From contig JAEUQE010000013.1 of assembly GCA_016789785.1 (NCBI GenBank), positions 1 to 64,000 of the forward strand: a DNA stretch of 64,000 nucleotides, given 5' to 3'. Position numbers and translations under genes: made by a program. Origin of the DNA: Bryobacterales bacterium. GTDB lineage: Bacteria > Acidobacteriota > Terriglobia > Bryobacterales > Bryobacteraceae. Shown piece by piece: positions 1-64,000 of the stretch (position 1 is its first letter; every line of letters begins with the position of its first letter). The notes below the pieces were generated by a model, which saw only the letters and a program-made list of their open reading frames with translations, was not told the origin of the DNA and made no database searches.

Positions 1-20
1 GATGGTTTCGCCATGCGCGC

Positions 21-1040
21 CTACGACTCAGATTCCTGCGCCCGTTGCATGTGCGACTGCGCCTTGCGCTGAATCTCCCGCAGCTTGGCGCCAGTGACAA
101 ACAGCGCCACGCAGCCCGCCAGCAGCAGGGGTAGCGTGATGATGAAGAACATCACGCCCGAGAGACCCGTGGCGGTTTGCCGGTCCACGCCCATCATCGT
201 CAGGCCCGCGACGGCGAACGCATTGAACAGTCCAATGTTGCCCGGTGGCCCGGGGATCACCGTCCCCAACCGCAGCACCACCAGCACCGCGGCAGCATGA
301 CCGAACGTCAGATCCAGTCCATAGCCGCGGATCATCGCGTAGATGGGGACCACCTGCAACGACAAATACAGCAGACTCGCCAAAGCCGCCATCCAGAAGG
401 ATCGCGACCGGCCCATCGCGTGCAACCCTTCCACCAGATGGCGAAGCACACCAAGCCAGCGGTTCTTCGAAAGCGCATCCTGTGCCTCATCGCGCCGGTG
501 CACGGCATACGCGAGCAGCACTCCCAGCGCCGCCACCAACGCGGCAAGCACGCTTGCGCCGTACTTCAGGTTCGAATCCAAATGCACGAAGAACGTGGTA
601 AGAAAGAACCCGAGAATCAGCCAGATCCCATCCAGCAGGCGTTCGATGAGCGCACTCGATACCGCCACCGGGAATGAGATGCCGCTCCAAAGATGCTGCA
701 GATAACAACGGATCGCTTCGCCACTGCGCAGCGGCAGCACTTCATTGGCGAACAGTCCGATGTAGATCGCGCGCACCGATCGCCCAAGCGGAACCTTCAC
801 CACCGGTGCAAGCAACATGTTCCAGCGCCATGCCTGGCTGACGTAGACGAGAATGTCGCATGTTACCGCGAGCAGAATCCACATCCAATGGATGCGCTTC
901 AATCTTGGGAGTTCAGCGTGCCAGTCGAAATCTCGGTACACCCAGACGAGGCAACCGATCGATATCGCATATACGACCGCGGGCCCCAACCATGCCGGAA
1001 AGAATCGACGCACGCCGTTTTGTGCGGCGGCGGTGCTCAT
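21..1040 (-). CDS. Flippase-like integral membrane protein (UPF0104 / LPG-synthase membrane domain, YbhN type)
   Basis: A 339-residue, very hydrophobic protein with about seven to eight predicted membrane helices and a basic cytoplasmic C-terminus. Family marks are LPLRSGEAIR near residue 100, ERLLDGIW near residue 130 and PPGNIGLFNAF near residue 265, the conserved polar loops of the lysylphosphatidylglycerol synthase membrane domain family. The aminoacyl-transfer domain of MprF is absent, so a lipid or polyprenol-linked substrate transport role is more likely than aminoacyl-lipid synthesis. The substrate is unknown. The ATG at 1040 is the natural start. A further leftward ATG at position 15 suggests another gene begins just before the window edge, 5 nt after this stop. 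Confidence 0.85.
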   Translation of the reverse strand: MSTAAAQNGVRRFFPAWLGPAVVYAISIGCLVWVYRDFDWHAELPRLKRIHWMWILLAVTCDILVYVSQAWRWNMLLAPVVKVPLGRSVRAIYIGLFANEVLPLRSGEAIRCYLQHLWSGISFPVAVSSALIERLLDGIWLILGFFLTTFFVHLDSNLKYGASVLAALVAALGVLLAYAVHRRDEAQDALSKNRWLGVLRHLVEGLHAMGRSRSFWMAALASLLYLSLQVVPIYAMIRGYGLDLTFGHAAAVLVVLRLGTVIPGPPGNIGLFNAFAVAGLTMMGVDRQTATGLSGVMFFIITLPLLLAGCVALFVTGAKLREIQRKAQSHMQRAQESES

Positions 1041-1131
1041 GCCTTAGCTTCCATCATATAATCGAGGGTGTTGCGAACGCACTTTCGCTGCGCAAATATC
1101 CGTTGACTTCCTCATCCGGCAGGTATCATCC

Positions 1132-3459
1132 ATGAAGAACATCCGGCGTGTAGCTGTGCTTGGCGCGGGCACGATGGGATCACGCATCGCCGCTCACTTT
1201 GCCAATGCGGGCATCCCGTCGCTGCTGCTCGATATCGTGATCCCCAATCAGCCGGACCGCAACGCAGCGGCGAAAAAAGGCATCGAATCCGCGCTCAAGC
1301 AGAAACCCGGCGGCTTTTTCACCAACACCGGCATGTCTCTGATTCAGCCCGGCAACTTCGAGGACGATCTGCCGAAGGTCGCCGAAGCGGACTGGATCAT
1401 CGAAGCCGTTGTCGAGAAACTCGATCTCAAGCGCGGCCTCTGGCAGCGCGTGGATGCGGTGCGGCGTCCGGATGCGATTCTCTCCACCAACACGAGCGGC
1501 ATTCCGCTTTCGAGAATCACCGAAGGATTCTCTCAGGAGTTCCGGCGCAACTTCCTCGGCACACACTTCTTCAATCCTCCGCGCTACCTGCACCTGTTGG
1601 AGCTGATTCCGGGAGAGGATACCGACCCCGAGCTACTGCGCTTCGTTGCCTCGTTCTGCGATCGCCGTCTTGGCAAGGGCGTTGTGCCCTGCAAGGACAC
1701 CCCGAACTTCATCGCCAACCGGCTCGGCAGTTTCTTTGGCTCCACCATCGGCAAGATCACCGTGGAAGACGGCTGGACTGTCGAAGAGGTGGATGCAATC
1801 ACGGGCGGACTGATTGGCCTGCCGAACAGCGCCAGCTACCGGCTGCTCGACATCGTCGGGATCGACGTAATGTATCTGGTGAACCGCAACCTCTACGACG
1901 CGGTGCCCAACGATCCCTGGCGTGACCGCTTCCTGCCAAACGTCGCGCTCCAGACGATGGTGGACAAAGGCTGGCTTGGCGAAAAAACGGGACAGGGCTT
2001 CTTTAGGCGCGTGGGTCCGAAGAAGGAGATCCATGCCATCGACCTCAAGACCTTCGAGTATCATCCCGCCGCGAAAGTGAGCTTCCCCGCGGTGGAGGCC
2101 GCGCGTCAGATCGAGGATCTCGGCACACGGTTGCGGGCACTGATCAGTGGCAAGGACCGCGTTGCCGGCTTTCTCTGGAAGCTGTTCAGCGACTATGCCA
2201 TCTACTCGGCCGCGATGGTGCCTGAGATTTCGGATCGTATTGTCGAGATCGATCAGGCCATGCGCTGGGGATACGCGCACAAGCTCGGACCGTTCGAACT
2301 CTGGGATGCATTGGGCTTCCGCGAGACCGCGAAGCGAATCGAGGCGGAAGGGCGGGCATTGCCTGCATCCGTCGAAAAGATGTTGCAGCAGGGTGCAACA
2401 TCGTTCTACCGCGCAGCGGATCAGGCTGGCAAGCCATGCACCGAGTATTTCGATCTCACAGCATCGGCGTACGCCCAGGCTCCTGATCGCGAAGGCATCC
2501 TCCCGCTCGCGGACATCAAGCGTGCGCGCGGCATCGTGAAAACGAATCCGGGCGCTTCTCTGATTGATATCGGCGACGGCGTGCTGTGTCTCGAATTCCA
2601 CAGCAAGATGAACGCGCTGGGCGAAGACCAGATCGGCATGATCTACGCAGGCGTGGAGGAGACCGCGAAGAACTTCGAAGCCATGATCATCGCGAATCAG
2701 GCGCCGGATTTCAGCGCGGGCGCGAATCTGGTTCTTGTTCTACTCGCAGCGCAGGAAGGTGAATGGGATGAGCTGAACGCGGCCATCCATCGCTTTCAGC
2801 AGGCGAACATGGCGATCAAGTACGCGCCGAAGCCCGTTGTGGTGGCGCCGCATGGGCGTACGCTTGGCGGCGGCTGCGAAATGTCGCTACATGGTGCGCG
2901 CTGCCAGGCGTCGGCCGAACTTTACATGGGGCTTGTGGAAGTCGGTGTCGGCGTGATTCCCGGCGGCGGCGGGTGCAAAGAACTGCTTCTGCGCTTGAAG
3001 AATCCGCAGAAAGTATTTGAACTCGCGGGTATGGCCAAGGTGTCTTCCAGTGCCGAAGATGCGAAGAACCTCGGCCTGCTGAACAAGGCGGATGCGATCT
3101 CCATGAACTATGAGCGTCTGGTGGCGGACGCGAAAGCACACGCGCTCTCACTTGTTCCGGGATACGCACCCGGCACTCCGCGCACCGATATCAAGGCTGG
3201 CGGCGAGAATGTCTTCGCGATGTTGAAGCTCATGGCATGGTCGATGCGGCAGGGCAATTTCATCAGCGATCACGACGTGTTGATCGCCGAGAAACTGGCG
3301 AATGTGCTTGCTGGTGGAAGGCTGACGGGCGAGCACCTGGTGAGTGAGCAGTACCTGCTCGACCTGGAGCGGGAAGCGTTTCTCAGCCTCTGCGGCACCG
3401 CGAAAACACAGGAGCGCATGCAGTATATGTTGAAGACCGGAAAGCCGCTGCGGAACTAA
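1132..3459 (+). CDS. 3-hydroxyacyl-CoA dehydrogenase / enoyl-CoA hydratase fusion (FadN-like)
   Basis: 775 residues, two domains. The N-terminus carries the NAD-binding GAGTMG loop (residues 11-16) of 3-hydroxyacyl-CoA dehydrogenase, and THFFNPP around residue 145 holds the catalytic His. The C-terminal third is a crotonase domain with the oxyanion-hole stretch GRTLGGGCE. Dehydrogenase-first order matches FadN of Bacillus rather than FadB/FadJ, where the hydratase comes first. It should catalyse hydration and oxidation in fatty-acid beta-oxidation, in the cytoplasm. The usual thiolase and acyl-CoA dehydrogenase partners are not adjacent, so it stands alone here. The start is the ATG at 1132; the divergent membrane gene begins 91 bp away, so the two share an upstream region. 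Confidence 0.92.
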   Translation: MKNIRRVAVLGAGTMGSRIAAHFANAGIPSLLLDIVIPNQPDRNAAAKKGIESALKQKPGGFFTNTGMSLIQPGNFEDDLPKVAEADWIIEAVVEKLDLKRGLWQRVDAVRRPDAILSTNTSGIPLSRITEGFSQEFRRNFLGTHFFNPPRYLHLLELIPGEDTDPELLRFVASFCDRRLGKGVVPCKDTPNFIANRLGSFFGSTIGKITVEDGWTVEEVDAITGGLIGLPNSASYRLLDIVGIDVMYLVNRNLYDAVPNDPWRDRFLPNVALQTMVDKGWLGEKTGQGFFRRVGPKKEIHAIDLKTFEYHPAAKVSFPAVEAARQIEDLGTRLRALISGKDRVAGFLWKLFSDYAIYSAAMVPEISDRIVEIDQAMRWGYAHKLGPFELWDALGFRETAKRIEAEGRALPASVEKMLQQGATSFYRAADQAGKPCTEYFDLTASAYAQAPDREGILPLADIKRARGIVKTNPGASLIDIGDGVLCLEFHSKMNALGEDQIGMIYAGVEETAKNFEAMIIANQAPDFSAGANLVLVLLAAQEGEWDELNAAIHRFQQANMAIKYAPKPVVVAPHGRTLGGGCEMSLHGARCQASAELYMGLVEVGVGVIPGGGGCKELLLRLKNPQKVFELAGMAKVSSSAEDAKNLGLLNKADAISMNYERLVADAKAHALSLVPGYAPGTPRTDIKAGGENVFAMLKLMAWSMRQGNFISDHDVLIAEKLANVLAGGRLTGEHLVSEQYLLDLEREAFLSLCGTAKTQERMQYMLKTGKPLRN

Positions 3460-3501
3460 GCACGCACGCTGGCAGCGCGATCAACCGAGAAGAGGAAGCT
3501 T

Positions 3502-4404
3502 ATGTTTACAGGATGCGGAACAGCTCTGGTGACTCCGTTCACCACCGACAGGTCACTTGACGAAACAGCCCTACGATCGTTGGTGAGACGGCAACTCGAC
3601 GCAGGGATCAACTTCCTGGTGCCCTGCGGTACCACGGGCGAGAGTCCAACTTTGGAACGTGCGGAACACCTCCGTGTCGTCGAGATCACGTTGGAAGAAG
3701 CGAAGGGGACGGTGCCGGTGCTTGCCGGCGCGGGCGGCTATAACACGGGAGAAGTGATCGACCTCGCGCGCGAACTTCAGGCCATGGGCGCCGACGGCAT
3801 TCTTTCGGTGACGCCCTACTACAACAAGCCGACGCAGGAAGGGCTCTATCAGCACTACCAGGCCATCGCCGCTTCGATCTCGATCCCGATTATCGTCTAC
3901 AGCGTGCAAGGGCGTACTGGTATCAACGTGGAACCTTCCACGCTCGCGCGGCTCGCACAGATCGACAACATCATCGGCGTGAAGGAAGCGAGCGGCAACA
4001 TGGCGCAGATGGCTCGCGTGATTCACGAAGTGCCGGAACGGTTCCTCGTGCTTTCCGGCGATGATTCGGTGACGCTGCCGCTGATGGCGTTGGGCGGCCG
4101 CGGCGTGATCTCCGTTGTGTCGAATCAGATTCCCACGGAAATGACGCGTCTCGCCGCACATTGCACGTCGGGTGACTTCGCCTCTGCGCGCGTGCTGCAA
4201 CGAAAGTATCTCCAGTTGATGGAGATCAACTTTGTGGAGTCGAACCCGATTCCCGTGAAGGCGGCCATGGCTTTGATGGGTCTGGTGGAGCCTGTATGGC
4301 GGCTCCCGATGTGTCCGCCCTCCGCGGCGAATCTCGCGAAGATCGAAAAAGTGCTGACCGACACTGGCTTGTTGAGTGGCAGGAGCGCGCATGCCGCGGA
4401 CTGA
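3502..4404 (+). CDS. dapA: 4-hydroxy-tetrahydrodipicolinate synthase
   Basis: 300-residue TIM-barrel aldolase that condenses pyruvate with aspartate semialdehyde, the first committed step to lysine and diaminopimelate. Landmarks fall at the same numbers as in the E. coli enzyme: Thr44-Thr45 in GTTGES, Tyr133, Arg138 and the Schiff-base Lys161 in GVKEASG. One oddity is YSVQGRTG where the family normally has YNVPGRTG, next to the catalytic tyrosine. The ATG at 3502 follows a purine-rich GAGGAAG ribosome site. Its 3' end overlaps dapD by 14 nt, so the two are translationally coupled and act in the same pathway. Confidence 0.93.
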   Translation: MFTGCGTALVTPFTTDRSLDETALRSLVRRQLDAGINFLVPCGTTGESPTLERAEHLRVVEITLEEAKGTVPVLAGAGGYNTGEVIDLARELQAMGADGILSVTPYYNKPTQEGLYQHYQAIAASISIPIIVYSVQGRTGINVEPSTLARLAQIDNIIGVKEASGNMAQMARVIHEVPERFLVLSGDDSVTLPLMALGGRGVISVVSNQIPTEMTRLAAHCTSGDFASARVLQRKYLQLMEINFVESNPIPVKAAMALMGLVEPVWRLPMCPPSAANLAKIEKVLTDTGLLSGRSAHAAD

Positions 4405-5230
4405 AATCGAAGCGCTGTTTGACAATCCCCCGGCCAGCTACCAGGAATCGCACTTCCAGTTATTCGAACGGTTCAAGGAAGCGTTGAATCGCGGGGAAGC
4501 ACGCTCCGCCGAGCCCGATGCGGCATCGCCCACCGGCTGGCGTGTGAATGCCTGGGTGAAGAAGGGCATTCTGGTGGGGTTCCGTTTGGGCGCGGTGGTG
4601 GACATGTCCATCGACTCCCATCGTCAACCCTACTTCGACAAAGCGACCTACCCCGTGAAGCAGGTTTCCGTCACCAGCGGCGTGCGCATCGTGCCTGGCG
4701 GCTCCAGCATTCGCGATGGTTGCTACATTGGGCGCGGCGTCACCTGCATGCCGCCGATGTACATCAATGTTGGCACCTATGTCGGCGATGGCACCATGGT
4801 GGATTCGCATGCCCTCATCGGGAGTTGCGCGCAGATCGGCAAGAACTGCCATGTGTCGGCGGCGGCACAGATCGGCGGGGTGCTTGAGCCGGTCGGCGCC
4901 ATGCCCGTGATTGTTGAGGATGAAGTGCTGGTGGGCGGGAATTGCGGCGTCTATGAGGGCACCATTGTGAAGCGCCGCGCGGTGCTTGGCAGTGGCACGA
5001 TCCTCAATCGCTCCACGCCAGTCTACGATCTCGTGAACGGGAAAGTGATCTCCGCCTCCGCCGATCAGCCTCTGGTGATTCCGGAAGGCGCGGTGGTGGT
5101 TGCCGGATCGCGCGCGGTGACGAATGGCCCCGGCAAAGAATGGGGCATTTCGCTTTACACGCCCGTCATCGTGAAGTACCGCGACGAAAAAACCGACGCA
5201 AAAATCCAACTCGAGGATTTGCTGCGTTAA
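4391..5230 (+). CDS. dapD: 2,3,4,5-tetrahydropyridine-2,6-dicarboxylate N-succinyltransferase
   Basis: 279 residues. The central part is a left-handed beta-helix of hexapeptide repeats, with a VRIVPGGSSIRDG stretch and repeated [V/I]G motifs, typical of DapD, which transfers succinyl from succinyl-CoA in the succinylase branch of lysine/DAP synthesis. A longer GTG start exists at 4376, but the ATG at 4391 has an AGGAG site 5 nt upstream and gives the usual N-terminus, so I prefer it. The start lies inside the end of dapA, supporting coupled translation. dapE is not adjacent in this window. Confidence 0.93.
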   Translation: MPRTEIEALFDNPPASYQESHFQLFERFKEALNRGEARSAEPDAASPTGWRVNAWVKKGILVGFRLGAVVDMSIDSHRQPYFDKATYPVKQVSVTSGVRIVPGGSSIRDGCYIGRGVTCMPPMYINVGTYVGDGTMVDSHALIGSCAQIGKNCHVSAAAQIGGVLEPVGAMPVIVEDEVLVGGNCGVYEGTIVKRRAVLGSGTILNRSTPVYDLVNGKVISASADQPLVIPEGAVVVAGSRAVTNGPGKEWGISLYTPVIVKYRDEKTDAKIQLEDLLR

Positions 5231-5366
5231 CGGCGCGCGGATTCGAAAGCTGAGCACTCTCCAGAAACTTCCGCCTCGGAGTTACCGGATTTCGACATGG
5301 CTTGACGGCAGAGTCAGCCCATTCGATGACACATCGCTCCGCCCAGATCAAGTTTCAGGTCCCATG

Positions 5367-5386
5367 AGCGGGGATCTGGTCCCGCT
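5367..5386. terminator. Weak hairpin between convergent dapD and glycosyltransferase gene
   Basis: The 190-bp gap after dapD holds an inverted repeat AGCGGG (5367-5372) / CCCGCT (5381-5386) with an 8-nt loop. The following T run is only two bases, so it would be a weak terminator at best. A 10-nt direct repeat GCTGAACGCT occurs at 5392 and 5413, the second copy running into the 3' end of the next gene. Nothing else is recognisable in the gap. Confidence 0.3.
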
Positions 5387-5420
5387 TTGGGGCTGAACGC
5401 TGACCGCTTGAAGCTGAACG

Positions 5421-6548
5421 CTATCGTTCGCGGCGCACCACCGATTCCAACACCCGTAGCGTCTGGCCCGCCGCGGTCTTCCAACTGAAATCCGACGCGC
5501 GCTGCGGTCCCGCGGCCATCAGGCTGGCGCGCAGTTCCTCGTCGCGGATGATCCTGAGAAGCGCTCCGGCCATGGCTTCTTCCGAGAATGGGTCGAACTG
5601 CAGCGCGGCGGATCCCGCAATCCCTTTCATCGGCTCAATGTTGGAAACGGCCGCTGGGATTGCCGATGCCAGCGCTTCCAGGACCGGCATTCCGAAGCCT
5701 TCAAAGGTGGATGGGTAGATAAACGCATAAGCGCGATGATACAGATCCAGCAACTCGTCTCTCGGAATCCAACCCGTGATGTGAACATGCGCGCCCATGC
5801 CGCAATCGATGATGGTCTTTTCGATGGTGTTGGTCTGGAAACCGTGCATGCCTGCGATCACCAGGCGGAACTCGGGACGCACCTGATGGACGCGGCGGAA
5901 TGCCCGCACTAGCCGGTCAAGGTTCTTATGGGGATGCAGCGTGGACACGCAGAGCACGTAGTGGCGAAGCTCGTGATCCTGCCTCTGGCGGCCTACCTCG
6001 AAGAACGCTTCCTCCACGCCGTGAGGCACCACACGCACCGCCGAATCGCCAATCTTGTAGAACTTCTCGAGATCGGCACGCGTTGCTTCCGATACCGCAA
6101 TGATGCGCTTCGATTGTTTTGCAGACCAGTAAAGAAAGAACTGCCAGAACGGCAGGTCGAACCAGCGGAAATATTCGGGATGCCGCTTGTGCTGAAGGTC
6201 GTGAAACACGGTGACGTGCGGGCAGGAGGACACCAGCGGCGAAGTGAACCCGGGATTGAACAGCACATCCAGACGGAGGCGGTTCGCCCGCGACGGCAAC
6301 ACTGTTTGCTCCCATAGAACCCGCGCCGGCCGCACCGAGGCGCGGACATTCTGCGGCATGTGATGGAAGTTCGAAGCCTGTGGAATCAGATCCGCGCCGG
6401 TCTCCCGGTTGGTGAAAACGAAGTACTCATTCGCGGTGTCTACCTGCGCGAGCGCGGAAATCAGGCTGCGGAGATAGATCTCCGTGCCACCAACTCCACC
6501 TGGTATGAGATACAGCGCATTGATCCCAATGCGCAACGGATTAGGCAT
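5421..6548 (-). CDS. Glycosyltransferase family 4 (GT-B fold)
   Basis: 375 residues with two Rossmann-like halves. The N-terminal glycine-rich loop GGVGGTEIY near residue 18 binds the acceptor side. The C-terminal half has STLHPHKNL and the EGFGMPVLEA motif, the E-x7-E signature of retaining GT4 enzymes. Typical members add mannose or a related sugar to lipid-linked or surface glycans at the inner membrane. I moved the start to ATG 6548 because the domain begins immediately there and because that leaves 1 nt to the upstream stop at 6550, a typical operon spacing. It is the last gene of the leftward glycan operon starting at 10359. Acceptor and sugar cannot be told from sequence. Confidence 0.88.
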   Translation of the reverse strand: MPNPLRIGINALYLIPGGVGGTEIYLRSLISALAQVDTANEYFVFTNRETGADLIPQASNFHHMPQNVRASVRPARVLWEQTVLPSRANRLRLDVLFNPGFTSPLVSSCPHVTVFHDLQHKRHPEYFRWFDLPFWQFFLYWSAKQSKRIIAVSEATRADLEKFYKIGDSAVRVVPHGVEEAFFEVGRQRQDHELRHYVLCVSTLHPHKNLDRLVRAFRRVHQVRPEFRLVIAGMHGFQTNTIEKTIIDCGMGAHVHITGWIPRDELLDLYHRAYAFIYPSTFEGFGMPVLEALASAIPAAVSNIEPMKGIAGSAALQFDPFSEEAMAGALLRIIRDEELRASLMAAGPQRASDFSWKTAAGQTLRVLESVVRRER

Positions 6549-6549
6549 C

Positions 6550-8277
6550 TTAGCGGGCCGGCCCCCTCCGCTGAGCAATCTCAGCCAGGCCCTGGCGCGC
6601 CACCTCGTTGTCCGGCTTCAAGGTCAGCGCCTGCCGGAAGTCCGCTTCCGCTTTATCCATCTCGCCCTGTATGAAAAAGATCCTGCCCCGATAGGCGTAC
6701 GTCATGTCGTACCCGCTATCCAGTTTAACCGCTTCGTTCAGTTCCACCAGAGCTTCCGCGTATTTCTGCTGGCGCGCGAGTACCATGCCGATTTGCGATC
6801 GCACATGACCCGTGTTCTCGATCACCGACGCCCGGCGAAGCTTCGCAAGCGCTTCGTCGAATTGATTGAGACATAGATGCGCGAGGCCCCAATCGAGATA
6901 AAGGCTGTGTTGTTTGTAGCCGGTCTTCTCCGCGTTTGCGAAGTGCTTCAGCGACTCGGCGCAGCGTTCGTTTGTGTAATGAACCATCGCCAGTTGGAAG
7001 TGTGCCCGGGCATTGTGCGGCGATTTCGCGGCCGTGTCCTCCCACAGCAATTGCGGATTGCTCCACACCGCGCTGCGTGCATAGGTGAGGTAGGCAAACA
7101 CCAGCAGCACGGTGCCCATCGCCGGCATCAGCGCTGATCGCGATGGCTTCCACTGCCGCAGTAGATCGCAAGTCACCATCAGCAGGCCGATAAACGGCAG
7201 GTACAACCGCCGCTCCGCGACAGCGTCCTTGATCGGCACCACGGACGATGTGGGCGCGATCAGGATGAGAAACACAATCAGCCCGTAGAATGCGAGCGGC
7301 AGCTTCTTGCGGAAGGAAAACGTCGCGGCAAACAGCGCGGCGAGCGCGATCAATCCCACGATCGCGAGATGATCCACCGGAGACCGCGAGATTGCATAGT
7401 CGTAGTCGGCGTTCAATCCAAGCGGAAAAGCATAGAGGCGCAGATACACCCAAAGCGCCCGCCATTGCGTGTAGAAGTAGTGCTGCCACGGCATCACGCG
7501 AAACCCCGCGGTGTCGGCGGCGGCCAGCACCCGGTACACAAACACTCCCCCAAGCGTGCCCATCAACACCAGCGGCGCATAGAGACGCCAGTTGCGTTTC
7601 ACCGCCTCCATCCAGGAGCATTCGCGGAAACAGAGATCGGTCCAGATCAGCAGCACCGGCAAGACCACCGCGTGCTCCTTGCTGAGAAACGCCGCGCCGA
7701 ACAAGGCGATCACGGCAATCGACGCCGGCCAGCCGATACCCTGCTCCCGGCTACCCTGTTCCCGGTTTCGGAGGAACACGTAATAGGAGGCCAGAAAGAA
7801 CACCAGTGCCAGACCTTCCGAACGTCCGGCCACGTATGCGACGGACTCCGTGTGCACCGGATGCACGAGGAACAGCAGTGCGGAGAACGCGGCCAGCAGA
7901 TTGCGTTCCGGGTCGTTCACTGTGATCAGGTCAAGCGCCCGGCGCATCACCGCGAACACCAGGCAGGCATTCACGAAGTGCAGCACGATGTTGACCACAT
8001 GATAGGAAAAAGGCTCCAGGCCGGACTGTTTCAGGTTCAGCCAGAAGGTCACCATCAACATCGGGCGCTGGAGCACGCTCAGGCGCGACAGTCCGTTCTC
8101 CAGGAAGCCCGGATCAAAGAAAGGCAGATACTCGTCGTCGAAAAGGAATGGGCCGCTGACAGCGGGCCAGTAAATCTCCAGGAGAACGATGAACGCTCCA
8201 AGAAAACCTGCGATCCACTTCCAGCCGAACCCGGACGGAGTAGCTGCGGCCTCCGCTTTAGGCTTTGTTGCTTTCAT
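6550..8277 (-). CDS. Multi-spanning membrane protein with C-terminal TPR repeats (TMTC/GT-C-like)
   Basis: 575 residues. The first roughly 400 form many hydrophobic helices and include an early FDDEYLP stretch and a later RPMLMVTFWLN stretch, resembling the luminal acidic motif and conserved loop of GT-C O-mannosyltransferases of the TMTC type. The last 150 residues form about four tetratricopeptide repeats (for example ALVELNEAVKLDSGYDMTYA). This suggests a membrane glycosyltransferase using a polyprenyl-phosphate sugar, possibly the product of the polyprenyl-phosphate-type GT2 two genes upstream. ATG 8277 gives the usual lysine-rich N-terminus and overlaps the preceding DUF2304 gene by 20 nt; a longer frame to 8337 has no domain support. 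Confidence 0.75.
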   Translation of the reverse strand: MKATKPKAEAAATPSGFGWKWIAGFLGAFIVLLEIYWPAVSGPFLFDDEYLPFFDPGFLENGLSRLSVLQRPMLMVTFWLNLKQSGLEPFSYHVVNIVLHFVNACLVFAVMRRALDLITVNDPERNLLAAFSALLFLVHPVHTESVAYVAGRSEGLALVFFLASYYVFLRNREQGSREQGIGWPASIAVIALFGAAFLSKEHAVVLPVLLIWTDLCFRECSWMEAVKRNWRLYAPLVLMGTLGGVFVYRVLAAADTAGFRVMPWQHYFYTQWRALWVYLRLYAFPLGLNADYDYAISRSPVDHLAIVGLIALAALFAATFSFRKKLPLAFYGLIVFLILIAPTSSVVPIKDAVAERRLYLPFIGLLMVTCDLLRQWKPSRSALMPAMGTVLLVFAYLTYARSAVWSNPQLLWEDTAAKSPHNARAHFQLAMVHYTNERCAESLKHFANAEKTGYKQHSLYLDWGLAHLCLNQFDEALAKLRRASVIENTGHVRSQIGMVLARQQKYAEALVELNEAVKLDSGYDMTYAYRGRIFFIQGEMDKAEADFRQALTLKPDNEVARQGLAEIAQRRGPAR

Positions 8278-8614
8278 TCTGAGACCGCAAGTAGTATTCG
8301 AGAATCGCCACGCGCTGCGTGAGCGCGATGTTGGCATCTTTCAAGTTGGAAACCATCACAGAGAACCGGTAGAACACAAACAGAAACACCGCCATGGAAG
8401 TAGCCAGCAACGCAAGTGGCGGATCTTCGATGCCGAGCGCGGAGGCCAGCCAGCGCATGGGTACGGGAGAGCGCGAGATGAGAAACAGCACCAGCGCCGC
8501 GCCCAGCCAACTCACCGAGTACTCCACGCGAATGTGGGCGCGCCGCACTGAGGAGAGCACGAGAATAATCAACCCAAAACTGAAAAGAGAAAGCGCGTTT
8601 GAAAGCCGGTCCAT
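8258..8614 (-). CDS. DUF2304 family small membrane protein
   Basis: 118 residues: an N-terminal helix (about 5-20), a second helix (about 33-48), a third near 68-88, then a short coiled segment with SNLKDANIALTQRVAILE. This is the arrangement of DUF2304 proteins, which are regularly encoded beside polyprenyl-phosphate glycosyltransferases and are thought to assist them. The neighbouring GT2 gene 3 nt upstream fits that pairing. No catalytic residue is visible. The ATG at 8614 sits 3 nt after the upstream stop, so the genes are cotranscribed. Confidence 0.82.
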   Translation of the reverse strand: MDRLSNALSLFSFGLIILVLSSVRRAHIRVEYSVSWLGAALVLFLISRSPVPMRWLASALGIEDPPLALLATSMAVFLFVFYRFSVMVSNLKDANIALTQRVAILEYYLRSQNESNKA

Positions 8615-8617
8615 GCG

Positions 8618-9349
8618 TCACCTCCGCCAACGATGGCGTTCAAATTTCAGGATATTGACGAACACACCAAGAAGCACGTGGATGATGTAGTAGAGCGAGC
8701 GCGCAGCGGTGATTGTACTGCGCCCGGTACGCCGGGGCCGCATCTGGCAGGGGACTTCCTCGAAGCGGAATGCGCGCCGCTGCAGCACCACCAGCGCTTC
8801 GATCTCGGGATACTCGAGCGGAAAGCTCCTGCTGAACAGCGCCAGCGCCTCGCGATTCACTCCCACGAAGCCGGATGTCGGGTCGCGCACGGGCTTGCCG
8901 AGAATCGGACGGAGGATGGCGCGGAAGAATCGGATGCCCCACTTGCGCACGAAGCTTGTGTACTCCGAGTCCTCCTCGAGAAATCGCGAGCCGATCACCA
9001 TCTGCGCACCCGACGCCTTGAGCCGGTCGAGAATCTGCGGGATGTATCGCGGATCATGCTGCCCATCGCCATCAATGCGAATCACGTAGTCATAGCCGAG
9101 TTCCCACGCCAGCCGGTAGCCTGCTTGCACACATCCGCCGAGCCCGAGATGGGTGGCCACGGACAGCACATCCGCGCCGGCAAGACGCGCCACTGCAGCG
9201 GTGGAATCGGCCGAGCAATCGTCGATCACCAATACCGGCGCCCCCGGCATCACCCGATGCACTTCCTGAACCACACCTCCGATGGCGGCCTCCTCATTCA
9301 ACGCGGGAACGATGATCATCAGTTCCCCAGGCTTTGATGCCGCGGTCAC
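8618..9349 (-). CDS. Glycosyltransferase family 2, polyprenyl-phosphate hexose synthase type
   Basis: 243 residues, GT-A fold. VPALNEEAAIG near the N-terminus binds the nucleotide, VIDDCSADST follows, and DGDGQHD supplies the metal-binding acidic cluster typical of dolichyl/undecaprenyl-phosphate mannose or glucose synthases. A hydrophobic segment near the C-terminus (YYIIHVLLGVFVNIL) may anchor it to the membrane. The frame is open far upstream, but that part has no domain content. GTG 9349 overlaps the upstream stop in a GTGA junction and starts five to ten residues before the first strand, so I chose it. It likely charges a lipid carrier for the membrane transferase encoded downstream. Confidence 0.87.
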   Translation of the reverse strand: MTAASKPGELMIIVPALNEEAAIGGVVQEVHRVMPGAPVLVIDDCSADSTAAVARLAGADVLSVATHLGLGGCVQAGYRLAWELGYDYVIRIDGDGQHDPRYIPQILDRLKASGAQMVIGSRFLEEDSEYTSFVRKWGIRFFRAILRPILGKPVRDPTSGFVGVNREALALFSRSFPLEYPEIEALVVLQRRAFRFEEVPCQMRPRRTGRSTITAARSLYYIIHVLLGVFVNILKFERHRWRR

Positions 9350-10359
9350 AGGGCAGCCACCTGGCGCGGAGAAATGAAATGCTGCGCCGCGATCTTGCAG
9401 AATTCTTCCGGCTGGATTCGCGCCGACTTCCGAATCGCCCGGCGCTGGCGCAACAGCCGGAACCCGTGCTTCAACAGGGACGCATGCGCGCGTAAAACAA
9501 TAAACACGAGTTCCCACGGAGAGTTGCCCCCCTCGCGAAATCCGTGCGCGGCGCCCGACCCGGTGAGGAGCGAAACCAAATGCCAGAAATAGCGTTCCAC
9601 GGCGGCGAACGGCGCCCGCCACAGCATGGTGCCCGGAAAGTTCTTCAGAAGAACGAAGATGCGGTTGCGCTCGACAAAGTACGCCTTGAGCGGCGAGACA
9701 CGGCCCGAGGTCGCCGAGTAGCAATGATCAACAATGGCTCCCGGCGCATACACGCACTTCCAACCCGCCCAAATCGCCCGCAGCCCCAAATCGGTCTCCT
9801 CGCAATAAAGGAAGAATGTATCGTCGAAGCCACCCAGTTCTTCAAGCATCGTTCGCCGGTAGATCGCCGCGGAGCCGGAAGGCAGCAGCGCGGGGCCTGG
9901 TGTCTCGAATTCTGACGGCGGCCTCCTGTGCCCGCGCTGTTTGCTGCTGCCATCGGAACTGAGCAGCATGCCCGCCGAATCGAGCACGCCTTGACCCGCC
10001 AAACGCACCTGGCTGGCACACATCCCGATCCGCGCATCCGTGTCCATCGCCGCCAGAAGTTCGCCCAGCCATTCCGGGCACACCACGGTATCGTCGTTGA
10101 GTGCGGCCACAAATGGAGTATCCGTGGCGCGCCACGCCTGGTTGATGGCGCCGCCATAGCCCTGATTCTCCGGATTTTCGATGATCTCCACGCTGGGAGG
10201 CAGGTCTTTCATCTGGCGAACAAGCCCCTGGCCACTGTTGTCGACCACCACGATCCGGAAATCGGAACGCGTTTGACGCATGACGGACCAGATGCAATCT
10301 TCCAGAAGGGACCCGGCCTGAAGCGTGGGGATGACCACGGTTACGCTCGGGAACGACAA
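9346..10359 (-). CDS. Glycosyltransferase family 2, rhamnosyltransferase-like
   Basis: 337 residues. Motifs in order: VVIPTLQAG, VVVDNSG, ALNDDTVV (DD metal-binding pair near residue 90) and FLYCEETDLGLRAIWAGW, the C-terminal acidic signature shared by rhamnosyl- and related transferases that extend polysaccharide chains. The C-terminus has a hydrophobic/basic stretch (LLRQRRAIRK) consistent with membrane association. First gene of the leftward glycan operon; ATG 10359 is close to its domain start. The intergenic region of 44 bp shared with the divergent patatin-like gene must contain both promoters. Confidence 0.88.
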   Translation of the reverse strand: MSFPSVTVVIPTLQAGSLLEDCIWSVMRQTRSDFRIVVVDNSGQGLVRQMKDLPPSVEIIENPENQGYGGAINQAWRATDTPFVAALNDDTVVCPEWLGELLAAMDTDARIGMCASQVRLAGQGVLDSAGMLLSSDGSSKQRGHRRPPSEFETPGPALLPSGSAAIYRRTMLEELGGFDDTFFLYCEETDLGLRAIWAGWKCVYAPGAIVDHCYSATSGRVSPLKAYFVERNRIFVLLKNFPGTMLWRAPFAAVERYFWHLVSLLTGSGAAHGFREGGNSPWELVFIVLRAHASLLKHGFRLLRQRRAIRKSARIQPEEFCKIAAQHFISPRQVAAL

Positions 10360-10403
10360 CCTCCGATTTTACGTCATACGATGGTCTGGAAGATTTCGTA
10401 ATC

Positions 10404-11147
10404 ATGAAACGAGCGTTGATCCTTTCTGGCGGAGGCATGTTCGGTGCCTGGCAGGTCGGGGCCTGGAGCGTGTTGCGGCAGCGGTTCCAGCCCGATGTGG
10501 TGGTCGGTGTTTCGATCGGCAGCCTGAATGGCTGGGCCATTGCCGGAGGCTGCGACCCGGCGGAACTCGAATCGCGCTGGCAGGAGGTGGCTGGAGCACT
10601 CCAGATCCGTCTCCGCCTCCCGCGCCGTGCCTGGGACGGGATCCTGGAGTTCTCGGAGATCGAGCGCTGGATTCGCCGCATCCATGCCGAGTATCAGCCG
10701 AAGATTGAGTACCACGCCGTGATGACCGACTTGTTGCGCATGAAGCCGCGCATGGTGGAAGGACGCGATATCCGGTGGCAGCATCTGGCGGCATCCTGCG
10801 CGCTGTTCGGATTGCTGCCGCAGCAAAAGATCGACCAGCGAATCTACACCGATGGCGGTGCGACCGGAGCGCTTCCCCTGTGGGCAGCCAGTCCGGTGCA
10901 GGCCACACACGTCATCGGATTGGCGGCAATGCCTCGTGTGCCATGGCCTGTGCGCGCGGCGCTCAAACCGTTTCGCGCGTCGAAAGGGCGCCGCCGGAAT
11001 CCCAATACCCACGTCATCGGGCCGTCACGCGAGTTGGGTGGGTGGCGCGATGCGTTCTTCTTCGGCAAGCGCAACGTGCGTGAGTGGATCGACTTGGGCA
11101 GGCGCGATACGGAGGCGTTTCTCGCCGACCAGAACATTTCCCTTTGA
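10404..11147 (+). CDS. Patatin-like phospholipase / acyl hydrolase
   Basis: 247 residues with the three patatin signatures: glycine-rich oxyanion loop GGGMFG (residues 9-14), nucleophile elbow GVSIGS with Ser37, and the catalytic Asp149 in TDGG. This Ser-Asp dyad hydrolyses phospholipids or other acyl esters. No signal peptide is visible, so it should be cytoplasmic or peripheral on the inner membrane. The C-terminal 60 residues are basic. The start ATG 10404 lies seven residues before the first beta-strand. It is transcribed divergently from the glycan operon. Substrate unknown. Confidence 0.88.
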   Translation: MKRALILSGGGMFGAWQVGAWSVLRQRFQPDVVVGVSIGSLNGWAIAGGCDPAELESRWQEVAGALQIRLRLPRRAWDGILEFSEIERWIRRIHAEYQPKIEYHAVMTDLLRMKPRMVEGRDIRWQHLAASCALFGLLPQQKIDQRIYTDGGATGALPLWAASPVQATHVIGLAAMPRVPWPVRAALKPFRASKGRRRNPNTHVIGPSRELGGWRDAFFFGKRNVREWIDLGRRDTEAFLADQNISL

Positions 11148-11183
11148 AATTGTTTTTGCGCGATAATAGCGGCTTCCATTCCT

Positions 11184-11528
11184 ATGCCTGTCTACCGCAT
11201 CTTCCGGATGAGAGAGAACGACCGCCAGAAGTTCCGCTGGCAGCCTCACACGTCGGGCACCACCATGGCCAAGCCGAGGGAGTATGAAGAACATGGCGCC
11301 GTGGAAGCGGATTCGCCCTATGCGGCATGGGCCGCTCTGCGGGAAACTGGGGACAAACTGGATGTCGGCGACATTCTCGTGGCCCCGGATGACTCGCTCC
11401 AGATCCTGAAGTACATCGGCTTTGAAGACGCGAAGTGGCATATCCCGGAAGTGAAAACCGGACTTGAGACAGTGCCTCCCGCGGTGGGAGCCCCGCCGCC
11501 CGCCGCCATGGCGAAAGCCGCCGGATAG
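11184..11528 (+). CDS. Small conserved-looking hypothetical protein
   Basis: 114 residues, soluble, with a basic N-terminus (MPVYRIFRMREN), a central part rich in charged residues and a Pro/Ala-rich tail. I recognise no family. The composition, an ATG close to the frame start, and codon use like the neighbours support it as real. It sits 36 bp after the patatin-like gene and 74 bp before the PadR promoter. An AT-rich stretch with GATAAT at 11162-11167 could serve as a -10 element. No function is proposed. Confidence 0.6.
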   Translation: MPVYRIFRMRENDRQKFRWQPHTSGTTMAKPREYEEHGAVEADSPYAAWAALRETGDKLDVGDILVAPDDSLQILKYIGFEDAKWHIPEVKTGLETVPPAVGAPPPAAMAKAAG

Positions 11529-11560
11529 CCGCCTTCCATCGACGCTTGCGAAAAAAGCTC

Positions 11561-11595
11561 TTGACAAGCGCGCCGATTTATTCTACAAAATAGAA
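11561..11595 (+). promoter_or_regulatory. Promoter and palindromic operator of the first PadR cassette
   Basis: A perfect -35 hexamer TTGACA (11561-11566) is followed after 17 nt by TACAAA (11584-11589). The -10 lies inside a palindrome TTCTA-CAAAA-TAGAA (11581-11595). PadR proteins usually repress their own operons by binding such AT-rich inverted repeats, so this is a good candidate for autoregulation; that step is inference. The PadR ATG at 11603 lies 14 nt after the -10, leaving a very short leader. Confidence 0.6.
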
Positions 11596-11602
11596 ATACA
11601 CG

Positions 11603-11935
11603 ATGGCCAAAGGCGAATATCTCGGCGACTTCGAACAGCTCGTGCTGCTGGCTCTGCTGCGGCTCGGCGACGAAGCCTATGGAATGAACGTGCGCCAGGA
11701 GATCGAAGATCGCACTGGCCGGACGGCGGCCATCGGCGCGGTGTATGCGACCCTGGAGCGCCTGGAAAAGAAGGGCTACGTCTCAAGCACTGTGGGCGAG
11801 CCAACGGAAGAACGGGGCGGCCGTGCGAAGAAGTATTTCAAGATTGAAGGCGATGGTCTCTCCGCGCTCCGTCAATCGCAGGAGGCTTTGCGGCGGATGA
11901 CGAAGGGCCTGCGGTCCGTGCTGGGCGAAGCATAG
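11603..11935 (+). CDS. PadR family transcriptional regulator
   Basis: 110 residues. A winged-helix domain fills the protein: LLALLRLGDEAYGMNVRQEI forms the first helices, AIGAVYATLERLEKKGYV the recognition helix and wing entrance, and a C-terminal helix dimerises it (LRRMTKGLRSVLGEA). PadR proteins of this short subfamily repress transporters encoded beside them. Here the two membrane proteins and the ADOP permease at 11945-15280 follow on the same strand, so they are the likely targets. The palindrome over its own -10 box suggests autorepression. Effector unknown. Confidence 0.92.
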   Translation: MAKGEYLGDFEQLVLLALLRLGDEAYGMNVRQEIEDRTGRTAAIGAVYATLERLEKKGYVSSTVGEPTEERGGRAKKYFKIEGDGLSALRQSQEALRRMTKGLRSVLGEA

Positions 11936-11944
11936 GAGCACGTC

Positions 11945-12460
11945 ATGCGATCTCTCGCGCTGTGGATTGTTGGGGCGGTGGCGTCGCCGGATATCCGGAA
12001 CCATGTGGTTGGCGACTTGATCGAGGAGAGCCGCCAACATGACCTGCCGTGGCTGTGGCGTCAGGTGCTGTGGTCGTTCCTGCCGTTGTTCGCGGTCCGG
12101 GTTCGAAGCCAGGGACTGGGCCTGTTGAAGTTAGCCGGCATTGTTCTCGGCTCGTATCTCGTCCTCACCGTGCCCATCGTGGCGCTGCACGCTGTGGCGC
12201 CGAACGTCACTCCCCTGCAGAGCCTGGCCGTCGATCTGCCCGTGGCTGCGATGGCGGGTTTTGTGGTGGTGTTGTTGGGACGCCAGTGGGGCAAGGCTTG
12301 CGCGAATCTCTTCGCCGGCTGGCTTTGTGCGATGTCGATGCTGTCTCTCTACATGAACTGGGGAGCGGAACCACGGTGGTATCAGGTGGTGCTGGCCATG
12401 TCCCTGGTGAGCAGCGTGCTGGTGGGCGCCCAGGTGGCGAGGCGCCAGACTTCGAAGTAA
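11945..12460 (+). CDS. Membrane protein with permease-prefix-like N-terminus
   Basis: 171 residues. The N-terminal 50 residues include IRNHVVGDLIEESRQ and WLWRQVLWSF, which resembles the prefix domain that precedes many acidobacterial FtsX-type permeases (a GDL-E-E motif followed by a W-RQ helix). About four membrane helices follow (near 60-85, 95-115, 120-139, 145-167). There is no FtsX or MacB domain. The gene lies 9 nt after padR and 420 bp before an ADOP permease that lacks such a prefix, so the prefix may have been split off as its own protein. This assignment is by eye and uncertain. Confidence 0.6.
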   Translation: MRSLALWIVGAVASPDIRNHVVGDLIEESRQHDLPWLWRQVLWSFLPLFAVRVRSQGLGLLKLAGIVLGSYLVLTVPIVALHAVAPNVTPLQSLAVDLPVAAMAGFVVVLLGRQWGKACANLFAGWLCAMSMLSLYMNWGAEPRWYQVVLAMSLVSSVLVGAQVARRQTSK

Positions 12461-12474
12461 AGCGAGGAAAACTC

Positions 12475-12822
12475 ATGCGTTCCGTTGCCGCGGTGGCGTT
12501 GGGCTTTGTGTCGATGATGGTGGTGGTTGCCGCTATGTTCGGTGCCGCCCGCCTGTTTCCGAAGGTGAACCACGCGGGCTTCCCATTTCTTGCGTTCAAC
12601 CTGTCGTTTGACCTGATGAGCGGCGCTCTCGGCGGAGCGATTGCAACGCTCATCGGCAAACAGCCGAAGCATGGGTTGATCCTTGCCGCACTCGTGCTCG
12701 TGCTCGGCATCGGCGATTTTCTTGCCAACTACAACCTTCGCCCGGTCGCATTTAGCGCCGTGCGGATGCTGCTGATCCCGTGCGCGGTGATCGCTGGAAG
12801 CAGGTTCATGCTGAAACCCTGA
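12475..12822 (+). CDS. Small four-helix membrane protein of the PadR-ADOP cassette
   Basis: 115 residues with four hydrophobic segments (about 3-22, 33-52, 60-82, 92-108) and a short basic end. I recognise no family. The long frame starting at 12049 is an overlap artefact; ATG 12475 is preceded by GCGAGGAAAA, a good ribosome site, and follows the previous stop by 14 nt. Cotranscription with padR and the ADOP permease suggests a role in the same membrane complex or stress response, but nothing in the sequence shows which. Confidence 0.65.
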   Translation: MRSVAAVALGFVSMMVVVAAMFGAARLFPKVNHAGFPFLAFNLSFDLMSGALGGAIATLIGKQPKHGLILAALVLVLGIGDFLANYNLRPVAFSAVRMLLIPCAVIAGSRFMLKP

Positions 12823-12880
12823 CGAAGTTCCGGTTGCGATCGGGCGTGACCTTCCGGGATCCGCGACGTATAGGTTATGC

Positions 12881-15280
12881 ATGAACCTGTTGCATCACGA
12901 CATGCGCCTTGCAGTCCGCTCTCTGCGCTCCACTCCCGTGATCACCGTGCTCGCCGTATTGGCGCTTGCGTTGGGGATTGGCGCGAACACCGCCCTTTTT
13001 AGCGTGGTCCGTTCCGTATTGTTGCGGCCGCTTCCTTATGCCGACCCGGATCGTCTCGCCGTCGCACTTGTGGAGGGAAACTTCCCCGTCGCACCCGTCG
13101 ACTACTTCCACTGGCGGGAGAAACTGAATGGCTTCCAGGGACAAGTGGCCGCGGCACAAGCCTGGAGCGCGTCCATCCAAGGCGGGGATCGCCCCGAAGT
13201 GGTGCGCGGCATCCGCGTGACACCGTCCATGTTTCCGGTGCTGGGCGTACCGCCAGCGTTGGGGCGTGCGTTCGCTGACGGTGAGCGCAACACCGTGGTC
13301 ATCACTCACGGATTCTGGCAGCGCCATTTCGCGAGCGATCCGGCCGTGATTGGCAAGCCGGTTCTGGTGGATGGCGAGAAGGTCACGATCGCCGGTGTGA
13401 TGCCTGCCTCGTTTCACTTTGCCCCGTTTTGGGTGACGAATGCCGAAGTAATCGCGCCGCTTGATCTCACCTCGCGATCGAATGACCGCAGCGGGCGGTC
13501 GCTACGCGTGTTCGCGAGGCTTGCACCAGGTGTTTCCATCGAAGCCGTACAGAGCGAGGTCGATGCGTACGATCAGGCCATGCAGCAGTCCTTTGCAGAC
13601 AGCCACTCCGGCGTGACGCACCGGCTCATCGGCCTGCATGAAAAGACAGTAGGTGGAATTCGCGCCACTCTTCTTCTGCTGCTCGGCACCGTGAGCCTGG
13701 TGTTGTTGATCGCCTGCGCGAACGTATCTCACCTGCTGCTGGTGAAGTCGTCCGGCAGGCGCAAAGAGCATGCGGTACACCTCGCCTTGGGTGCGACGCC
13801 CACCGATCTCCTGCGCAGGTCGATTCTGGAGAGTGTGATTCTCGCCGCGGCGGGAAGCGCCATCGGGGCCGCCTTGTCGTCGAGCGCCGTCCGTGCACTG
13901 CTGTTGCTGATCCCAGCGTCGGCCTTGCCGCGCCAGCACGAGGTGGCAGTGGATGGATGGGTCTTGGCCTACGGAGCAGTGGCCGGGCTACTCACAGGCA
14001 TTGCGAGTGGACTGCTGCCCTCCTGGCAAGCCCTCCGCTCCGATGTTGCATCCGCGTTGCGCGGGAATTCCCGGGGATCGACCAGCGAGTTGGGACAGCA
14101 GTACACCAGACGGCTCTTGATCGCTGGGGAAGTGGCAATTGCTGTCGTCTTGCTCGTGGGCGCGGGCCTCATGCTTCGCACCATGAGGATGCTGGCCGCA
14201 GTGCAACCTGGATTTGACCCGCGGGACGTGGTGACGATGACCGTTCAAGCCAGTGGTTCGCAATACGCCGGCGGCCCGGCTCGCATCGCGTTCTTCGATC
14301 GCCTGCTAAGGGAGTTGCATGCGGCATCGCCGAACAACGCCATTGCCCTGACTAATCACATCCCGATTCAGGGGGACCAGTGGCAGTTGGGCTATCAGGT
14401 GGGTGGAGAGCCCGAGTCCGCACCCGGCAAAGAACCTCGTGCGATCTATCGCGTCTCCACGCCCGGCTACTTTCAAGTCATGGGCATTGCGTTGCGGCAA
14501 GGGAGGGACTTCACCAAAGATGACGGTACGGCTGCCGCTCCTGTGGTGATCGTCAACGAGTCACTGGCGCGACGTCACTGGCCCGGAAAGAGCGCACTTG
14601 GCGAGCGCTTCCGAATCGGGCGCAGTGGAGAATGGCGCACCGTGACCGGAGTAGTTGGCGATGTACGTCAGACATCGTGGACTGATCCTGGAACCGCCGA
14701 GTTCTACATTCCCTATGCGCAATCCGGAGCGCACATGTTCAGCTACATGACCATCGTGGCGCGCGCCGCCAAGGACGCCGCGCGTGTTTCGCAGTTGGTG
14801 ACGGACGAGGTTCGCAAGCTCGATCGTGCGGTGCCGGTGTCCGCGCCGTTGCCGATGCAACAGGCAGTGGCCGATCAGCTCTGGCGCAATCGCGTGTCGG
14901 CGTGGATGTTCGGCGCATTCTCGATGCTCGCGCTGTCGCTTGCGTGCCTCGGTGTCTACGGCATCGCATCGTACGCCGTTTCATTGCGCAGGCGCGAATT
15001 CGGCATTCGTATGGCCCTTGGCGCGGATCGCCAGTCACTGCTCTCAATGGTGCTGATTCAGGAAATGCGTGCGGTATTCATTGGAGGAGCGGTAGGACTT
15101 GTTGCTTCGGCCATGCTCGCGCGGTTTCTCGAAGGGCTCGTGTTTGGTGTGGCGGTAACCGACACATACAGCTTCGTAGCCGCTCCAGTGGCGCTGTTGC
15201 TAACCGCGGGCCTCGCCGTTCTTGTTCCCGCATGGTCCGTTCAGCGCGTGGATCCTTCTTCGTCCCTCCGGCAGGAATAA
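12881..15280 (+). CDS. ADOP-type ABC transporter permease (duplicated MacB/FtsX)
   Basis: 799 residues. Layout: an N-terminal helix with the signature ALGIGANTALFSVV (near residues 28-45), a periplasmic MacB-type domain (about 50-245), an FtsX domain with three helices (about 270-390), then the same pair again (about 410-640 and 680-792). Duplicated orphan permeases of this type are greatly expanded in acidobacteria and lack an adjacent ATPase; they probably act in mechanotransmission or export across the envelope. This copy has no permease-prefix domain, unlike the one at 52344-55025. ATG 12881 follows TATAGG, a possible -10. Likely regulated by the upstream PadR. Confidence 0.9.
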   Translation: MNLLHHDMRLAVRSLRSTPVITVLAVLALALGIGANTALFSVVRSVLLRPLPYADPDRLAVALVEGNFPVAPVDYFHWREKLNGFQGQVAAAQAWSASIQGGDRPEVVRGIRVTPSMFPVLGVPPALGRAFADGERNTVVITHGFWQRHFASDPAVIGKPVLVDGEKVTIAGVMPASFHFAPFWVTNAEVIAPLDLTSRSNDRSGRSLRVFARLAPGVSIEAVQSEVDAYDQAMQQSFADSHSGVTHRLIGLHEKTVGGIRATLLLLLGTVSLVLLIACANVSHLLLVKSSGRRKEHAVHLALGATPTDLLRRSILESVILAAAGSAIGAALSSSAVRALLLLIPASALPRQHEVAVDGWVLAYGAVAGLLTGIASGLLPSWQALRSDVASALRGNSRGSTSELGQQYTRRLLIAGEVAIAVVLLVGAGLMLRTMRMLAAVQPGFDPRDVVTMTVQASGSQYAGGPARIAFFDRLLRELHAASPNNAIALTNHIPIQGDQWQLGYQVGGEPESAPGKEPRAIYRVSTPGYFQVMGIALRQGRDFTKDDGTAAAPVVIVNESLARRHWPGKSALGERFRIGRSGEWRTVTGVVGDVRQTSWTDPGTAEFYIPYAQSGAHMFSYMTIVARAAKDAARVSQLVTDEVRKLDRAVPVSAPLPMQQAVADQLWRNRVSAWMFGAFSMLALSLACLGVYGIASYAVSLRRREFGIRMALGADRQSLLSMVLIQEMRAVFIGGAVGLVASAMLARFLEGLVFGVAVTDTYSFVAAPVALLLTAGLAVLVPAWSVQRVDPSSSLRQE

Positions 15281-15331
15281 GCCGCAAGATGGAACAAAAA
15301 TGCCCCTGGTCCTGAGGCGAATTTCCGGGGC

Positions 15332-15364
15332 TTGACAGTTCCCACGTTTGTATATAATCGTGGG
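15332..15364 (+). promoter_or_regulatory. GntR promoter with palindromic operator
   Basis: TTGACA (15332-15337) and TATAAT (15353-15358) are both perfect consensus hexamers with a 15-nt spacer. The -10 is enclosed by an inverted repeat CCCACG (15341-15346) / CGTGGG (15359-15364) with 12 nt between the arms. A dimeric GntR protein bound there would block polymerase directly, so autorepression is likely. The expected start of transcription is within about 12 nt of the start codon, so the leader is very short. Confidence 0.7.
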
Positions 15365-15375
15365 TACTTTTTGTG

Positions 15376-16074
15376 ATGACCTCTATCAGTCCAGATACTG
15401 AGATCCGGTTCACACCGGTCCAGGCCCCTACTTTGAAAGGGCGCATCGCATCCGAAATACGGGGTGCCATTTTACGCGGGGATTTGAAACCGGGCAACCG
15501 GATTGTCGAGTCACGGCTCGCCAAGCAGATCAACGTCGCTCAAACCACTGTCCGGGAAGCTCTTCAGGAATTGGAAGCCGAAGGGCTTGTCGTCAAGATC
15601 ATCAATCGCGAAACTCACGTCCGTAAACTCACCAAAGCCGACCTTGTGAAGCTGTTCCAGGTGCGGCTGGAGTTGGAAGGACTGGCCGCGGAACTTGCGC
15701 GCGCCAACGCCTCCGGCCACGACATTGAGGATCTCGAAGAAACTGTGGAGCAAATGCGCCGGACGGCTCGCCGTCTCGATATCACGGGCTTCTATCGAGC
15801 CGACATGGACTTCCATCGCCGCATGTGGGCGATCACGCGCAACGACTTCTTGATCCGTGCGCTGGAGCCATTGTCGATTGGCCCGTTCGCGTTCGTGCTC
15901 GCGGGTGCGCCTCTCCCTGAAACCGTGGATTTCGAGGCCATTGCCGCGGATCATGCCGAAATCATCAATGTGCTTCGCGCGGATTCGCCGAAAGCCGCAC
16001 GCCGTCTGATGGAGCAGAAACTGCGGGCCTGGCATGAGTTTCAGATGCGAAATCTCTCCGCCTATCTGACCTGA
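15376..16074 (+). CDS. GntR family transcriptional regulator (FadR/FCD subfamily)
   Basis: 232 residues. Residues about 18-80 form the GntR winged helix (IASEIRGAILRGDLKPGNR, then VAQTTVREALQELEAEGL). The C-terminal all-helical FCD domain has the Asp/His metal-ligand pattern: ADMDFHRRMW, DHAEIINVLR and LRAWHEF. Such regulators sense small carboxylic acids or sugar acids. A GTG at 15373 directly precedes the ATG at 15376; either could be used. The next gene, 64 bp downstream, encodes an exported SGNH/esterase fusion and is a possible target, but the clear palindrome is at its own promoter. Confidence 0.9.
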   Translation: MTSISPDTEIRFTPVQAPTLKGRIASEIRGAILRGDLKPGNRIVESRLAKQINVAQTTVREALQELEAEGLVVKIINRETHVRKLTKADLVKLFQVRLELEGLAAELARANASGHDIEDLEETVEQMRRTARRLDITGFYRADMDFHRRMWAITRNDFLIRALEPLSIGPFAFVLAGAPLPETVDFEAIAADHAEIINVLRADSPKAARRLMEQKLRAWHEFQMRNLSAYLT

Positions 16075-16138
16075 ACCCACCAGGCCAAGCAATCCGTTGG
16101 GTATGACGGACCGAGCGCCGTCTTCGGAGAAGCGACCG

Positions 16139-17650
16139 ATGCGACTACTCTTATTGACCACCGCTGTTGCCATTTCATTCGCGCAGCAACAGCCTTCCAC
16201 CACCGTTGTGGCGAACGCGGAAATGCAGCCAGCGTTACGCCCGATTGAAGATGTGCCGGGATTGCCACGTGTTCTGTTGATCGGCGATTCCATCTCCATT
16301 GGCTACACGCTGCCTGCTCGCGAAATGCTGAAAGGCCGGGCGAACGTCCATCGCATCCCGGCCAACGGCGCCACCACCGCGAGGTCGCTTGAGAACATCG
16401 AGAAGTGGCTCGGCGAAAAAACATGGGACGTGATCCACGCCAACTGGGGATTGCACGACCTCCGCATCATGGATGACGGAAAGCACCAGGTGCCCATCGC
16501 CACCTACGAACAGAATCTTGAGCAACTCGCCGTGCGCCTGAAGAAGGCGGCGAAACATGTCCTCTACGCAACCACAACGCCTGTTCCCGAAGGCAAGGTG
16601 AGCCCGCCTCGTGTCCCCGCGGATGTCGCCAGATATAACGAAGCCGCGATTCGCGTGATGCGCCGTCACAGCATTCCCGTGAACGATCTATACGCCGCGA
16701 TGCAGCCAAACCTCGCCGAGTATCAGCGTCCCGTCAATGTGCATTTCAACGATGCCGGGTCCGCGTTTCTGGCATCGCACGTTGCGCGGGAGATCGGCAA
16801 TCTCCTCCCGCAAGCCCAGCCCGCCACTGGCGCCAAGCCGCATGAGAGCTTCCGGTGGGTGAACGCGATCCCTTCCATACCCGGAGTGCATCACGCCACC
16901 TACTTCAGCCCGATGCATCAGGTGAACGTGGGCTATGCGGTGTATCTGCCGCCGGATTACGAACAGTCGCAACGCCGCTATCCCGTCATCTACTATCTGC
17001 ACGGCGGCCGTCCAGGCGGTGAAAACAAATCCGTGCGCATGGCGGCGACGTTCGACCGGCACATTCGCGCGGGCACAGTGCCACCTGCGATTTATGTCTT
17101 CGTCAATGGCGGCGCGGTGAGCCACTACGATTACCCGGAGTTGCGGTCATTTGGGGAAGGCTCTTTCATTCACGAACTCATTCCGCACATCGACGCGAAC
17201 TATCGCACGATTGCGGCAAAGAACGGCCGCGGGCTCGAAGGCTTCTCCCAAGGCGGAAGAGGCACTGCTCGCATCGCATTCAAGTATCCCCAGTACTTCT
17301 GCTCAGCCGCACCGATGGGCGGCGGTCATCAACATGAGAAGCGCGCTTCCGAGAATCAGGGCAGGGAAGGCACCGAGGATGGCTACTCGTTCGCGCCAGG
17401 GCATAACACCTGGGATCTGGCCAAGACCTACGCGCTCGGGAAAGAACGTGTGCGGTTGCTGGTCGCGGTCGGCACCAAGGACTTCAACTACGAAGCGAAT
17501 CTCGCATGGATGGACCACCTGAAGAAACTTGGCCTGACGTTCGAACGGAGAATCGTCGAGGGCGTGGAGCACAACGCGCAGAAGGTCTACGATCAGGTTG
17601 GCGCGGATGCGATGCGCTTCCACGCCGATTGCTTCGCGGCGTCGCGCTGA
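16139..17650 (+). CDS. Exported two-domain hydrolase: SGNH/GDSL domain fused to alpha/beta-hydrolase esterase
   Basis: 503 residues. A signal peptide (MRLLLLTTAVAISFAQ) is followed by an SGNH domain (about 42-222): VLLIGDSISIGY with nucleophile Ser51, a WGLHDL block III variant, and a VNVHFND stretch for the catalytic His. From about 250 an esterase-D-like alpha/beta hydrolase starts: YYLHGGRPGG oxyanion loop, GFSQGGRG with Ser370, and GVEHNAQ near 480 for the catalytic His. Two ester-cleaving domains in one exported chain point to degradation of acylated plant polysaccharide, with the SGNH half removing acetyl and the other half a larger acyl group; this is inference. The start was moved from 16097 to the ATG at the signal peptide, preceded by GGAGAAG. 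Confidence 0.82.
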   Translation: MRLLLLTTAVAISFAQQQPSTTVVANAEMQPALRPIEDVPGLPRVLLIGDSISIGYTLPAREMLKGRANVHRIPANGATTARSLENIEKWLGEKTWDVIHANWGLHDLRIMDDGKHQVPIATYEQNLEQLAVRLKKAAKHVLYATTTPVPEGKVSPPRVPADVARYNEAAIRVMRRHSIPVNDLYAAMQPNLAEYQRPVNVHFNDAGSAFLASHVAREIGNLLPQAQPATGAKPHESFRWVNAIPSIPGVHHATYFSPMHQVNVGYAVYLPPDYEQSQRRYPVIYYLHGGRPGGENKSVRMAATFDRHIRAGTVPPAIYVFVNGGAVSHYDYPELRSFGEGSFIHELIPHIDANYRTIAAKNGRGLEGFSQGGRGTARIAFKYPQYFCSAAPMGGGHQHEKRASENQGREGTEDGYSFAPGHNTWDLAKTYALGKERVRLLVAVGTKDFNYEANLAWMDHLKKLGLTFERRIVEGVEHNAQKVYDQVGADAMRFHADCFAASR

Positions 17651-17662
17651 GCCGTTGCGTCC

Positions 17663-18133
17663 TTACCGGTGCAGCCCAGGCCAGTTGCGTTCTCCTTCGG
17701 CGATCCAGCGGCCCTGATCCTCCACCCACTTCTTCTGCACATCCTTGTTGTAGTTGAGATAGAGCTTGCCGTCCACGATCTTCCAGGCTTCGGGATCCGC
17801 ATCGGCCGTGTAGTTGTGGCCGACCGCCCACGCGCAATAGCCGCCGAATTGCGGAGCGTATCTCTCCGGCGATTTCGCGAACAGGTCGCGGTTCTCGGCG
17901 TTCGAGAACAGGAAGGTTGCATTGTTCCACACGTGACTGAATTGCGGCTGCCCCTTCGCTGGAGCCCCTTGTTGGAAGTACGCCACAACGTCGTAGCCCT
18001 TGATGGCAATGCCTCGCCGGTTGGCGTTCACCGGAGCGGCCGCCTTCTGTGCGGTCAGGAGTTCGTTTGAAGTAAGCAGGCCGATGGTGGCGAGGATGAA
18101 GATGCGGCGCGTCGCCGCGAAGTTGCTTCTCAT
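17663..18133 (-). CDS. Exported YHS domain protein
   Basis: 156 residues: a signal peptide (RRIFILATIGLLTSNELLTAQ), then a YHS-type domain. GIAIKGYDVVAYFQ, then FSHVWNNATFLFSNAENRDLF and YAPQFGGYCAWAVG follow the exported YHS pattern in which a Cys and neighbouring residues near the end may bind a metal or haem-like ligand. Function of the family is not settled. A larger frame extending upstream and downstream of it in another phase is a shadow. It converges with the esterase gene, 12 nt away, and diverges from the SDR gene. Confidence 0.85.
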   Translation of the reverse strand: MRSNFAATRRIFILATIGLLTSNELLTAQKAAAPVNANRRGIAIKGYDVVAYFQQGAPAKGQPQFSHVWNNATFLFSNAENRDLFAKSPERYAPQFGGYCAWAVGHNYTADADPEAWKIVDGKLYLNYNKDVQKKWVEDQGRWIAEGERNWPGLHR

Positions 18134-18252
18134 GCCAGTTCCATGCCGGTCCGTTCGCGAGATATTCCACCGGCAACGTCTTGCGCCCTGCTATTTGTTG
18201 CTGAAGCCCGGTTGGCTCAACTCTCATCCGATGGAGAGGAGGAGATTGGGAT

Positions 18253-18951
18253 ATGGGTTATCTGAACGGGCAGGCCGTCATTGTCACCGGCGCCAAGGGC
18301 GGGCTGGGCACCGAAGTCACGAAAGCATTTCTCGACGCCGGCGCGAAGGTCGCGGGCGTCTCACGAACGATTCGCAACGAGGATTTTCCTGAGCCGGGGT
18401 TCGTCGCGGTACCGTCGGAAATCACCAGTTTCGATGCTGCCCGTGACGCCGTAGCCCGCGCGGAGCAGCACATTGGAACCGTTCACACGCTGGTGCATCT
18501 AATGGGTGGGTGGGCAGGAGGCCAGTCTGTTGCGGAAACGGACGACGCCACTTTCGAAAACATGCTGTCCATGAACTTGCGATCCGCGTTTCATATGATC
18601 CGCGCGGTGCTTCCGGGCATGCAGTCGCGGAAGCAGGGACGAATCCTTGCCATTGGCAGCAAGGCAGCGCTGGAACCGCAACAGAATTCAGGCGCTTACA
18701 GTGCGTCGAAGGCGGCGCTCGTGTCGCTGATCCGGACCATCGCGTTGGAGAATCGCAGCCGCGGGATCACCGCCAATATCGTTCTACCCGGCACAATCGA
18801 CACCGCGGCGAATCGCGCGGCGATGCCGAATGCCGACGTCCGGAAGTGGGTACACCCGGCGCAGGTGGCCGCACTACTCGTCCATTTGGCGTCGGAGGAA
18901 GCAGCGCAGGTCTCGGGCGCCGTGATCCCGGTCTACGGGCAGGATCTGTAG
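18253..18951 (+). CDS. SDR family oxidoreductase
   Basis: 232 residues, single Rossmann domain. TGAKGGLG (near 12-19) binds the dinucleotide, LAIGSKAAL supplies the catalytic Ser near residue 137, and YSASKAAL the Tyr-x3-Lys pair near 150-154. Length and motifs match classical short-chain dehydrogenases/reductases; a 3-oxoacyl-ACP reductase-like role is possible, but the substrate is unknown. An in-frame ATG at 18253 follows GGAGGAG, a strong ribosome site. It is transcribed divergently from the YHS gene, and the shared 119-bp gap holds both promoters. Confidence 0.9.
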   Translation: MGYLNGQAVIVTGAKGGLGTEVTKAFLDAGAKVAGVSRTIRNEDFPEPGFVAVPSEITSFDAARDAVARAEQHIGTVHTLVHLMGGWAGGQSVAETDDATFENMLSMNLRSAFHMIRAVLPGMQSRKQGRILAIGSKAALEPQQNSGAYSASKAALVSLIRTIALENRSRGITANIVLPGTIDTAANRAAMPNADVRKWVHPAQVAALLVHLASEEAAQVSGAVIPVYGQDL

Positions 18952-19158
18952 GAAGGAGGTGTGCACAAGATGCGGATTGGAGCTTTTTTTTCGCAACAGG
19001 CTATCTGATCCTTGCAGATTTTGCGCCTTATCTTGTAGGGACGTTGTTTCGAGCGGAACCGCCATCGGATCGCGGCCCGGAGTTCGTAATCAAAGAGAGG
19101 GCATAAGCCCCGGAGATGGAACGGATGCTGGTCCTACGAAGGCCAGCCGGAGGAAATC

Positions 19159-19617
19159 ATGATTGAGGAACTGCGGGACTTACATCGCAGCGTCGTTCGG
19201 GGAATGATGATCGGGCTGCCGGTGCTCTTCGTCACAGGTTTGGTGGCCCGAAGCGTTCCCACACAGAAAACTACAATTGTGCCCGAGGCAAGATCGGCGC
19301 CGGTGATTGTGGAGTGGTCGCGCGTCCGATCGTTTGGCGCTGACGGTGTGATGGTCAAGGCACGCTTCAACCAGACCGGCGAGTTCGTGGAACTGGTCTC
19401 CACGCGGGACATCGTGGCTCCGGACCTATTTGTCTACTGGGCGCCGGCGGAACCGCTCACCAGTGAATTGCCGGAACGGGCTCGCCTGCTCGGATCGTTT
19501 CTGCCGCAGCGGACGCAGGTCTACCGCATGCACGAGGCCGAGCGCGGCAAGGGGTACCTGTGGATCTACAGCTTGGCGCATCGCCAGGTGATCGGCCATC
19601 TGCCCACCCAGAAGTAG
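19159..19617 (+). CDS. Hypothetical protein with one N-terminal membrane helix
   Basis: 152 residues. A membrane helix (about 13-32, MMIGLPVLFVTGLVA) is followed by a mostly beta-rich soluble part of about 115 residues, probably outside the inner membrane. No family recognised. The ATG at 19159 has a clean CCGGAGG site 8 nt upstream. The 207-nt gap before it contains a T8 tract near 18983 and a short hairpin GCTGG/CCAGC just upstream of the ribosome site (about 19125-19146), which could influence translation; I could not match it to a known riboswitch. It converges with the ATP-grasp gene. Confidence 0.6.
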   Translation: MIEELRDLHRSVVRGMMIGLPVLFVTGLVARSVPTQKTTIVPEARSAPVIVEWSRVRSFGADGVMVKARFNQTGEFVELVSTRDIVAPDLFVYWAPAEPLTSELPERARLLGSFLPQRTQVYRMHEAERGKGYLWIYSLAHRQVIGHLPTQK

Positions 19618-19632
19618 CGACGCGAAAGCCGG

Positions 19633-20844
19633 TTAGTCTGTCGGCCGTTCCGGTGGCGGCTGCGAAGTCATGAAATCCTCGCCGACCCGGCTCGCGTAAG
19701 ACATGAGTAAGTCCTGGACACGCGTGTAACTGGGAGAGCGAAGAATCATTCCCACGTGGTGCTTCTTACTCATGCGCCACACGACTTCCGGATCATCATA
19801 GGCTGAAGTCTCGGGATACTCCTGCTTTGCAAGCGACACCAGCAGGCCGGCATACTCCTCGCGCAGCGCCGTCACGGCATAGGGCTGCTTGCCCCCGGCG
19901 AGTTCCACCTTGGCCCATTCGGCCCACATATTCAACCCTGTGGCCGCCTCTACAAGCTCGGCAATGTGCGCGCCGCCCACGCGCGCCGACGTCTCAAGAA
20001 AGTACACTTTTCCGTCCTGACGGCTGCGAATGAACTCTGTGTGCGACACGCCTCGCACCAGGCCCATCGCCTCCATCACCATGCGGTTCTTCGCCAAAAT
20101 CGACTGCTCTTCCTCCGAGCCGCGCTCCAGAAGCCGTGTCGTGAAGATGCCGCCCTTGTGCGACACGTCGAGCGGGGGATGCCCATAACGGCTGGCGACG
20201 GCAAAGAGGATCTCGCGCTCATAGAGAATGCTGTCGACGTGATACACCTCGCCGGGCAGATAGCGCTCCACCAGATAGTAAGATTGCTCATCGCCCAGTT
20301 GACTCACCACGTCCCAGAATTCCTGCTGCGAGTGCACCAGCTTAATCCCGATCGCACCCGCGCTGAGCCGGGGCTTCAACACCCACGGAGCGGGTATCCG
20401 CTCAAGGAATTCCTGCACCTTGCGGTGGTTCAGCACATGGATGAAGTCCGGTACGTTCAGTCCCTTCTCCTGAGCCTGCATGCGCATGGCGAGCTTGTCG
20501 CGGAAGTAGCGCGTGGTGGTTTCGCCCATGCCGGGGATGCGCAGATGTTCGCGCAGGGAGGCCGCCATCTCGAGATCGAAGTCATCCAGCGGAACCAGCC
20601 GGTCGATCGCCTGCGTCCGCGCCAGATAGCTGACAGCATTGATCGTATCGGTGCGGTTCCAACGCTTTTTCTCGTCGGGCATGTAAAAGATCTCGTCGAT
20701 GCTCTCCGTGGGCCAATGCGCTTTGTCTTTCAGGCTTTGGGAGGTGAGCAACAACACTCGGGCGCCCTGACGCTTGGCTTCGCGCAGGAACTCGTGGCCT
20801 TTTTCATAGCTTGCGATGCAGAGGATGGTGAGAGAAGCCGACAT
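19633..20844 (-). CDS. ATP-grasp domain ligase-like protein
   Basis: 403 residues. An N-terminal PurT/BtrX-like Rossmann part (LTILCIASYEKGHEF) is followed by the ATP-grasp core: APWVLKPRLSAGAIGI carries the nucleotide-binding lysine near 170, YYLVERYLPG the hinge, and FLETSARVGG near 300 the magnesium-binding Glu/Asn-equivalent region. ATP-grasp enzymes join a carboxylate to an amine through an acyl phosphate; substrates here are unknown. ATG 20844 is chosen over a GTG two codons upstream. rsmI lies 42 bp upstream on the same strand, so they may be cotranscribed. Confidence 0.83.
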   Translation of the reverse strand: MSASLTILCIASYEKGHEFLREAKRQGARVLLLTSQSLKDKAHWPTESIDEIFYMPDEKKRWNRTDTINAVSYLARTQAIDRLVPLDDFDLEMAASLREHLRIPGMGETTTRYFRDKLAMRMQAQEKGLNVPDFIHVLNHRKVQEFLERIPAPWVLKPRLSAGAIGIKLVHSQQEFWDVVSQLGDEQSYYLVERYLPGEVYHVDSILYEREILFAVASRYGHPPLDVSHKGGIFTTRLLERGSEEEQSILAKNRMVMEAMGLVRGVSHTEFIRSRQDGKVYFLETSARVGGAHIAELVEAATGLNMWAEWAKVELAGGKQPYAVTALREEYAGLLVSLAKQEYPETSAYDDPEVVWRMSKKHHVGMILRSPSYTRVQDLLMSYASRVGEDFMTSQPPPERPTD

Positions 20845-20886
20845 AGTCACTGAGTCTAGCAGGATGCGGGACGGCTGCCCGTGGCG

Positions 20887-21732
20887 CTATTCTTCTTCCA
20901 CCAGCCGGTACACCTCGCGTTTGGGAAGCCCGCGATCCTTGGCCACGGCTTTGATCGCATCCATGCGGCTCATTCCCTGGGCGATGTACGCATTCACGGC
21001 GGAGACGGCGTCGCCGGCAGGCGCCGGTGGTGCGGAGGCCTTGCCGATCAGAACCGTGAACTCGCCGCGGATCGACGGCCGCGCCGCAAGTGTCTCGCGG
21101 ATGGATTGCGCCGTGCCGCGTAGATACTCCTCGTGCAGCTTGGTCAGTTCCCGCGCCACCACCACGTCCCGGCCGCCGAGAACCCCGGCGACGTCTTCCA
21201 GCGCTTCGACGATGCGGTGGGGAGTCTCGTAGAAGATCAGCGTCGCGGTGAGGTCCTTCAGTTTCTCCAATTGCTGAATTCGCTGGTTGCGCTTGTGCGC
21301 GAAAAATCCTGCGAAATAGAAGGAGTCCGTCGGCAGACCGCTGGCGCACAGCGCGGCGACGGCGGCGTTGGGCCCGGGAATGGACGATACGGAAATGCCA
21401 AGTGCAACAGCCTCGTGAACCAGCCGGTAGCCGGGGTCGGAAATCGCCGGCGTTCCCGCGTCCGAGACCAGTGCGACCGATACGCCTTGCTGCATGCGGC
21501 TGATCAGGTCGGAGACCCGCGCCTGTTCGTTATGCTCGTGAAGGCTTACCATGGGGCGGCTGATCCCGAGATGATCGAGCAGTTTGCGCGTTTGGCGGGT
21601 GTCTTCACAGGCGATCAAGCCCGCCTCATTCAGGATTCTGGCCGCCCGCGGGGACAGGTCTTCCAGGTTTCCTATCGGGGTAGCAACGAGATAAAGCGTT
21701 CCAATCACAGGCACGTTAAGGTTTCCCGCCAA
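20887..21732 (-). CDS. rsmI: 16S rRNA (cytidine(1402)-2'-O)-methyltransferase
   Basis: 281 residues of the tetrapyrrole-methylase fold. YLVATPIGNLEDLSPRA at the N-terminus and ACEDTRQTRKLLDHLGI, then LVSDAGTPAISDPG, are the three RsmI signatures that bind S-adenosylmethionine. It methylates the 2'-O of C1402 in the ribosomal decoding centre. The C-terminal KREVYRLVEEE end is typical. The open frame begins with TTG at 21732; in-frame GTG codons at 21714 and 21708 would give the usual start close to GTLYLVATP, so the exact start is uncertain by up to eight residues. Confidence 0.92.
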   Translation of the reverse strand: MAGNLNVPVIGTLYLVATPIGNLEDLSPRAARILNEAGLIACEDTRQTRKLLDHLGISRPMVSLHEHNEQARVSDLISRMQQGVSVALVSDAGTPAISDPGYRLVHEAVALGISVSSIPGPNAAVAALCASGLPTDSFYFAGFFAHKRNQRIQQLEKLKDLTATLIFYETPHRIVEALEDVAGVLGGRDVVVARELTKLHEEYLRGTAQSIRETLAARPSIRGEFTVLIGKASAPPAPAGDAVSAVNAYIAQGMSRMDAIKAVAKDRGLPKREVYRLVEEE

Positions 21733-21886
21733 ATCACCGATAGAATAGCTTGAGTCCGCCTAGGGCCGCAGACTACCATGAACGGTGGTGGCAGCCCGAA
21801 CGGTACCACCTGGGAGCGTAGCCGCGTCTGTCCGGACCGGAAGACGGCCGCACGTGCGCGGTTCCCGGGTACAAATTGTTTGCGGG

Positions 21887-23092
21887 ATGCCGCTCATGGA
21901 AACGGTACAGGTGCCCGAGCAGAGCTCGTCGATCAGCAATTATTACCTCTGGGAAGCCCCGGGGAAGAACACCTCCATTCACCTGGACTACCGGGTGGTC
22001 GACCGGCTCCTGGTCGAGGTAATGCGGGGATTCGGCGCAATCCCACGCCGCGGAGCGGAGGTCGGTGGCATCCTGCTCGGCAGTGTGGAGAGCGGGCCGG
22101 GGCTGGTGATTCGGATTGACGATTTCGAGCCAGTGGTCTGCGAGCACCGCCGGGGTCCTTCCTACCTGCTCTCCGATGCCGATCTCGCGCACTATGAGGA
22201 GGCACTGCTCCGTCACAAGTACAGCCCGGAGAAGGCGGTATATGCGGTGGGTTGCTATCGCAGCCACACCCGCGAAGGGTTGTCACTGAGTCCCGAAGAT
22301 CTGCAGCACTTTGACAAGTACTTTCCTGATCTGGCCAACGCGTTTCTTTTGGTGAAGCCGTTTGCCACGCGGGTGAGTGTAGCGGGATTCTTCTTTCGTG
22401 AAGAAGACGGCTCAGTTCATGCCGAGGCGCCCTACCATGAGTTCCCGTTCCGGCGCCGGGAGTTGGGTGGTGGCGCCACCCCGCCGCTGCGAAACCGGGA
22501 TTCGGGCGCCAGCATGCCCGATCCTCAACCTCAGCGCTCCCCATCCGCGCCTCCCGTTTTCTCGAACACGCCAATCCCAGAGTCTCCGTCCGGGCGCACA
22601 GAGTCCTTTGCCTACGATCCGGAGCCTGCGGCTCCTCCACCGCCGCGACCGCATGTTGACGATTTTCCGGCGGATTCCGAGGAAATGGAATCTCCGGTGG
22701 AGCGGTTCCGCAAGAGAAACGTCTGGATCCCACTGTCTTTTGTTTTCTTGTTGTTGGGAGTGTTGGTGGGGATGCAACTAGCCCTTTCCTACCGTCCCGC
22801 CAAGACGGCCTCCATGTTCAACGACGCTTTTCGCCTGTCTCTGGGTGTGAGCCGCGCGGGTAGCGACTTGCATGTCCGCTGGGACCGCGCCAGCATTGCT
22901 GTTAAGAACGGGCAGCGCGGAGTCCTGACCATCGAAGACGGGACTTTCCGCGGCACTGTTGACCTCGACGCGTTACAACTTCAGAATCCGAACGTGTACT
23001 ACCGGCACATTACCTCCACCGTCCGGTTCCGGCTGGAGGTGTTCATCAAGGACAACTCGATGGTGGTGGAGACCTTGGAGTGGCGCCAGTGA
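21887..23092 (+). CDS. Membrane-anchored protein with degenerate JAMM/MPN domain
   Basis: 401 residues. Residues about 25-185 look like a JAB1/MPN metalloprotease fold: EVGGILLG with the Glu of the JAMM motif (Glu58), and later YRSHTREGLSLSPED, which fits H-x-H-x7-S-x2-D except that the first His is Arg125 (His127, Ser135 and Asp138 are kept). A Pro-rich linker (about 195-262) leads to a membrane helix (about 278-299) after a basic ERFRKR stretch, so the MPN part should be cytoplasmic and the last 100 residues periplasmic. No known family name fits the whole chain. ATG 21887 precedes a second ATG at 21896; the longer frame from 21785 has no support. Confidence 0.6.
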   Translation: MPLMETVQVPEQSSSISNYYLWEAPGKNTSIHLDYRVVDRLLVEVMRGFGAIPRRGAEVGGILLGSVESGPGLVIRIDDFEPVVCEHRRGPSYLLSDADLAHYEEALLRHKYSPEKAVYAVGCYRSHTREGLSLSPEDLQHFDKYFPDLANAFLLVKPFATRVSVAGFFFREEDGSVHAEAPYHEFPFRRRELGGGATPPLRNRDSGASMPDPQPQRSPSAPPVFSNTPIPESPSGRTESFAYDPEPAAPPPPRPHVDDFPADSEEMESPVERFRKRNVWIPLSFVFLLLGVLVGMQLALSYRPAKTASMFNDAFRLSLGVSRAGSDLHVRWDRASIAVKNGQRGVLTIEDGTFRGTVDLDALQLQNPNVYYRHITSTVRFRLEVFIKDNSMVVETLEWRQ

Positions 23093-23205
23093 CGCCGAGG
23101 GCCAACCCGAAATCCCTCTGGACACAACCGGTTAGCGGATTCCGGGAGTTTCCTGGATTGACGCCATGAAGGTTGGGGGGTAGTCTTAAATTAGCGGGAG
23201 TCTTG

Positions 23206-23763
23206 ATGACGCGATATCTGCCCTCGAAGCAATATCAGTACGCCGGCGTAGCCGCGATGGTCCTCGCGCTGTTTTGCGCGATCCTCGCCTGGAACTTGCC
23301 GCTGATCTGGATCCCTGCTGGGCTGTTCCTGATCACAGGCGGCTTGGTGCTGATGCTGGGGTTTGTACCCGCCATCGAAATTCACGAAACCCACCTTGCC
23401 ATCGGCGACCGGTTGATTGCCTGGGATGACATCAAGCGTCTCGATCGCACTGGCTTTATCAGTCCGCTGGTCCTGCATCTCACGCTGAATTCGAATCGAA
23501 GGATTCTCCTGATCTATCCGGGAGGTCTGGAAGGTTCCAACTCCCTGCTGCGGCATCTTCGCCGCATGTGCAGGCAGGCGCTCATTGACGGCATTCCCTA
23601 CCGCCAGTTCTGGGGTGAGGCGATTCCGCCGCAGAATGAACGCAAGGGTTCCATGCCCTCCCCGAAGTATCATCTGCTGCTGCCCGACGACGAAGCGGAA
23701 GTGGAACGGTTGTATCAACGGCTGAAGTCTGTTGGACACCTGGACCGTTCCGAAGATAAGTGA
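23206..23763 (+). CDS. Membrane protein with two helices and PH-like domain
   Basis: 185 residues. Two closely spaced helices (about 10-30 and 34-54) precede a beta-rich part beginning IEIHETHLAIGDRLIAWDDIKRLD, which resembles bacterial PH-like domains that follow paired membrane helices. The C-terminus is charged. ATG 23206 follows GGGAG by 5 nt. A TTGACG at 23158-23163 could be a -35 element, but the -10 at the right distance is poor. Its stop overlaps the next start in a GTGA junction, so it forms an operon with the YdcF and MsbA-type genes. Function unknown. Confidence 0.6.
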   Translation: MTRYLPSKQYQYAGVAAMVLALFCAILAWNLPLIWIPAGLFLITGGLVLMLGFVPAIEIHETHLAIGDRLIAWDDIKRLDRTGFISPLVLHLTLNSNRRILLIYPGGLEGSNSLLRHLRRMCRQALIDGIPYRQFWGEAIPPQNERKGSMPSPKYHLLLPDDEAEVERLYQRLKSVGHLDRSEDK

Positions 23764-24365
23764 GCAGATCCCTCTCTCTCGGACGGTGGCGTCTGGCGGC
23801 GGTACTGGTTGCCGCGCTCCTGGTCATGTGCCTGAGTTACCCGTGGTGGCTTCCCTGGTTTGGCGCATTCCTCATCAGTGGTGACACGCCCCGCAAGTCC
23901 GACGCGATCATTGTTCTCGCCGGCGACCACTCCGGCAACCGCATCCGGAGGGCTGCCGGGCTCGCCCAACAAGGCTACGCGCCAGTCGTCCTGGTGAGCG
24001 GGCCCTCCGTCTCCTACGGGCACAATGAAGCGGATCTTGCCATCTCGCTGATGACGCGGGAGGGCTATCCGCCAGCGCTTTTTGAGGCTGTCCGAATGCG
24101 CGCTTTCTCCACAACTGAGGAGGCACAGGGATTCCGAGGCGCGCTTCAGCAAAGGAGTTTGCGCTCCCTCATCGTTGTAACCAGCGACTTCCACTCGGCA
24201 CGCACCAAGCGGATCTTCCAGCGGACCCTCCCGAACCTGGAACTGCTGGTTGTCACCGCGCCAGACACCAACTTTCGCCTGCCCGATTGGTGGAGTTCCC
24301 GGGAGTCCCGCAAGACCGTCTTCCTCGAGTGGACGAAAACCATCGCCGACTGGCTGAGGATATAG
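23760..24365 (+). CDS. YdcF/ElyC family protein (DUF218)
   Basis: 201 residues: an N-terminal membrane helix (about 9-28), then the DUF218 domain with SDAIIVLAGDHSGNRIRRA, VVLVSGP, STTEEAQGF and LIVVTSDFHSARTKRIF. Members (SanA, ElyC, YdcF) sit in the inner membrane and influence envelope polymer synthesis from undecaprenyl phosphate; the reaction is not established. GTG 23760 overlaps the preceding stop. The MsbA-like exporter follows after 3 nt, which fits an envelope-biogenesis operon. Confidence 0.85.
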   Translation: MSRSLSLGRWRLAAVLVAALLVMCLSYPWWLPWFGAFLISGDTPRKSDAIIVLAGDHSGNRIRRAAGLAQQGYAPVVLVSGPSVSYGHNEADLAISLMTREGYPPALFEAVRMRAFSTTEEAQGFRGALQQRSLRSLIVVTSDFHSARTKRIFQRTLPNLELLVVTAPDTNFRLPDWWSSRESRKTVFLEWTKTIADWLRI

Positions 24366-24368
24366 CTC

Positions 24369-26111
24369 ATGAAAAGCGCGTTCCGAAAACTCTGGCCCTA
24401 CCTCTGGCGCTACCGGCGCGGGCTCGGGTTGGGTTTCGGCGCCCTCATCCTGAAGGACCTTCTCGTTGTCGGCCAACCGCTTCTGATCCGCGCCGGCGTC
24501 GATTCGCTCACAACCGGATTCTCCTGGTCCGCGGTGCTGTGGTTCTCATTGGCGCTGATTACGCTCGCCGCGATCAAGGGTGTTTTTCAATACTGGATGC
24601 GGCTGATCCTGGTCGGCATCTCGCGCGACATCGAGTTCGACCTGCGCAACGATCTGTTCGCTCATCTCGTCACGCTCTCGCCCGACTTCTACACCAAGTA
24701 CCGCACGGGCGATATCCTCGCGCGGTCCACCAGCGATCTGAACGCGGTGCGAATGATGCTTGGGCCGGGCGTCATGTACTGGGTGGAGACGATGCTCACG
24801 TTTCTGCTGGCCGTCTTGGTGATGCTGAGTGTCGATTGGCGCATGACCCTGCTCGCCCTGTCCCCGGCACCGCTGGTCAGTGTCGCGGTGATCTTCTTCG
24901 GCCGCCGTATCCATGAGCGCTTCGAGAAGATCCAGAAACAGTTTGGCGACATCAGCAGCCGCGTCCAGGAAAATCTTGCTGGCGTACGCGTGGTGCGCGC
25001 CTATCGCCAGGAGAACGCCGAACTCGATCTCTTTGACCGTCTGAACCGCGAGTACATCCGCCAGAACATCGGCCTTGCGAAACTCGGCGGATTGTTTCTT
25101 CCTCTGCTCCAGTTCCTTATCGGCCTCACCTTCCTCCTGGTGCTTTGGGCGGGTGGCACGGCCCTACTCGAAAAGCGAATCACGCTCGGCAGCTTTGTGA
25201 TGTTCAACACCTACATGGGCATGTTGATCTGGCCCATGATCGCGTTCGGGTGGGTGGTGAACCTGATGCAACGCGGGACCGCGAGCTTCGACCGCATCTA
25301 CGACATGATGCATCAGCGTCCTTCGATTGCCGCGCCCGCGCACCCCAAGCCGCTGCCTCAACCCGTGCGCGGCGAGATCGAACTGCGCAACGTCACCGTG
25401 GAATTCGCCTCAAGGAAAGCGCTCGACAACGTCAGCTTGCGGATCGAGGCGGGCGAGACGGTGGCGATCGTGGGTCACACCGGGAGCGGAAAGAGCACGC
25501 TGGTCCAGTTGATCCCCAGGCTCCTGGATCCGGCGGACGGCAGCGTACTCATTGACGGCATTAACGTGCGCGACGCGGATCCGGAAGCCGTTCGCAGCCA
25601 GATCGGAATCGTGCCCCAGGAGACGTTCCTGTTCAGTTCCACCGTGGGTGAGAACATCGCTTTCGGTGTGGCGCGGGCTGACGAGGCGTCGATCCGGCGG
25701 GCCGCGGAGATCGCGGGACTCGGGCCCGATCTCGACGCGTTTCCCCAAGGCCTCGCCACAGTCGTCGGCGAGCGTGGGCTGACGCTTTCCGGCGGACAAA
25801 AGCAGCGCGTTGCGATTGCGAGGGCACTTCTTCGCGACCCGCGCATCGTGATCCTGGATGACTCGCTTTCGAGTGTCGATACCGCGACCGAAGAGCGTAT
25901 TCTGAACGAGCTTTCCACCGTCCTCGCCGGGCGGACCACCATCCTCATCTCGCACCGCATCTCTACTGTGCAGAATGCCCACCGCATCTTCGTGCTGGAG
26001 CACGGGCGCATTGCCGAGCAGGGCACGCACGCCGAACTTCTCGCGCATCAGGGGATCTATGCCGAGCTCCATCAGCGCCAGCTCCTTGAAGAAGAACTGG
26101 AAACGATCTGA
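24369..26111 (+). CDS. ABC exporter, fused membrane and ATPase domains (MsbA/MdlB type)
   Basis: 580 residues. Six-helix exporter domain (about 15-310) followed by the ATPase: Walker A GHTGSGKST near residue 371, signature LSGGQKQR near 475, Walker B IVILDDSLSS near 495 and the switch His in ISHRIS. After the Walker B Asp, the usual catalytic Glu is another Asp, as in several heterodimeric half-transporters with one weak ATP site. It probably works as a dimer in the inner membrane, exporting lipid, glycolipid or drug. ATG 24369 lies 3 nt after the YdcF stop. Substrate not predictable. Confidence 0.9.
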   Translation: MKSAFRKLWPYLWRYRRGLGLGFGALILKDLLVVGQPLLIRAGVDSLTTGFSWSAVLWFSLALITLAAIKGVFQYWMRLILVGISRDIEFDLRNDLFAHLVTLSPDFYTKYRTGDILARSTSDLNAVRMMLGPGVMYWVETMLTFLLAVLVMLSVDWRMTLLALSPAPLVSVAVIFFGRRIHERFEKIQKQFGDISSRVQENLAGVRVVRAYRQENAELDLFDRLNREYIRQNIGLAKLGGLFLPLLQFLIGLTFLLVLWAGGTALLEKRITLGSFVMFNTYMGMLIWPMIAFGWVVNLMQRGTASFDRIYDMMHQRPSIAAPAHPKPLPQPVRGEIELRNVTVEFASRKALDNVSLRIEAGETVAIVGHTGSGKSTLVQLIPRLLDPADGSVLIDGINVRDADPEAVRSQIGIVPQETFLFSSTVGENIAFGVARADEASIRRAAEIAGLGPDLDAFPQGLATVVGERGLTLSGGQKQRVAIARALLRDPRIVILDDSLSSVDTATEERILNELSTVLAGRTTILISHRISTVQNAHRIFVLEHGRIAEQGTHAELLAHQGIYAELHQRQLLEEELETI

Positions 26112-26266
26112 CCGCTCATGCTCTCCGCCTCAACCGGGTCGCGACCGCTTCGGGGAGTTCCGCAAGGCGAAGTGAGGGTTCCCGCCGGGTACCGCGAGAG
26201 GCGGCATCGCTGCTCGGTTAGATGAAGCTGCGGACGCTTGACCCCACCCTCTCGCCGCGCGAGCGT

Positions 26267-26272
26267 TATACT
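26267..26272 (+). promoter_or_regulatory. -10 element directly upstream of the DUF433 gene
   Basis: TATACT at 26267-26272 ends 8 nt before the ATG at 26281, which would place transcription start at or within a base or two of the start codon. No -35 hexamer lies at a normal distance (TTGACC at 26238 is 23 nt away). A purine run GGGAG overlaps the spacer but is only 2 nt from the ATG, too close for a normal ribosome site, which also fits a leaderless start. Confidence 0.4.
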
Positions 26273-26280
26273 TGGGAGCG

Positions 26281-26577
26281 ATGGCAATCGTGACCGAGAT
26301 TGGTAGCCTCATCTCCCGCCGGGCCGAGATCCGCGGTGGGCGACCGTGCATTGCCGGGACAGGTGTTTCGGTTCGCCGGATTGCCGTCTGGCACAACATG
26401 GGGCTGATCCCGGAAGAGATCGTAAGGAAGTTCGGCCACCTGTCATTGGCGCAGGTTCATGCTGCCCTGGCCTACTACTACGCCAACAAGACCGAAATCG
26501 ATTCAGATCTCGAAGCCGAAGATCGCGAGGCTGAATCACTCGAGCGGCAACATCGTCGCGATCCCGAGTGCACTTGA
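26281..26577 (+). CDS. DUF433 family antitoxin-like protein
   Basis: 98 residues. Central IRGGRPCIAGTGVSVRRIAVW and LIPEEIVRKFGHLSLAQVHAALAYY are the DUF433 helix-turn-helix core, found in VapB-like antitoxins that are paired with DUF5615 PIN-like toxins. The predicted partner gene overlaps its stop codon. The antitoxin would bind and neutralise the nuclease and repress the operon. Here the toxin gene is frameshifted, so the antitoxin may be an orphan. The ATG at 26281 is preferred to a TTG three codons earlier. Confidence 0.88.
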   Translation: MAIVTEIGSLISRRAEIRGGRPCIAGTGVSVRRIAVWHNMGLIPEEIVRKFGHLSLAQVHAALAYYYANKTEIDSDLEAEDREAESLERQHRRDPECT

Positions 26578-26929
26578 TCAAGATCTACATTGATGAGGAC
26601 GCGATGGACAGCGACCTTGTCGTAGCGCTTCGCTCTCGCGACGTGACCGTGTTCACGCCTTTGGATTTCGCACTGACCGACAATTCTGACGAAGCACAGT
26701 TGGCTTTCGCAATGGAGCGAGGGGTGTCCTCTATACTCACAACACGTGCGATTTCTGCCGGATCCACACAGAATGGGTGAATACCAGGCGTGAACACGCC
26801 GGAATCATCGTAGCCGCACAACAGCGATTCTCCGTTGGCGAGCAATTGCGTCGAATCTTGCACATCCGGGCCAACTTGAGCGCCGAGCATATGAGGAACC
26901 GGCTGGAGTTCCTCAGCAGTTGGGGTTGA
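26568..26929 (+). pseudogene. DUF5615 PIN-like toxin gene, frameshifted
   Basis: The reading frame starts with GTG 26568 or TTG 26574 (TTGA overlap with the DUF433 stop) and encodes IKIYIDEDAMDSDLVVALR and the PIN-like acidic residues up to MERG near 26723. It then leaves frame and stops at 26780. In the -1 frame, the missing C-terminus continues as LYTHNTCDFCRIHTEW to a stop at 26929. The break falls in a run of four G; one more G would restore a single protein of about 119 residues. The gene is therefore either inactivated by a one-base deletion, a sequencing error, or read by slippage. PIN-like proteins of this family are predicted ribonucleases. Confidence 0.8.
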
Positions 26930-27273
26930 TATTTAGCCCTCGCGCCTTCTGTGGCGCCTCCCGGACGGACGCTGGTGAGTGGCGCGGCCGGCGGGCGGGA
27001 TATGTTGCGGCCCACAGCACCGCGTCTGGTAGCGCAGGGGCCTTGGATGCAAGAAGAGGAATTGTATGGGAGGCTCTATTGGCGGGTTGGATACAGTCCC
27101 GAACGTTGTGACATGGAGTTGGTCCCGCGAGCTGATGGCACTGCTGCAAGAGCGGCGCACGCAGTCAGCCGCCCTGCCAGCCGGCCCAGGCTTGCGACGT
27201 AGAAAGTATCGAGATTTTCACTTAGTTCGCCGAAGGTCCGGTATGATAGGAAGCGGTATAGAAAGGAGCCGTA
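26930..27273. other. Intergenic region before the Tol-Pal operon
   Basis: 344 nt without a gene I can support. Short open frames on both strands (the longest about 80 codons) have no recognisable domain and overlap one another. TATGAT at 27242-27247 and TATAGA at 27257-27262 are possible -10 boxes for tolQ, without a convincing -35. A strong AAAGGAG site lies just before the tolQ start. Confidence 0.5.
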
Positions 27274-27951
27274 TTGACGCCTGTTCTAGCGCTTCTCCAG
27301 GTGAGTATTTCTCAGTTGATCAATGTGGAGAAGCCGATCCCTCTGGCGGTGCTTCTCTTCCTTCTGGCCTTCTCGATTTTTTCGTGGTCGTTGGTCTTCT
27401 CGAAGTGGAGCATGCTCAAAAAAGCGCGCGCCGCCAATCTGAGTTTTCTGCGTGCGTTCCGCAAAGCACCCGGGCTGGATGCGTTGGCCCTGGCATCGGA
27501 ACAATTCAAGGAGTCACCGCTGGCCAACGTCTTCGGTTTCGGCTATGAAGAGGTGGAACGGCAGGTGCGAGCGGCGGGTCAACTCCGCAACAAGACTGCG
27601 ATTGAACGGATGTTGCAGTTAGGAATCAGCCAGGAGACGGGACGCCTTGAGGACCGCATGAACTGGCTCGCCACCACGGCGACCGTCTGCCCGTTCGTCG
27701 GTCTGTTCGGTACCGTGTGGGGCATCATTGAGGCGTTCAATGCACTGAGCTTTTCGGGCTCGGCGAGCTTGCGGGCGGTGGGACCGGGCATCGCCGACGC
27801 GCTGGTCGCAACGGCCATGGGCCTCGGCGCCGCGATTCCGGCAGCCATCTTCTACAACCATTTCGGGCATGTGATCAAAGAGATCGGCGTGCGCATGGAT
27901 GAGTTCGCTCTCGAGTTCATGAACCTCACCGAAAGGACCTTCGAGGAATAG
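27274..27951 (+). CDS. tolQ: Tol-Pal proton channel subunit TolQ (MotA/TolQ/ExbB family)
   Basis: 225 residues, three membrane helices: about 20-40 (PLAVLLFLLAFSIFSWSLVF), about 130-155 and about 170-195. The ATTATVCPFVGLFGTVWGI region and VGPGIADALVATAMGLGAAIPA are the conserved channel helices that, with TolR, conduct protons to energise the Tol-Pal system for outer-membrane constriction at division. The start is TTG 27274, preceded by AAAGGAG 5 nt upstream. It is the first of six Tol-Pal genes in canonical order. Confidence 0.93.
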   Translation: MTPVLALLQVSISQLINVEKPIPLAVLLFLLAFSIFSWSLVFSKWSMLKKARAANLSFLRAFRKAPGLDALALASEQFKESPLANVFGFGYEEVERQVRAAGQLRNKTAIERMLQLGISQETGRLEDRMNWLATTATVCPFVGLFGTVWGIIEAFNALSFSGSASLRAVGPGIADALVATAMGLGAAIPAAIFYNHFGHVIKEIGVRMDEFALEFMNLTERTFEE

Positions 27952-27954
27952 CCG

Positions 27955-28407
27955 ATGGCCTTTTCCATGGGCGGTTCGGGAAACATGCGCGGCCGGCGCC
28001 GCGGAGGCATGGGCACCATGTCCGAGATCAACGTGGTGCCGCTGGTGGACGTCGTCCTCGTGCTTCTCATCATCTTCATGCTGACCGCGCAGGTGATGGA
28101 GTTCGGCCTCGAAATCGACGTGCCGAAGGTGAATCAGGAGAAGGCCAGCGCCCAGGAGTTGCCCGTGATCTCCATGACCGGGAAGGGCATGGTGTATCTG
28201 AATGAGCGCGAGCTCAAACTCGTCGACCTGAAGGACGAAGTGGTGAAACGCTTTGGTCCGCAGACGAAGGCTGTATACGTTCGCGCCGACAAAGACGTCA
28301 CATGGGATGTACTCGCGCAATTGGTGAGCGCGATTGGAGACGCTAAGCTCGAAGTGAGGCTCGTCACCAAGCCTCAGGACATCGCCGACCGGCCGAGGCG
28401 GCAATAG
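27955..28407 (+). CDS. tolR: Tol-Pal stator protein TolR (ExbD/TolR family)
   Basis: 150 residues. A basic cytoplasmic start (RGRRRGG) precedes the single membrane helix VPLVDVVLVLLIIFML, in which Asp32 is the proton-carrying residue of the family. The periplasmic domain follows (about 50-145). It partners TolQ, whose stop is 3 nt upstream, and links the proton-motive force to TolA. The N-terminal Gly/Arg-rich extension of about 20 residues is longer than in E. coli TolR but common in this phylum. Confidence 0.93.
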   Translation: MAFSMGGSGNMRGRRRGGMGTMSEINVVPLVDVVLVLLIIFMLTAQVMEFGLEIDVPKVNQEKASAQELPVISMTGKGMVYLNERELKLVDLKDEVVKRFGPQTKAVYVRADKDVTWDVLAQLVSAIGDAKLEVRLVTKPQDIADRPRRQ

Positions 28408-28418
28408 CGAGACGCGCC

Positions 28419-29207
28419 ATGTCATACGCGGACATGATGGATCAACGCGACCGGCTGCAGAAGCCGCTGGCTGCGTCTCTGGCCATGCACCTCGCGGTGA
28501 CCGGCCTCGTGATCGGATGGACGTGGTATCAGGATCAGCGCAAGCGCGATGTCTTTGGCGATCCCAACTCCAATCCCGGCTCAGTGAGCGTGCAGCCGGT
28601 TAACGGGATTCCCATGCCCACGCGTGCTCCTCGCAATCCCGTGGCGAACGAAACCGAGAGCATGGTGCCCGCGGCGTCGAAGCCCGAGGTTCGCAAGCGG
28701 GAAGCCGAGGATCCCGACGAGATCGCGATTGGCCGCAAAGATCTCAAGAAGAAGAAAAGAAAAGAGGCGAAAGAGGCGGTCACCAAGCGCTTCCGAGAGG
28801 ACGAGCAGCGTCCCAACCAAATGGCAAGCACCACTGGCGCGCGCGCTTCCTCGGCCCTCTTCGTCCCTATGGCCGGTGGAGGCGGCGGTATCGGCATGGG
28901 AACCGGCAACCCATTCGGCACTCAGTTCGGATGGTATGCCAAACTCATCTCGGAGCGGGTTTCGCAGAAATGGCGCACGCAGGACATTGATGCGCGCATC
29001 AACGAAGCTCCTCCCATGATTGTAACGTTTGACATCCAACGCGACGGCAGAGTGCAGAATGTCGCGGTGGTTCGCACCAGCAGTAACTATGCGCTCGACG
29101 CGTCCGCAAAACGTGCGGTAACCGAAGCCAGCCCGCTGCCCCCGCTCCCCGAGGGGTTCCAGCGAAGCTCGGCAACTGTGGAGATTCAATTCCAATTCCG
29201 GCGATGA
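28419..29207 (+). CDS. TolA/TonB-like energy-transducing periplasmic protein
   Basis: 262 residues. A membrane helix (about 22-38, LAMHLAVTGLVIGWTWY) follows a short cytoplasmic part. The middle is charged and flexible (KKKKRKEAKEAVTKR), and the C-terminal about 90 residues are a TonB-type domain (WYAKLISERVSQKW to the end, with VTFDIQRDGRVQNVAVVRTS). By position between tolR and tolB it takes the TolA role, bridging TolQR to Pal; by domain it is TonB-like. The middle region is much shorter than the long helix of E. coli TolA. A Gly-rich loop (AGGGGGIGMGTG) precedes the C-terminal domain. Confidence 0.88.
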   Translation: MSYADMMDQRDRLQKPLAASLAMHLAVTGLVIGWTWYQDQRKRDVFGDPNSNPGSVSVQPVNGIPMPTRAPRNPVANETESMVPAASKPEVRKREAEDPDEIAIGRKDLKKKKRKEAKEAVTKRFREDEQRPNQMASTTGARASSALFVPMAGGGGGIGMGTGNPFGTQFGWYAKLISERVSQKWRTQDIDARINEAPPMIVTFDIQRDGRVQNVAVVRTSSNYALDASAKRAVTEASPLPPLPEGFQRSSATVEIQFQFRR

Positions 29208-29208
29208 A

Positions 29209-30555
29209 ATGATTAAGAAACACATCCTTGTGCTCATGACGGGACTCCTGCTGGCCATCGGCTTCTACGCCACGGCGCAGGACATCAAGATCAACCTGAT
29301 TGACGGGCAGCGGCCCAACATTGCGATCCCCTACTTCCGCGGCAGTGGCGAGGCGGACAAGTTCATGTCGACGTTTAACGAAACCCTCAACGAGGAGATT
29401 GAGGGCTCGGGCGTCCTGAAGCTCGTCTCGCGCAGTATGATGCCCCGCGCCAACCCGCAGGTGCCGCAGGACTTCAAGCCGGCCGCCAACACCGGAAACG
29501 GTGGCGGCTACTGGATTACGGACTGGTCGTCGCCGCCGGTGAGCGCCAAGTATCTGGCCTTCGGATATACCGGAATCCAGGAGGACCGCCTGGTTCTTTT
29601 CGGCTGGCTTTACGACGTGACACAGCCTCTGGCGAACGCCCAAGTCATTGGCAAACTGTACTTTGGAGCCATTTCCGCCGACGGCGCCAAGCAGGTGGCC
29701 CGCGAGTTCGCCGCCGACATCCTCGGGCAGTTCGGCGCCAAGAGCCTGGCCGGGTCGAAGATCTATTTCGTATCCAACCGCACTGGCGAGAAGCAGGTTT
29801 GGGTGATGGACTACGACGGCACGAACCAGAAGCCGTTCGCCCAGTACCGCGAGCTCTGCACCATGCCGTCCGTATCGCCGGACGGAAGTAAAGTCGCGTT
29901 CACACGTTTCTCGCCGAACGGACCGCAGATTATGATACATTCATCAGAGGGACGGAGATTATCATTTCTTAATCCGCCGGGCTCACTGAACGCGACTCTT
30001 TCCTTCGCGCCGGACGGGTCGAAGGTCGTGTTCGCTTCGAAGGTGGGCGGCTTTGCGCAGCTACACGTTGCCAATGAGAACGGCGGTGGACTCCGGCGGC
30101 TCTCGAATACGCGTGCGATCGAAGTAGAACCGAAGATCAATCCGAAGACGGGAGCGGATTTGGTGTTCGTGTCGGGCCGTAGCGGTCCGCAACAGATTTA
30201 TAAGATGAATATGGACGGAGCGGACGTGATGAGGCTGACTTCGGGTGAAGGTCAGGCGAGCAACCCATCCTGGCATCCTGATGGGCAGTTCATTGCGTTC
30301 TCCTGGACCCGCGGATATGAGCCGGGAAACTGGAACGTGTTCGTGATGGACGTCACCACGCAGAAATACCTGCAGCTCACTTCGGGCAGAGGCAGGAACG
30401 AAAACCCGAGTTGGGCTCCCGATGGACGCCACATCGTGTTCGCGTCCACCCGTGGTGGCTCCATGCAGATCTACACAATGCTCGCCGATGGTACCAACGT
30501 TCGGCGGCTGACAAGCGCGGGCCGCAATGAGATGCCCGTTTGGAGTCCGAAGTAG
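29209..30555 (+). CDS. tolB: Tol-Pal periplasmic beta-propeller protein TolB
   Basis: 448 residues. A signal-like hydrophobic start (HILVLMTGLLLAIGFYATAQ) leads to the alpha/beta TolB N-terminal domain (about 25-180) and a six-bladed propeller whose blades repeat the PD40 motif (SPDGSKVAFTRFS, APDGSKVVFASK, HPDGQFIAFSW, APDGRHIVFAS). It binds Pal and hands it between the cell wall and TolA. ATG 29209 is separated from the tolA/tonB stop by 1 nt. Confidence 0.93.
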   Translation: MIKKHILVLMTGLLLAIGFYATAQDIKINLIDGQRPNIAIPYFRGSGEADKFMSTFNETLNEEIEGSGVLKLVSRSMMPRANPQVPQDFKPAANTGNGGGYWITDWSSPPVSAKYLAFGYTGIQEDRLVLFGWLYDVTQPLANAQVIGKLYFGAISADGAKQVAREFAADILGQFGAKSLAGSKIYFVSNRTGEKQVWVMDYDGTNQKPFAQYRELCTMPSVSPDGSKVAFTRFSPNGPQIMIHSSEGRRLSFLNPPGSLNATLSFAPDGSKVVFASKVGGFAQLHVANENGGGLRRLSNTRAIEVEPKINPKTGADLVFVSGRSGPQQIYKMNMDGADVMRLTSGEGQASNPSWHPDGQFIAFSWTRGYEPGNWNVFVMDVTTQKYLQLTSGRGRNENPSWAPDGRHIVFASTRGGSMQIYTMLADGTNVRRLTSAGRNEMPVWSPK

Positions 30556-30620
30556 CGACAGACAGATTTCGAGCAGTGAGCCCGCGTTTCTCGCAGGGCG
30601 ACATGGAGGCAAGTTTTAGG

Positions 30621-31397
30621 ATGAGCAAGCGACAGATCGGTGCAGTATTACTTAGCATCTCCCTCTTGATGGTTGCGGAAGGTTGTAAGAAGAAGGGGCC
30701 CGCGCCCCCGCCGCCGCCCAAGCCTTCCACGCCGGCGCCACCGCCGCCCCCACCGGCGAAGCGGCCGACGATCGGCAGCTTCACCGTCGAGCCGTCGGCG
30801 ATTGAGCGTGGCCAGTCCGCGATGTTGCGCTGGTCCACGCAGGATGCCAACTCCGTCACCATTAATCCTGGTTTGGGCAGTGTGGATCCGAATGGATCGC
30901 GCTCCGTTTCGCCCTCCAGTACAACCCAGTATGAGCTGATCGCTCGCGGCCCCGGTGGCGAGGCTCGCCAGACCGTCACTCTCCGCGTGACCGAGCCGCC
31001 AGCACCGCCGCCCCCCACGTCCGCTCCAAGGGCAACATTCGCCGAAGTCGTGGCGCGTGATATCCGCGATGCTCTTTTCGACTATGACAAGAGCGACATC
31101 AACGAGAATGCGCGTGCGATTCTGACCGCGAATGCAGACCGCATGAAGCAGATCTTCCAGGAATACGCCGACGGCGTGATTGTAGTGGAAGGCCACTGCG
31201 ACGAGCGCGGTTCGGCTGAGTACAACTTGGGCCTCGGCGACCGCCGTTCCACCTCGGCCCGCGACTTCCTGGTCCAGTTGGGTGTCCCGGCCGACCGGCT
31301 GAAGACCGTCAGCTACGGCAAGGAGCGCCCGCAGTGTACCGAGTCGAACGAAGATTGCTGGCAGAAGAACCGCCGGGCGCACTTCGCGGCGCAGTAA
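30621..31397 (+). CDS. pal: Peptidoglycan-associated lipoprotein Pal
   Basis: 258 residues. Signal peptide ending in VAEGC puts the lipid-modified Cys at 22 (the lipobox is loose). A Pro-rich linker (about 27-50) and an Ig-like beta region (about 53-130, PTIGSFTVEPSAIERGQ) precede the OmpA-like domain (about 150-258) with FDYDKSDI, EGHCDERGS, GLGDRRSTSARDFL and the terminal NRRAHF. The extra beta domain makes it longer than the roughly 170-residue enterobacterial Pal. I moved the start to ATG 30621, where the signal peptide begins; the longer frame from 30540 would bury it. Confidence 0.92.
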   Translation: MSKRQIGAVLLSISLLMVAEGCKKKGPAPPPPPKPSTPAPPPPPPAKRPTIGSFTVEPSAIERGQSAMLRWSTQDANSVTINPGLGSVDPNGSRSVSPSSTTQYELIARGPGGEARQTVTLRVTEPPAPPPPTSAPRATFAEVVARDIRDALFDYDKSDINENARAILTANADRMKQIFQEYADGVIVVEGHCDERGSAEYNLGLGDRRSTSARDFLVQLGVPADRLKTVSYGKERPQCTESNEDCWQKNRRAHFAAQ

Positions 31398-31483
31398 CTG
31401 CAAGCAAGGTTCGTGGCGAGTGGCGCAGGGCTGTGCCGGCAAAAGGCCGCTTTGTGTCACCACTCATGATGATCGTCTGCACA

Positions 31484-31520
31484 AAGGACCGGGGTGGAGT
31501 TGCCACTCCGGTCCTTTTCT
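31484..31520 (+). terminator. Rho-independent terminator between pal and cpoB
   Basis: A stem AAGGACCGGGGTGG (31484-31497) pairs with CCACTCCGGTCCTT (31503-31516) over 14 positions with a single G-T type mismatch, with the 5-nt loop AGTTG, and is followed by TTCT. It sits 87 nt after the pal stop and 19 nt before cpoB. It should end or attenuate the tolQ-to-pal transcript, leaving cpoB to readthrough or its own promoter. Confidence 0.8.
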
Positions 31521-31538
31521 GCTTATCTGGGAGATAGA

Positions 31539-32435
31539 ATGTCCTTCCATCGAGTTTGGCCCTCGCTCCTGATCCTCTGCGCATCTCCTCTCTTTGCACA
31601 GAAGGAACGGGACATGATTCGCGAGTTGCAGCGCGACATGGCGCTGCTGCAGGAAAACGTCAAGACTCTGAACAGCAAGTTCGACGAGAAGATCGCCGTC
31701 ATCACCACCCTCCTTCAGCAGAGCCTGGAGGAATCGAAAGCGGCGAATCGCGCGGTGGCCGTGCTCGACCGTCAGTTGCGCGACGGACTCAAGGAACAGC
31801 AGAACATGGTGTCCGCGCCCGTGGCTGGCCTTGGATCCAAGGTCGACCAGATGGGCATGGACTTCACCGCTCTCAAGGAGACTGTCGCCGAGTTGAACAG
31901 CCGCACCATGAAGATGCAGACGCAGCTCTCTGATGTCGCGGCGGCTGTCAAACTGATCGGCGCTAGTCAGGCTCCGGCGCCTCCCCCCACCCAGGGCAGT
32001 GGCGGGCCTCCGCAGGGTCTCGACGCGCAGGAACTGTACAACAACGGAATGCGCGATCGCCAGACCGGCAACCTCGAACTCGCAATGGAGCATTTCCAGA
32101 ACTACCTGCGCTGGTTCCCGAAAACCGAACTCGCCCCGAACGCTCAGTTCTATGTCGGCGACATCCTCTATAACAAGGGCGACTATGAAGGTGCGATCCA
32201 GGCCTTTGATTCCGTGGTCGAATCGTACCCTGAGAATAACAAGAGCGCCGACTCGCTCTACATGAAGGGGCAGGCGCAGTTGAAGGCGGACCGTAAGAGC
32301 CAGGCCACGCAAACGCTGAATGAGGTGGTGAAGAAGTACCCGAGCAGTGACGCGGCCGGCAAGGCGAAGCTGCTTCTGCGCGGGATGGGCCGTCCCGTGC
32401 CAGCGCCTCCCGCCACCGCGAGGAAGCGCCGTTAG
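31539..32435 (+). CDS. cpoB: Tol-Pal accessory protein CpoB/YbgF
   Basis: 298 residues. Signal peptide (SLLILCASPLFAQ), then a coiled coil of about 100 residues (IRELQRDMALLQENVKTLNS onward) that trimerises, a Pro-rich linker near 155, and TPR repeats from about 170 (YNNGMRDRQTGNLELAMEHF; AQFYVGDILYNKGDYEGAI; ADSLYMKGQAQLKADR). It links outer-membrane constriction to peptidoglycan synthesis. ATG 31539 follows GGGAG. Stands behind a strong terminator, unusual within this otherwise tight operon. Confidence 0.9.
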   Translation: MSFHRVWPSLLILCASPLFAQKERDMIRELQRDMALLQENVKTLNSKFDEKIAVITTLLQQSLEESKAANRAVAVLDRQLRDGLKEQQNMVSAPVAGLGSKVDQMGMDFTALKETVAELNSRTMKMQTQLSDVAAAVKLIGASQAPAPPPTQGSGGPPQGLDAQELYNNGMRDRQTGNLELAMEHFQNYLRWFPKTELAPNAQFYVGDILYNKGDYEGAIQAFDSVVESYPENNKSADSLYMKGQAQLKADRKSQATQTLNEVVKKYPSSDAAGKAKLLLRGMGRPVPAPPATARKRR

Positions 32436-32438
32436 CGG

Positions 32439-33419
32439 ATGCGAACCGTTGTTTCGTTTTTGGTGCTGGCGGCGTTAGCCTCCAGTTGCTGGTCCCAACA
32501 ACCTCCTCCCAATGGCCGTGTTCTCTACGCCTTCCCAGGCCAGACTCCCGTACTCGACGGTGTGCTCCAGAAAGGCGAATGGGACGATGCCACTCAATTC
32601 TTCGGCGTCAAGAACTGGGTTCCGCAGTTCTCTCCAACCACCGACGATCAGGATCTTTCCCTCCACGGCTACGTCAAGCACGACGGCAAGCGCGTGTACT
32701 TTGCTTTCGACATCGTGGATGATGTGCTCTACGGCATCGACACGCCGCGCTGGCTGCCCGAACGCAATCCGAAAGCGCACGATCTGACACCCGAAGGCTG
32801 GCCATGGTTCGGCGACGAGATGGAACTGCTCATCAACGCCACGAACAAGTGGGAGGGCAATGAGAGCGCCGCCGGCAACGGTGCAAGCTGGCAGATGGTC
32901 TGCAACCTGACGAAGTCGCGCCTGGGTGGCGTCGGCACTGGCGGTCTGATCGAGGGCGAGCCTCGATCCAAGCCGGAGGCCTGGGCAACCTATCAGAGAT
33001 GGATTGAGACTCGCGCGATGGAGTGCACCGCCAAGCCGAAGCCTGGGGGCAAAGGCTACATCATCGAGTGGGCCGTGAGCTTCGACCCTTGTCTGGAGAT
33101 TGAACCCGGCCGATTCTACACTCCCGAACTGGGCAACCGGGCCATGGGCCTGAACATCGCTCTCGGCGACCTCGACGAAAAGGAGCGTGGCGAAGGAAAC
33201 TTCGGCAACTTTCATCACGAGGACTGGTTCGCCGGGGCCAAAGACGTCCGCACGCAACTGAGGCATTGGGGAACGCTATGGATCATGTCCGACCTTTACA
33301 AACCGCCGCCGCCGAAGGTGGAATCACCGAAACCGGCAGCCAAGAAGTCCGTCAAGAAACCCTCAAAGTCGAAGACTTCGTCAAAAAAGTCAACCTCCCG
33401 CTCCTCGAAGCGTCCCTGA
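32439..33419 (+). CDS. Exported CBM9-like (DOMON-type) protein with basic tail
   Basis: 326 residues. Signal peptide (VVSFLVLAALASSCWSQ), then a carbohydrate-binding module 9-like domain (about 30-285): PVLDGVLQKGEWDDATQF at the start, WPWFGDEMELLINA in the middle and YIIEWAVSFDPC later follow the family pattern used to bind sugar ends or haem. The last 40 residues are Lys/Ser/Pro-rich (KKSVKKPSKSKTSSKKS) and lie entirely in the region overlapped by the next gene in another frame. It follows cpoB by 3 nt. Ligand unknown. Confidence 0.78.
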   Translation: MRTVVSFLVLAALASSCWSQQPPPNGRVLYAFPGQTPVLDGVLQKGEWDDATQFFGVKNWVPQFSPTTDDQDLSLHGYVKHDGKRVYFAFDIVDDVLYGIDTPRWLPERNPKAHDLTPEGWPWFGDEMELLINATNKWEGNESAAGNGASWQMVCNLTKSRLGGVGTGGLIEGEPRSKPEAWATYQRWIETRAMECTAKPKPGGKGYIIEWAVSFDPCLEIEPGRFYTPELGNRAMGLNIALGDLDEKERGEGNFGNFHHEDWFAGAKDVRTQLRHWGTLWIMSDLYKPPPPKVESPKPAAKKSVKKPSKSKTSSKKSTSRSSKRP

Positions 33420-34027
33420 CCGAGAAGGAACTCTACGACCGCTGTCTGGCGGCTCGCGCGCACGCCATCGCGTCCGTGATTGTGCGGCCCTGTGATGTGG
33501 ACAGCGCGCTCCGGATCACGGGCATGAGTTCGGTGAAGGTGGCCAGTGTGGCGGGTTACCCCTGGGGCAGCAACGCCACCGCGGTGAAGGTATACGAATG
33601 CCGCGACCTGATCCGCCGGGGCGTGCGCGAAATCTACGCCTTTCCCAATCCGGGCAAGATGCTCTCACGGCAGTTTCAGCACCAGGAGATCGAGCTGATT
33701 CAGATGGCAGACGACTGTCTGGAGGCGGGGGCGACGTTGAAAGTGGTGATCGATCAGGCGCTGATGAACGATGAGATGAAGATCATCCTCTGCCGTATGG
33801 CGAAGCGTGTGAATGCCCACTATGTCGCGTCGACGCAGCCTCGCGACCTGGAGATGCTGTTGAAGTACTGCGGCGATCGTGCGCTGGTGGAGGCGGGCGG
33901 GGTCCAGACTCTCGGCGAAGCCTGCGCCGCCCTATCGCTCGGCTGCAAACACGTGACCCTGACGTCGGTGGCAAGCCTGGATGCGGCGGTGGCCGAGTTG
34001 GAACGGTCTGCGAAGTCCGCGTCGTAG
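33278..34027 (+). CDS. DeoC-fold aldolase family protein lacking canonical catalytic residues
   Basis: 249 residues, TIM barrel of the deoxyribose-phosphate aldolase family: VNLPLLEASLTEKELYDRC, VASVAGYPWGSN, LKVVIDQALMND and EAGGVQTLGEACAAL. By eye, the three residues that do chemistry in E. coli DERA are all changed: the Asp102 region reads REIYAFPNP, the Lys167 motif KTSTG reads VASTQ, and the Lys201 segment K-GG reads EAGG. Aldolase activity is therefore doubtful. ATG 33278 is the only usual start codon before the barrel, so the first 140 nt of the gene truly overlap the preceding gene. A TGGGGA site precedes it. Confidence 0.8.
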   Translation: MDHVRPLQTAAAEGGITETGSQEVRQETLKVEDFVKKVNLPLLEASLTEKELYDRCLAARAHAIASVIVRPCDVDSALRITGMSSVKVASVAGYPWGSNATAVKVYECRDLIRRGVREIYAFPNPGKMLSRQFQHQEIELIQMADDCLEAGATLKVVIDQALMNDEMKIILCRMAKRVNAHYVASTQPRDLEMLLKYCGDRALVEAGGVQTLGEACAALSLGCKHVTLTSVASLDAAVAELERSAKSAS

Positions 34028-34061
34028 CGTCGGGCGGTCAAAAGGGCTCTCTGGGAAATGA

Positions 34062-34090
34062 TGGACGCAGTGTAAAGTTTCCTGTATAGT
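34062..34090 (+). promoter_or_regulatory. Promoter of the TIGR04255 cassette, probably leaderless
   Basis: TGGACG (34062-34067, 4 of 6 consensus) and TATAGT (34085-34090, 5 of 6) are separated by 17 nt. The GTG start codon at 34097 falls where transcription should begin, so the message would have no leader. No Shine-Dalgarno sequence precedes the GTG beyond a short GGGG. The cassette thus has its own promoter after the DeoC-like gene. Confidence 0.6.
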
Positions 34091-34096
34091 GGGGTT

Positions 34097-34897
34097 GTGA
34101 AACGCTCGCTGCCCCCTTTGCGACTGAGCCGCTCGCCGCTTGTGTATGTCGTGCTGCAGGTCCGAACTTCGGCAGTCGTTTCTCTTGAGCAATACGTTCC
34201 CAGAATCCAAGACTCCCTGAGACGTTCCGGGTTCCCGAAGTTCACCAAGAGCAAGATCCACGAAATCAGATTCCAGGTGGATACGGAACCCGTGGCGGCC
34301 ACTTCCGATCGATTCGAGTTCCAAAGCAGAAACGGTCGGACTGGGATTGTCCTTACAGCCAATACATGGGCTCTACACACGTCGGAGTACTCACACTTTG
34401 AAGACTTCCTGGCGTCTTTTGAGAAGATGTATCAGACTGTGAATCCGGTTCTGGAACTGGATTTCGCGGAGCGAATCGGCCTCAGGTACGTCGATTTGGT
34501 GAGACTGGAAGCCGGCGAAACCTTTGACCGGTACATGACTCCCAGCATTCTCGGGCCCGAGCCGTCGCAATTCGGAATGAATGCTCCGCTTTCCCGGTTT
34601 GAGATGGTCGGCACCACGGAGGGAGGAACGCTGGCCTTACGTCATTGGCAAATGAACACCGGCGCATTCCTGCCCCCGGATTTGCTGCCGTCCACGTTGA
34701 CTCACCCAACCGAACTGGAAGCCGGAGAGACGGTTTCGCTGCTCGATTTCGATCACTACTCCACAAGCCAGTTCGACTTCGAACTCGGCCAGATTCAGGA
34801 TCGGGCGTGGAGATTGCACGACAACCTGGACCGCTGCTTCCGCAAGGTTGTGACACCCTTTGCTCAGGAGCGCTGGGGCGGGAAGGCTGAGGGTTAG
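34097..34897 (+). CDS. TIGR04255 family protein
   Basis: 266 residues, soluble, alpha/beta. The N-terminal PPLRLSRSPLVYVVLQVR followed by VPRIQDSLRRSGFPKF, the GIVLTANTWALHTSEYSHFEDFLASF centre and ERIGLRYVDLVR match my memory of the TIGR04255 family, whose members are scattered among bacteria and have no assigned function. The gene opens a tight three-gene cassette (4-nt and 23-nt gaps). A hand count of two 60-nt lines gives 52% G+C, against 75% in a line of hemE nearby, which suggests horizontal arrival. A defence or toxin-antitoxin role is possible from the company it keeps but is not shown. Confidence 0.75.
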   Translation: MKRSLPPLRLSRSPLVYVVLQVRTSAVVSLEQYVPRIQDSLRRSGFPKFTKSKIHEIRFQVDTEPVAATSDRFEFQSRNGRTGIVLTANTWALHTSEYSHFEDFLASFEKMYQTVNPVLELDFAERIGLRYVDLVRLEAGETFDRYMTPSILGPEPSQFGMNAPLSRFEMVGTTEGGTLALRHWQMNTGAFLPPDLLPSTLTHPTELEAGETVSLLDFDHYSTSQFDFELGQIQDRAWRLHDNLDRCFRKVVTPFAQERWGGKAEG

Positions 34898-34901
34898 TCT
34901 C

Positions 34902-35591
34902 ATGAGTATGCGGGAAAACCGTGCCACCACAGCTTCAAGTTCGGCGGGAGAGGACCTGTGGAACACTTCGCTGGTGGCCTCGCCGTTGCCGCGGCCCGGA
35001 GTTGAAACTGTGGGCCAGGCGTTTCTCACGTTGGGTCTCTTCCTTGCGGGAACTGGGTCGAAAAGTCTGGCGCCTGCATCCTCAGCGACCGGTCATGCCG
35101 CTGCCATTACGTGGACGGTCGAGCCACTCAAGTCTCCCAAGCAATATCGAGCTTTGAGCGCGGCCGAGCAGATTGTGGCGATCCGCAGTCTGTTGGGCCT
35201 CAACATCTCGGAACTTGCACAAGCCTTGGCTGTCCAGCGGCCTACGATATACTCCTGGCAATCAGGAACAGCGTACCCACATCCGGAGAATGCGCATAGG
35301 CTCAGTGGGCTCTACGGGCTTGCCCAACGATGGCGCAGAATCTGCCTGGAACCGGTTGGGGATTGGGTGCGGTTGCCTCTTGATGATCGGGGAACGACTC
35401 TCGCCCAACTCCTCGGTAGCGCAACAGTGGACGAATTGGCGGTTGAAGCAGCTTTTCTCTCATTGAAGGTGAAGATTCAGGCAGACTCGACGGAGTTCGT
35501 TGGCGTGCGCGACCGTGCCCGGCGGCGAGGTTACGCTGAGCGTACGGAGTCGCAGAAGGCTGCTTCTTTGGATCGCGAGACTGTCGTGTAG
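34902..35591 (+). CDS. Helix-turn-helix protein of the TIGR04255 cassette
   Basis: 229 residues. A low-complexity N-terminus and a hydrophobic stretch (about 33-60, QAFLTLGLFLAGTGS, possibly one membrane helix) lead to an Xre-like domain at about 90-150: SAAEQIVAIRSLLGLNISEL, then AQALAVQRPTIYSWQSGTAYP. The C-terminal 80 residues are mixed, ending basic (RDRARRRGYAER). It may regulate the cassette or bind incoming DNA. ATG 34902 comes 4 nt after the TIGR04255 stop; ATG 34908 is an alternative. A longer frame from 34860 only overlaps the previous gene. Confidence 0.7.
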   Translation: MSMRENRATTASSSAGEDLWNTSLVASPLPRPGVETVGQAFLTLGLFLAGTGSKSLAPASSATGHAAAITWTVEPLKSPKQYRALSAAEQIVAIRSLLGLNISELAQALAVQRPTIYSWQSGTAYPHPENAHRLSGLYGLAQRWRRICLEPVGDWVRLPLDDRGTTLAQLLGSATVDELAVEAAFLSLKVKIQADSTEFVGVRDRARRRGYAERTESQKAASLDRETVV

Positions 35592-35614
35592 TTTGCAGGA
35601 GCATCTGGAATCGA

Positions 35615-36445
35615 GTGGGCGCAGGGGAGACACCAAGGAGACTGGATCGTGCGTGGAGACAGGGCTCTCTCATTTCCCGGCAGTTGATCGATTGGGCAGG
35701 CGCCAACCTTGACCCGGATCACTTTCCGAAGCAGTCGCTGTTCATTGTCGTCACCCAGGATTGCGATGTCGCTCAGCAGTCCTTCCTTGTTGAGCCCTTT
35801 GTCGAATTCCTTGTGGCCAAGCCTATTGCCAGCGAAGAGGAAGACCGCGGTAAGTTCCTTGGAAAGCACCCTCGCCGATTCCAATTTTTCCAAACTCACG
35901 CTGCCCAGACGTTCCTTTACGAGGCCTCCGTCCATGATCGATACCGGATCTCCAGGGAAACGCTTCTGCAAGGGTTGCCAGTAGGTTGCCTCGAACCCCA
36001 GTTGAGAGATGCAGTCTGCCGGTGGATTGCAAAGCGCTACACCCGGGCTGCTTTTCCTGACACATTCAATGATCGCGGTCGTCCTGCGCGGGACAAACTC
36101 GCCAGCCTCCTTAAGAAGAAGGGACGGCTCATCCTCTGCGTTCAGGTCCGCCTTGATCCGCCGGATCAGGAATTGCCGCCAGAGGCCGATTACCATGTGA
36201 TGCTGTTTCCCATCTGCTCTCGCGAGGTCTGGGAGGACAACGCCCGCCAAAAGGAGGCTCTCCATTTGGCGTCGGAGATTGAGGCCGCGTTGCAGCAGTG
36301 TGCGGGTGTCGCCGTGGACGACGTTCGTCTCGCGCCGGAACACCGTTTCTCTCTTGAGGACTTGAGAAACACGGACCGCTGGGACTACGATTACCTGACG
36401 TACAGGGATGAGTCGGGTGCTCCCGTGGACGGCAGCCTCGTCTGA
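35615..36445 (+). CDS. Uncharacterised protein with VVTQDCDV motif, third gene of the cassette
   Basis: 276 residues, soluble. WRQGSLISRQL near the start, then IVVTQDCDVAQ near residue 47: hydrophobic strand followed by a T-Q-D-C-D signature, a possible metal-binding or catalytic site. A second acidic stretch follows (FLVAKPIASEEEDRGKF), and the end is charged (DRWDYDYLTYRDE). I do not recognise a named family. GTG 35615 begins 23 nt after the HTH gene; a GGAG lies 13 nt upstream, so translation may depend on coupling. Its fixed place behind TIGR04255 and HTH genes suggests the effector of the cassette; this is inference. Confidence 0.65.
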   Translation: MGAGETPRRLDRAWRQGSLISRQLIDWAGANLDPDHFPKQSLFIVVTQDCDVAQQSFLVEPFVEFLVAKPIASEEEDRGKFLGKHPRRFQFFQTHAAQTFLYEASVHDRYRISRETLLQGLPVGCLEPQLRDAVCRWIAKRYTRAAFPDTFNDRGRPARDKLASLLKKKGRLILCVQVRLDPPDQELPPEADYHVMLFPICSREVWEDNARQKEALHLASEIEAALQQCAGVAVDDVRLAPEHRFSLEDLRNTDRWDYDYLTYRDESGAPVDGSLV

Positions 36446-36537
36446 GGTCTGGTGGAGGATGGATCAGTTGCCTGCCAGTCCCCCCTTGGGAGAAACTAAG
36501 GGCGAGCCCTGCATCTGTCGCACTGGCCCCCAACCCC

Positions 36538-36825
36538 ATGCCCGCAATCGGAGTTCTCACACTCGAAATCTTCGTCGAAGACGCCCACTCCCTCAAGGAC
36601 AAACGCCACGCTGTCAAAGGCCTGAAGGACCGCCTCCGCCACCGCTTCAACGTCGCGGTCGCGGAGATCGACGGACTCGAGAGCTGGCAGCGTTCCACTG
36701 TCGCGGCCGTCACCGTCGCCAACGACCGTACCCGTGCCGAGCAGGTCCTCCAGGCCGTCGAAACCGCCGCCGCCGATTTTCTGGCCGGAGCCCTCGTCGG
36801 CTCAAACGTCGAGTGGGTCGATTAA
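36538..36825 (+). CDS. ylxP: DUF503 / YlxP family protein
   Basis: 95 residues. IGVLTLEIFVEDAHSLKDKRHAVKGLKDRLRHRFNVAVAEID is the DUF503 core (described here in part: LKDKRHAVKGLKDRL and NVAVAEID), a small ferredoxin-like fold. YlxP is usually encoded between infB and rbfA and is linked to ribosome maturation or the cold response. Here rbfA follows after 72 nt, but infB and nusA are not upstream; the foreign-looking cassette at 34.1-36.4 kb sits there instead. Confidence 0.9.
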   Translation: MPAIGVLTLEIFVEDAHSLKDKRHAVKGLKDRLRHRFNVAVAEIDGLESWQRSTVAAVTVANDRTRAEQVLQAVETAAADFLAGALVGSNVEWVD

Positions 36826-36859
36826 TTCCATTTCTTTCAAACGATTAGCGACATCCGGA

Positions 36860-36888
36860 TAGGCACGCGCCGCAAGCTGCACTACAAT
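36860..36888 (+). promoter_or_regulatory. Promoter of rbfA
   Basis: TAGGCA (36860-36865, 4 of 6) and TACAAT (36883-36888, 5 of 6) with a 17-nt spacer. The rbfA ATG at 36898 is 9 nt after the -10, so the transcript would have a leader of only two or three bases. No Shine-Dalgarno site is visible before the ATG. Confidence 0.5.
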
Positions 36889-36897
36889 AGCGGATGG

Positions 36898-37299
36898 ATG
36901 GACCCACATCGGAAACAACGCGTGGAGGAAGCGCTCCGCCTGGAGATCAGCGAAATGGTCTCACTCGAGCTCGAAGACCCACGCCTGCAAGGCATTACCG
37001 TCACGGAAGTCCACCTCAGCCCCGACGGCAAGGTCGTCTCCGTGCGCCTGTCAATTCCAGGTGATCGCGAGGCGCAGAAAGAAAAGCTCGCCGCCATGGA
37101 TCACGCCAAACCCTTCTTACGGCGGGAGATCGCTCAGCGTCTCGACCTCTTCCGTGTCCCCGACCTGCGCTTTGAGGCCGATCTTTCGCCCGAATTGAAC
37201 GCTCGCATGGAGCATTTGCTGAAGCGAGTCCGTAAGGGCCGCCCCCGTGATGTAGAACCGGACCCGGAAACGGTAGAAAATTCAAAAAAAACGAGTTAG
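36898..37299 (+). CDS. rbfA: 30S ribosome-binding factor
   Basis: 133 residues, KH-like fold. HRKQRVEEALRLEISEMV, LEDPRLQGITVTEVHLSPDG and RREIAQRLDLFRVPDLRFEAD are the RbfA landmarks. RbfA binds 30S precursors near the 5' end of 16S rRNA during late maturation and cold adaptation. The C-terminus is short and basic. Next gene, apbE, starts 1 nt after the stop. The start ATG 36898 places MDPHRKQR at the N-terminus; a second ATG 4 nt upstream is out of frame. Confidence 0.93.
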   Translation: MDPHRKQRVEEALRLEISEMVSLELEDPRLQGITVTEVHLSPDGKVVSVRLSIPGDREAQKEKLAAMDHAKPFLRREIAQRLDLFRVPDLRFEADLSPELNARMEHLLKRVRKGRPRDVEPDPETVENSKKTS

Positions 37300-37300
37300 C

Positions 37301-38281
37301 GTGAAACCCGTTGTGCTACTTTTGTCTTTGGGGGCCACCACCGCCGGGCTCTTTGCCGGGGAACTGCTTCGTTTGGAGCAGTCCTTGGACGCCATGGGAT
37401 CTGTTTACACGATTGTTGCCTATGGCGAGGAGCGCAGTAAGCTGTTGGCGGCTGTGGATCAGGCCTTCGAAGAGGTCCGCCGTCTAGACCGAATGCTGTC
37501 GAACTACCGGCCGGACAGCGAGTTAAGCAGAGTCAACCGCGAGGCCGCTCAAGGGCCGGTGACGCTGAGTCCGGAATTGTTCGCGCTGCTGGAAGCGTGT
37601 CAGCAGTACAGCCGGGAGAGCGATGGGGCGTTTGATCTCACGGTAGGTCCGTTGATGAAGGTCTGGGGCTTTTACAAAGGCTCGGGCCGCTTGCCGCACC
37701 GGGCGGAGATTCGTGGCGTTTTGGGGCGCATCGGCTATCAGCGCATGCTTCTGAACAAGAGCGCGCGAACCGTTCGCTTCGAACGCGACGGCATGTCGCT
37801 GGATCCGGGCGGAATTGGAAAGGGATACGCGGTGGATCGTGTGGCGGAGATTCTGAAGGCGGCGATGGTCCCTGCGGCTCTCGTGTCGGCGGGATCCAGC
37901 AGCATTCTCGCCATCGGTGCGCCGCCGGGAGAAAAGGGGTGGAAGGTGAGCATCCGTCACCCCAGAGACATCCGCCGCACGGTGGATGAGGTCGTACTGA
38001 AGGACGCCTCGCTTTCGACCTCCGGTACCTCGGAGAAGTTCTTTCGGGCCGAAGGCAACCTCTACAGCCATATCATGGACCCACGAACCGGCTATCCCGC
38101 CCTAGGGATGCTTTCCGTGACCGTGATTGCGCCGCGAGGCATCGATAGCGAAGCCTGGACCAAACCCGTCTTCATCAACGGGCGCGTCTGGGCGAAAAAA
38201 CACATGCGGAAGGACTTCCGCGTTTTTCTCTGTGAAGATAGCAAAGGCGGGTTGGAACAGGCATGCGCGTGGCTCCAATGA
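37301..38281 (+). CDS. apbE: FAD:protein FMN transferase
   Basis: 326 residues. Signal-like start (PVVLLLSLGATTAGLFAG), then MGSVYTIVAYGEE, LDRMLSNYRPDSELSRVN, DLTVGPLMKVWGF and SLDPGGIGKGYAVDRV, the ApbE signatures that bind FAD and magnesium. It flavinylates threonine in exported proteins such as NqrC/RnfG. ISTSGTSEKF-type sequence is present as LSTSGTSEKF near 245. GTG 37301 starts 1 nt after rbfA. Its acceptor protein is not in the window. The stop overlaps hemE by an ATGA. Confidence 0.92.
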   Translation: MKPVVLLLSLGATTAGLFAGELLRLEQSLDAMGSVYTIVAYGEERSKLLAAVDQAFEEVRRLDRMLSNYRPDSELSRVNREAAQGPVTLSPELFALLEACQQYSRESDGAFDLTVGPLMKVWGFYKGSGRLPHRAEIRGVLGRIGYQRMLLNKSARTVRFERDGMSLDPGGIGKGYAVDRVAEILKAAMVPAALVSAGSSSILAIGAPPGEKGWKVSIRHPRDIRRTVDEVVLKDASLSTSGTSEKFFRAEGNLYSHIMDPRTGYPALGMLSVTVIAPRGIDSEAWTKPVFINGRVWAKKHMRKDFRVFLCEDSKGGLEQACAWLQ

Positions 38282-39300
38282 ACTCTCGTTTTCTCGATGC
38301 CTGCCGGCGGCGGCCCACTGACGTTCGTCCCGTATGGTTCATGCGGCAGGCAGGCCGCTACATGAAGCAGTACCGGGACATCCGGGCCAAACACTCGATC
38401 CTGGAAATCTGTAAGCGTCCGGATCTGGCAGCGGCAGTTACTTTGCAACCTGTGGAGATTCTCGATGTGGATGCGGCGATCATTTTCGCTGACCTCCTGC
38501 TCCCGGTTGAGCCCATGGGTCTCAAGCTCGAATTCATTTCCGGCGAAGGCCCTTCTATCGACAATCCGGTACGCACTTCCACCGATGTCGATTCGCTTTC
38601 CATCTCCAATACTGACGAGTTGTCCTACGTCGGCGAGTCGATCCAGATGGTCGTCCGGGCTCTTGGCGGCAAAGTGCCCGTCATCGGATTCGTCGGCGCG
38701 CCATTTACCCTCGCCAGCTACATGATCGAAGGCGGACCGTCCCGTACCTTCCTCCGGACGAAGCAACTCATGTATCGCGACGAGGTGCTGTGGCGGCGCC
38801 TGATGGGCAAGATCGTGGACGTGCTCGGCCCGTTCGCCCTCATGCAGGTCGGCGCCGGCGCCCGGGCGATCCAGGTCTTCGATAGCTGGGTCGGCGCCCT
38901 CGGCCCCGACGACTACGTGCGTTACGTGGCTCCCTACTCCCGGGCGCTCATTGAACGGATCCGGTCAGCCAGTGTGCCCGTCATCCACTTCGGTACCGGT
39001 GCGGCAGGCTTCTTCAAGGAACTGCATGCCGCCGGCGGCGACGTGATGGGTGTCGACTGGCGCATCAACATCGATCAGGCATGGATGGACATCAGCTATC
39101 GTTCCGCCGTCCAGGGCAACCTCGACCCGGCCGTGCTCTTCGCCCCGTTGCCCGAACTCAAGGCACGTGTCCATGAACTGCTGAAGCGCACCGGCACGCG
39201 CCCCGGCCACATCTTCAATCTCGGCCATGGCATTCTGCCCGAGACTCCGGTGGAAAACGTCAGGGCCGTGGTCCAGATCGTGCGCGACTTCAAACCGTGA
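38278..39300 (+). CDS. hemE: Uroporphyrinogen decarboxylase
   Basis: 340 residues. RRRPTDVRPVWFMRQAGRYM at the N-terminus is the HemE signature that binds the substrate acetate groups; IIFADLLLPVEPMG and the GFVGAPFTLASYMIEGG block follow; HILNLGHG-type sequence is present as HIFNLGHGILPETP. It decarboxylates uroporphyrinogen III to coproporphyrinogen III. I chose ATG 38278 (ATGA overlap with apbE) over a start five codons upstream. hemY overlaps its stop, so the haem genes are coupled. Confidence 0.95.
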   Translation: MNSRFLDACRRRPTDVRPVWFMRQAGRYMKQYRDIRAKHSILEICKRPDLAAAVTLQPVEILDVDAAIIFADLLLPVEPMGLKLEFISGEGPSIDNPVRTSTDVDSLSISNTDELSYVGESIQMVVRALGGKVPVIGFVGAPFTLASYMIEGGPSRTFLRTKQLMYRDEVLWRRLMGKIVDVLGPFALMQVGAGARAIQVFDSWVGALGPDDYVRYVAPYSRALIERIRSASVPVIHFGTGAAGFFKELHAAGGDVMGVDWRINIDQAWMDISYRSAVQGNLDPAVLFAPLPELKARVHELLKRTGTRPGHIFNLGHGILPETPVENVRAVVQIVRDFKP

Positions 39301-40655
39301 TCGCCGTCGTGGGAGGCGGCATTTCCGGGCTCGCCACAGCCTGGTATCTTGCGCAGGCGGGCCGCGGTTGTACGCTCATCGAAAAGCAGGCTCGTCTCGG
39401 CGGGGTCATTGACACGTCGCAGTGGGAGGGTTGTGTCCTCGAAGGCGGCCCCGATAGCTTCCTCGCCGCCAAGCCCGAGGCGATGCAGCTCATTCGCGAG
39501 TTGGGCATCGAGAACGAGGCCATCTCCTCGAACGACCATCAGCGCGTCACCTTCATCTGGAAGAACGGCCGCATGGTGCCGCTCCCCGACGGCCTCATGA
39601 TGATGGTGCCGACCAAGATCATGCCTGTGGCCCTGTCGCCGTTGCTGAGCTGGCGCACCAAGATCCGGATGGGCCTCGAGTATGTCCTTGCCGGCCGCGG
39701 CATCAAGCCCGAACGCAGCGTCGCACAGTTTGTTCGCGAGCACTACGGCCAGGAGACCGTGGACTACCTCGCCGAGCCGCTGCTATCCGGCGTCTACGGC
39801 GGCAATCCCGAAGCGCTCTCCGTGAACGCCGTGCTGCCTCGCTTCATCGAACTCGAAACGAAGTACGGCAGCTTGACCCGGGGCGTTCTGGAAGCGCGTA
39901 AGCTGGCGAAGGGCGGCCAGGGCGAAGGCGCACTCTTCCGCACCATGAAGCGCGGCCTCGGGCACCTGGTCGAAACGCTCCAAACGCGCATTGCGGACCG
40001 GACGAAGGTCTTGCATGGTGAGGTGGAAGCCATGGAGCGTGCGCCAAACGGCTGGCGTCTGCGCGTCGCCGGCGACTGGATGGAGGCCGAGCAGGTTGTA
40101 CTCGCCGTGCCTGCCTACCATGCCGCAGCCCTGCTGGCGCCCCACGACGCCGAACTCGGGCGCCTGCTCCATACCGTCGACTATTCGTCGTCCATGACCA
40201 TCGCCCTGGTCTATCGCAATCTCCCGCAGCCTCCAGTGGGTTTCGGCTTCCTGGTGCCAAAGAGGGAGCGGCGCAAGTTGATGGCAGGCACCTGGGTACA
40301 GAACAAGTTCCCCCATCGCGCCCCTGAGGGCTACTCCGTTCTGCGATGCTTCATTGGCGGGCCGGGAAGCGATTCCGTACTGCTGGAACCGGATGACGCG
40401 ATTCTGCGCGCCGTCTTGGATGATGTGCGGGTGCTGACCGGCGTGACCGCGAAGCCCGACTATCACCGCATCACCCGCTGGCGGCGTTCGATGGCGCAGT
40501 ACACGCTCGGCCACTCCTTCCGTCTCAAGCAGATCGACCGCCGGATGGGTGCGTTTCCGAAGCTGCTTCTCGCTGGAAACGCTTACTCCGGCATCGGGAT
40601 CTCCGACTGCATTCGCACCGGCAAAGCTGCGGCGGGCAAGATCATCCAGTCCTGA
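39297..40655 (+). CDS. hemY: Protoporphyrinogen/coproporphyrinogen oxidase, HemY type
   Basis: 452 residues of the flavin amine-oxidase fold. VVGGGISGLATAWYL at the N-terminus binds FAD; LEGGPDSFLAAKPEA, EPLLSGVYGGNPEALSV and the C-terminal GNAYSGIGISDCIRTGKAAA are HemY signatures. It oxidises the porphyrinogen to the porphyrin with oxygen. Whether it prefers protoporphyrinogen or coproporphyrinogen cannot be read from sequence. GTG 39297 overlaps the hemE stop (GTGA). Ferrochelatase is not adjacent. Confidence 0.93.
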   Translation: MIAVVGGGISGLATAWYLAQAGRGCTLIEKQARLGGVIDTSQWEGCVLEGGPDSFLAAKPEAMQLIRELGIENEAISSNDHQRVTFIWKNGRMVPLPDGLMMMVPTKIMPVALSPLLSWRTKIRMGLEYVLAGRGIKPERSVAQFVREHYGQETVDYLAEPLLSGVYGGNPEALSVNAVLPRFIELETKYGSLTRGVLEARKLAKGGQGEGALFRTMKRGLGHLVETLQTRIADRTKVLHGEVEAMERAPNGWRLRVAGDWMEAEQVVLAVPAYHAAALLAPHDAELGRLLHTVDYSSSMTIALVYRNLPQPPVGFGFLVPKRERRKLMAGTWVQNKFPHRAPEGYSVLRCFIGGPGSDSVLLEPDDAILRAVLDDVRVLTGVTAKPDYHRITRWRRSMAQYTLGHSFRLKQIDRRMGAFPKLLLAGNAYSGIGISDCIRTGKAAAGKIIQS

Positions 40656-41389
40656 CCTGACGTTCGCTCCATTCATGGCCACCAACGGTCTGGCGGTCAA
40701 CAGTTCGCTTCGCACCCAGGCGGGCGCAGTGGTCCCCAGCGCTCCCTACACCGGGAGTCCGAACGACCCTCTGACGAAGTGCATTCTGCTGCACCAACAG
40801 ATCCGCGGCGGCATTCGCGATGGGCGGGTAAGTCCGATCACCGGGAACAGTGGGAGTTACGGCAGCGCGACTTGGCTGCTTGTTCCCCTGAATGTTCATC
40901 TGGCCGCGGGAGTAGGTGCGGCGATCTGGCCCCGGATCGCCGATGGTCCCCGATGTCCCTCGGCACTGGACCAGGAGTCCAACTTCGCTCTGATTCTCCC
41001 GAACTCCGGCGGCTACGAGATCTGAGCTGCACCGTTTCCTCAATGCCGGTCTCGTATGTGATCAGCACCGGCTCTCACGCGGCACCTCGGATTTGGATAC
41101 CTTCCGGGCTCCGGGAGGCACCTACACGGTAGCGCGGGCCCCCCAGGCCTGCCGCGTCCCATATCGAGCGGACGGCTGGAGTCTGGACATTTTGGCGCCG
41201 TCGCGCCATCGAGTACTGGTTGAGTGATGACATCGACTAGGCGCAGGTTTTCATACGCTTCGGACATGGTGTCCCATGCATCGTGGATGCCATACAGTAT
41301 CGAAAATCAAGAGAGACATCGCGGGAAACGGCATAGGGATCTTCAATCCTAACGCGCCTTCCACGTCGGTTCTACCGAATGCTAAGCTT
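40656..41389. other. Long intergenic stretch with weak open frames
   Basis: 734 nt between hemY and hicB. On the + strand ATG 40675 opens 116 codons to 41025, and the next frame continues open from about 40994 to a stop near 41222 (ending SLDILAPSRHRVLVE). Neither matches a family I know; together they might be remains of one frameshifted gene, but composition alone could produce them in GC-rich DNA. No promoter, hairpin or repeat stands out. Confidence 0.35.
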
Positions 41390-41602
41390 ATGCTGGTGAA
41401 GCTCACTATTGAACTTGATCGAGAGGTGGATGGCCGTTGGATTGCAGAAGTCCCCGAACTGAACATCGTTCTCTACGGAGACTCCAAGCAGGACGCAATT
41501 CAACGAGCGCAAGTCGCGGCGCGTGAAATTGTGCTGGACCGGATCGCTCACGCCGAACTGCCTCCGGATTCAGCGAACGCAACGTTCGACATCGCCGCTT
41601 GA
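41390..41602 (+). CDS. hicB: HicB-type antitoxin
   Basis: 70 residues. LTIELDREVDGRWIAEVPELN followed by DAIQRAQVAAREIVLDRI is the compact HicB fold (partial RNase-H-like) that sits on HicA. No separate DNA-binding domain is attached, so autoregulation would need another protein. It precedes the toxin gene, the reverse of the hicA-hicB order in E. coli but common elsewhere. ATG 41390 is close to the domain start; the frame upstream to 41276 has no domain content. Confidence 0.85.
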   Translation: MLVKLTIELDREVDGRWIAEVPELNIVLYGDSKQDAIQRAQVAAREIVLDRIAHAELPPDSANATFDIAA

Positions 41603-41811
41603 GCTCTTGGCCCTCAACGAAGGCGCGGCGTGTGTTCGCAGCCCTGCAGCGGATCGGTTGGCGCCACGACCGCACCGTCGGTTCCCACAGAATCATGAAG
41701 AAGGCCGGATGGGCCGACTATCCATTTTCTTTCCACGATTCTGACGAAGTCGGACCTGCCATTCTTTCTAAGATCGCGAAGAAAACCGGTCTTCAGCCCA
41801 AGGACCTCTGA
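41599..41811 (+). CDS. hicA: HicA-type mRNA interferase toxin
   Basis: 70 residues of the dsRNA-binding-like HicA fold. RRVFAALQRIGWRHDRTVGSHRIMKK carries the conserved Gly-Ser-His with the catalytic His near residue 29 (shown as VGSHRIMKK), and ILSKIAKKTGLQPKDL closes it. HicA cleaves mRNA when not held by HicB. The start is TTG 41599, in a TTGA overlap with the hicB stop, so translation is coupled. The central WADYPFSFHDSDEVG replaces the usual PHP-type loop. Confidence 0.85.
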   Translation: MSSWPSTKARRVFAALQRIGWRHDRTVGSHRIMKKAGWADYPFSFHDSDEVGPAILSKIAKKTGLQPKDL

Positions 41812-42122
41812 CTCCGCTCGACGCCCTGATTCGGCAGAGCTTAGACTACCGAATTGCAATCACCCGCGATCAACGGCACAATAGCACTCTTCTTGGTACC
41901 AGCGGTTTCGGCCTCAAACGCCCAAACTCCAGGTGTCGGCCGGCGCAGATCGATGGATGCCGCTCAACTTTCTGCCCGGCTCCGCCGCGCCGCCTCTTTT
42001 CGTCGGTGCCTTGGGTTGCGACGCAGTCGGCCAACACCGAACGAACGCTGTCCGAAGTACCCACTTCAGGCCTAAGCGAAACACCCTGTCGAAAACCGCA
42101 CGATCGCGTCGAAGAGTACCTT
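41812..42122. other. Intergenic region after hicBA
   Basis: 311 nt. Open frames here are short, overlap on both strands and show no domain. Nothing recognisable. Confidence 0.4.
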
Positions 42123-42437
42123 GTGACCAACTTCTGGGACAACGCGAAGAAGCTCATGGATGCGGCCGTCGACGCCGCGGCGGCAGGCGGACACTCCGAA
42201 TCACTCACCGTGCTGATCGGCGCCGAGGGCGGCATTCACCTCATCGCCGATTGCGACTGGCCCCTCCACCGCGTGGCTGCCGAACGTGGCGCCCAGATGG
42301 CCTATCGCGTCACCAACCAGAAGGGCTGCATCGCCGTGACCGGCCAGCAGGGCGACACCACCTGCCAAATGCAGACCAAAGCGCCCCCGCAGCCGTTTCT
42401 TGCGTTGTTGCGCGATCAGCCGCGTTACTTCCTGTAA
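42123..42437 (+). CDS. Small hypothetical protein
   Basis: 104 residues, soluble. FWDNAKKLMDAAVDAAAAGG, then SLTVLIGAEGGIHLIADCDWPL and a C-terminal CQMQTKAPPQPFLALLRDQP. No family name comes to mind, but the regular strand pattern and Ala-rich helix look like a real protein. The open frame extends upstream to 42006 without domain content; GTG 42123 is the most plausible start, although a Shine-Dalgarno site is weak. It converges with galT, whose stop is 6 nt away. Confidence 0.55.
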   Translation: MTNFWDNAKKLMDAAVDAAAAGGHSESLTVLIGAEGGIHLIADCDWPLHRVAAERGAQMAYRVTNQKGCIAVTGQQGDTTCQMQTKAPPQPFLALLRDQPRYFL

Positions 42438-42442
42438 GCTCG

Positions 42443-43441
42443 CTATACCCCAGCCTCGCGCAGAAACTTCGCAGCTTCTTCCGGCGGCGTCGGATTCAGA
42501 TAGAACCCGGAGCCCCACTCAAATCCCGCCACTTTCACCAGCTTCGGAATCACTTCGATATGCCAGTGGTAGTGCTGTAACACTGGATCATGTACCGGCG
42601 AGCTATGCAGCACCCAGTTATAAGGCGGCTTCTCCAGCACTTTGTCCATCTTCCGGGTAAGTGTGCGAAGCACCCACGACAAGCTCTCCAGCAACGGTGC
42701 ATCCGCAGTCTCGAAATGCGACGAGTGCTTTCGCGGAAGAATCCACGTCTCAAACGGAAACCGCGGCGCGTAAGGGCACATTGCGACCACGCGGTCCGTC
42801 TCCAGCACCACCCGCGCTCCCGCATCCACTTCCTGCCGCACCATATCGCAATAGACGCAGCGCTCCTTGAAGTCGAAATAGCGCTTTGCGCCGTCGAGTT
42901 CCTCCTGCACGCGCTTCGGCACCACTGGCAGCGCGATCAATTGCGAGTGGCTGTGCTCCAGCGACGATCCCGCCGGCTCGCCATGGTTCTTGAAGAATAG
43001 AATGTAGCGCAGACGTTCGTCACGCTTCAGATCCAGCGCCCGGTCGCGCATCGCCCAGAATATGCTCTCGATCTGCTTCTCGCTCAGATCAGCAAGTGTC
43101 GCCTGATGGTCGGGGGTTTCCACGATCACTTCGTGCGCGCCGATGCCGACCATCTTGTCGTACATCCCCTCCCCTTGCCGGTCGAGGTTGCCCTCCACGC
43201 GCAAGGCAGGGAATTTGTTCGGAATCACGCGCACGGTCCAACCCGGCTGATTGGCCGCCGATCCGTTCCGGTAGGCCAGCACTTCCGGGGGCGTCTTGAG
43301 CTCATTCCCAGGGCAGAACGGGCAGAACCGGCCTCCACGAATGGTCACGGATTCACGGGTAAAATCACTGGGCCGGCGGACCCGGTCGGTGGCGATGATT
43401 ACCCAGCGGCCGGTTACTGGGTCTTTGCGAAGTTCGGGCAG
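42443..43441 (-). CDS. galT: Galactose-1-phosphate uridylyltransferase
   Basis: 332 residues. The usual-start frame begins only at GTG 43348 (VTIRGGRFCPFC), which would remove the family N-terminus. In the same frame upstream lies LPELRKDPVTGRWVII and DRVRRPSDF, the classic GalT start. Between the preceding stop codon and that point there is no ATG, GTG or TTG; a CTG at 43441 follows AAGGAG by exactly 5 nt. So translation almost certainly starts at CTG. Zinc-binding CPFC and the EHSHSQLIALP active-site histidines are present, and a C-terminal HYHWHIEVIPK completes the fold. It moves UMP between glucose-1-P and galactose-1-P in the Leloir pathway. Confidence 0.9.
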   Translation of the reverse strand: MPELRKDPVTGRWVIIATDRVRRPSDFTRESVTIRGGRFCPFCPGNELKTPPEVLAYRNGSAANQPGWTVRVIPNKFPALRVEGNLDRQGEGMYDKMVGIGAHEVIVETPDHQATLADLSEKQIESIFWAMRDRALDLKRDERLRYILFFKNHGEPAGSSLEHSHSQLIALPVVPKRVQEELDGAKRYFDFKERCVYCDMVRQEVDAGARVVLETDRVVAMCPYAPRFPFETWILPRKHSSHFETADAPLLESLSWVLRTLTRKMDKVLEKPPYNWVLHSSPVHDPVLQHYHWHIEVIPKLVKVAGFEWGSGFYLNPTPPEEAAKFLREAGV

Positions 43442-43686
43442 ACGGACTCCTTCCGAAGGAACCCGCCATTATACCGCCGCCGCGAGCCGTATTTGCGATC
43501 CTGAAATGGTGCGCAGGGACTTTCCCCCGCACTGCCCCGTCCGCGCCAGATCCCTCACTCGCGCCGCCGCGCCGCCAACCGTGCGAAATGAGCAACAATA
43601 CGAACTGCCGGTCGATTTGGTCCGTGACTCTGATCAAATCGCCCTAGTCTTTTCCGCGTTCCTCAGCAGGTGTTCTAGGAGGACTC

Positions 43687-44331
43687 ATGTGGTCGAATCT
43701 GAAAGAAGAACTTACCGATCTGATGGCATCGCAGATCTTCAAGACCCTGCTGCCGAACCGTGAGTATCAACTCTTTTTGCAGCGGGCAGGACTCAACGGC
43801 AAGCTCCCCCGGACATTGACCGTCGTGTCCAATGAAACGCGGGGTGCGATTTCCGAGATGGCGCGCATGCATGCCAGCCTGCTCCTGAATCAACTCGCTG
43901 ACCTCGACGCCGTTCGCGAGCGCCGCGCCAAGGTCCTTCTGCTCGAAGGGCCCATCACGCTCTATCGTCTTTGGAACTCCGCCAAGCCATGGTCAATGAA
44001 CGGGCCCTGGTGGTTCAGCCAGGGTCTGCTCGACATGAGCCTCGCCGCCGGACCCAACCGCGCCGATCGTCTCCACTGGCTTCGCGACAAACTTGCTGTC
44101 AGTATGGATTGGAGCACTTGTGACCGTGTGTGTATGCTGCAACTCAGCATCAATGACGTGATTCCGGCGATTCAGGCCTGGGGCCTTCCCCAGCGCTATT
44201 ACTCGAAGGACATCGCCGGCAAGATGGATCCGAAAGAATATTTCAGTAAGTTGGGAGTGGAATTCGCCGGGGGAGCGACACAAACCTACCTCCCGTGGAC
44301 TCCCGGCCAGCGCGTGGGTGACTATTGGTAG
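43687..44331 (+). CDS. Uncharacterised protein coupled to an MFS exporter
   Basis: 214 residues, soluble, helix-rich, with many Trp residues (PWSMNGPWWFSQGLL; RLHWLRDKLAVSMDW) and a short C-terminal W after GDY. No family recognised. ATG 43687 has an excellent GGAGGA site 7 nt upstream, so the gene is well translated. Its last codons overlap the MFS gene start by 7 nt. A regulator or substrate-processing partner of the exporter is possible; nothing in the sequence decides. Confidence 0.6.
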   Translation: MWSNLKEELTDLMASQIFKTLLPNREYQLFLQRAGLNGKLPRTLTVVSNETRGAISEMARMHASLLLNQLADLDAVRERRAKVLLLEGPITLYRLWNSAKPWSMNGPWWFSQGLLDMSLAAGPNRADRLHWLRDKLAVSMDWSTCDRVCMLQLSINDVIPAIQAWGLPQRYYSKDIAGKMDPKEYFSKLGVEFAGGATQTYLPWTPGQRVGDYW

Positions 44332-45557
44332 CGTCGCGATCCCTTTGGCGAAACCCCGATTTTCTCAAGCTCTGGACCGGCCAGACCATCTCTGAGATCG
44401 GCTCTCGCATCACGCGGGACGGACTCCCGTTTGCCGCGGTCACTCTGCTTGGCGCAACTCCCACCCAGATGGGCGTCCTTATCGCGCTCGGCGGAATTGC
44501 GTCGCTGATCGCGGGACCGCTTGCCGGTATGTTGGCCGATCGTTACCGGCGTCTTCCCTTGTTGATCTGGTCCGACGTCGGCCGCGCGGTTATCCTCGCC
44601 ATCGTCCCCCTGGCAGCGTTGCAGGGATGGTTGTCGCTTCATGTGCTCTACATCGTAGTGGCGGCCGCGGGCCTGCTGACCATTGTGTTCGACGTCGCCT
44701 ATCAGTCACTCCTGCCTTCGCTGGTGCCGAAGGAGCAGTTACTCGAAGGCAATGCCAAACTCGCACTTACCGCGTCTACGGCTGAGATGATCGGGCCTGC
44801 GCTTGCAGGAATGCTTATCCAGTTGCTCACCGCGCCGGTCGCAATCCTCGCCGACTCCTTGTCCTTCCTCGCCTCCGCCGCCTCCATCATCGCGATCCGC
44901 ACTCGCGAAGACGTTCGGCCCACGCCGCACGACGACTCTGACTGGCGCGACTCGTTGGCCGGCATGCCGTACGTGTTCCGCCACGATGTTCTGCGTCCTC
45001 TTGCTCTGCGCGCCGCGACCGCGAGCTTCTTTTTCGGCTTCTTCTCCACCCTTTACACGCTATTTGCGGTGCGCGAACTCGGGATCAGCGCCGCGGCCCT
45101 CGGAATCGTAATCGCGATCGGCGGAGGCAGCAACTTTCTTGGCGCGATGCTGGCGGAACACACGCATCGCTGGATGCCACTTGGGAGAACGCTGACTCTC
45201 ACCGCCTGTCTGCCCGGGATGATCATGATGCTGATCCCGCTGGCGCGGGGACCGGTATCTGGCGTGATTGTTCTTGGACTGGCACAGTTACTGGGTGACA
45301 TCGCCTATCCCATCTACCACATACACGAACTTACTCTGCGCCAGAAGATCGCTCCGCCGGAGTTACTCGGCCGGGTGAACGCCTGCGTGCAGATGCTGTT
45401 CAAGGGCATCTGGCCCATCGGCGCGCTTGTGGGTGGATTGCTCGCCAGTAACATCGGACCTCGCGCGACTCTTTTCCTGGCCGGACTTGGGGTCGCCGCC
45501 TCGACCTTGTGGCTCGTCTTCTCGCGCGTCCGCAGTCTGACAGTCGATCAAGTCTAA
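44325..45557 (+). CDS. MFS transporter (EntS/Tet-like exporter)
   Basis: 410 residues, twelve membrane helices. GQTISEIGSRITRDGLPFAA in the first helices and GMLADRYRRLPLL (motif A, between helices 2 and 3) mark a drug or siderophore exporter of the major facilitator superfamily. A second motif-A-like segment is weak. Start is TTG 44325: an in-frame stop lies two codons upstream and no other start precedes the first helix. It overlaps the upstream gene by 7 nt and converges with the SelA-like gene, sharing CTAA. Confidence 0.85.
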   Translation: MVASRSLWRNPDFLKLWTGQTISEIGSRITRDGLPFAAVTLLGATPTQMGVLIALGGIASLIAGPLAGMLADRYRRLPLLIWSDVGRAVILAIVPLAALQGWLSLHVLYIVVAAAGLLTIVFDVAYQSLLPSLVPKEQLLEGNAKLALTASTAEMIGPALAGMLIQLLTAPVAILADSLSFLASAASIIAIRTREDVRPTPHDDSDWRDSLAGMPYVFRHDVLRPLALRAATASFFFGFFSTLYTLFAVRELGISAAALGIVIAIGGGSNFLGAMLAEHTHRWMPLGRTLTLTACLPGMIMMLIPLARGPVSGVIVLGLAQLLGDIAYPIYHIHELTLRQKIAPPELLGRVNACVQMLFKGIWPIGALVGGLLASNIGPRATLFLAGLGVAASTLWLVFSRVRSLTVDQV

Positions 45558-46741
45558 TAGCGCAGCAGCGGCTTCACGCGCGCGGCGATCTTCTCGGGAT
45601 CGCCCTCCTTCAAACACCACGGGCTGAAGCTGACAATCCCTGACCGTACCCGCGACGGATCGGCATGCACGCTCGGGTTTCCCTTCTCAAGCTCGATGCA
45701 AAGCTGCATCGCCGTGCGCGGCGCGTCCTTCATCAAATGCAATTCGATCTTCGGAACCGTACCCGTGGTCAATTGCACCCGCGCATGATCCACGCCGTCC
45801 AGCGCCGAATAGAGCCGCGCCATCAGGCGGCCGAAGCGCTCTCCACGCTTCTCATCGGACTCGGCGGTGAACTTGCGAAGCGCCACCAGCAGCCCGATTA
45901 CGGTCTCCTTGCCGACCTTGCAGGGCCGGCCCACGCCGTGTTGGGGCAGTCCGCGCAGACGCTGCTTGTCAATCAACGGCACTGGCGGCGCCCACTGCTC
46001 CCAATAAATATCCAGATCGAGATGCTGCAGCACGGCCGACATGATCAGGTCGCTCTTACCCGCCAGAATGCCTGATCCCTGCGGCCCGCCAATCGCCTTG
46101 CCACCGCTGAACGCCACCAGATCCGCACCCTCGCCAATGAAGCGCCGCAAGTTACTCGCCGGCGGAAGTTGCCCCGCCGCATCCACGATCACGGGCACCT
46201 TGTTCGCGTGTGCGGCGCGAACCACATCAATCAGTGCCGGCTGCGCATTTCCTCCCGCGACATAGAACACTGCCGCGGTGTTTTCATTGATCGCGCCTTC
46301 AATTTCCCAGGCTTCGGCGTCCCGGACTCCCGCGCCCGCGAAGCGGTCCGGCAGCCCAACCTCCACAATCCGCGCACCCGCCCCGCGCACCGCATGATCA
46401 TAGAAATTCCGCTGGCTGCGCACCATGATCACTTCGTTCTTCATCCCGCGTGTATCCGGCAGCTTGCCCATCTTCACCGGATCGAGCCCCGCCATGCAGG
46501 CCGCGGTTCCAAGTAACAATCCCGCCGCCGCCCCCGATGTCACGATCCCCGCTTCCGCGCCAGTAACTTCCGCCAGTACCTTGCTGGCGCCGGCCTGTAA
46601 CTCCGCCATCTCCACACAGTAAGTGGCTGCCTCGGCCATCGCCGCCGAGACATCGGGATCAAGAAACCCGCCGGAAAGCCGCGTGGACGGGCCTTTCGCG
46701 TTGATGATCGTGCGGATGCCGAATGTGTCGTAGATGCTCAT
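45554..46741 (-). CDS. SelA-like PLP-dependent enzyme (aminotransferase fold)
   Basis: 395 residues. GAEAGIVTSGAAAGLLLGTA binds the cofactor phosphate, VIVDAAGQLPPASNL holds the ring Asp (about 187), and FSGGKAIGGPQGSG carries the PLP lysine (Lys215). The fold and motifs match L-seryl-tRNA selenium transferase homologues, but stand-alone members like this one act on amino sugars or cyclic imines (for example D-glucosaminate-6-P ammonia-lyase type) rather than on tRNA. No SelB or selC is nearby. I start it at ATG 46741, where homologues begin; the longer frame is non-conserved. Confidence 0.85.
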   Translation of the reverse strand: MSIYDTFGIRTIINAKGPSTRLSGGFLDPDVSAAMAEAATYCVEMAELQAGASKVLAEVTGAEAGIVTSGAAAGLLLGTAACMAGLDPVKMGKLPDTRGMKNEVIMVRSQRNFYDHAVRGAGARIVEVGLPDRFAGAGVRDAEAWEIEGAINENTAAVFYVAGGNAQPALIDVVRAAHANKVPVIVDAAGQLPPASNLRRFIGEGADLVAFSGGKAIGGPQGSGILAGKSDLIMSAVLQHLDLDIYWEQWAPPVPLIDKQRLRGLPQHGVGRPCKVGKETVIGLLVALRKFTAESDEKRGERFGRLMARLYSALDGVDHARVQLTTGTVPKIELHLMKDAPRTAMQLCIELEKGNPSVHADPSRVRSGIVSFSPWCLKEGDPEKIAARVKPLLRY

Positions 46742-46802
46742 TGCCGGATTCTCGATACTCTCCAGCGTACACCGGGGCGCCGCGCCGTGCCGCGCGTTGG
46801 CG

Positions 46803-47912
46803 CTACCCTCCCACCAGCGCATCCGCGATCCTCGCCGCGGCATTGCCGTCCCCAAACGGATTGTGAATGTGCGACCGGCGGTCGTACTCCGCACTGTCGT
46901 CCAACAAACGCGACGCCTCCGACACAATCCGGGCCGTATCCGTGCCCACCAGCGTCGACGTGCCTGCCTGTACAGCTTCCGGCCGCTCCGTCTTATCGCG
47001 CATCACCAGTACCGGCTTGCCCAGCGACGGCGCCTCTTCCTGTACTCCGCCCGAATCCGTCAACAACAAATAACACCGCCGCATCAGGTCGACAAACGGC
47101 ACGTACTCCAATGGCTGGATCAGATGCACTCCCGGCTGGCCCCCCAGAATCCGGTTCACCGGCTCCTGCACGTTGGGATTCGGGTGTACCGGGTATACAA
47201 GCTGCACGTCACCGCGACGGCTCAACTGTAGTAGCGCCTCGCAGATTCCTTCAAATCCCTGACCGAAATTCTCCCGCCGGTGGCCGGTCACCAGGATCAA
47301 CTTCTTCTCCGGATCCAGCCATCGCCACGAAGGTACCTTCATGCGACTTGCTTCCAGTTCACCGCGGATGTAGAGCAGCGCATCGATCCCTGTGTTCCCG
47401 GTCACCACAATGCGATCCGAAGACACATGCTCCGAGAGTAGATTGTCCCGTGATTGCGCCGTCGGCGCGAAATGCCAGCTCGCCAAGCGGCCTGTCAGCA
47501 GCCGGTTCGCCTCTTCCGGAAAGGGCTGATAGAGATCCCACGTCCGCAGCCCCGCTTCCACATGACCCACGGGAATCCGCAGGTAAAACGCACCAAGCGC
47601 GCCACAAAAGGTGCTGGTCGTGTCGCCCTGCACCAGCACATAGTCGGGCTTCTCCGCCGTCAACACGGGCTCAAGCAAAGTCAGGATGCGCGACGTCGAT
47701 TGAAACAGCGTCTGACCGGGCAGCATGATGTCGAGATCGTGATCCGGCTCGATGCCAAAGATCGTCAGAACCTGATCCAGCAAGTGCCGGTGCTGCGCCG
47801 TCACGCAGACCACCACTTGAAATTCCCGCGGCCGCGACCGCATGTGCAGAATCACCGGCGCGAGTTTGATGGCTTCCGGACGTGTGCCAAATACGAAGAG
47901 GACTTTTTTCAT
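46803..47912 (-). CDS. wecB: UDP-N-acetylglucosamine 2-epimerase (non-hydrolysing)
   Basis: 369 residues, GT-B fold. [14 protein letters not shown] at the N-terminus, [14 protein letters not shown] and HVEAGLRT, then DSGGVQEEA near residue 290 form the UDP-GlcNAc and catalytic sites. It interconverts UDP-GlcNAc and UDP-ManNAc for surface glycans. ATG 47912 (MKKVLFVFG) is preferred over the frame beginning 42 nt upstream. wecC and a transferase are not adjacent, so its pathway partners lie elsewhere. Confidence 0.92.
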
Positions 47913-47998
47913 GAGGGGTGACGTGGGGAGTCTCAACCGGTGGGATCCCCCCAACGCCTATTGTCGCCTGCAACGCGCGCTCCTTGCGCGGTTGCCCG

Positions 47999-48709
47999 TC
48001 ACCGCAGCTTTGCTTCGATGACCGCATGCCCCTTCTCGCGCGCGAAATCCGCCGCGATCCGGCCATCCTCGGTGCGCTGTGACTTCGAGGCGCCGTGCTT
48101 CAGCAGCAGCGTCACGATCGCTTCGTCGCCACGTGCCGCCGCCTCGTGCAGCGCCGTGAATCCCTGTGCCTGCGCCAGATCCGGCTGAGTTCCCTTCCGC
48201 AGAAGCAAATCCACCATCGCCGCGTTTCCCCGGGCCGTCGCCGCATGAATTGGAGCCGCCTTCGCATGGTTTGCCGCGGATACGTTGGGATCCGCTCCCT
48301 GCGCGATCAGCCACCGTGCGACATCCTCATGTTCGAAGAAAATCGCCAGACCCAACGCACCGTACCCATCCGGTCCGTTGCGATTGAGCAACTCCGCATC
48401 CGCCGCCAACCACTGTTTCACCGCGGCGAGATCGCCCATCGCCGCGCCCTCCCAATAGTCTGGCGATGCACCGAACTCGAGAAACACCTTCGCGAGCTTC
48501 GCATGACCCGTATAGATCGCGAACAGGATCGGCGACGTGCCGTTCGGCATGCGCGCACGCACCAGATTCCTGTCCGCATGGAGCAGTGCGCGCACCGTCG
48601 CCTCATCGCCCTTCCGAATCGCGGGCCAAAACCCCTCAGGCGGCTCCGCGGCCACGTCCGCCGCCAACATCATCACCATGCAGCACACAAGCAGAATCGT
48701 GAAGTTCAT
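47999..48709 (-). CDS. Exported ankyrin-repeat protein
   Basis: 236 residues. Signal peptide (FTILLVCCMVMMLAADVAA), then about six ankyrin repeats: GTSPILFAIYTGHAKLAKVF, YGALGLAIFFEHEDVARWL, APIHAATARGNAAMVDLLL, FTALHEAAARGDEAIVTLLL. Exported ankyrin proteins usually bind another protein in the periplasm; the partner is unknown. It is 21 nt downstream of the AraC gene on the same strand and may be its cotranscribed partner. Confidence 0.85.
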   Translation of the reverse strand: MNFTILLVCCMVMMLAADVAAEPPEGFWPAIRKGDEATVRALLHADRNLVRARMPNGTSPILFAIYTGHAKLAKVFLEFGASPDYWEGAAMGDLAAVKQWLAADAELLNRNGPDGYGALGLAIFFEHEDVARWLIAQGADPNVSAANHAKAAPIHAATARGNAAMVDLLLRKGTQPDLAQAQGFTALHEAAARGDEAIVTLLLKHGASKSQRTEDGRIAADFAREKGHAVIEAKLR

Positions 48710-48730
48710 GCTCCCCAGTGTGCGGCGATC

Positions 48731-49606
48731 CTACCGGCTCTGCTTCTTCGATCTTGCGGAATTCGCGATCACGTCTGACGGTGGCACGCCGAAGCGCCGT
48801 CGAAACAGCGTGCTGAACGTCCCGACGCTCGCGAAACCACAGTCGAGGCATACCTCGGTCACCGCGTGCCCATTCTCCAGTGCATGGAACGCACGGTTCA
48901 GACGCAGCCGCGTCAGGTAGCCGTGAGGCGTCTCCCGGAACGTCTGCCGGAAGGCGCGATGCAGATGATACGGCGACAGACACGCCTCTCGCGCCACCGC
49001 ATCCAGATCGATGCGCTCATTCGCGCTTGCATGCAGATACTCGCGGGCGCGCTGTAACCGGCGCAGTGTCTCCACTCGCGTGGAATACTTCGCCGCGGGC
49101 ACACGCGCAACCAGAACCCTTGACTGTTGATCCAACAACACAACCTCGCGAGCCGCGGCCAGCATCTGCTCTTCCAGCCACTCTTCGTCACGAGCCACGT
49201 CCATCTTGCGGATTCGCGAGAGCAGCGCGCCGCCCTGTTCCAACCTCACGCCGAATCGATGCTCCGGGCCGGCATCCGGATCATCCAGACAAGCGCCGCA
49301 CTCCGAAACCATCGCGTGCCGCACACGTTCCACATAGCCCCGCTCAAAGAAGAGACAACATGTGCGAACCGGACAAGGTTCATCAATTCGCATCGAGTAA
49401 GGCTGTCCCTCATTGAGAACAAGAAGCGACGCTTCATTAACAACGAACTCTCCGTCTTCGGTCGACCAGGTGACTGAGCCGTCCATCACGGCCTTCACCG
49501 ACAGCGGCCCAGGAAAGTCGTTCACAAAGTGCCGCCGCCCCGTTGCGCGAAGAACGGTGTTCGCCGCGCCAAGATCCGCCAGTTTCGCATCCGCTCGAAA
49601 GGGCAT
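48731..49606 (-). CDS. AraC family transcriptional regulator
   Basis: 291 residues. N-terminal cupin-like sensing part (about 10-150; VNEASLLVLNEGQPYSMRID) and C-terminal AraC DNA-binding domain: first helix-turn-helix IDLDAVAREACLSPYHLHRA near residue 200, second VTEVCLDCGFASVGTFSTLF near 250. Three cysteines cluster at TCCLFF and ECGACL and might respond to redox or metal. It diverges from the globin fusion gene, and the 142-nt gap between them holds both promoters, so that gene is a possible target. Confidence 0.9.
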   Translation of the reverse strand: MPFRADAKLADLGAANTVLRATGRRHFVNDFPGPLSVKAVMDGSVTWSTEDGEFVVNEASLLVLNEGQPYSMRIDEPCPVRTCCLFFERGYVERVRHAMVSECGACLDDPDAGPEHRFGVRLEQGGALLSRIRKMDVARDEEWLEEQMLAAAREVVLLDQQSRVLVARVPAAKYSTRVETLRRLQRAREYLHASANERIDLDAVAREACLSPYHLHRAFRQTFRETPHGYLTRLRLNRAFHALENGHAVTEVCLDCGFASVGTFSTLFRRRFGVPPSDVIANSARSKKQSR

Positions 49607-49748
49607 GGTTGCGTCTTACGCGCAGGATCGCAGATTTTTCCCTCACGCGCCTCATCCGATTTCGAAACCACTTCGTACATGAATCAGAGGCGCCGGAAAA
49701 CACTCCAATGCCGGCGCAAAACCCGTTGTTCTTGAGGAGGAACTCTCT

Positions 49749-50942
49749 ATGTCTCTGCGCAATGCACTCTACGTGTGCGCAGCCTTGTTCGCCTCGCTCG
49801 GTGCCGCCCGGGCGGAGAAACTCTTCGCCATTGACTCGCGTGCCGTGCTTGTCAGTTTTGACTCCGCCCGTCCGGCAACCATGCTTTCCATGGCCGTCGT
49901 CCGCGGCCTTCAACCCGGCGAGACCATCCTGGGTATCGACTTCCGGCCAACCAATGGCCGCATGTACGCGCTCGGCAGCTCCAGCCGCATCTACATCATC
50001 GATCCCGCGACAGGCGCCGCAACCGCCGTCGGCAGCGGACCTTTCCTGCCAGCACTCAATGGCACGAAGTTCGGCTTCGACTTCAATCCCACCGTCGATC
50101 GTATTCGCATCGTCAGCAACACCGGCCAGAACATGCGCGTTCACCCCGATACCGGCCTCGTGGTCGCAGTGGACGGCTTCCTGAAGTATCGTGACGACGC
50201 GGTTCCGCAAGTGGTCGCCTGCGCCTATACGAACTCCGTCGCCGGCGCAACCTCCACCACTCTGTTCGACTTCGACCTCAGCCGCCGCGCCATCGCCACG
50301 CAGAATCCGCCCAATGAGGGAACGCTCACAGTCAACTTCCAGATTCGCGGAGCCGACTTCTCCGAAGTGACTGGCTTCAACATCTCGTCCGTCGGCAACA
50401 AGGGCTTCCTTGCCACTCGCGAAACCAGTGCCGCCCGCAGCCAGCTCTACGAAATCAACTTCCCGCAGGGCACCGCGACGCTCATCGGAACGGTCGGTGT
50501 GCTCGATCAGATCTCGGCGATCGCCGTCGAGCCTCCCGGCGCGCAGACCCTGTTCATGCGTCTCGGCGGAATGACCGCGATCTCTTCCGTGATCGATGAG
50601 TTCCTCAAGAATGTGTTGGCCGACACTCGCATCAACCGCTTCTTCACGCAGACGGTTGCGAGCCCCGCGCGTGTCGCCTCCTTGCGCCAGAACCTGATCG
50701 ATCAGGTGTGTGCCGGTGCCGGTGGCCCTTGCGAGTACAAAGGTGCGGACATGAAGACCGCTCACCGTGGCATGAACATCAGCGACGTCGAATTCGATGC
50801 GCTGGTGGAAGACCTGGTGAAAGCGCTCGATCAATTCCAGGTGCCGGTGACCGAGAAGGCCGCCTTGCTCGGCGTGCTTGCTCCCATGCGCGCCGACATC
50901 GTGGAGAGCCGTCAGATGCGTCTGCTCAGCACCATTCAATAA
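49749..50942 (+). CDS. Exported DUF4394 protein fused to a group I truncated haemoglobin
   Basis: 397 residues. Signal peptide to about Ala22 (ALYVCAALFASLGAARA). Residues 24-262 are a DUF4394 propeller-like domain (LGIDFRPTNGRMYAL; GFDFNPTVDRIRIVS). Residues 268-385 are a group I truncated globin: LFMRLGGMTAI, RFFTQ with the CD1 Phe, GGPCEYKGADMKTAHRGM with proximal His339. The B10 position, usually Tyr, appears to be Leu286. Cys321 and Cys328 could form a disulfide, fitting an exported protein. It should bind haem and a gas ligand outside the cytoplasm. ATG 49749 follows GAGGAGG. A clear terminator closes the gene. Confidence 0.85.
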   Translation: MSLRNALYVCAALFASLGAARAEKLFAIDSRAVLVSFDSARPATMLSMAVVRGLQPGETILGIDFRPTNGRMYALGSSSRIYIIDPATGAATAVGSGPFLPALNGTKFGFDFNPTVDRIRIVSNTGQNMRVHPDTGLVVAVDGFLKYRDDAVPQVVACAYTNSVAGATSTTLFDFDLSRRAIATQNPPNEGTLTVNFQIRGADFSEVTGFNISSVGNKGFLATRETSAARSQLYEINFPQGTATLIGTVGVLDQISAIAVEPPGAQTLFMRLGGMTAISSVIDEFLKNVLADTRINRFFTQTVASPARVASLRQNLIDQVCAGAGGPCEYKGADMKTAHRGMNISDVEFDALVEDLVKALDQFQVPVTEKAALLGVLAPMRADIVESRQMRLLSTIQ

Positions 50943-50995
50943 GTACCGTTCAGCAACTCCTGTTCGTAGACCGCCTTCCTCCCCAAGTGCTCGGA

Positions 50996-51032
50996 GGGGC
51001 CGATCCCGCCACCAGAGTGGGCGGCCCCTTTT
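50996..51032 (+). terminator. Rho-independent terminator of the globin fusion gene
   Basis: GGGGCCG (50996-51002) pairs with CGGCCCC (51022-51028); an inner CCC/GGG extends the stem, and TTTT (51029-51032) follows. It lies 54 nt after the stop codon. Confidence 0.8.
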
Positions 51033-51282
51033 CAGCACAATCCCTTCGAGGGTTCCGATGTATCAGGCCATCCTTGCGGCACGCGACCGTCCCATGGTCC
51101 GAAGAACCGCGCCCCTCGCCAGTACACGGGGTGCACGACAAAAAAGATAACTTTGTCACGCCGGCCGCCGCCTGTCGATGATTCGCTCCCAAGTGTCTTG
51201 AAACCGGCCGCTGAGAATGCGGCAACGGAGTGCGATGATGGTGTTGCTCCACGCACGGAATCCAACCCGGTAGAATCAGGGT
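51033..51282. other. Intergenic region with leaderless-type promoter at its end
   Basis: About 250 nt without a supportable gene. TAGAAT at 51271-51276 ends 6 nt before ATG 51283, so transcription could start at the start codon. The same TAGAATCA-like sequence precedes the hicB gene at 56419 at almost the same distance. Confidence 0.4.
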
Positions 51283-51627
51283 ATGTCTCGACAGTTCGAA
51301 GCCGTTTACGAACACGGGGTCTTGCGTCCCCTTGAACCGCTCGTTCTGCCCGAGCATCAGCGGGTCCGGTTAACCCTCGAAGAGCAACCAGCAAAGCTCA
51401 GTTGGGAATCAACTGAACCCATCAGTGAGCGCCGCGAGGAACTGCTATGGCTCGCCAAGGAATCGGGTCCGTATGCCGGGGAGTGGGTGGCGCTTGACGG
51501 ACCGCGCTTGATTTCGCACGGCGCAAAGCTAGCTGACGTAAGCGCGGCTGCTACCGCCGCTGGTATCGCCGAACCGCTTTTTGCGCGGGTGCCTAGGGAG
51601 ACGAATGTGCCATTTGGGGGCTGGTAG
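51283..51627 (+). CDS. AF2212-type (DUF104) antitoxin-like protein with DUF5678-like end
   Basis: 114 residues. The N-terminus QFEAVYEHGVLRPLEPLVLPEHQRVRLTLEE is the DUF104 antitoxin fold (shown here as EAVYEHGVLRPLEPL), normally followed by a PIN toxin gene. The second half, SGPYAGEWVALDGPRLISHG to the end, resembles DUF5678, a small domain often found near toxin-antitoxin loci. No PIN toxin follows; the next gene is a retropepsin-like protein 11 nt downstream. So this may be an orphan antitoxin or part of a different pair. Confidence 0.8.
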   Translation: MSRQFEAVYEHGVLRPLEPLVLPEHQRVRLTLEEQPAKLSWESTEPISERREELLWLAKESGPYAGEWVALDGPRLISHGAKLADVSAAATAAGIAEPLFARVPRETNVPFGGW

Positions 51628-51638
51628 GCGATGCTCAG

Positions 51639-52037
51639 TTGGAGTTTTCGCACGTCTACGATTACTCTGGCGAGGATGAGAGCGTTATCCTGCCGGTCGT
51701 TCTTCGATCGGGCCCCAAACAGGTGCGCGTGGCCGCCAGCGTCGACACGGGAGCGTCATTTTGCTTGTTCGGAACGGAGATCGCCGAAGCACTTGGCCTC
51801 GACCTGGAAGGGGGACTCCGCAAGCGGTTCCGAACCGCGAACAGCGGCTTCGATGCTTTCGGTCACGAAGTGGAACTCAGCATCTTCGGCGTTGCGACAA
51901 CCTCCGCCGTCTACTTCTTTGCCGATCCGATGATCGAAAAGAACGTCCTTGGACGAATCGGCTGGCTCGATCGAGTTCGTTTGGGTTTGGTCCACCATGA
52001 CAGCAAGGCGTACCTGGCTCAATACGACCAAAGTTGA
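51639..52037 (+). CDS. Retropepsin-like aspartic protease
   Basis: 132 residues. VRVAASVDTGASFCLFGTEIAEAL carries the Asp-Thr-Gly active-site triplet (SVDTGAS near residue 38) of single-domain retropepsin-like proteases, which act as dimers. A second conserved stretch FFADPMIEKNVLGRIGWLDRVRL resembles the flap-following ALG-type element of this family. It starts with TTG 51639, the only start in frame after the upstream gene, and ends in a TTGA overlap with the damaged hicB frame. Substrate unknown. Confidence 0.8.
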   Translation: MEFSHVYDYSGEDESVILPVVLRSGPKQVRVAASVDTGASFCLFGTEIAEALGLDLEGGLRKRFRTANSGFDAFGHEVELSIFGVATTSAVYFFADPMIEKNVLGRIGWLDRVRLGLVHHDSKAYLAQYDQS

Positions 52038-52450
52038 TTTCCTTCACTCGCCTTTGTGCCCGGCAACGAATAGGCCTCGACGACTGGAATCAATTCGATG
52101 TGGTAATTGAGCGGGATGAAGAAGCGATGTACGTGGCTTCGGTGCCCCAACTGCCGGGCTGCCACACCGACGCGGCGTCGCTGGATGAACCGATGTTGCA
52201 GGTCCACGAGGCAATCGAGCTATATCTCGAGGTGCAAGGCCGTGAGCCAACCCCACTGGAATTCATCGGCATCCAGCGGGTGACAGCCTTCTGTGTTTGG
52301 AAGAGAGTATCTTGGCTTCAGCACGAATACTCCCCTCGCCGCGCTACTCGGCGCGCAACGCCACCACAGGATCCACCGCCGCTGCGCGGCGCGCAGGCCA
52401 AATCGCCGCCGCTGCCGCGACACCCAGAATCGTCAACACACACAGCGTGA
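52034..52450 (+). pseudogene. Damaged hicB-like gene (repeat copy)
   Basis: Positions 52091-52286 match the hicB-like gene at 56428-56623 at all but about 15 of 196 positions. In this copy, the ATG and first codons are gone (the sequence reads CTGGAATCAATTCG), and after GTGACAG the natural stop is lost; the frame runs on into the antisense of the ADOP gene. An in-frame TTG at 52034 overlaps the retropepsin stop and could drive translation of a chimeric product. I treat it as a decayed duplicate rather than an intact antitoxin. Confidence 0.7.
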
Positions 52451-55025
52451 GCGTCAGAGGATCAAATGCCGAAACACCATACAACAGACTCTTCGCATAT
52501 CCCACCACGCCCACCAAACCCAACACCCCAGCCGCCAACCCACTCCCAACCAACCGCATCGCGTCGCTCAACACCATGCGGATCACAACACCGCGCTCGG
52601 CTCCCAGCGCGAGACGCACCCCCATCTCACCCGTCCGCCTCGCGACGCTGGTCGACAGCATGGCATAAAGACCAATCGCACACAGGAAAAGCGACAACCC
52701 TCCAAACACGTTGCAGAGCGTGGTTACCGCACGCTCGCTTCCGAGCGCCGCATCCATCTGCTCTCGCAGCGTGGCGAACAGCACCAGCGGTGTCACCGGC
52801 GATAACTCCTCCAGCGCTTCGCGATAGGCCGCCATCGCCTGCGCCTTGTTCGGCGCGTTGATGAGAAACACGAGGTTCCATGCCTTCGGCAATGTGCTGG
52901 TACCGATCGGGTAGTAGACCGTCGCCTGCGGCGGCTCGCGCAACTGGGCAAACTTCGCTGACCCCGCAACACCCACCACACGGCAGCGAAGCGTTTGTGG
53001 GAATTGCTTCTCATCGGCCGTGGTGACAAACCCGCCGATCGCCGGACCGCCGCCGGGAAACAGCTTCTGCGCCGCCGCCTCGTTGATCACACAGATGTCG
53101 TCCCTCCGCTCTCCGCGCAGGAATTCGCGGCCCGCCACCAGCTTGATCCCCATCGTCCGGAAGTAGCCGGGACCCACGTTGTTGTAGGTCAACGTCTGGC
53201 GCGAATTTCCGCCACCGGTCTCAAAGATCGCCGACGCCTGATAACCCGTCATCGGCGTGTACCAGGTGAACGACGCGGCCTCGATCCGCCGAGTCCGTTC
53301 CATCCGTTCCGTCATCCGGTCGTACAAGTCGAGCTTGGCCTCGCCCGTCACCCGCAACAGGTGGAACGGCGCCGTCTGGATCGTGACGCGGTCGAGCGCA
53401 AAGCCCGGATCCTCCGTGCGCAACCGCTGCAAGCTCTGGGACAGCAGTGCGGCCAGAGTCACCAACACCAGGGAAAGCGCTACCTGCACGGGGACAAAGA
53501 AACGCCCGATGATGCCGCCACGTCCGAAGGACGTTCGCGAGCGCAGCACATCGCCCGCCGTCGTCGACCCCGCCCGCCAAGCCGGATAGAGGCCCGCTGT
53601 CAGCGCCGCGACGATGGCCAGCGCCGAGGTCACCCCAAACACCGTCGCATCGGGCTGCAGCGCCAAGCCGTAACCTGACATTGGGCTGCGAAAAAATCCC
53701 GCCAGCCAATCCACGCCATACCAGGCAGCCCAGCCTCCGCACGCCGCGCCGGCCAGCGCAATCGTCAGGCTTTCCGTCAGGTATTGCCGGATCAGACGCG
53801 CCCGCCCCGCGCCAATCGCCGTCCGAATCGAGAACTCCCGCTGGCGTTGTTCCACCCGCACCAACATCAGACCACTCACGTTCACACAACAGAGCAGCAG
53901 CACAATACCCGTCAGCCCCTGCATCAGGGCCAGTGGCGACGCGTAGGCGTTGCTCTCGAACGTCGGCAACCCCGTGCGTGCGGACTCCACCAAAATCCGG
54001 GTACCCGGTACCGCCGGTCTCCGCTCTCGCGAGGAGAAGAACTCCCGGAACCAGGATTCCTGCTGTGCGCCCATCTCGGCGCTTGCCTGCTCCAGTTTGA
54101 CGCCGGGCTTCAGCCGTCCGACGGCGGAGATGTATAGGTACGATCCCGGAGTGTTCAGGACGTCGCGGCCCACTTGCACGTTGAAGAAATGCGCGGGCAG
54201 ATAAGCCGCCGGACGGTTCCCGGCCCACAAACCGGTGAACTCTCGCGGCGCTACTCCCACCACTGTCACCGGCTCTCCATACACCTGCATCGAGCGGCCA
54301 ATCACTGCCGGATCGGCGCCGAACCGGTCGCGCCAGAAGCTGTGCGCCAGGACCATCGCCCACCCGCCATGCCCGCCGCCCGGCCGGTCGTCGCTTTCCT
54401 CGATCAACCGTCCGGCGTACGCCCGCAGTCCCAGCAACCGAAAGCCATTGCCGGTCACCAATCCCGCTTGCTCTTGACGAAGCGCGCCCTCCGCGTCCTT
54501 GATCGCCACGTTGCTCGTCGCCCAACCGCTGACGTCCTCGAGGGAAGAGCTTTCGCGAGCAAGCACGCGAAGCATCGGGTAAGGAAGTCCCAGCCGGCTC
54601 GATGGCTGGTCGGGCATGCTCACGCTGATGCGTGCGAGTCGCTCCGGCGCAGCTACGGGCAGACCGCGCAGAATCAGGCCGTAAAGAAGGGTGAACACCA
54701 AGGTGTTCGCGCCGATGCCCAGCGCGAGCGTAAGAACGGTCGCGATTGCGAATACAGGATGCCGGCGTAAGCTGCGCAGCCCAAGTCGCGTATCGCGCCA
54801 GACATTCTCCCATGCCACCAGCCACGACTCGTCGCGCACCCGTTCTCGAACAGCCGGTTGCGTCCCGAGCTTTAGGCCCGCCTGACGCCGCGCTTCCCCA
54901 TCCGGGAGTCCGCGCGCACGGTATTCCTCCTCGAGTTGCATCCGGTGCTCGTCCAGCTCTTCGGTCAGCCCTTCGTCAGGCCGCCGCCGCATGCGTAACC
55001 ATTTCGCTAGCGTTTCACGGTCCAT
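52344..55025 (-). CDS. ADOP-type ABC permease with N-terminal permease prefix domain
   Basis: 893 residues. Residues about 14-75 form the prefix domain (LTEELDEHRMQLEEEYRARG; GEARRQAGLKLG). Then comes LGIGANTLVFTLLYGLILRGLP and two MacB-plus-FtsX halves: FtsX helices near 350-480 and 770-885, periplasmic domains between. As with other acidobacterial orphan permeases, no ATPase is encoded next door. ATG 55025 overlaps the upstream gene by 19 nt. The divergent PadR gene 580 bp away probably controls it. A 534-codon shadow frame on the same strand is not real. Confidence 0.9.
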   Translation of the reverse strand: MDRETLAKWLRMRRRPDEGLTEELDEHRMQLEEEYRARGLPDGEARRQAGLKLGTQPAVRERVRDESWLVAWENVWRDTRLGLRSLRRHPVFAIATVLTLALGIGANTLVFTLLYGLILRGLPVAAPERLARISVSMPDQPSSRLGLPYPMLRVLARESSSLEDVSGWATSNVAIKDAEGALRQEQAGLVTGNGFRLLGLRAYAGRLIEESDDRPGGGHGGWAMVLAHSFWRDRFGADPAVIGRSMQVYGEPVTVVGVAPREFTGLWAGNRPAAYLPAHFFNVQVGRDVLNTPGSYLYISAVGRLKPGVKLEQASAEMGAQQESWFREFFSSRERRPAVPGTRILVESARTGLPTFESNAYASPLALMQGLTGIVLLLCCVNVSGLMLVRVEQRQREFSIRTAIGAGRARLIRQYLTESLTIALAGAACGGWAAWYGVDWLAGFFRSPMSGYGLALQPDATVFGVTSALAIVAALTAGLYPAWRAGSTTAGDVLRSRTSFGRGGIIGRFFVPVQVALSLVLVTLAALLSQSLQRLRTEDPGFALDRVTIQTAPFHLLRVTGEAKLDLYDRMTERMERTRRIEAASFTWYTPMTGYQASAIFETGGGNSRQTLTYNNVGPGYFRTMGIKLVAGREFLRGERRDDICVINEAAAQKLFPGGGPAIGGFVTTADEKQFPQTLRCRVVGVAGSAKFAQLREPPQATVYYPIGTSTLPKAWNLVFLINAPNKAQAMAAYREALEELSPVTPLVLFATLREQMDAALGSERAVTTLCNVFGGLSLFLCAIGLYAMLSTSVARRTGEMGVRLALGAERGVVIRMVLSDAMRLVGSGLAAGVLGLVGVVGYAKSLLYGVSAFDPLTLTLCVLTILGVAAAAAIWPARRAAAVDPVVALRAE

Positions 55026-55552
55026 GCTTCTCCTCCCGGCATCAGGTCGAGTAGCCGGATGCCTGCGTGCGCCTGCTTCCAAAACATCACGGCGAACGGC
55101 ACGCGTTGATCGTCGATGAATAGATCTTGCCGGTAGACACACCACTGCCCGGCGGGGCCGTCAAATGCGTGGATACTGCTTCCGCTGCCCTGCGCCAGCG
55201 CGATGGAACGTTCGAACTCGCCCTTGGCAAGCCCGGGCTCGCTCTCGTCGAGCAGTTTCAACCGTTCGCGAAGCCGCTGCGTGGCCGGCTGTACGGAGAA
55301 CCGCACAATCGCCAGCGCGCCGCGAAAGGAAGTCGCGCACGCCTCGCTGCCCGAGGGTAGGCACAGGCGCCGCAGCTCATGAGCGCTGGACGCCCATAGG
55401 TGATTGCCTGCGAAACGGTCATGCCATTCCAGGCGCGCGCCAACGCGCCACCCGCTGGAGACGAACACGTAGCTCTCGGATCGCTTGCCCTGGCTGGCTG
55501 CCGCCGCTCCGAGGAACGCCCGCCGTCCGAATGTCAACTCTGCCGTCTGCAT
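55007..55552 (-). CDS. Uncharacterised Tat-like exported or membrane-associated protein between PadR and ADOP
   Basis: 181 residues. GRRAFLGAAAAS near the start resembles a twin-arginine signal. The rest is mixed alpha/beta with ESYVFVSSGWRVGARLEWHD and WCVYRQDLFIDDQRVPF; no family known to me. The frame continues upstream to 55909 on paper, but ATG 55552 coincides with the signal and faces the divergent PadR promoter. Its end overlaps the ADOP start, so the two are cotranscribed; it may be a periplasmic partner of the permease. Confidence 0.55.
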   Translation of the reverse strand: MQTAELTFGRRAFLGAAAASQGKRSESYVFVSSGWRVGARLEWHDRFAGNHLWASSAHELRRLCLPSGSEACATSFRGALAIVRFSVQPATQRLRERLKLLDESEPGLAKGEFERSIALAQGSGSSIHAFDGPAGQWCVYRQDLFIDDQRVPFAVMFWKQAHAGIRLLDLMPGGEAWTVKR

Positions 55553-55606
55553 AGTAGTTGATCTACCTATGGACAATCTACCATAACTCTTGCTACGGTG
55601 GAGGCA
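55553..55606. promoter_or_regulatory. Divergent control region of the second PadR-ADOP cassette
   Basis: The 54 nt between the two divergent ATGs hold a palindrome GTAG-TTGAT-CTAC (55554-55566) and a direct repeat ATCTACC (55561-55567 and 55577-55583). These are plausible PadR binding sites that could control both directions at once. GGTGGAGG before the PadR ATG is a good ribosome site. Confidence 0.5.
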
Positions 55607-55948
55607 ATGGCCAAAAAGATCACCGGCAAACTCGATCTGTTGCAAGGCACGCTCGACATGATGGTGCTCCGCACGCTCGTGGTTGGCCCGGCCAACGGCT
55701 ACGAGATTGCTCGCGCAATTGAACGGGAATCGGAGGAAGTTCTCGCCGTCGACCATGGCTCGCTCTATCCCGCGCTGCGGCGCCTCGAACGTGACGGCTT
55801 CGTGTCTGCCAAATGGCAGGTCTCTTCGACGAACCGGCAAGCGCGCTACTACAAGCTGACACCCTCTGGCCGGCAACGCCTCAACGCGGAGCGTTCCAAG
55901 TGGGAGCAATTGGCTGCGGCTGTGAATCGCGTGATGCGGCCGGCCTGA
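55607..55948 (+). CDS. PadR family transcriptional regulator
   Basis: 113 residues, PadR winged helix. GTLDMMVLRTLVVGPANGYEIARAIERES and VDHGSLYPALRRLERDGFV (written in part: LRTLVVGPANGYEI; HGSLYPALRRLERDG) match the family signature. C-terminal helix SKWEQLAAAVNRVM dimerises it. It diverges from the 181-residue gene and ADOP permease, its likely targets. ATG 55607 follows GGTGGAGG; an ATG three codons earlier is also open. Confidence 0.92.
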   Translation: MAKKITGKLDLLQGTLDMMVLRTLVVGPANGYEIARAIERESEEVLAVDHGSLYPALRRLERDGFVSAKWQVSSTNRQARYYKLTPSGRQRLNAERSKWEQLAAAVNRVMRPA

Positions 55949-56418
55949 CTGGCCAAATTGAGTTGCAAAAGATCCGATGGACCGATCGTGCCCTAACGCC
56001 CCATCCCTTTCAGCGATTTCGCCAGTTGGAACGATGGAAGATCATCGTGGGTTCAGGCTTTGCGCCAAGCACACCGTTTCATTGAAGCGGTCTCGCATAG
56101 GATGAACGCCTGAGGCGCAGGTAGCGCACGCGCCCACTCGTGTCGTGTCGGCTCTCACGCCGGCACCCCGGACTGCGCCGAGTTGTGATTTGGGGGCGCG
56201 AGACTCCCACAAGGAATACGCGACTGAACTCCCGAAACGCTAAGCATCGCGCTTGCAAGAGCCGGCACACCACACACACCTGCAAGCGGTTGTGGTGACA
56301 AGAGGTAGCGCGCTTCCGCGTGCCGCGCCAGCAGTCGCACCGGCACTCTGAAGCGCGGATTGCGCCATTGACCCTGAAAAGCACTCGAAGCGGCTGCGGG
56401 CGGAGTAGAATCAAGGAA
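55949..56418. other. Intergenic region between PadR and hicB copy
   Basis: 470 nt with only short frames lacking domains. It ends with TAGAAT (56405-56410), 8 nt before the hicB ATG, a possible leaderless -10. No repeat ends or target-site duplication could be found by eye. Confidence 0.4.
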
Positions 56419-56634
56419 ATGGCACGTCAATTCGATGTGGTGATTGAGAGGGATGAAGAAGGGATGTATGTGGCTTCTGTGCCCCAACTGCCGGGCTGCC
56501 ACACCGACGCGGCGTCGCTGGATGAACTGATGTTGGAGATCCGCGAGGCGATCGAGCTATATCTCGAGGTGCAAGGCCAGGAGCCAACCCCATTGGAGTT
56601 CATCGGCATCCAGCGAGTGACAGTCGCTGCATGA
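56419..56634 (+). CDS. HicB-type antitoxin-like protein
   Basis: 71 residues. QFDVVIERDEEGMYVASVPQL, GCHTDAASLDELMLEIREAI and LEVQGQEPTPLEFIGIQRV are the compact HicB fold. No HicA gene follows within 300 bp, so it seems an orphan. It is the intact copy of the damaged gene at 52034-52450 (about 92% identical over 196 nt). ATG 56419 has a -10-like TAGAAT 8 nt upstream. Confidence 0.85.
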   Translation: MARQFDVVIERDEEGMYVASVPQLPGCHTDAASLDELMLEIREAIELYLEVQGQEPTPLEFIGIQRVTVAA

Positions 56635-56848
56635 GCACCCTTCCGCGCCCCACCGGAAAGGAACTCGTCCGCGCACTATAACGCGCAGGTTTCATTGCCG
56701 AGCGGACACGAGGAAGCCACTGCTTCCTCCGGCATTCAGATGGTCGCGCAACGGTCGTTCCCCTTCGTACCCGTACTCTCGGCTTGGGGTTGTTGAGAAA
56801 GATACTGGCCGACTGCTCCATCGAGCCCGGGCAATTACAGGCGCTGCT
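56635..56848. other. Intergenic region
   Basis: 214 nt. Frames on the minus strand (YGYEGERPLRDHLNAGG) are open, but I recognise no domain. Probably debris of toxin-antitoxin genes. Confidence 0.3.
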
Positions 56849-56941
56849 CTAACTGCCAGGGAACTCCACCAGATAGCCACCGCCTTCTTCCTTCGAGAGC
56901 GGGCGTACAGTGAACGGATAGGCGTCAGGATTGTGCTTCAT
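56849..56941 (-). pseudogene. Truncated hicB-like remnant
   Basis: ATG at 56941 (minus strand) encodes HNPDAYPFTVRPLSKEEGGG and then YLVEFPGS before a stop at 56849. Intact members of this HicB subfamily read on as LVEFPDLPGC and a 100-residue body. Here only the first 30 residues remain. A purine stretch TGTTGCCGGAG lies upstream of the ATG. Confidence 0.6.
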
Positions 56942-56954
56942 CTCCGGCAACAAT

Positions 56955-57791
56955 TCACCCCTGCGGCCGCGTCATCCATAAGAACATCTGCAAGAAGCAG
57001 AATCCCGTGATCGCCAGGCTCACACCAGCCAGCACCTTCCACACCTTCTCCCGCGGATGCATCGGGTCACGCTGCTCCTGCGCAACGAACGCGATCGCGA
57101 ATCCCGCAACCAGACCGCCAATGTGCGCGGCGTTGTCCACACGCAGCCCCGGCAGCAATCCAAACAACAGACCATAGATGGCCCATCGAATGTAAAGCCC
57201 GCGAATCGCCGATCCCATCGAAGTATTGCTGCGCACCCCGAGAGCGATCATCGCCCCAATCAAGCCGAACACGCCAGCCGATGCGCCCACACTCAACGCC
57301 TCCGGATTCCACATCGTGCTCGCCAGGAATCCAAAGATCGTCGCAACGAAATAAAACACCAGCAGCCGTGCCGACCCGTAGATCTCCTCCACCTGCGCGC
57401 CAAGATCAAACAGCACCCAGCTATTCATCAGAATGTGCAGCAGACCACCATGGAGAAAGCCCGCCGTCACCAGCCGCCACCATTGGCCCGCCAGCACATA
57501 GCGCCCCAGCTTCGCGCCGAAATCGAACAGCGTGTAGCCATCAATGTCATAAAGCGCACCGTCCTTGCCCTTCTGCATGCTCACGATCATCGTGGCCACG
57601 AAAAGAGCGGTGTTCACCAGCAGAATCATGATGGTGGTGAAACGGGCGTGCGGGATCAGACCTCCGGCAATGTCGCGCGGACTGCGCACATCAATCGAGC
57701 GGGGCCCGAGAGGTGCTTCGCAGTACTGGCAAACTTTGTCGGAAGCTTCAACGAATGCCCGGCAGTTCGGGCACATGCGGCGGTTACTCAC
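56955..57791 (-). CDS. Rhomboid family intramembrane serine protease with zinc ribbon
   Basis: 278 residues. Four cysteines (Cys7, Cys10, Cys21, Cys24) in CPNC and CQYC form a zinc ribbon. Then come six membrane helices with HGGLLHILMNSW, the nucleophile in GASAGVFG (Ser171) and the catalytic His223 in NAAHIGG. It cleaves membrane proteins within the bilayer. The last helix ends about residue 270. ATG 57791 is near the ribbon. Substrate unknown. Confidence 0.92.
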   Translation of the reverse strand: MSNRRMCPNCRAFVEASDKVCQYCEAPLGPRSIDVRSPRDIAGGLIPHARFTTIMILLVNTALFVATMIVSMQKGKDGALYDIDGYTLFDFGAKLGRYVLAGQWWRLVTAGFLHGGLLHILMNSWVLFDLGAQVEEIYGSARLLVFYFVATIFGFLASTMWNPEALSVGASAGVFGLIGAMIALGVRSNTSMGSAIRGLYIRWAIYGLLFGLLPGLRVDNAAHIGGLVAGFAIAFVAQEQRDPMHPREKVWKVLAGVSLAITGFCFLQMFLWMTRPQG

Positions 57792-57802
57792 TACTTGCTA
57801 TT

Positions 57803-59065
57803 CTATCGCGACCCATCCCTCCGGTCTTGAGTCCACGTATTTCCAAATCCCGGACGCACCGTCCGGAAGATCCACGCCGTCGCCAGCAGATGCAAAAAGC
57901 CCATCATCCAAAACACGGCGTTGTAGCCGAACGCATCCACCACGCGGCCCACCACAGGCGTCGACAGTGCGCCACCCAGTCCGCTGCCAAGACCAACCAC
58001 ACCTGCCGCTCGGCCCACCATCGACGTTGGAAACACATCGTTGGTCATCGTCATCAGATTGGTCTTCCATGCCATGTGTAGAAACGTCACCAGACAAATG
58101 ACCGCCATCGCCGCCGTCGAAGGCAGATACGCGACGAGAATGCCCAGCGGCATCAACAGCGCCACCGGGATCATGGTCAGCTTGCGCGCCCTGATCACCG
58201 GAGTGCCGCGCCGGATCAGGTAGCCCGACAGCCAGCCCCCCGCAATCGATCCGATATCGGCGCTCAGATATGGCATCCACGCGAACATCCCGATCTGCAC
58301 CAGCGAGAAGTGACGCACTTCCTGCAAATACTTCGGCAACCAGAACAGATAGAACCACCACACCGGATCCGCAAGCACGCGCGAAAGCAGTAGACCCCAG
58401 GTGGAGGGCTCGCGGAGCAGATCCCGGTACGACATCGTAACCGTGGCCTTCGTAACGCGGCCTTCTTCGATGTAGTTGCGCTCGCCTTCGGAGATCCAGG
58501 GATGATCCTTCGGCAGCCGGTAGATCAGAAGCCATGCGCCCAACCACACGAATCCGAATGCACCCGTCAGCACGAAGGCGAAACGCCAGCCCGCGGTCAA
58601 CGTAATCCACGCAATCAACGGCGGCGCGACAATCGCACCCGTTGCGGCCGCTGCGTTCACCAGACCATTCGCAAGCGCACGCTCCTTCGCCGGGAACCAC
58701 TCCGAGATCGCCTTCTCCGCCGCCATGAAGTTGCCCGACTCGCCCATGCCCAGCAGGAAGCGGAATGCGCCGAGGCTCCACGGTCCCGTCGCGAAGGCAT
58801 GCAGCGCGTTCGCGAGCGACCACCACGCCATGAAGATCGACAAACTCATGCGTGTGCCAAGCCGGTCCACCATCCAGCCGGATACGATGTACATCGCCGT
58901 ATAGGGCACCAGAAACGCCGTGAGGATGTTGGCGTATTCCGTGTTCGTGATGCCAAGTTCGCTGGTCACCTTCGCGGCGATCACCGAAAGCGTCTGGCGA
59001 TCGATGTAGTTGATCACCGTCGCCACAAACAGCAGTGCCGCGATCCACCAACGGATGCGTGTCAC
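57803..59065 (-). CDS. MFS transporter of the sugar-acid (ACS/GudP/ExuT) type
   Basis: 420 residues, twelve helices. INYIDRQTLSVIAAKV in helix 1, GWMVDRLGTRMSLSIF (motif A) and GMGESGNFMAAEKAISEWFP are characteristic of anion:cation symporters that import hexuronates, glucarate or galactonate with protons. GTG 59065 overlaps the upstream stop in GTGA; the extended frame is non-conserved. It is the last gene of a catabolic operon with a GntR regulator, a dehydratase and an aldolase-like enzyme. Confidence 0.88.
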   Translation of the reverse strand: MTRIRWWIAALLFVATVINYIDRQTLSVIAAKVTSELGITNTEYANILTAFLVPYTAMYIVSGWMVDRLGTRMSLSIFMAWWSLANALHAFATGPWSLGAFRFLLGMGESGNFMAAEKAISEWFPAKERALANGLVNAAAATGAIVAPPLIAWITLTAGWRFAFVLTGAFGFVWLGAWLLIYRLPKDHPWISEGERNYIEEGRVTKATVTMSYRDLLREPSTWGLLLSRVLADPVWWFYLFWLPKYLQEVRHFSLVQIGMFAWMPYLSADIGSIAGGWLSGYLIRRGTPVIRARKLTMIPVALLMPLGILVAYLPSTAAMAVICLVTFLHMAWKTNLMTMTNDVFPTSMVGRAAGVVGLGSGLGGALSTPVVGRVVDAFGYNAVFWMMGFLHLLATAWIFRTVRPGFGNTWTQDRRDGSR

Positions 59066-60201
59066 GGCAGCAGATCCTCGTTCAACTCCACGCCGAGACC
59101 AGGCGCATCGGGAATCCGGTAGGCGGCCTGTTCCATGACGATGGGCTCGCGAAGAAAACGGTTGGCCACCGTCAGAACCTGCGGGTTGTACTCGACCAGC
59201 GCGCACTGCGGCACAGCCGAAGCAAAATGCAGCGCCGCGGCTACCTGCGGGCCCATCGCAATGCTGACGTGCGGCACCACCGGCACTTGCGCCATCGCCG
59301 CCATCCGCAGACCCTCAGTGATTCCGCAACGCCCGAGATCTGGCTGTAGAACGCCTACACCCTTCTCGCGAACAAAAGGCGCGATTTCGTAGCGCGTGCG
59401 ATAGCTCTCCCCAATCGCAACCGGAGTGTCGACCGCAGCGGCAAGCTGCCCATGGGCTCTGGCATCTTCCGGAGGCATCGGCGCTTCGAACCACAACGCG
59501 TTGCGCGCGTCCAACTCGGCCCCGAATCGCTGTGCGCTCGCGGAATCAAACCGCCAAAGCGCATCCACGGCGATGCGGCATCCGCGCGGCATCGCGTCCA
59601 TCGAAGTCAGGAACTCGCTCTCCTCCGGTGTATCGAAGAACAGCTTGAATTTGTCGAACCCTTCATCGCGATAGCGTGCCGCGGCTTCTGCGCGCGACAA
59701 TGCAGGCAGACCGCTCACATACGCGGGCATCGTGGTGCGATCGCCGCCGAGCAGAGCAAACACCGGCCGCCGCGCGATCTTCCCTGCCAGATCCCACAAC
59801 GCAAGATCCACTCCACTGATCGCATCCAGCATGAAGCCGCCCGTTTGTCCACGCACGCGCATCGTCGCGTACATGCGATCCCACAAGGTTTCGATTTCAG
59901 CGATGCTGCCATCGAACTCCGCATCTTCGATCGCGGGCTTCAACAACAGCCGCACAATCTCGCAGGCGACCTCCGGTGCCAGCGGCGCCTGCGCTTCGCC
60001 CCATCCATAGAGCCCATTGTCCAGCGTCACACGGACCAGTGCCGTTTCGAAGTTCGTCGAATAGAGGCACGGGAATACCGAGGACCAGCGATAGTCACCG
60101 CTCGCTCCGGCGAGTTTGGTGGGCGATCCCGCGGTTCCCGTCGCCGACGCCATGTCGCGCGGCAGACGCACCGGCCATGCCTCCACCTTGCGGATCTTCA
60201 T
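59062..60201 (-). CDS. Enolase-superfamily (mandelate racemase type) sugar-acid dehydratase-like enzyme
   Basis: 379 residues. The capping domain (about 1-120) is followed by the barrel. KFKLFF supplies the K-x-K base near residue 187, AVDALWRF the first metal Asp, WFEAPMPPED the second acidic ligand and AIGESYRTR the third; QPDLGRCG and VVPHVSIAMG give the Asp-His pair on the other face. This residue set is typical of acid-sugar dehydratases of the mandelate racemase subgroup. The exact substrate is not clear. ATG 60201 overlaps the upstream gene (ATGA). Confidence 0.9.
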   Translation of the reverse strand: MKIRKVEAWPVRLPRDMASATGTAGSPTKLAGASGDYRWSSVFPCLYSTNFETALVRVTLDNGLYGWGEAQAPLAPEVACEIVRLLLKPAIEDAEFDGSIAEIETLWDRMYATMRVRGQTGGFMLDAISGVDLALWDLAGKIARRPVFALLGGDRTTMPAYVSGLPALSRAEAAARYRDEGFDKFKLFFDTPEESEFLTSMDAMPRGCRIAVDALWRFDSASAQRFGAELDARNALWFEAPMPPEDARAHGQLAAAVDTPVAIGESYRTRYEIAPFVREKGVGVLQPDLGRCGITEGLRMAAMAQVPVVPHVSIAMGPQVAAALHFASAVPQCALVEYNPQVLTVANRFLREPIVMEQAAYRIPDAPGLGVELNEDLLP

Positions 60202-61091
60202 GCCGCTTCGATCATCTCGCGAAGCGTCTGCAACTCCCGCAGACCTTCGGCATTGAGCGAAGAGGTCGGATGCCGCACGCGCGCGCTACGAATCACGCCT
60301 CGCGCCACCATGTTGTGTTTTGCCGCCGAAACGCCAAGCCCCGGCTGCAGTTCGAAACGGATCAGCGGAAGCGCTCTCGTGAAACACTCCCACGCGCCGC
60401 GCTTGTCCCCGGATGTCCAACGATTCCAGATCTCCACATAGACCCACGGGATGTCGCAATTGGGCATGGTGCCGACCGCGCCACGCTCCAGTTCCTCAAT
60501 GAGAAACTGTCCGTTCAATCCGCCGAAGAGCGTCAACCCGTCGCCACCCGCCGCGCGCACCGCCGAGATCTTCGGCGCAGTGGGCGGCGCTTCCACCTTC
60601 ACCTGCCTCACCCATTCGATCTCGCGGCCCATGCGTGCGAGCAACGCAGCCGGCATCGCCACCTGCGTCATCAACGGCGCGTCCTGCACCATGATCGGGA
60701 TGCTCACGGCCTTGCTGATCGCATCAAAGTAGAACATCAGCCCATCGCCATCGGGCTTCAGCAGATAGGGAGGCAGCACCATCAGCGCATCGGCCCCCAG
60801 ATCCTGCGACTCACGGCTGATCTTCGCCGCCGCATCGGTGCCCGTGTGCCCGGAACTCACAATCAGTGGCACGCGCCCGTTCACACGCTTCACAATGCGC
60901 CGAAGCGACTCGGTGCGCTCTTCGGGAAGCAGGGTGTATCCCTCGCTCGCATTGCCGAAGAGTCCGAGACCGTGCGCGCCCTTTTCCAGAAGGTAGTCGA
61001 TCAGGCGGTCCTGCGACTCCCAGTCGATCGATCCGTCATCCTGAAACGGAGTCGCGAGAATGGGGTAGACCCCACGAAACTCAATGCTCAC
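60198..61091 (-). CDS. DHDPS/NAL-family aldolase or dehydratase
   Basis: 297 residues, TIM barrel related to dapA. GLFGNASEGYTLLPEER replaces the T-T-G loop of DapA; the Schiff-base Lys is in RQVKVEAPP near residue 170. Such enzymes beside an enolase-family dehydratase typically act on the 2-keto-3-deoxy sugar acid it produces, splitting it to pyruvate or dehydrating and decarboxylating it. It starts at ATG 61091 and overlaps the GntR stop by 4 nt. Confidence 0.88.
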   Translation of the reverse strand: MSIEFRGVYPILATPFQDDGSIDWESQDRLIDYLLEKGAHGLGLFGNASEGYTLLPEERTESLRRIVKRVNGRVPLIVSSGHTGTDAAAKISRESQDLGADALMVLPPYLLKPDGDGLMFYFDAISKAVSIPIMVQDAPLMTQVAMPAALLARMGREIEWVRQVKVEAPPTAPKISAVRAAGGDGLTLFGGLNGQFLIEELERGAVGTMPNCDIPWVYVEIWNRWTSGDKRGAWECFTRALPLIRFELQPGLGVSAAKHNMVARGVIRSARVRHPTSSLNAEGLRELQTLREMIEAA

Positions 61092-61759
61092 CCACCTGCC
61101 TCCAGTGCCTTTCGTAGCGCGTCTTTTGCGCGATAGATATGCGCCGTGAGCGCCTTGCGCAGACGCTTGCCGTTGCCGGCCTCCAGCGCACGAAAGATCT
61201 CCTCATGCTCGGCACGCTCCTGCGTAAGCCGCGATTGCCAGTCCTGCTCTTCGCTATGCACACGCGCGATCTGGAGGTGTGCGTTCAGACTCTCATACAT
61301 CTCCGCCAGCCGCTGATTGCCCGATGCCCGCACCAGCAGAATATGGAAGCGCCGGTTGTCGGCCTCATGCCGCTTGCGGTCTTCGGCGGACTCCACCGGG
61401 CGGTCCATGCTGCGAATCACGCTCTCGATCTCGTGCAGTTCCTTCGGTGTAATGCGCTCCACTGCGAGATCGCCGGCGAGACATTCGAGAGCACAGCGGA
61501 TCTGCGAAGTCTCCTCCACGTCGCGCTGCGAAAGCTTCGCAACATAGGTACCGCTGCGGGGCTGGATGTCAATCAGGCCTTCGGTGGCCAACTGCTGAAT
61601 CGCGTGCCGCACGGGCGTCAGGCTCACACCGAGTTTCTCGGCGATTTCCTCCACTTGCAAGCGGTCACCGGGGCGGAACACATGCCCCAGAATCGCCTGG
61701 CGAAGCGAGTCGTAGACCTCGTCCATGGCACGGCGTCGCGCGATCCGGGTGAGTTCCAT
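61088..61759 (-). CDS. GntR family regulator (FCD subfamily) of the sugar-acid operon
   Basis: 223 residues. Winged helix at about 10-75 (EVYDSLRQAILGHVFRPGDR; VSLTPVRHAIQQLATEGLI), FCD domain after about 85 with NRRFHILLVRASGN, EHEEIFRAL and LTAHIYRAKDAL giving the His metal ligands. As first gene of the operon it probably represses it and is released by the sugar acid or an intermediate. ATG 61759 follows a -10 of TACAAT by 9 nt. Confidence 0.9.
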   Translation of the reverse strand: MELTRIARRRAMDEVYDSLRQAILGHVFRPGDRLQVEEIAEKLGVSLTPVRHAIQQLATEGLIDIQPRSGTYVAKLSQRDVEETSQIRCALECLAGDLAVERITPKELHEIESVIRSMDRPVESAEDRKRHEADNRRFHILLVRASGNQRLAEMYESLNAHLQIARVHSEEQDWQSRLTQERAEHEEIFRALEAGNGKRLRKALTAHIYRAKDALRKALEAGG

Positions 61760-61768
61760 GACAGGTGG

Positions 61769-61780
61769 ATTGTATCACGT
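61769..61780 (-). promoter_or_regulatory. Promoter and GntR-box candidate of the sugar-acid operon
   Basis: On the minus strand, TACAAT (61774-61769) is a good -10, placing transcription start about 3 nt before the ATG at 61759. On the plus strand TTGTATCACGT (61770-61780) fits the FadR-type pattern T-N-G-T-N3-A-C-N-A at all but the last base, overlapping the -10. A repressor there would block its own operon. A TTCAGA 18 nt upstream may serve as -35. Confidence 0.45.
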
Positions 61781-61808
61781 GCGCTAGAGAAATCTGAAAT
61801 CTTTCGTT

Positions 61809-62135
61809 TCAGAATTCTCCGGGCAACTCCTTCGCCAGCCAGTCCAGATAGCTCCGGCTTCCGTCCACGATCGGAATCACGACAAGTTCAGGGACGTCGT
61901 AGGAGTGCACTTTCTGGAGTTCCTTCTCGAGTTGCTCCACCAGCGGGCGCCGCGACTTGATGATCAGCAGGTGCTCGGCAGACTCCTCAATGGCGCCCTG
62001 CCAGTGATACAGACTTCGTGCACCGGGCACGATGTTGACGCAGGCCGCAAGCCGTTTTTCGAGCAACTGGCGCGCCACCTTTTCCGCTTCCTCAGCGCTC
62101 GAACAGGTATTCAGAACAACCACATAGTCCGTCAT
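61809..62135 (-). CDS. cutA: Divalent-cation tolerance protein CutA
   Basis: 108 residues. VVLNTCSSAEEAEKVARQLL, LAACVNIVPGARSLYHWQG and EESAEHLLIIKSRR, then VHSYDVPELVVIPIVDG match CutA, a trimeric ferredoxin-like protein that binds divalent metals such as copper. I take ATG 62135, where homologues begin; the frame extends 87 nt upstream without conserved content. It diverges from the FtsB-like gene. Confidence 0.9.
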   Translation of the reverse strand: MTDYVVVLNTCSSAEEAEKVARQLLEKRLAACVNIVPGARSLYHWQGAIEESAEHLLIIKSRRPLVEQLEKELQKVHSYDVPELVVIPIVDGSRSYLDWLAKELPGEF

Positions 62136-62220
62136 GTCAGTTTTTTTGAGTGCGATCAACTTGTAGGCTACTTCGAACAGTGGGATTATATACGTAACGC
62201 CGGATTCCCGGCACCAGGAC

Positions 62221-62760
62221 ATGGCTGCGATTCGAACTATTGGGATTTTCGTGGTGGTGGCGTTGCTGTGCGCCTACATCTATACGTCCCTTCGTGGACC
62301 ACATGGATTATCGGCATTGGCGGCGAAGCGCGAGGAGATCCGCACGCTTCAGGAAGAGAACGCGAACCTCAAGCATGATGTGGAAGCCAAGGCCGAACGC
62401 GTCCGCCAACTGAAGGAGAGTCAATCCGAACAGGAATTGGAAATCCGCAAGCGGATGAAGTTGGTGAAGCCTGGCGAGACGGTGTTCATCATCACCGATA
62501 AGCCTGTTCCGAAGCCTCCGCCTGCGCCGGCGAAACCAGCGGAGCCCGCCCCAGCGAAGCCTGCGGTGTCGCAGTTGACCGCACCGGAAACTCCGGCCGC
62601 CGCGCTTCCGAAGCCGGCCGCGAAGAAAGCTGCAAAGGCGAAAGAAGAGAAGGAAAAGGAAGAGGACGAAGCGGCCAAGCCGGCGCCTTCACCCGATCCT
62701 CCGGCCGAGCAGCAGACCCCGGCGCCCGATCCGCCGAAGGATCCGCCACCGGCACAGTAG
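62221..62760 (+). CDS. FtsB/DivIC-like septum formation initiator with long Pro/Ala tail
   Basis: 179 residues. A membrane helix (about 6-24, IGIFVVVALLCAYIYTSL) is followed by a coiled coil (KREEIRTLQEENANLKHDVE) and RKRMKLVKPGETVFIITDK, the FtsB-type C-terminal motif. FtsB links FtsL and FtsQ in the divisome. From residue 95 on, the chain is a Pro/Ala/Lys-rich tail (KPAAKKAAKAKEEKEKE) with no fold, absent from E. coli FtsB. Its last codons belong to a duplicated segment. Its ATG 62221 follows CCAGGAC; TATATA at 62187-62192 is a possible -10. Confidence 0.75.
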   Translation: MAAIRTIGIFVVVALLCAYIYTSLRGPHGLSALAAKREEIRTLQEENANLKHDVEAKAERVRQLKESQSEQELEIRKRMKLVKPGETVFIITDKPVPKPPPAPAKPAEPAPAKPAVSQLTAPETPAAALPKPAAKKAAKAKEEKEKEEDEAAKPAPSPDPPAEQQTPAPDPPKDPPPAQ

Positions 62761-62930
62761 CCATCGGCGGCCATCCAGATCGGGACACCGCTGGGCAGTG
62801 CTCAGCAGTCCGCACCCATCGCGCGGGGGCCGCGCCCTGCCTGCCGAAGGATTCGCCACCAGCACAGCAGCCATCGGCGGCCATCCAACTCGGGACACCA
62901 CTGCGCCGTGCTCAGCAGGTCCGCACCCAC
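62734..62930. repeat. Imperfect tandem duplication of the FtsB-like gene 3' end
   Basis: Unit A (about 62734-62818) and unit B (about 62843-62930) share CCGAAGGAT-CGCCACC, GCACAG-AGCCATCGGCGG, CCATCCA and TCGGGACACC, with scattered changes. Unit A contains the true stop (CACAGTAG); unit B has CACAGCAG at that place. The units are separated by a 24-nt GC-rich filler. Confidence 0.7.
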
Positions 62931-63168
62931 CTGTCGACGGCCCATCGCACCTGACCCGCGCCCCCACCGTGCGACCACGCCGCACGAAGCCCCAAGGCCC
63001 AACCACAACCACACCGCGCGCCACCTCAGTGCCGGCGGCAACGTGTCCACAGCATTCCAGCCGAAGTTGCTGAATCAGGGGCTTGCGTACAACCCAACGA
63101 AGATCCCCGTTCCTTTGTCGTCGCGAGCCGCGCGTTCTCACTCCCCGAGTTGCTAACTTGGGGGAGAC
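62931..63168. other. Intergenic GC-rich region
   Basis: 238 nt after the repeat with only compositional open frames on the minus strand. GGGGGAGA just before 63169 is the ribosome site of the next gene. Confidence 0.4.
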
Positions 63169-64000
63169 ATGCATCAGCCGATCCACACCGTCTACGGAGG
63201 CGCACATCTCTTCCGGCACGATGTCGCGGCGAAACTCGGCCGCATCGCGCTGCGAGCCCTCGACGAACATCGCGACCTCATTCCCGCATCGCCGGAAATC
63301 CTCGAAGCCGTCGAACAGAAACTCCGCCGCGATGCCGTGGAAGACTTCCGCATCGACTTCGAAGATGGATACGGCTATCGCAGCGACGACGAAGAAGACA
63401 AACACGCCGAAGCCGCCGCCGAAGAAGTGCTGCGAGGCATGGAAGCCGGTACGCTCCCCGCTGGGCTGGGCATCCGCATCAAGGCGTTGACGCGCGAAAG
63501 CCGTGCCCGCGCCATCCGCACGCTCGATTGCTTCTTCGATACACTGCGCGGCGAAGTGCCCGACGGCTTCGTGGTCTGTCTTCCGAAAGCGTCAACGCCG
63601 GAGCAGGTCGCCGAGTTTCAGGGCATCGTTTCGGAATGGGGTGAGGAACTCGCCATCGAGTTGATGGTGGAAACGCCCGAAGCTCTGCGCTTCCTCAACG
63701 ACTTCGTGGATGCGGCGGGTCCGCGCTGCCGCGCTGTGCACTTCGGCCCTTACGACTTCACGGCTTCGTGCGGAATTGTCGCGAGCGCACAAGGTCTGCG
63801 GCATCCGCTGTGCGACTACGCGCGGAGCACGATGCTAGTCGCACTGGCGGGCCGCGGCATCTGGCTTTCCGATGGACCAACGGCGACCTTGCCCACCGGT
63901 ACGCGCGACGAAATCGCGCATGCCTGGCGTCTGCAATGGGACGATGTGCGGCACGCGCTTGCCTGCGGTTTCTACCAGGGGTGGGACCTGCATCCAGCAC
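63169..64000 (+). CDS. HpcH/HpaI aldolase-citrate lyase-like protein (DUF6986 type), cut by window end
   Basis: 277 residues are visible and the frame is still open at 64000, so the gene is partial. RIDFEDGYGYRSDDEED near residue 65 supplies the acidic metal-binding cluster. GIRIKALTRESRARAIRTLD, FVVCLPKAS, LMVETPEALRFLNDF and HFGPYDFTASCG follow the citrate-lyase/aldolase TIM-barrel pattern (Arg, Glu and Asp that bind magnesium and a keto acid). The long acidic insert is typical of DUF6986 members, whose reaction I cannot name. ATG 63169 is preceded by GGGGGAGA. Confidence 0.8.
   Translation, partial: MHQPIHTVYGGAHLFRHDVAAKLGRIALRALDEHRDLIPASPEILEAVEQKLRRDAVEDFRIDFEDGYGYRSDDEEDKHAEAAAEEVLRGMEAGTLPAGLGIRIKALTRESRARAIRTLDCFFDTLRGEVPDGFVVCLPKASTPEQVAEFQGIVSEWGEELAIELMVETPEALRFLNDFVDAAGPRCRAVHFGPYDFTASCGIVASAQGLRHPLCDYARSTMLVALAGRGIWLSDGPTATLPTGTRDEIAHAWRLQWDDVRHALACGFYQGWDLHPA

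Follow-up and report, generated by a model that had tools for sequence, protein, structure and literature searches.

Three kinds of described system come close to the three-gene cassette analyzed here: (i) toxins of the MazF/PemK/Kid and CcdB type, (ii) TAC modules, and (iii) PARIS, HEPN, Schlafen and other backup effectors embedded in BREX loci or in loci related to BREX. The third cassette product differs from the MazF/PemK/Kid and CcdB toxins in that it has no sequence-profile similarity to them, a conserved residue set of its own and about 110–130 further C-terminal residues; the cassette also differs in having a third gene. The cassette resembles TAC modules in its three genes and in the variable, often hydrophobic extension of its helix-turn-helix (HTH) protein. 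According to the abstracts of PMC5105189 and PMC9098466, TAC modules use a dedicated SecB-like chaperone; SecB was not among the matches listed for the first cassette protein. Like the backup effectors, the cassette occurs as a small module in BREX or DUF499-type loci (our loci L003, L010 and L022). Sections of a 2026 survey of BREX loci name HNH, HKD, PD-(D/E)XK, TOPRIM/OLD, HEPN, PIN and Schlafen proteins as embedded effectors (PMC12839542); in its main text, the terms MazF, PemK, CcdB and TIGR have no occurrence.

The cassette takes up about 2.4 kb of the window (the whole 64-kb stretch of DNA that was analyzed) and is headed by a member of TIGR04255, a family whose NCBIfam entry (sporadTIGR04255) names no function, and of which no mention was found in 5.39 million open PMC papers under this or its alternative identifiers. 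No model in PADLOC-DB 2.0.0 (2023) fits the three cassette proteins, the best matches being an RmrA HTH stretch (E 4e-4) and a DrmA fragment (E 0.02). A toxin-antitoxin-type module of this make-up looks undescribed so far.

Layout of the cassette within the window

The features referred to below are as follows:

Promoter-like site TGGACG-17-TATAGT, 34062–34090, + strand: consensus match, its end 6 nt upstream of the gene-1 start codon (GTG)
Gene 1, 34097–34897, + strand: GTG start, 266 aa, TIGR04255 protein
Gene 2, 34902–35591, + strand: ATG start, 229 aa, HTH protein with a variable N-terminal extension, putative repressor/neutralizer
Gene 3, 35615–36445, + strand: GTG start, 276 aa, putative effector with a predicted MazF/CcdB-like barrel followed by a C-terminal part
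TQDCD motif, 35753–35767, + strand: residues 47–51 of gene 3, conserved across aligned relatives
RYTRAAFPDTFNDR motif, 36035–36076, + strand: residues 141–154 of gene 3, second conserved block of the protein

An earlier note on this DNA, made by reading the sequence, had described three tightly spaced genes (gaps of 4 nt between genes 1 and 2, and of 23 nt between genes 2 and 3), with their own promoter, a TIGR04255 protein, an HTH fold in the second product and a TQDCD motif in the third. Each of these elements was recovered. The three open reading frames (ORFs) have exactly these gaps and a common strand, and the TQDCD motif lies in gene 3. Gene 1 matches TIGR04255 far above the curated cut-off (E 2e-39; 135.9 bits against 30) and spans the whole NCBIfam model (positions 1–252 of 252); its predicted structure consists of two beta/alpha units (pLDDT 94). 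The HTH of gene 2 is matched by HTH_23 (E 0.002) and HTH_3 (E 0.004), both under the Pfam cut-offs, yet the motif is kept in an alignment of 26 gene-2 sequences. The N-terminal extension of the same protein is often hydrophobic, with a 19-residue mean hydropathy above 1.0 in 24 and above 1.6 in seven of 45 rows, three of which are duplicates. The promoter is a putative one, a consensus match just 5' of gene 1; the 2.8 kb scanned contain three promoter-like sites, versus 0.5 expected from shuffles. The sequence TTGGCT-16-TATACT (35226–35253), also promoter-like, lies within gene 2 and could drive gene 3 separately. The lower G+C content described in the earlier note held in direction (57.9% in the cassette versus 61.0% in the window; z -2.4, with 0.3% of equal-length stretches lower) but not in size, the earlier figures of 52% and 75% having come from selected lines.

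Downstream of the cassette lies a gene for a DUF503 protein of the YlxP type (Pfam, E 1.1e-27), together with an ORF that we take, by eye, to be RbfA-like. The upstream ORF (33266–34027) is presumably DeoC-like, a name given by eye; hmmscan assigned it no Pfam family at E up to 1. GHVDHGK is an IF2-type motif, and it was not found in the six frames of the 64-kb window. Neither a tRNA nor a repeat pair bracketing the cassette was seen in the window.

Conservation and spread of the three-gene unit

Gene 3 was checked for membership of a housekeeping family, and matched no known one: it has no Pfam family at E up to 1, no convincing NCBIfam match and no match in PADLOC-DB 2.0.0 (2023) at E up to 1. 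A single PHROG, itself without an assigned function, was matched (E 5.5e-7). A search with the single sequence returned 40 relatives, the only named one being from a Bryobacteraceae MAG (45% identity), which makes an acidobacterial origin of the window probable. A profile built from 56 sequences was scored against 8000 candidates and picked out 790 proteins with E values of 0.001 or lower; the 120 listed of these 790 contain no Pfam domain.

The order gene 1-gene 2-gene 3 is complete in 37 of 40 gene-3 loci with upstream DNA, these 37 spanning seven phyla by record titles. The joint occurrence proposed earlier was thereby found, and because 37 of 40 loci keep the order, the three genes form a real unit rather than a chance adjacency. 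The three exceptions are a gene-3 fragment with neither gene 1 nor gene 2 (L024), a pair of genes 2 and 3 that lacks gene 1 (L079), and a fragment with a stop (L105). The count of 40 excludes two loci, L004 and L018, whose contigs end inside the cassette; the genome of L018 carries gene 1 and part of gene 2 at the end of another contig (L040). Elsewhere, the contig ends inside gene 3 (L009) or gene 3 stops early, at 216 aa (L015). When one genome per species is taken, 24 gene-3 loci are obtained (Planctomycetota, Verrucomicrobiota, Pseudomonadota, Myxococcota, Spirochaetota and others, by record titles), and by gene profiles 21 of the 22 with upstream DNA show the order 1-2-3. TIGR04255 was found in all 20 genomes asked among these 24. 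Wider genome samples added seven further gene-3 loci, five of them complete.

Plasmids carry the cassette too: ten plasmid records, from Cyanobacteriota, Deinococcota and Pseudomonadota, gave a gene-3 match, and the cassette is complete in every one of them, with the first gene annotated as 'TIGR04255 family protein' in 10/10 and the second as 'helix-turn-helix' in 4/10. One prophage-edge record also holds a complete cassette. The records named 'Acinetobacter phage MD-2021a' (L129 and L182, the latter repeating the former and not counted) seem to be host contigs that include the edge of a prophage, and their cassette is next to prophage-like genes. Carriage is rare, at 0–2% of genomes in the three phyla sampled: 5/299, 5/246 and 2/194, counts in which two of five, one of five and two of two carriers, respectively, were already known before sampling. 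The distant phyla, the ten plasmid records and the low frequency agree with the earlier description of the cassette as mobile. The pairwise divergences of genes 1–3 correlate over 22 sets (Mantel 0.66, 0.53 and 0.46; 0/2000 permutations each), as is expected of co-inheritance.

The layout is that of a type II toxin-antitoxin locus: a compact operon, inherited as a unit, with a DNA-binding partner upstream of a putative toxin. Gene 2 adjoins gene 3 in all 38 loci that hold more than a gene-3 fragment (the 37 plus L079). Judged from linkage, this constant pairing fits, without proving, a neutralizing role for gene 2.

The fold prediction proposed in the earlier note gives, for residues 8–145 of gene 3, a predicted barrel of the Kid/MazF/CcdB type, with a C-terminal part beyond. 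A Foldseek search of the PDB with this model gave nothing at an E value of 0.001 or less, the best MazF row having an E value of 0.044. By sequence, membership of PemK_toxin (PF02452) was tried and rejected (hhalign probability 0.3, for the 56-sequence alignment against 11 PemK proteins). Within the TQDCD motif, C50 is invariant in 138/138 aligned relatives and D51 is kept in 98%; conserved residues of gene 3 include Q16, C50, D51, E60, E64, R87, R141, R144, D149 and Y193.

Genomic neighbourhood and proposed function

The neighbourhood of gene 3 was examined by pooling 128 neighbouring ORFs of at least 120 aa from 20 of the 24 loci (L004, L009, L019 and L024 were dropped under a size limit). 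At least seven of the 20 pooled loci have defence-type neighbours (BREX, DUF499-type, restriction, PD-Lambda-4 and AbiE genes). The cassette of L022 is flanked, on one strand, by a DrmD-like helicase and a 466-aa protein on one side and by BREX-1 PglZ and BrxL on the other; in L010 (567–7484), an AbiEi-like protein, AbiEii, a RhuM/Fic protein and BREX-6 PglZ come after the cassette. Upstream of the L003 cassette is a DUF499-type ATPase; a PbeA-type helicase and a DUF1156-like protein (E 2e-59, yet under the curated cut-off) lie downstream. The remaining four are L021, with PD-Lambda-4_A 24 nt downstream of the cassette (E 8e-276); L011, with HsdS and an HsdR-like protein, the HsdR-like match being under the curated cut-off; L020, with the restriction enzyme BPTD_3080 nearby; and L012, with a PDC-S37 protein ~2 kb downstream. 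Scanned one by one at strict thresholds, the large neighbours of L005, L006, L007, L013, L018 and L023 matched no defence family, and those of L014 gave a kinase-type mad3 as their sole match. Taken over all gene-3 loci, most are without an established defence neighbour. The proximity to defence genes that the earlier note proposed to look for was found in at least seven of the 20 pooled loci; next to the window copy, no defence gene was seen among the three flanking ORFs run against Pfam.

Over the 128 pooled neighbours, Pfam matches include six phage integrases, six DEAD, five ResIII, three Fic, two PglZ and three PhzF proteins. PADLOC families matched number 302 for these neighbours versus 106 for 128 control ORFs (a count of families, not of proteins). 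The control is small: it covers 13 other stretches of the same genomes (20 were chosen, of which five did not exist and two were too short), with two of 130 ORFs dropped. While the best 25 of the 106 control families include no BREX, DISARM or R-M model, control ORFs also match PD-T4-4_A, PDC-M47A and GajB (UvrD-type) strongly, and so the contrast between neighbours and control is one of degree. Defence neighbours are recurrent, and above what this small control shows for random places. Plasmid copies are accompanied by, among others, integrases (L123, L124 and L126), a type I R-M-like set with a PIN protein (L123), a RES-family protein with a TnsA/TniB transposon (L128), VapBC (L131), and PrlF-YhaV with a PIN protein (L132).

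Three further observations concern individual neighbourhoods. In L010, several small modules are stacked before a BREX gene; in L021 (3–2648), an RHS-repeat protein lies upstream of the cassette (ten repeats matched); and in three gammaproteobacterial loci (L006, L007 and L008, near 6850–7645) a further gene, of the PhzF family in L006, follows 32–41 nt downstream.

The cassette is thus a compact unit of conserved order, whose genes diverge together, and which is scattered over phyla and plasmids and lies partly in or near defence loci. On balance, it is probably a mobile, three-component conflict module of the toxin-antitoxin type, in which gene 3 would be the effector, gene 2 the repressor and neutralizer, and the TIGR04255 protein an accessory third component. 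The new defence or toxin system suggested in the earlier note finds partial backing in the linkage, the spread, the plasmids, the partial defence context and the predicted MazF/CcdB-like fold; its activity is what we infer from these. Under such a mechanism, gene 3 would use its MazF/CcdB-like barrel and residues Q16, C50, D51, E60, E64, R87, R141, R144 and D149 to attack a target in the cell, with nucleic acid or a nucleic-acid enzyme as the likeliest candidates. The HTH of gene 2 would bind the promoter and repress the operon, and gene 2 would also neutralize gene 3, perhaps by its variable N-terminal extension. TIGR04255, acting as a chaperone or sensor, may help to hold the complex silent and may release it once a phage or anti-restriction protein disturbs it. 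The module could act alone, or as a backup effector within BREX or restriction loci.

Other readings share parts of this evidence. The cassette sits inside operon-like runs, on one strand between the helicase side and PglZ-BrxL in L022, between the DUF499-type ATPase and the DUF1156-like protein in L003, and immediately before PD-Lambda-4_A in L021; these arrangements would suit an accessory or regulatory module of BREX, DUF499 systems and type I R-M, in which gene 2 controls expression, gene 3 and TIGR04255 modify or scaffold the machinery, and no toxin is involved. We regard this as unlikely: no single partner system recurs on plasmids, most of the plasmid stretches examined (L123 excepted) show no restriction gene, and no defence gene was seen among the three ORFs scanned beside the window copy. 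If gene 3 were instead an enzyme built on an SH3-like barrel, with C50 and D51 in its active site, the cassette could be a mobile, stand-alone set with its own regulator that serves in stress or metabolite processing and plays no part in conflict. The residues C50, D51, E60, E64, R87, R141, R144, D149 and Y193 do resemble an active site, and the fourth gene of L006–L008, PhzF-family in L006, and the three PhzF proteins among the pooled neighbours point the same way. However, sporadic distribution, plasmid carriage and the defence neighbours of at least seven of 20 pooled loci speak against it, as does the lack, among the neighbours scanned, of a metabolic gene that returns in different phyla; we hold it to be distinctly improbable.

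Counted within the toxin-antitoxin reading is a special case of it, in which the cassette serves plasmids and islands as a plain addiction module and has no anti-phage role. The ten plasmid records favour it, as do VapBC in L131, PrlF-YhaV and PIN in L132, PIN in L123 and the RES-family protein in L128, but several copies on chromosomes are situated within restriction and BREX loci or close to them, and we think this narrower version rather unlikely. That unrelated genes are adjacent by chance, a view with nothing to recommend it beyond missing annotation, is refuted by the linkage (order kept in 37/40 loci, correlated divergences) and merits practically no credence. Should the preferred toxin-antitoxin-type reading be true, the sporadic TIGR04255 family and a gene-3 family with no Pfam entry would become parts of one testable system, and toxin-antitoxin and backup-defence biology would gain a third component and an effector that combines a MazF fold with a new conserved site. 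With its ~2.4 kb, the module is small enough for direct cloning and assay.

Other TIGR04255-headed layouts and short barrels

TIGR04255 is commoner than gene 3, being present in 29/148 Planctomycetia and 21/249 Pseudomonadota genomes, and most genes of the family were seen without genes 2 and 3 downstream. Besides the known cassette, 29 Planctomycetia TIGR04255 loci were sorted by what accompanies them: 12 have a partner with a WDGYGA-type motif, seven a short QG...CD barrel and ten neither (six further matches gave no locus). An ELSVTRH-type protein was detected after the WDGYGA-type partner in five of the 12. Among 22 Pseudomonadota loci, the corresponding numbers are six, three and ten, the other three having gene 2 or genes 2 and 3 (two of these three come from genomes already known). 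Of the loci matched by the X, Y and B profiles, some had themselves gone into building the profiles; those proteins were also compared by blastp.

A second recurrent TIGR04255-headed three-gene layout is seen in L045, L053, L055, L057 and L060 (Planctomycetia) and in L133, L142, L143 and L149 (Pseudomonadota). It consists of TIGR04255, a ~150-aa protein with a WDGYGAxPV-like motif, and a ~135-aa protein (ELSVTRH...NPNHA); in L045, neither partner matched a Pfam family.

The short, 'type B' barrels (QG...(S/T)Q(D/N/S)CD) are homologues of gene 3 by profile comparison (hhalign probability 95.7, E 1e-8) and have an invariant Q, C and D in common with it; unlike gene 3, they are devoid of the C-terminal part. 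The gene-2 profile found no gene-2 HTH beside them. TIGR04255 lies upstream in nine of 27 'type B' loci (Planctomycetia), and at least five of those without it follow a small ORF. Since short barrels follow small ORFs, with TIGR04255 present in part of the loci, a small partner plus a barrel may be the minimal pair, and TIGR04255 a frequent extra. It is also conceivable, though we would not put it as high as probable, that a large, unrecognized group of mobile conflict modules has TIGR04255 as its constant head, serving as sensor, chaperone or neutralizer throughout the group, and interchangeable effectors. The business ends of such a group would be (i) an HTH protein with a MazF-fold protein, (ii) a small protein with a short QG...CD barrel, and (iii) the WDGYGA and ELSVTRH proteins, and one effector would have a MazF fold with a new active site.

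In five loci without TIGR04255 (L160, L162, L164, L167 and L168), the short barrel overlaps or abuts a small ORF (66–111 aa) directly 5' of it. The small protein of L160 and L164 has an acidic, PLPY...DEE-like tail, and similar tails are seen in the TIGR04255-linked L154.
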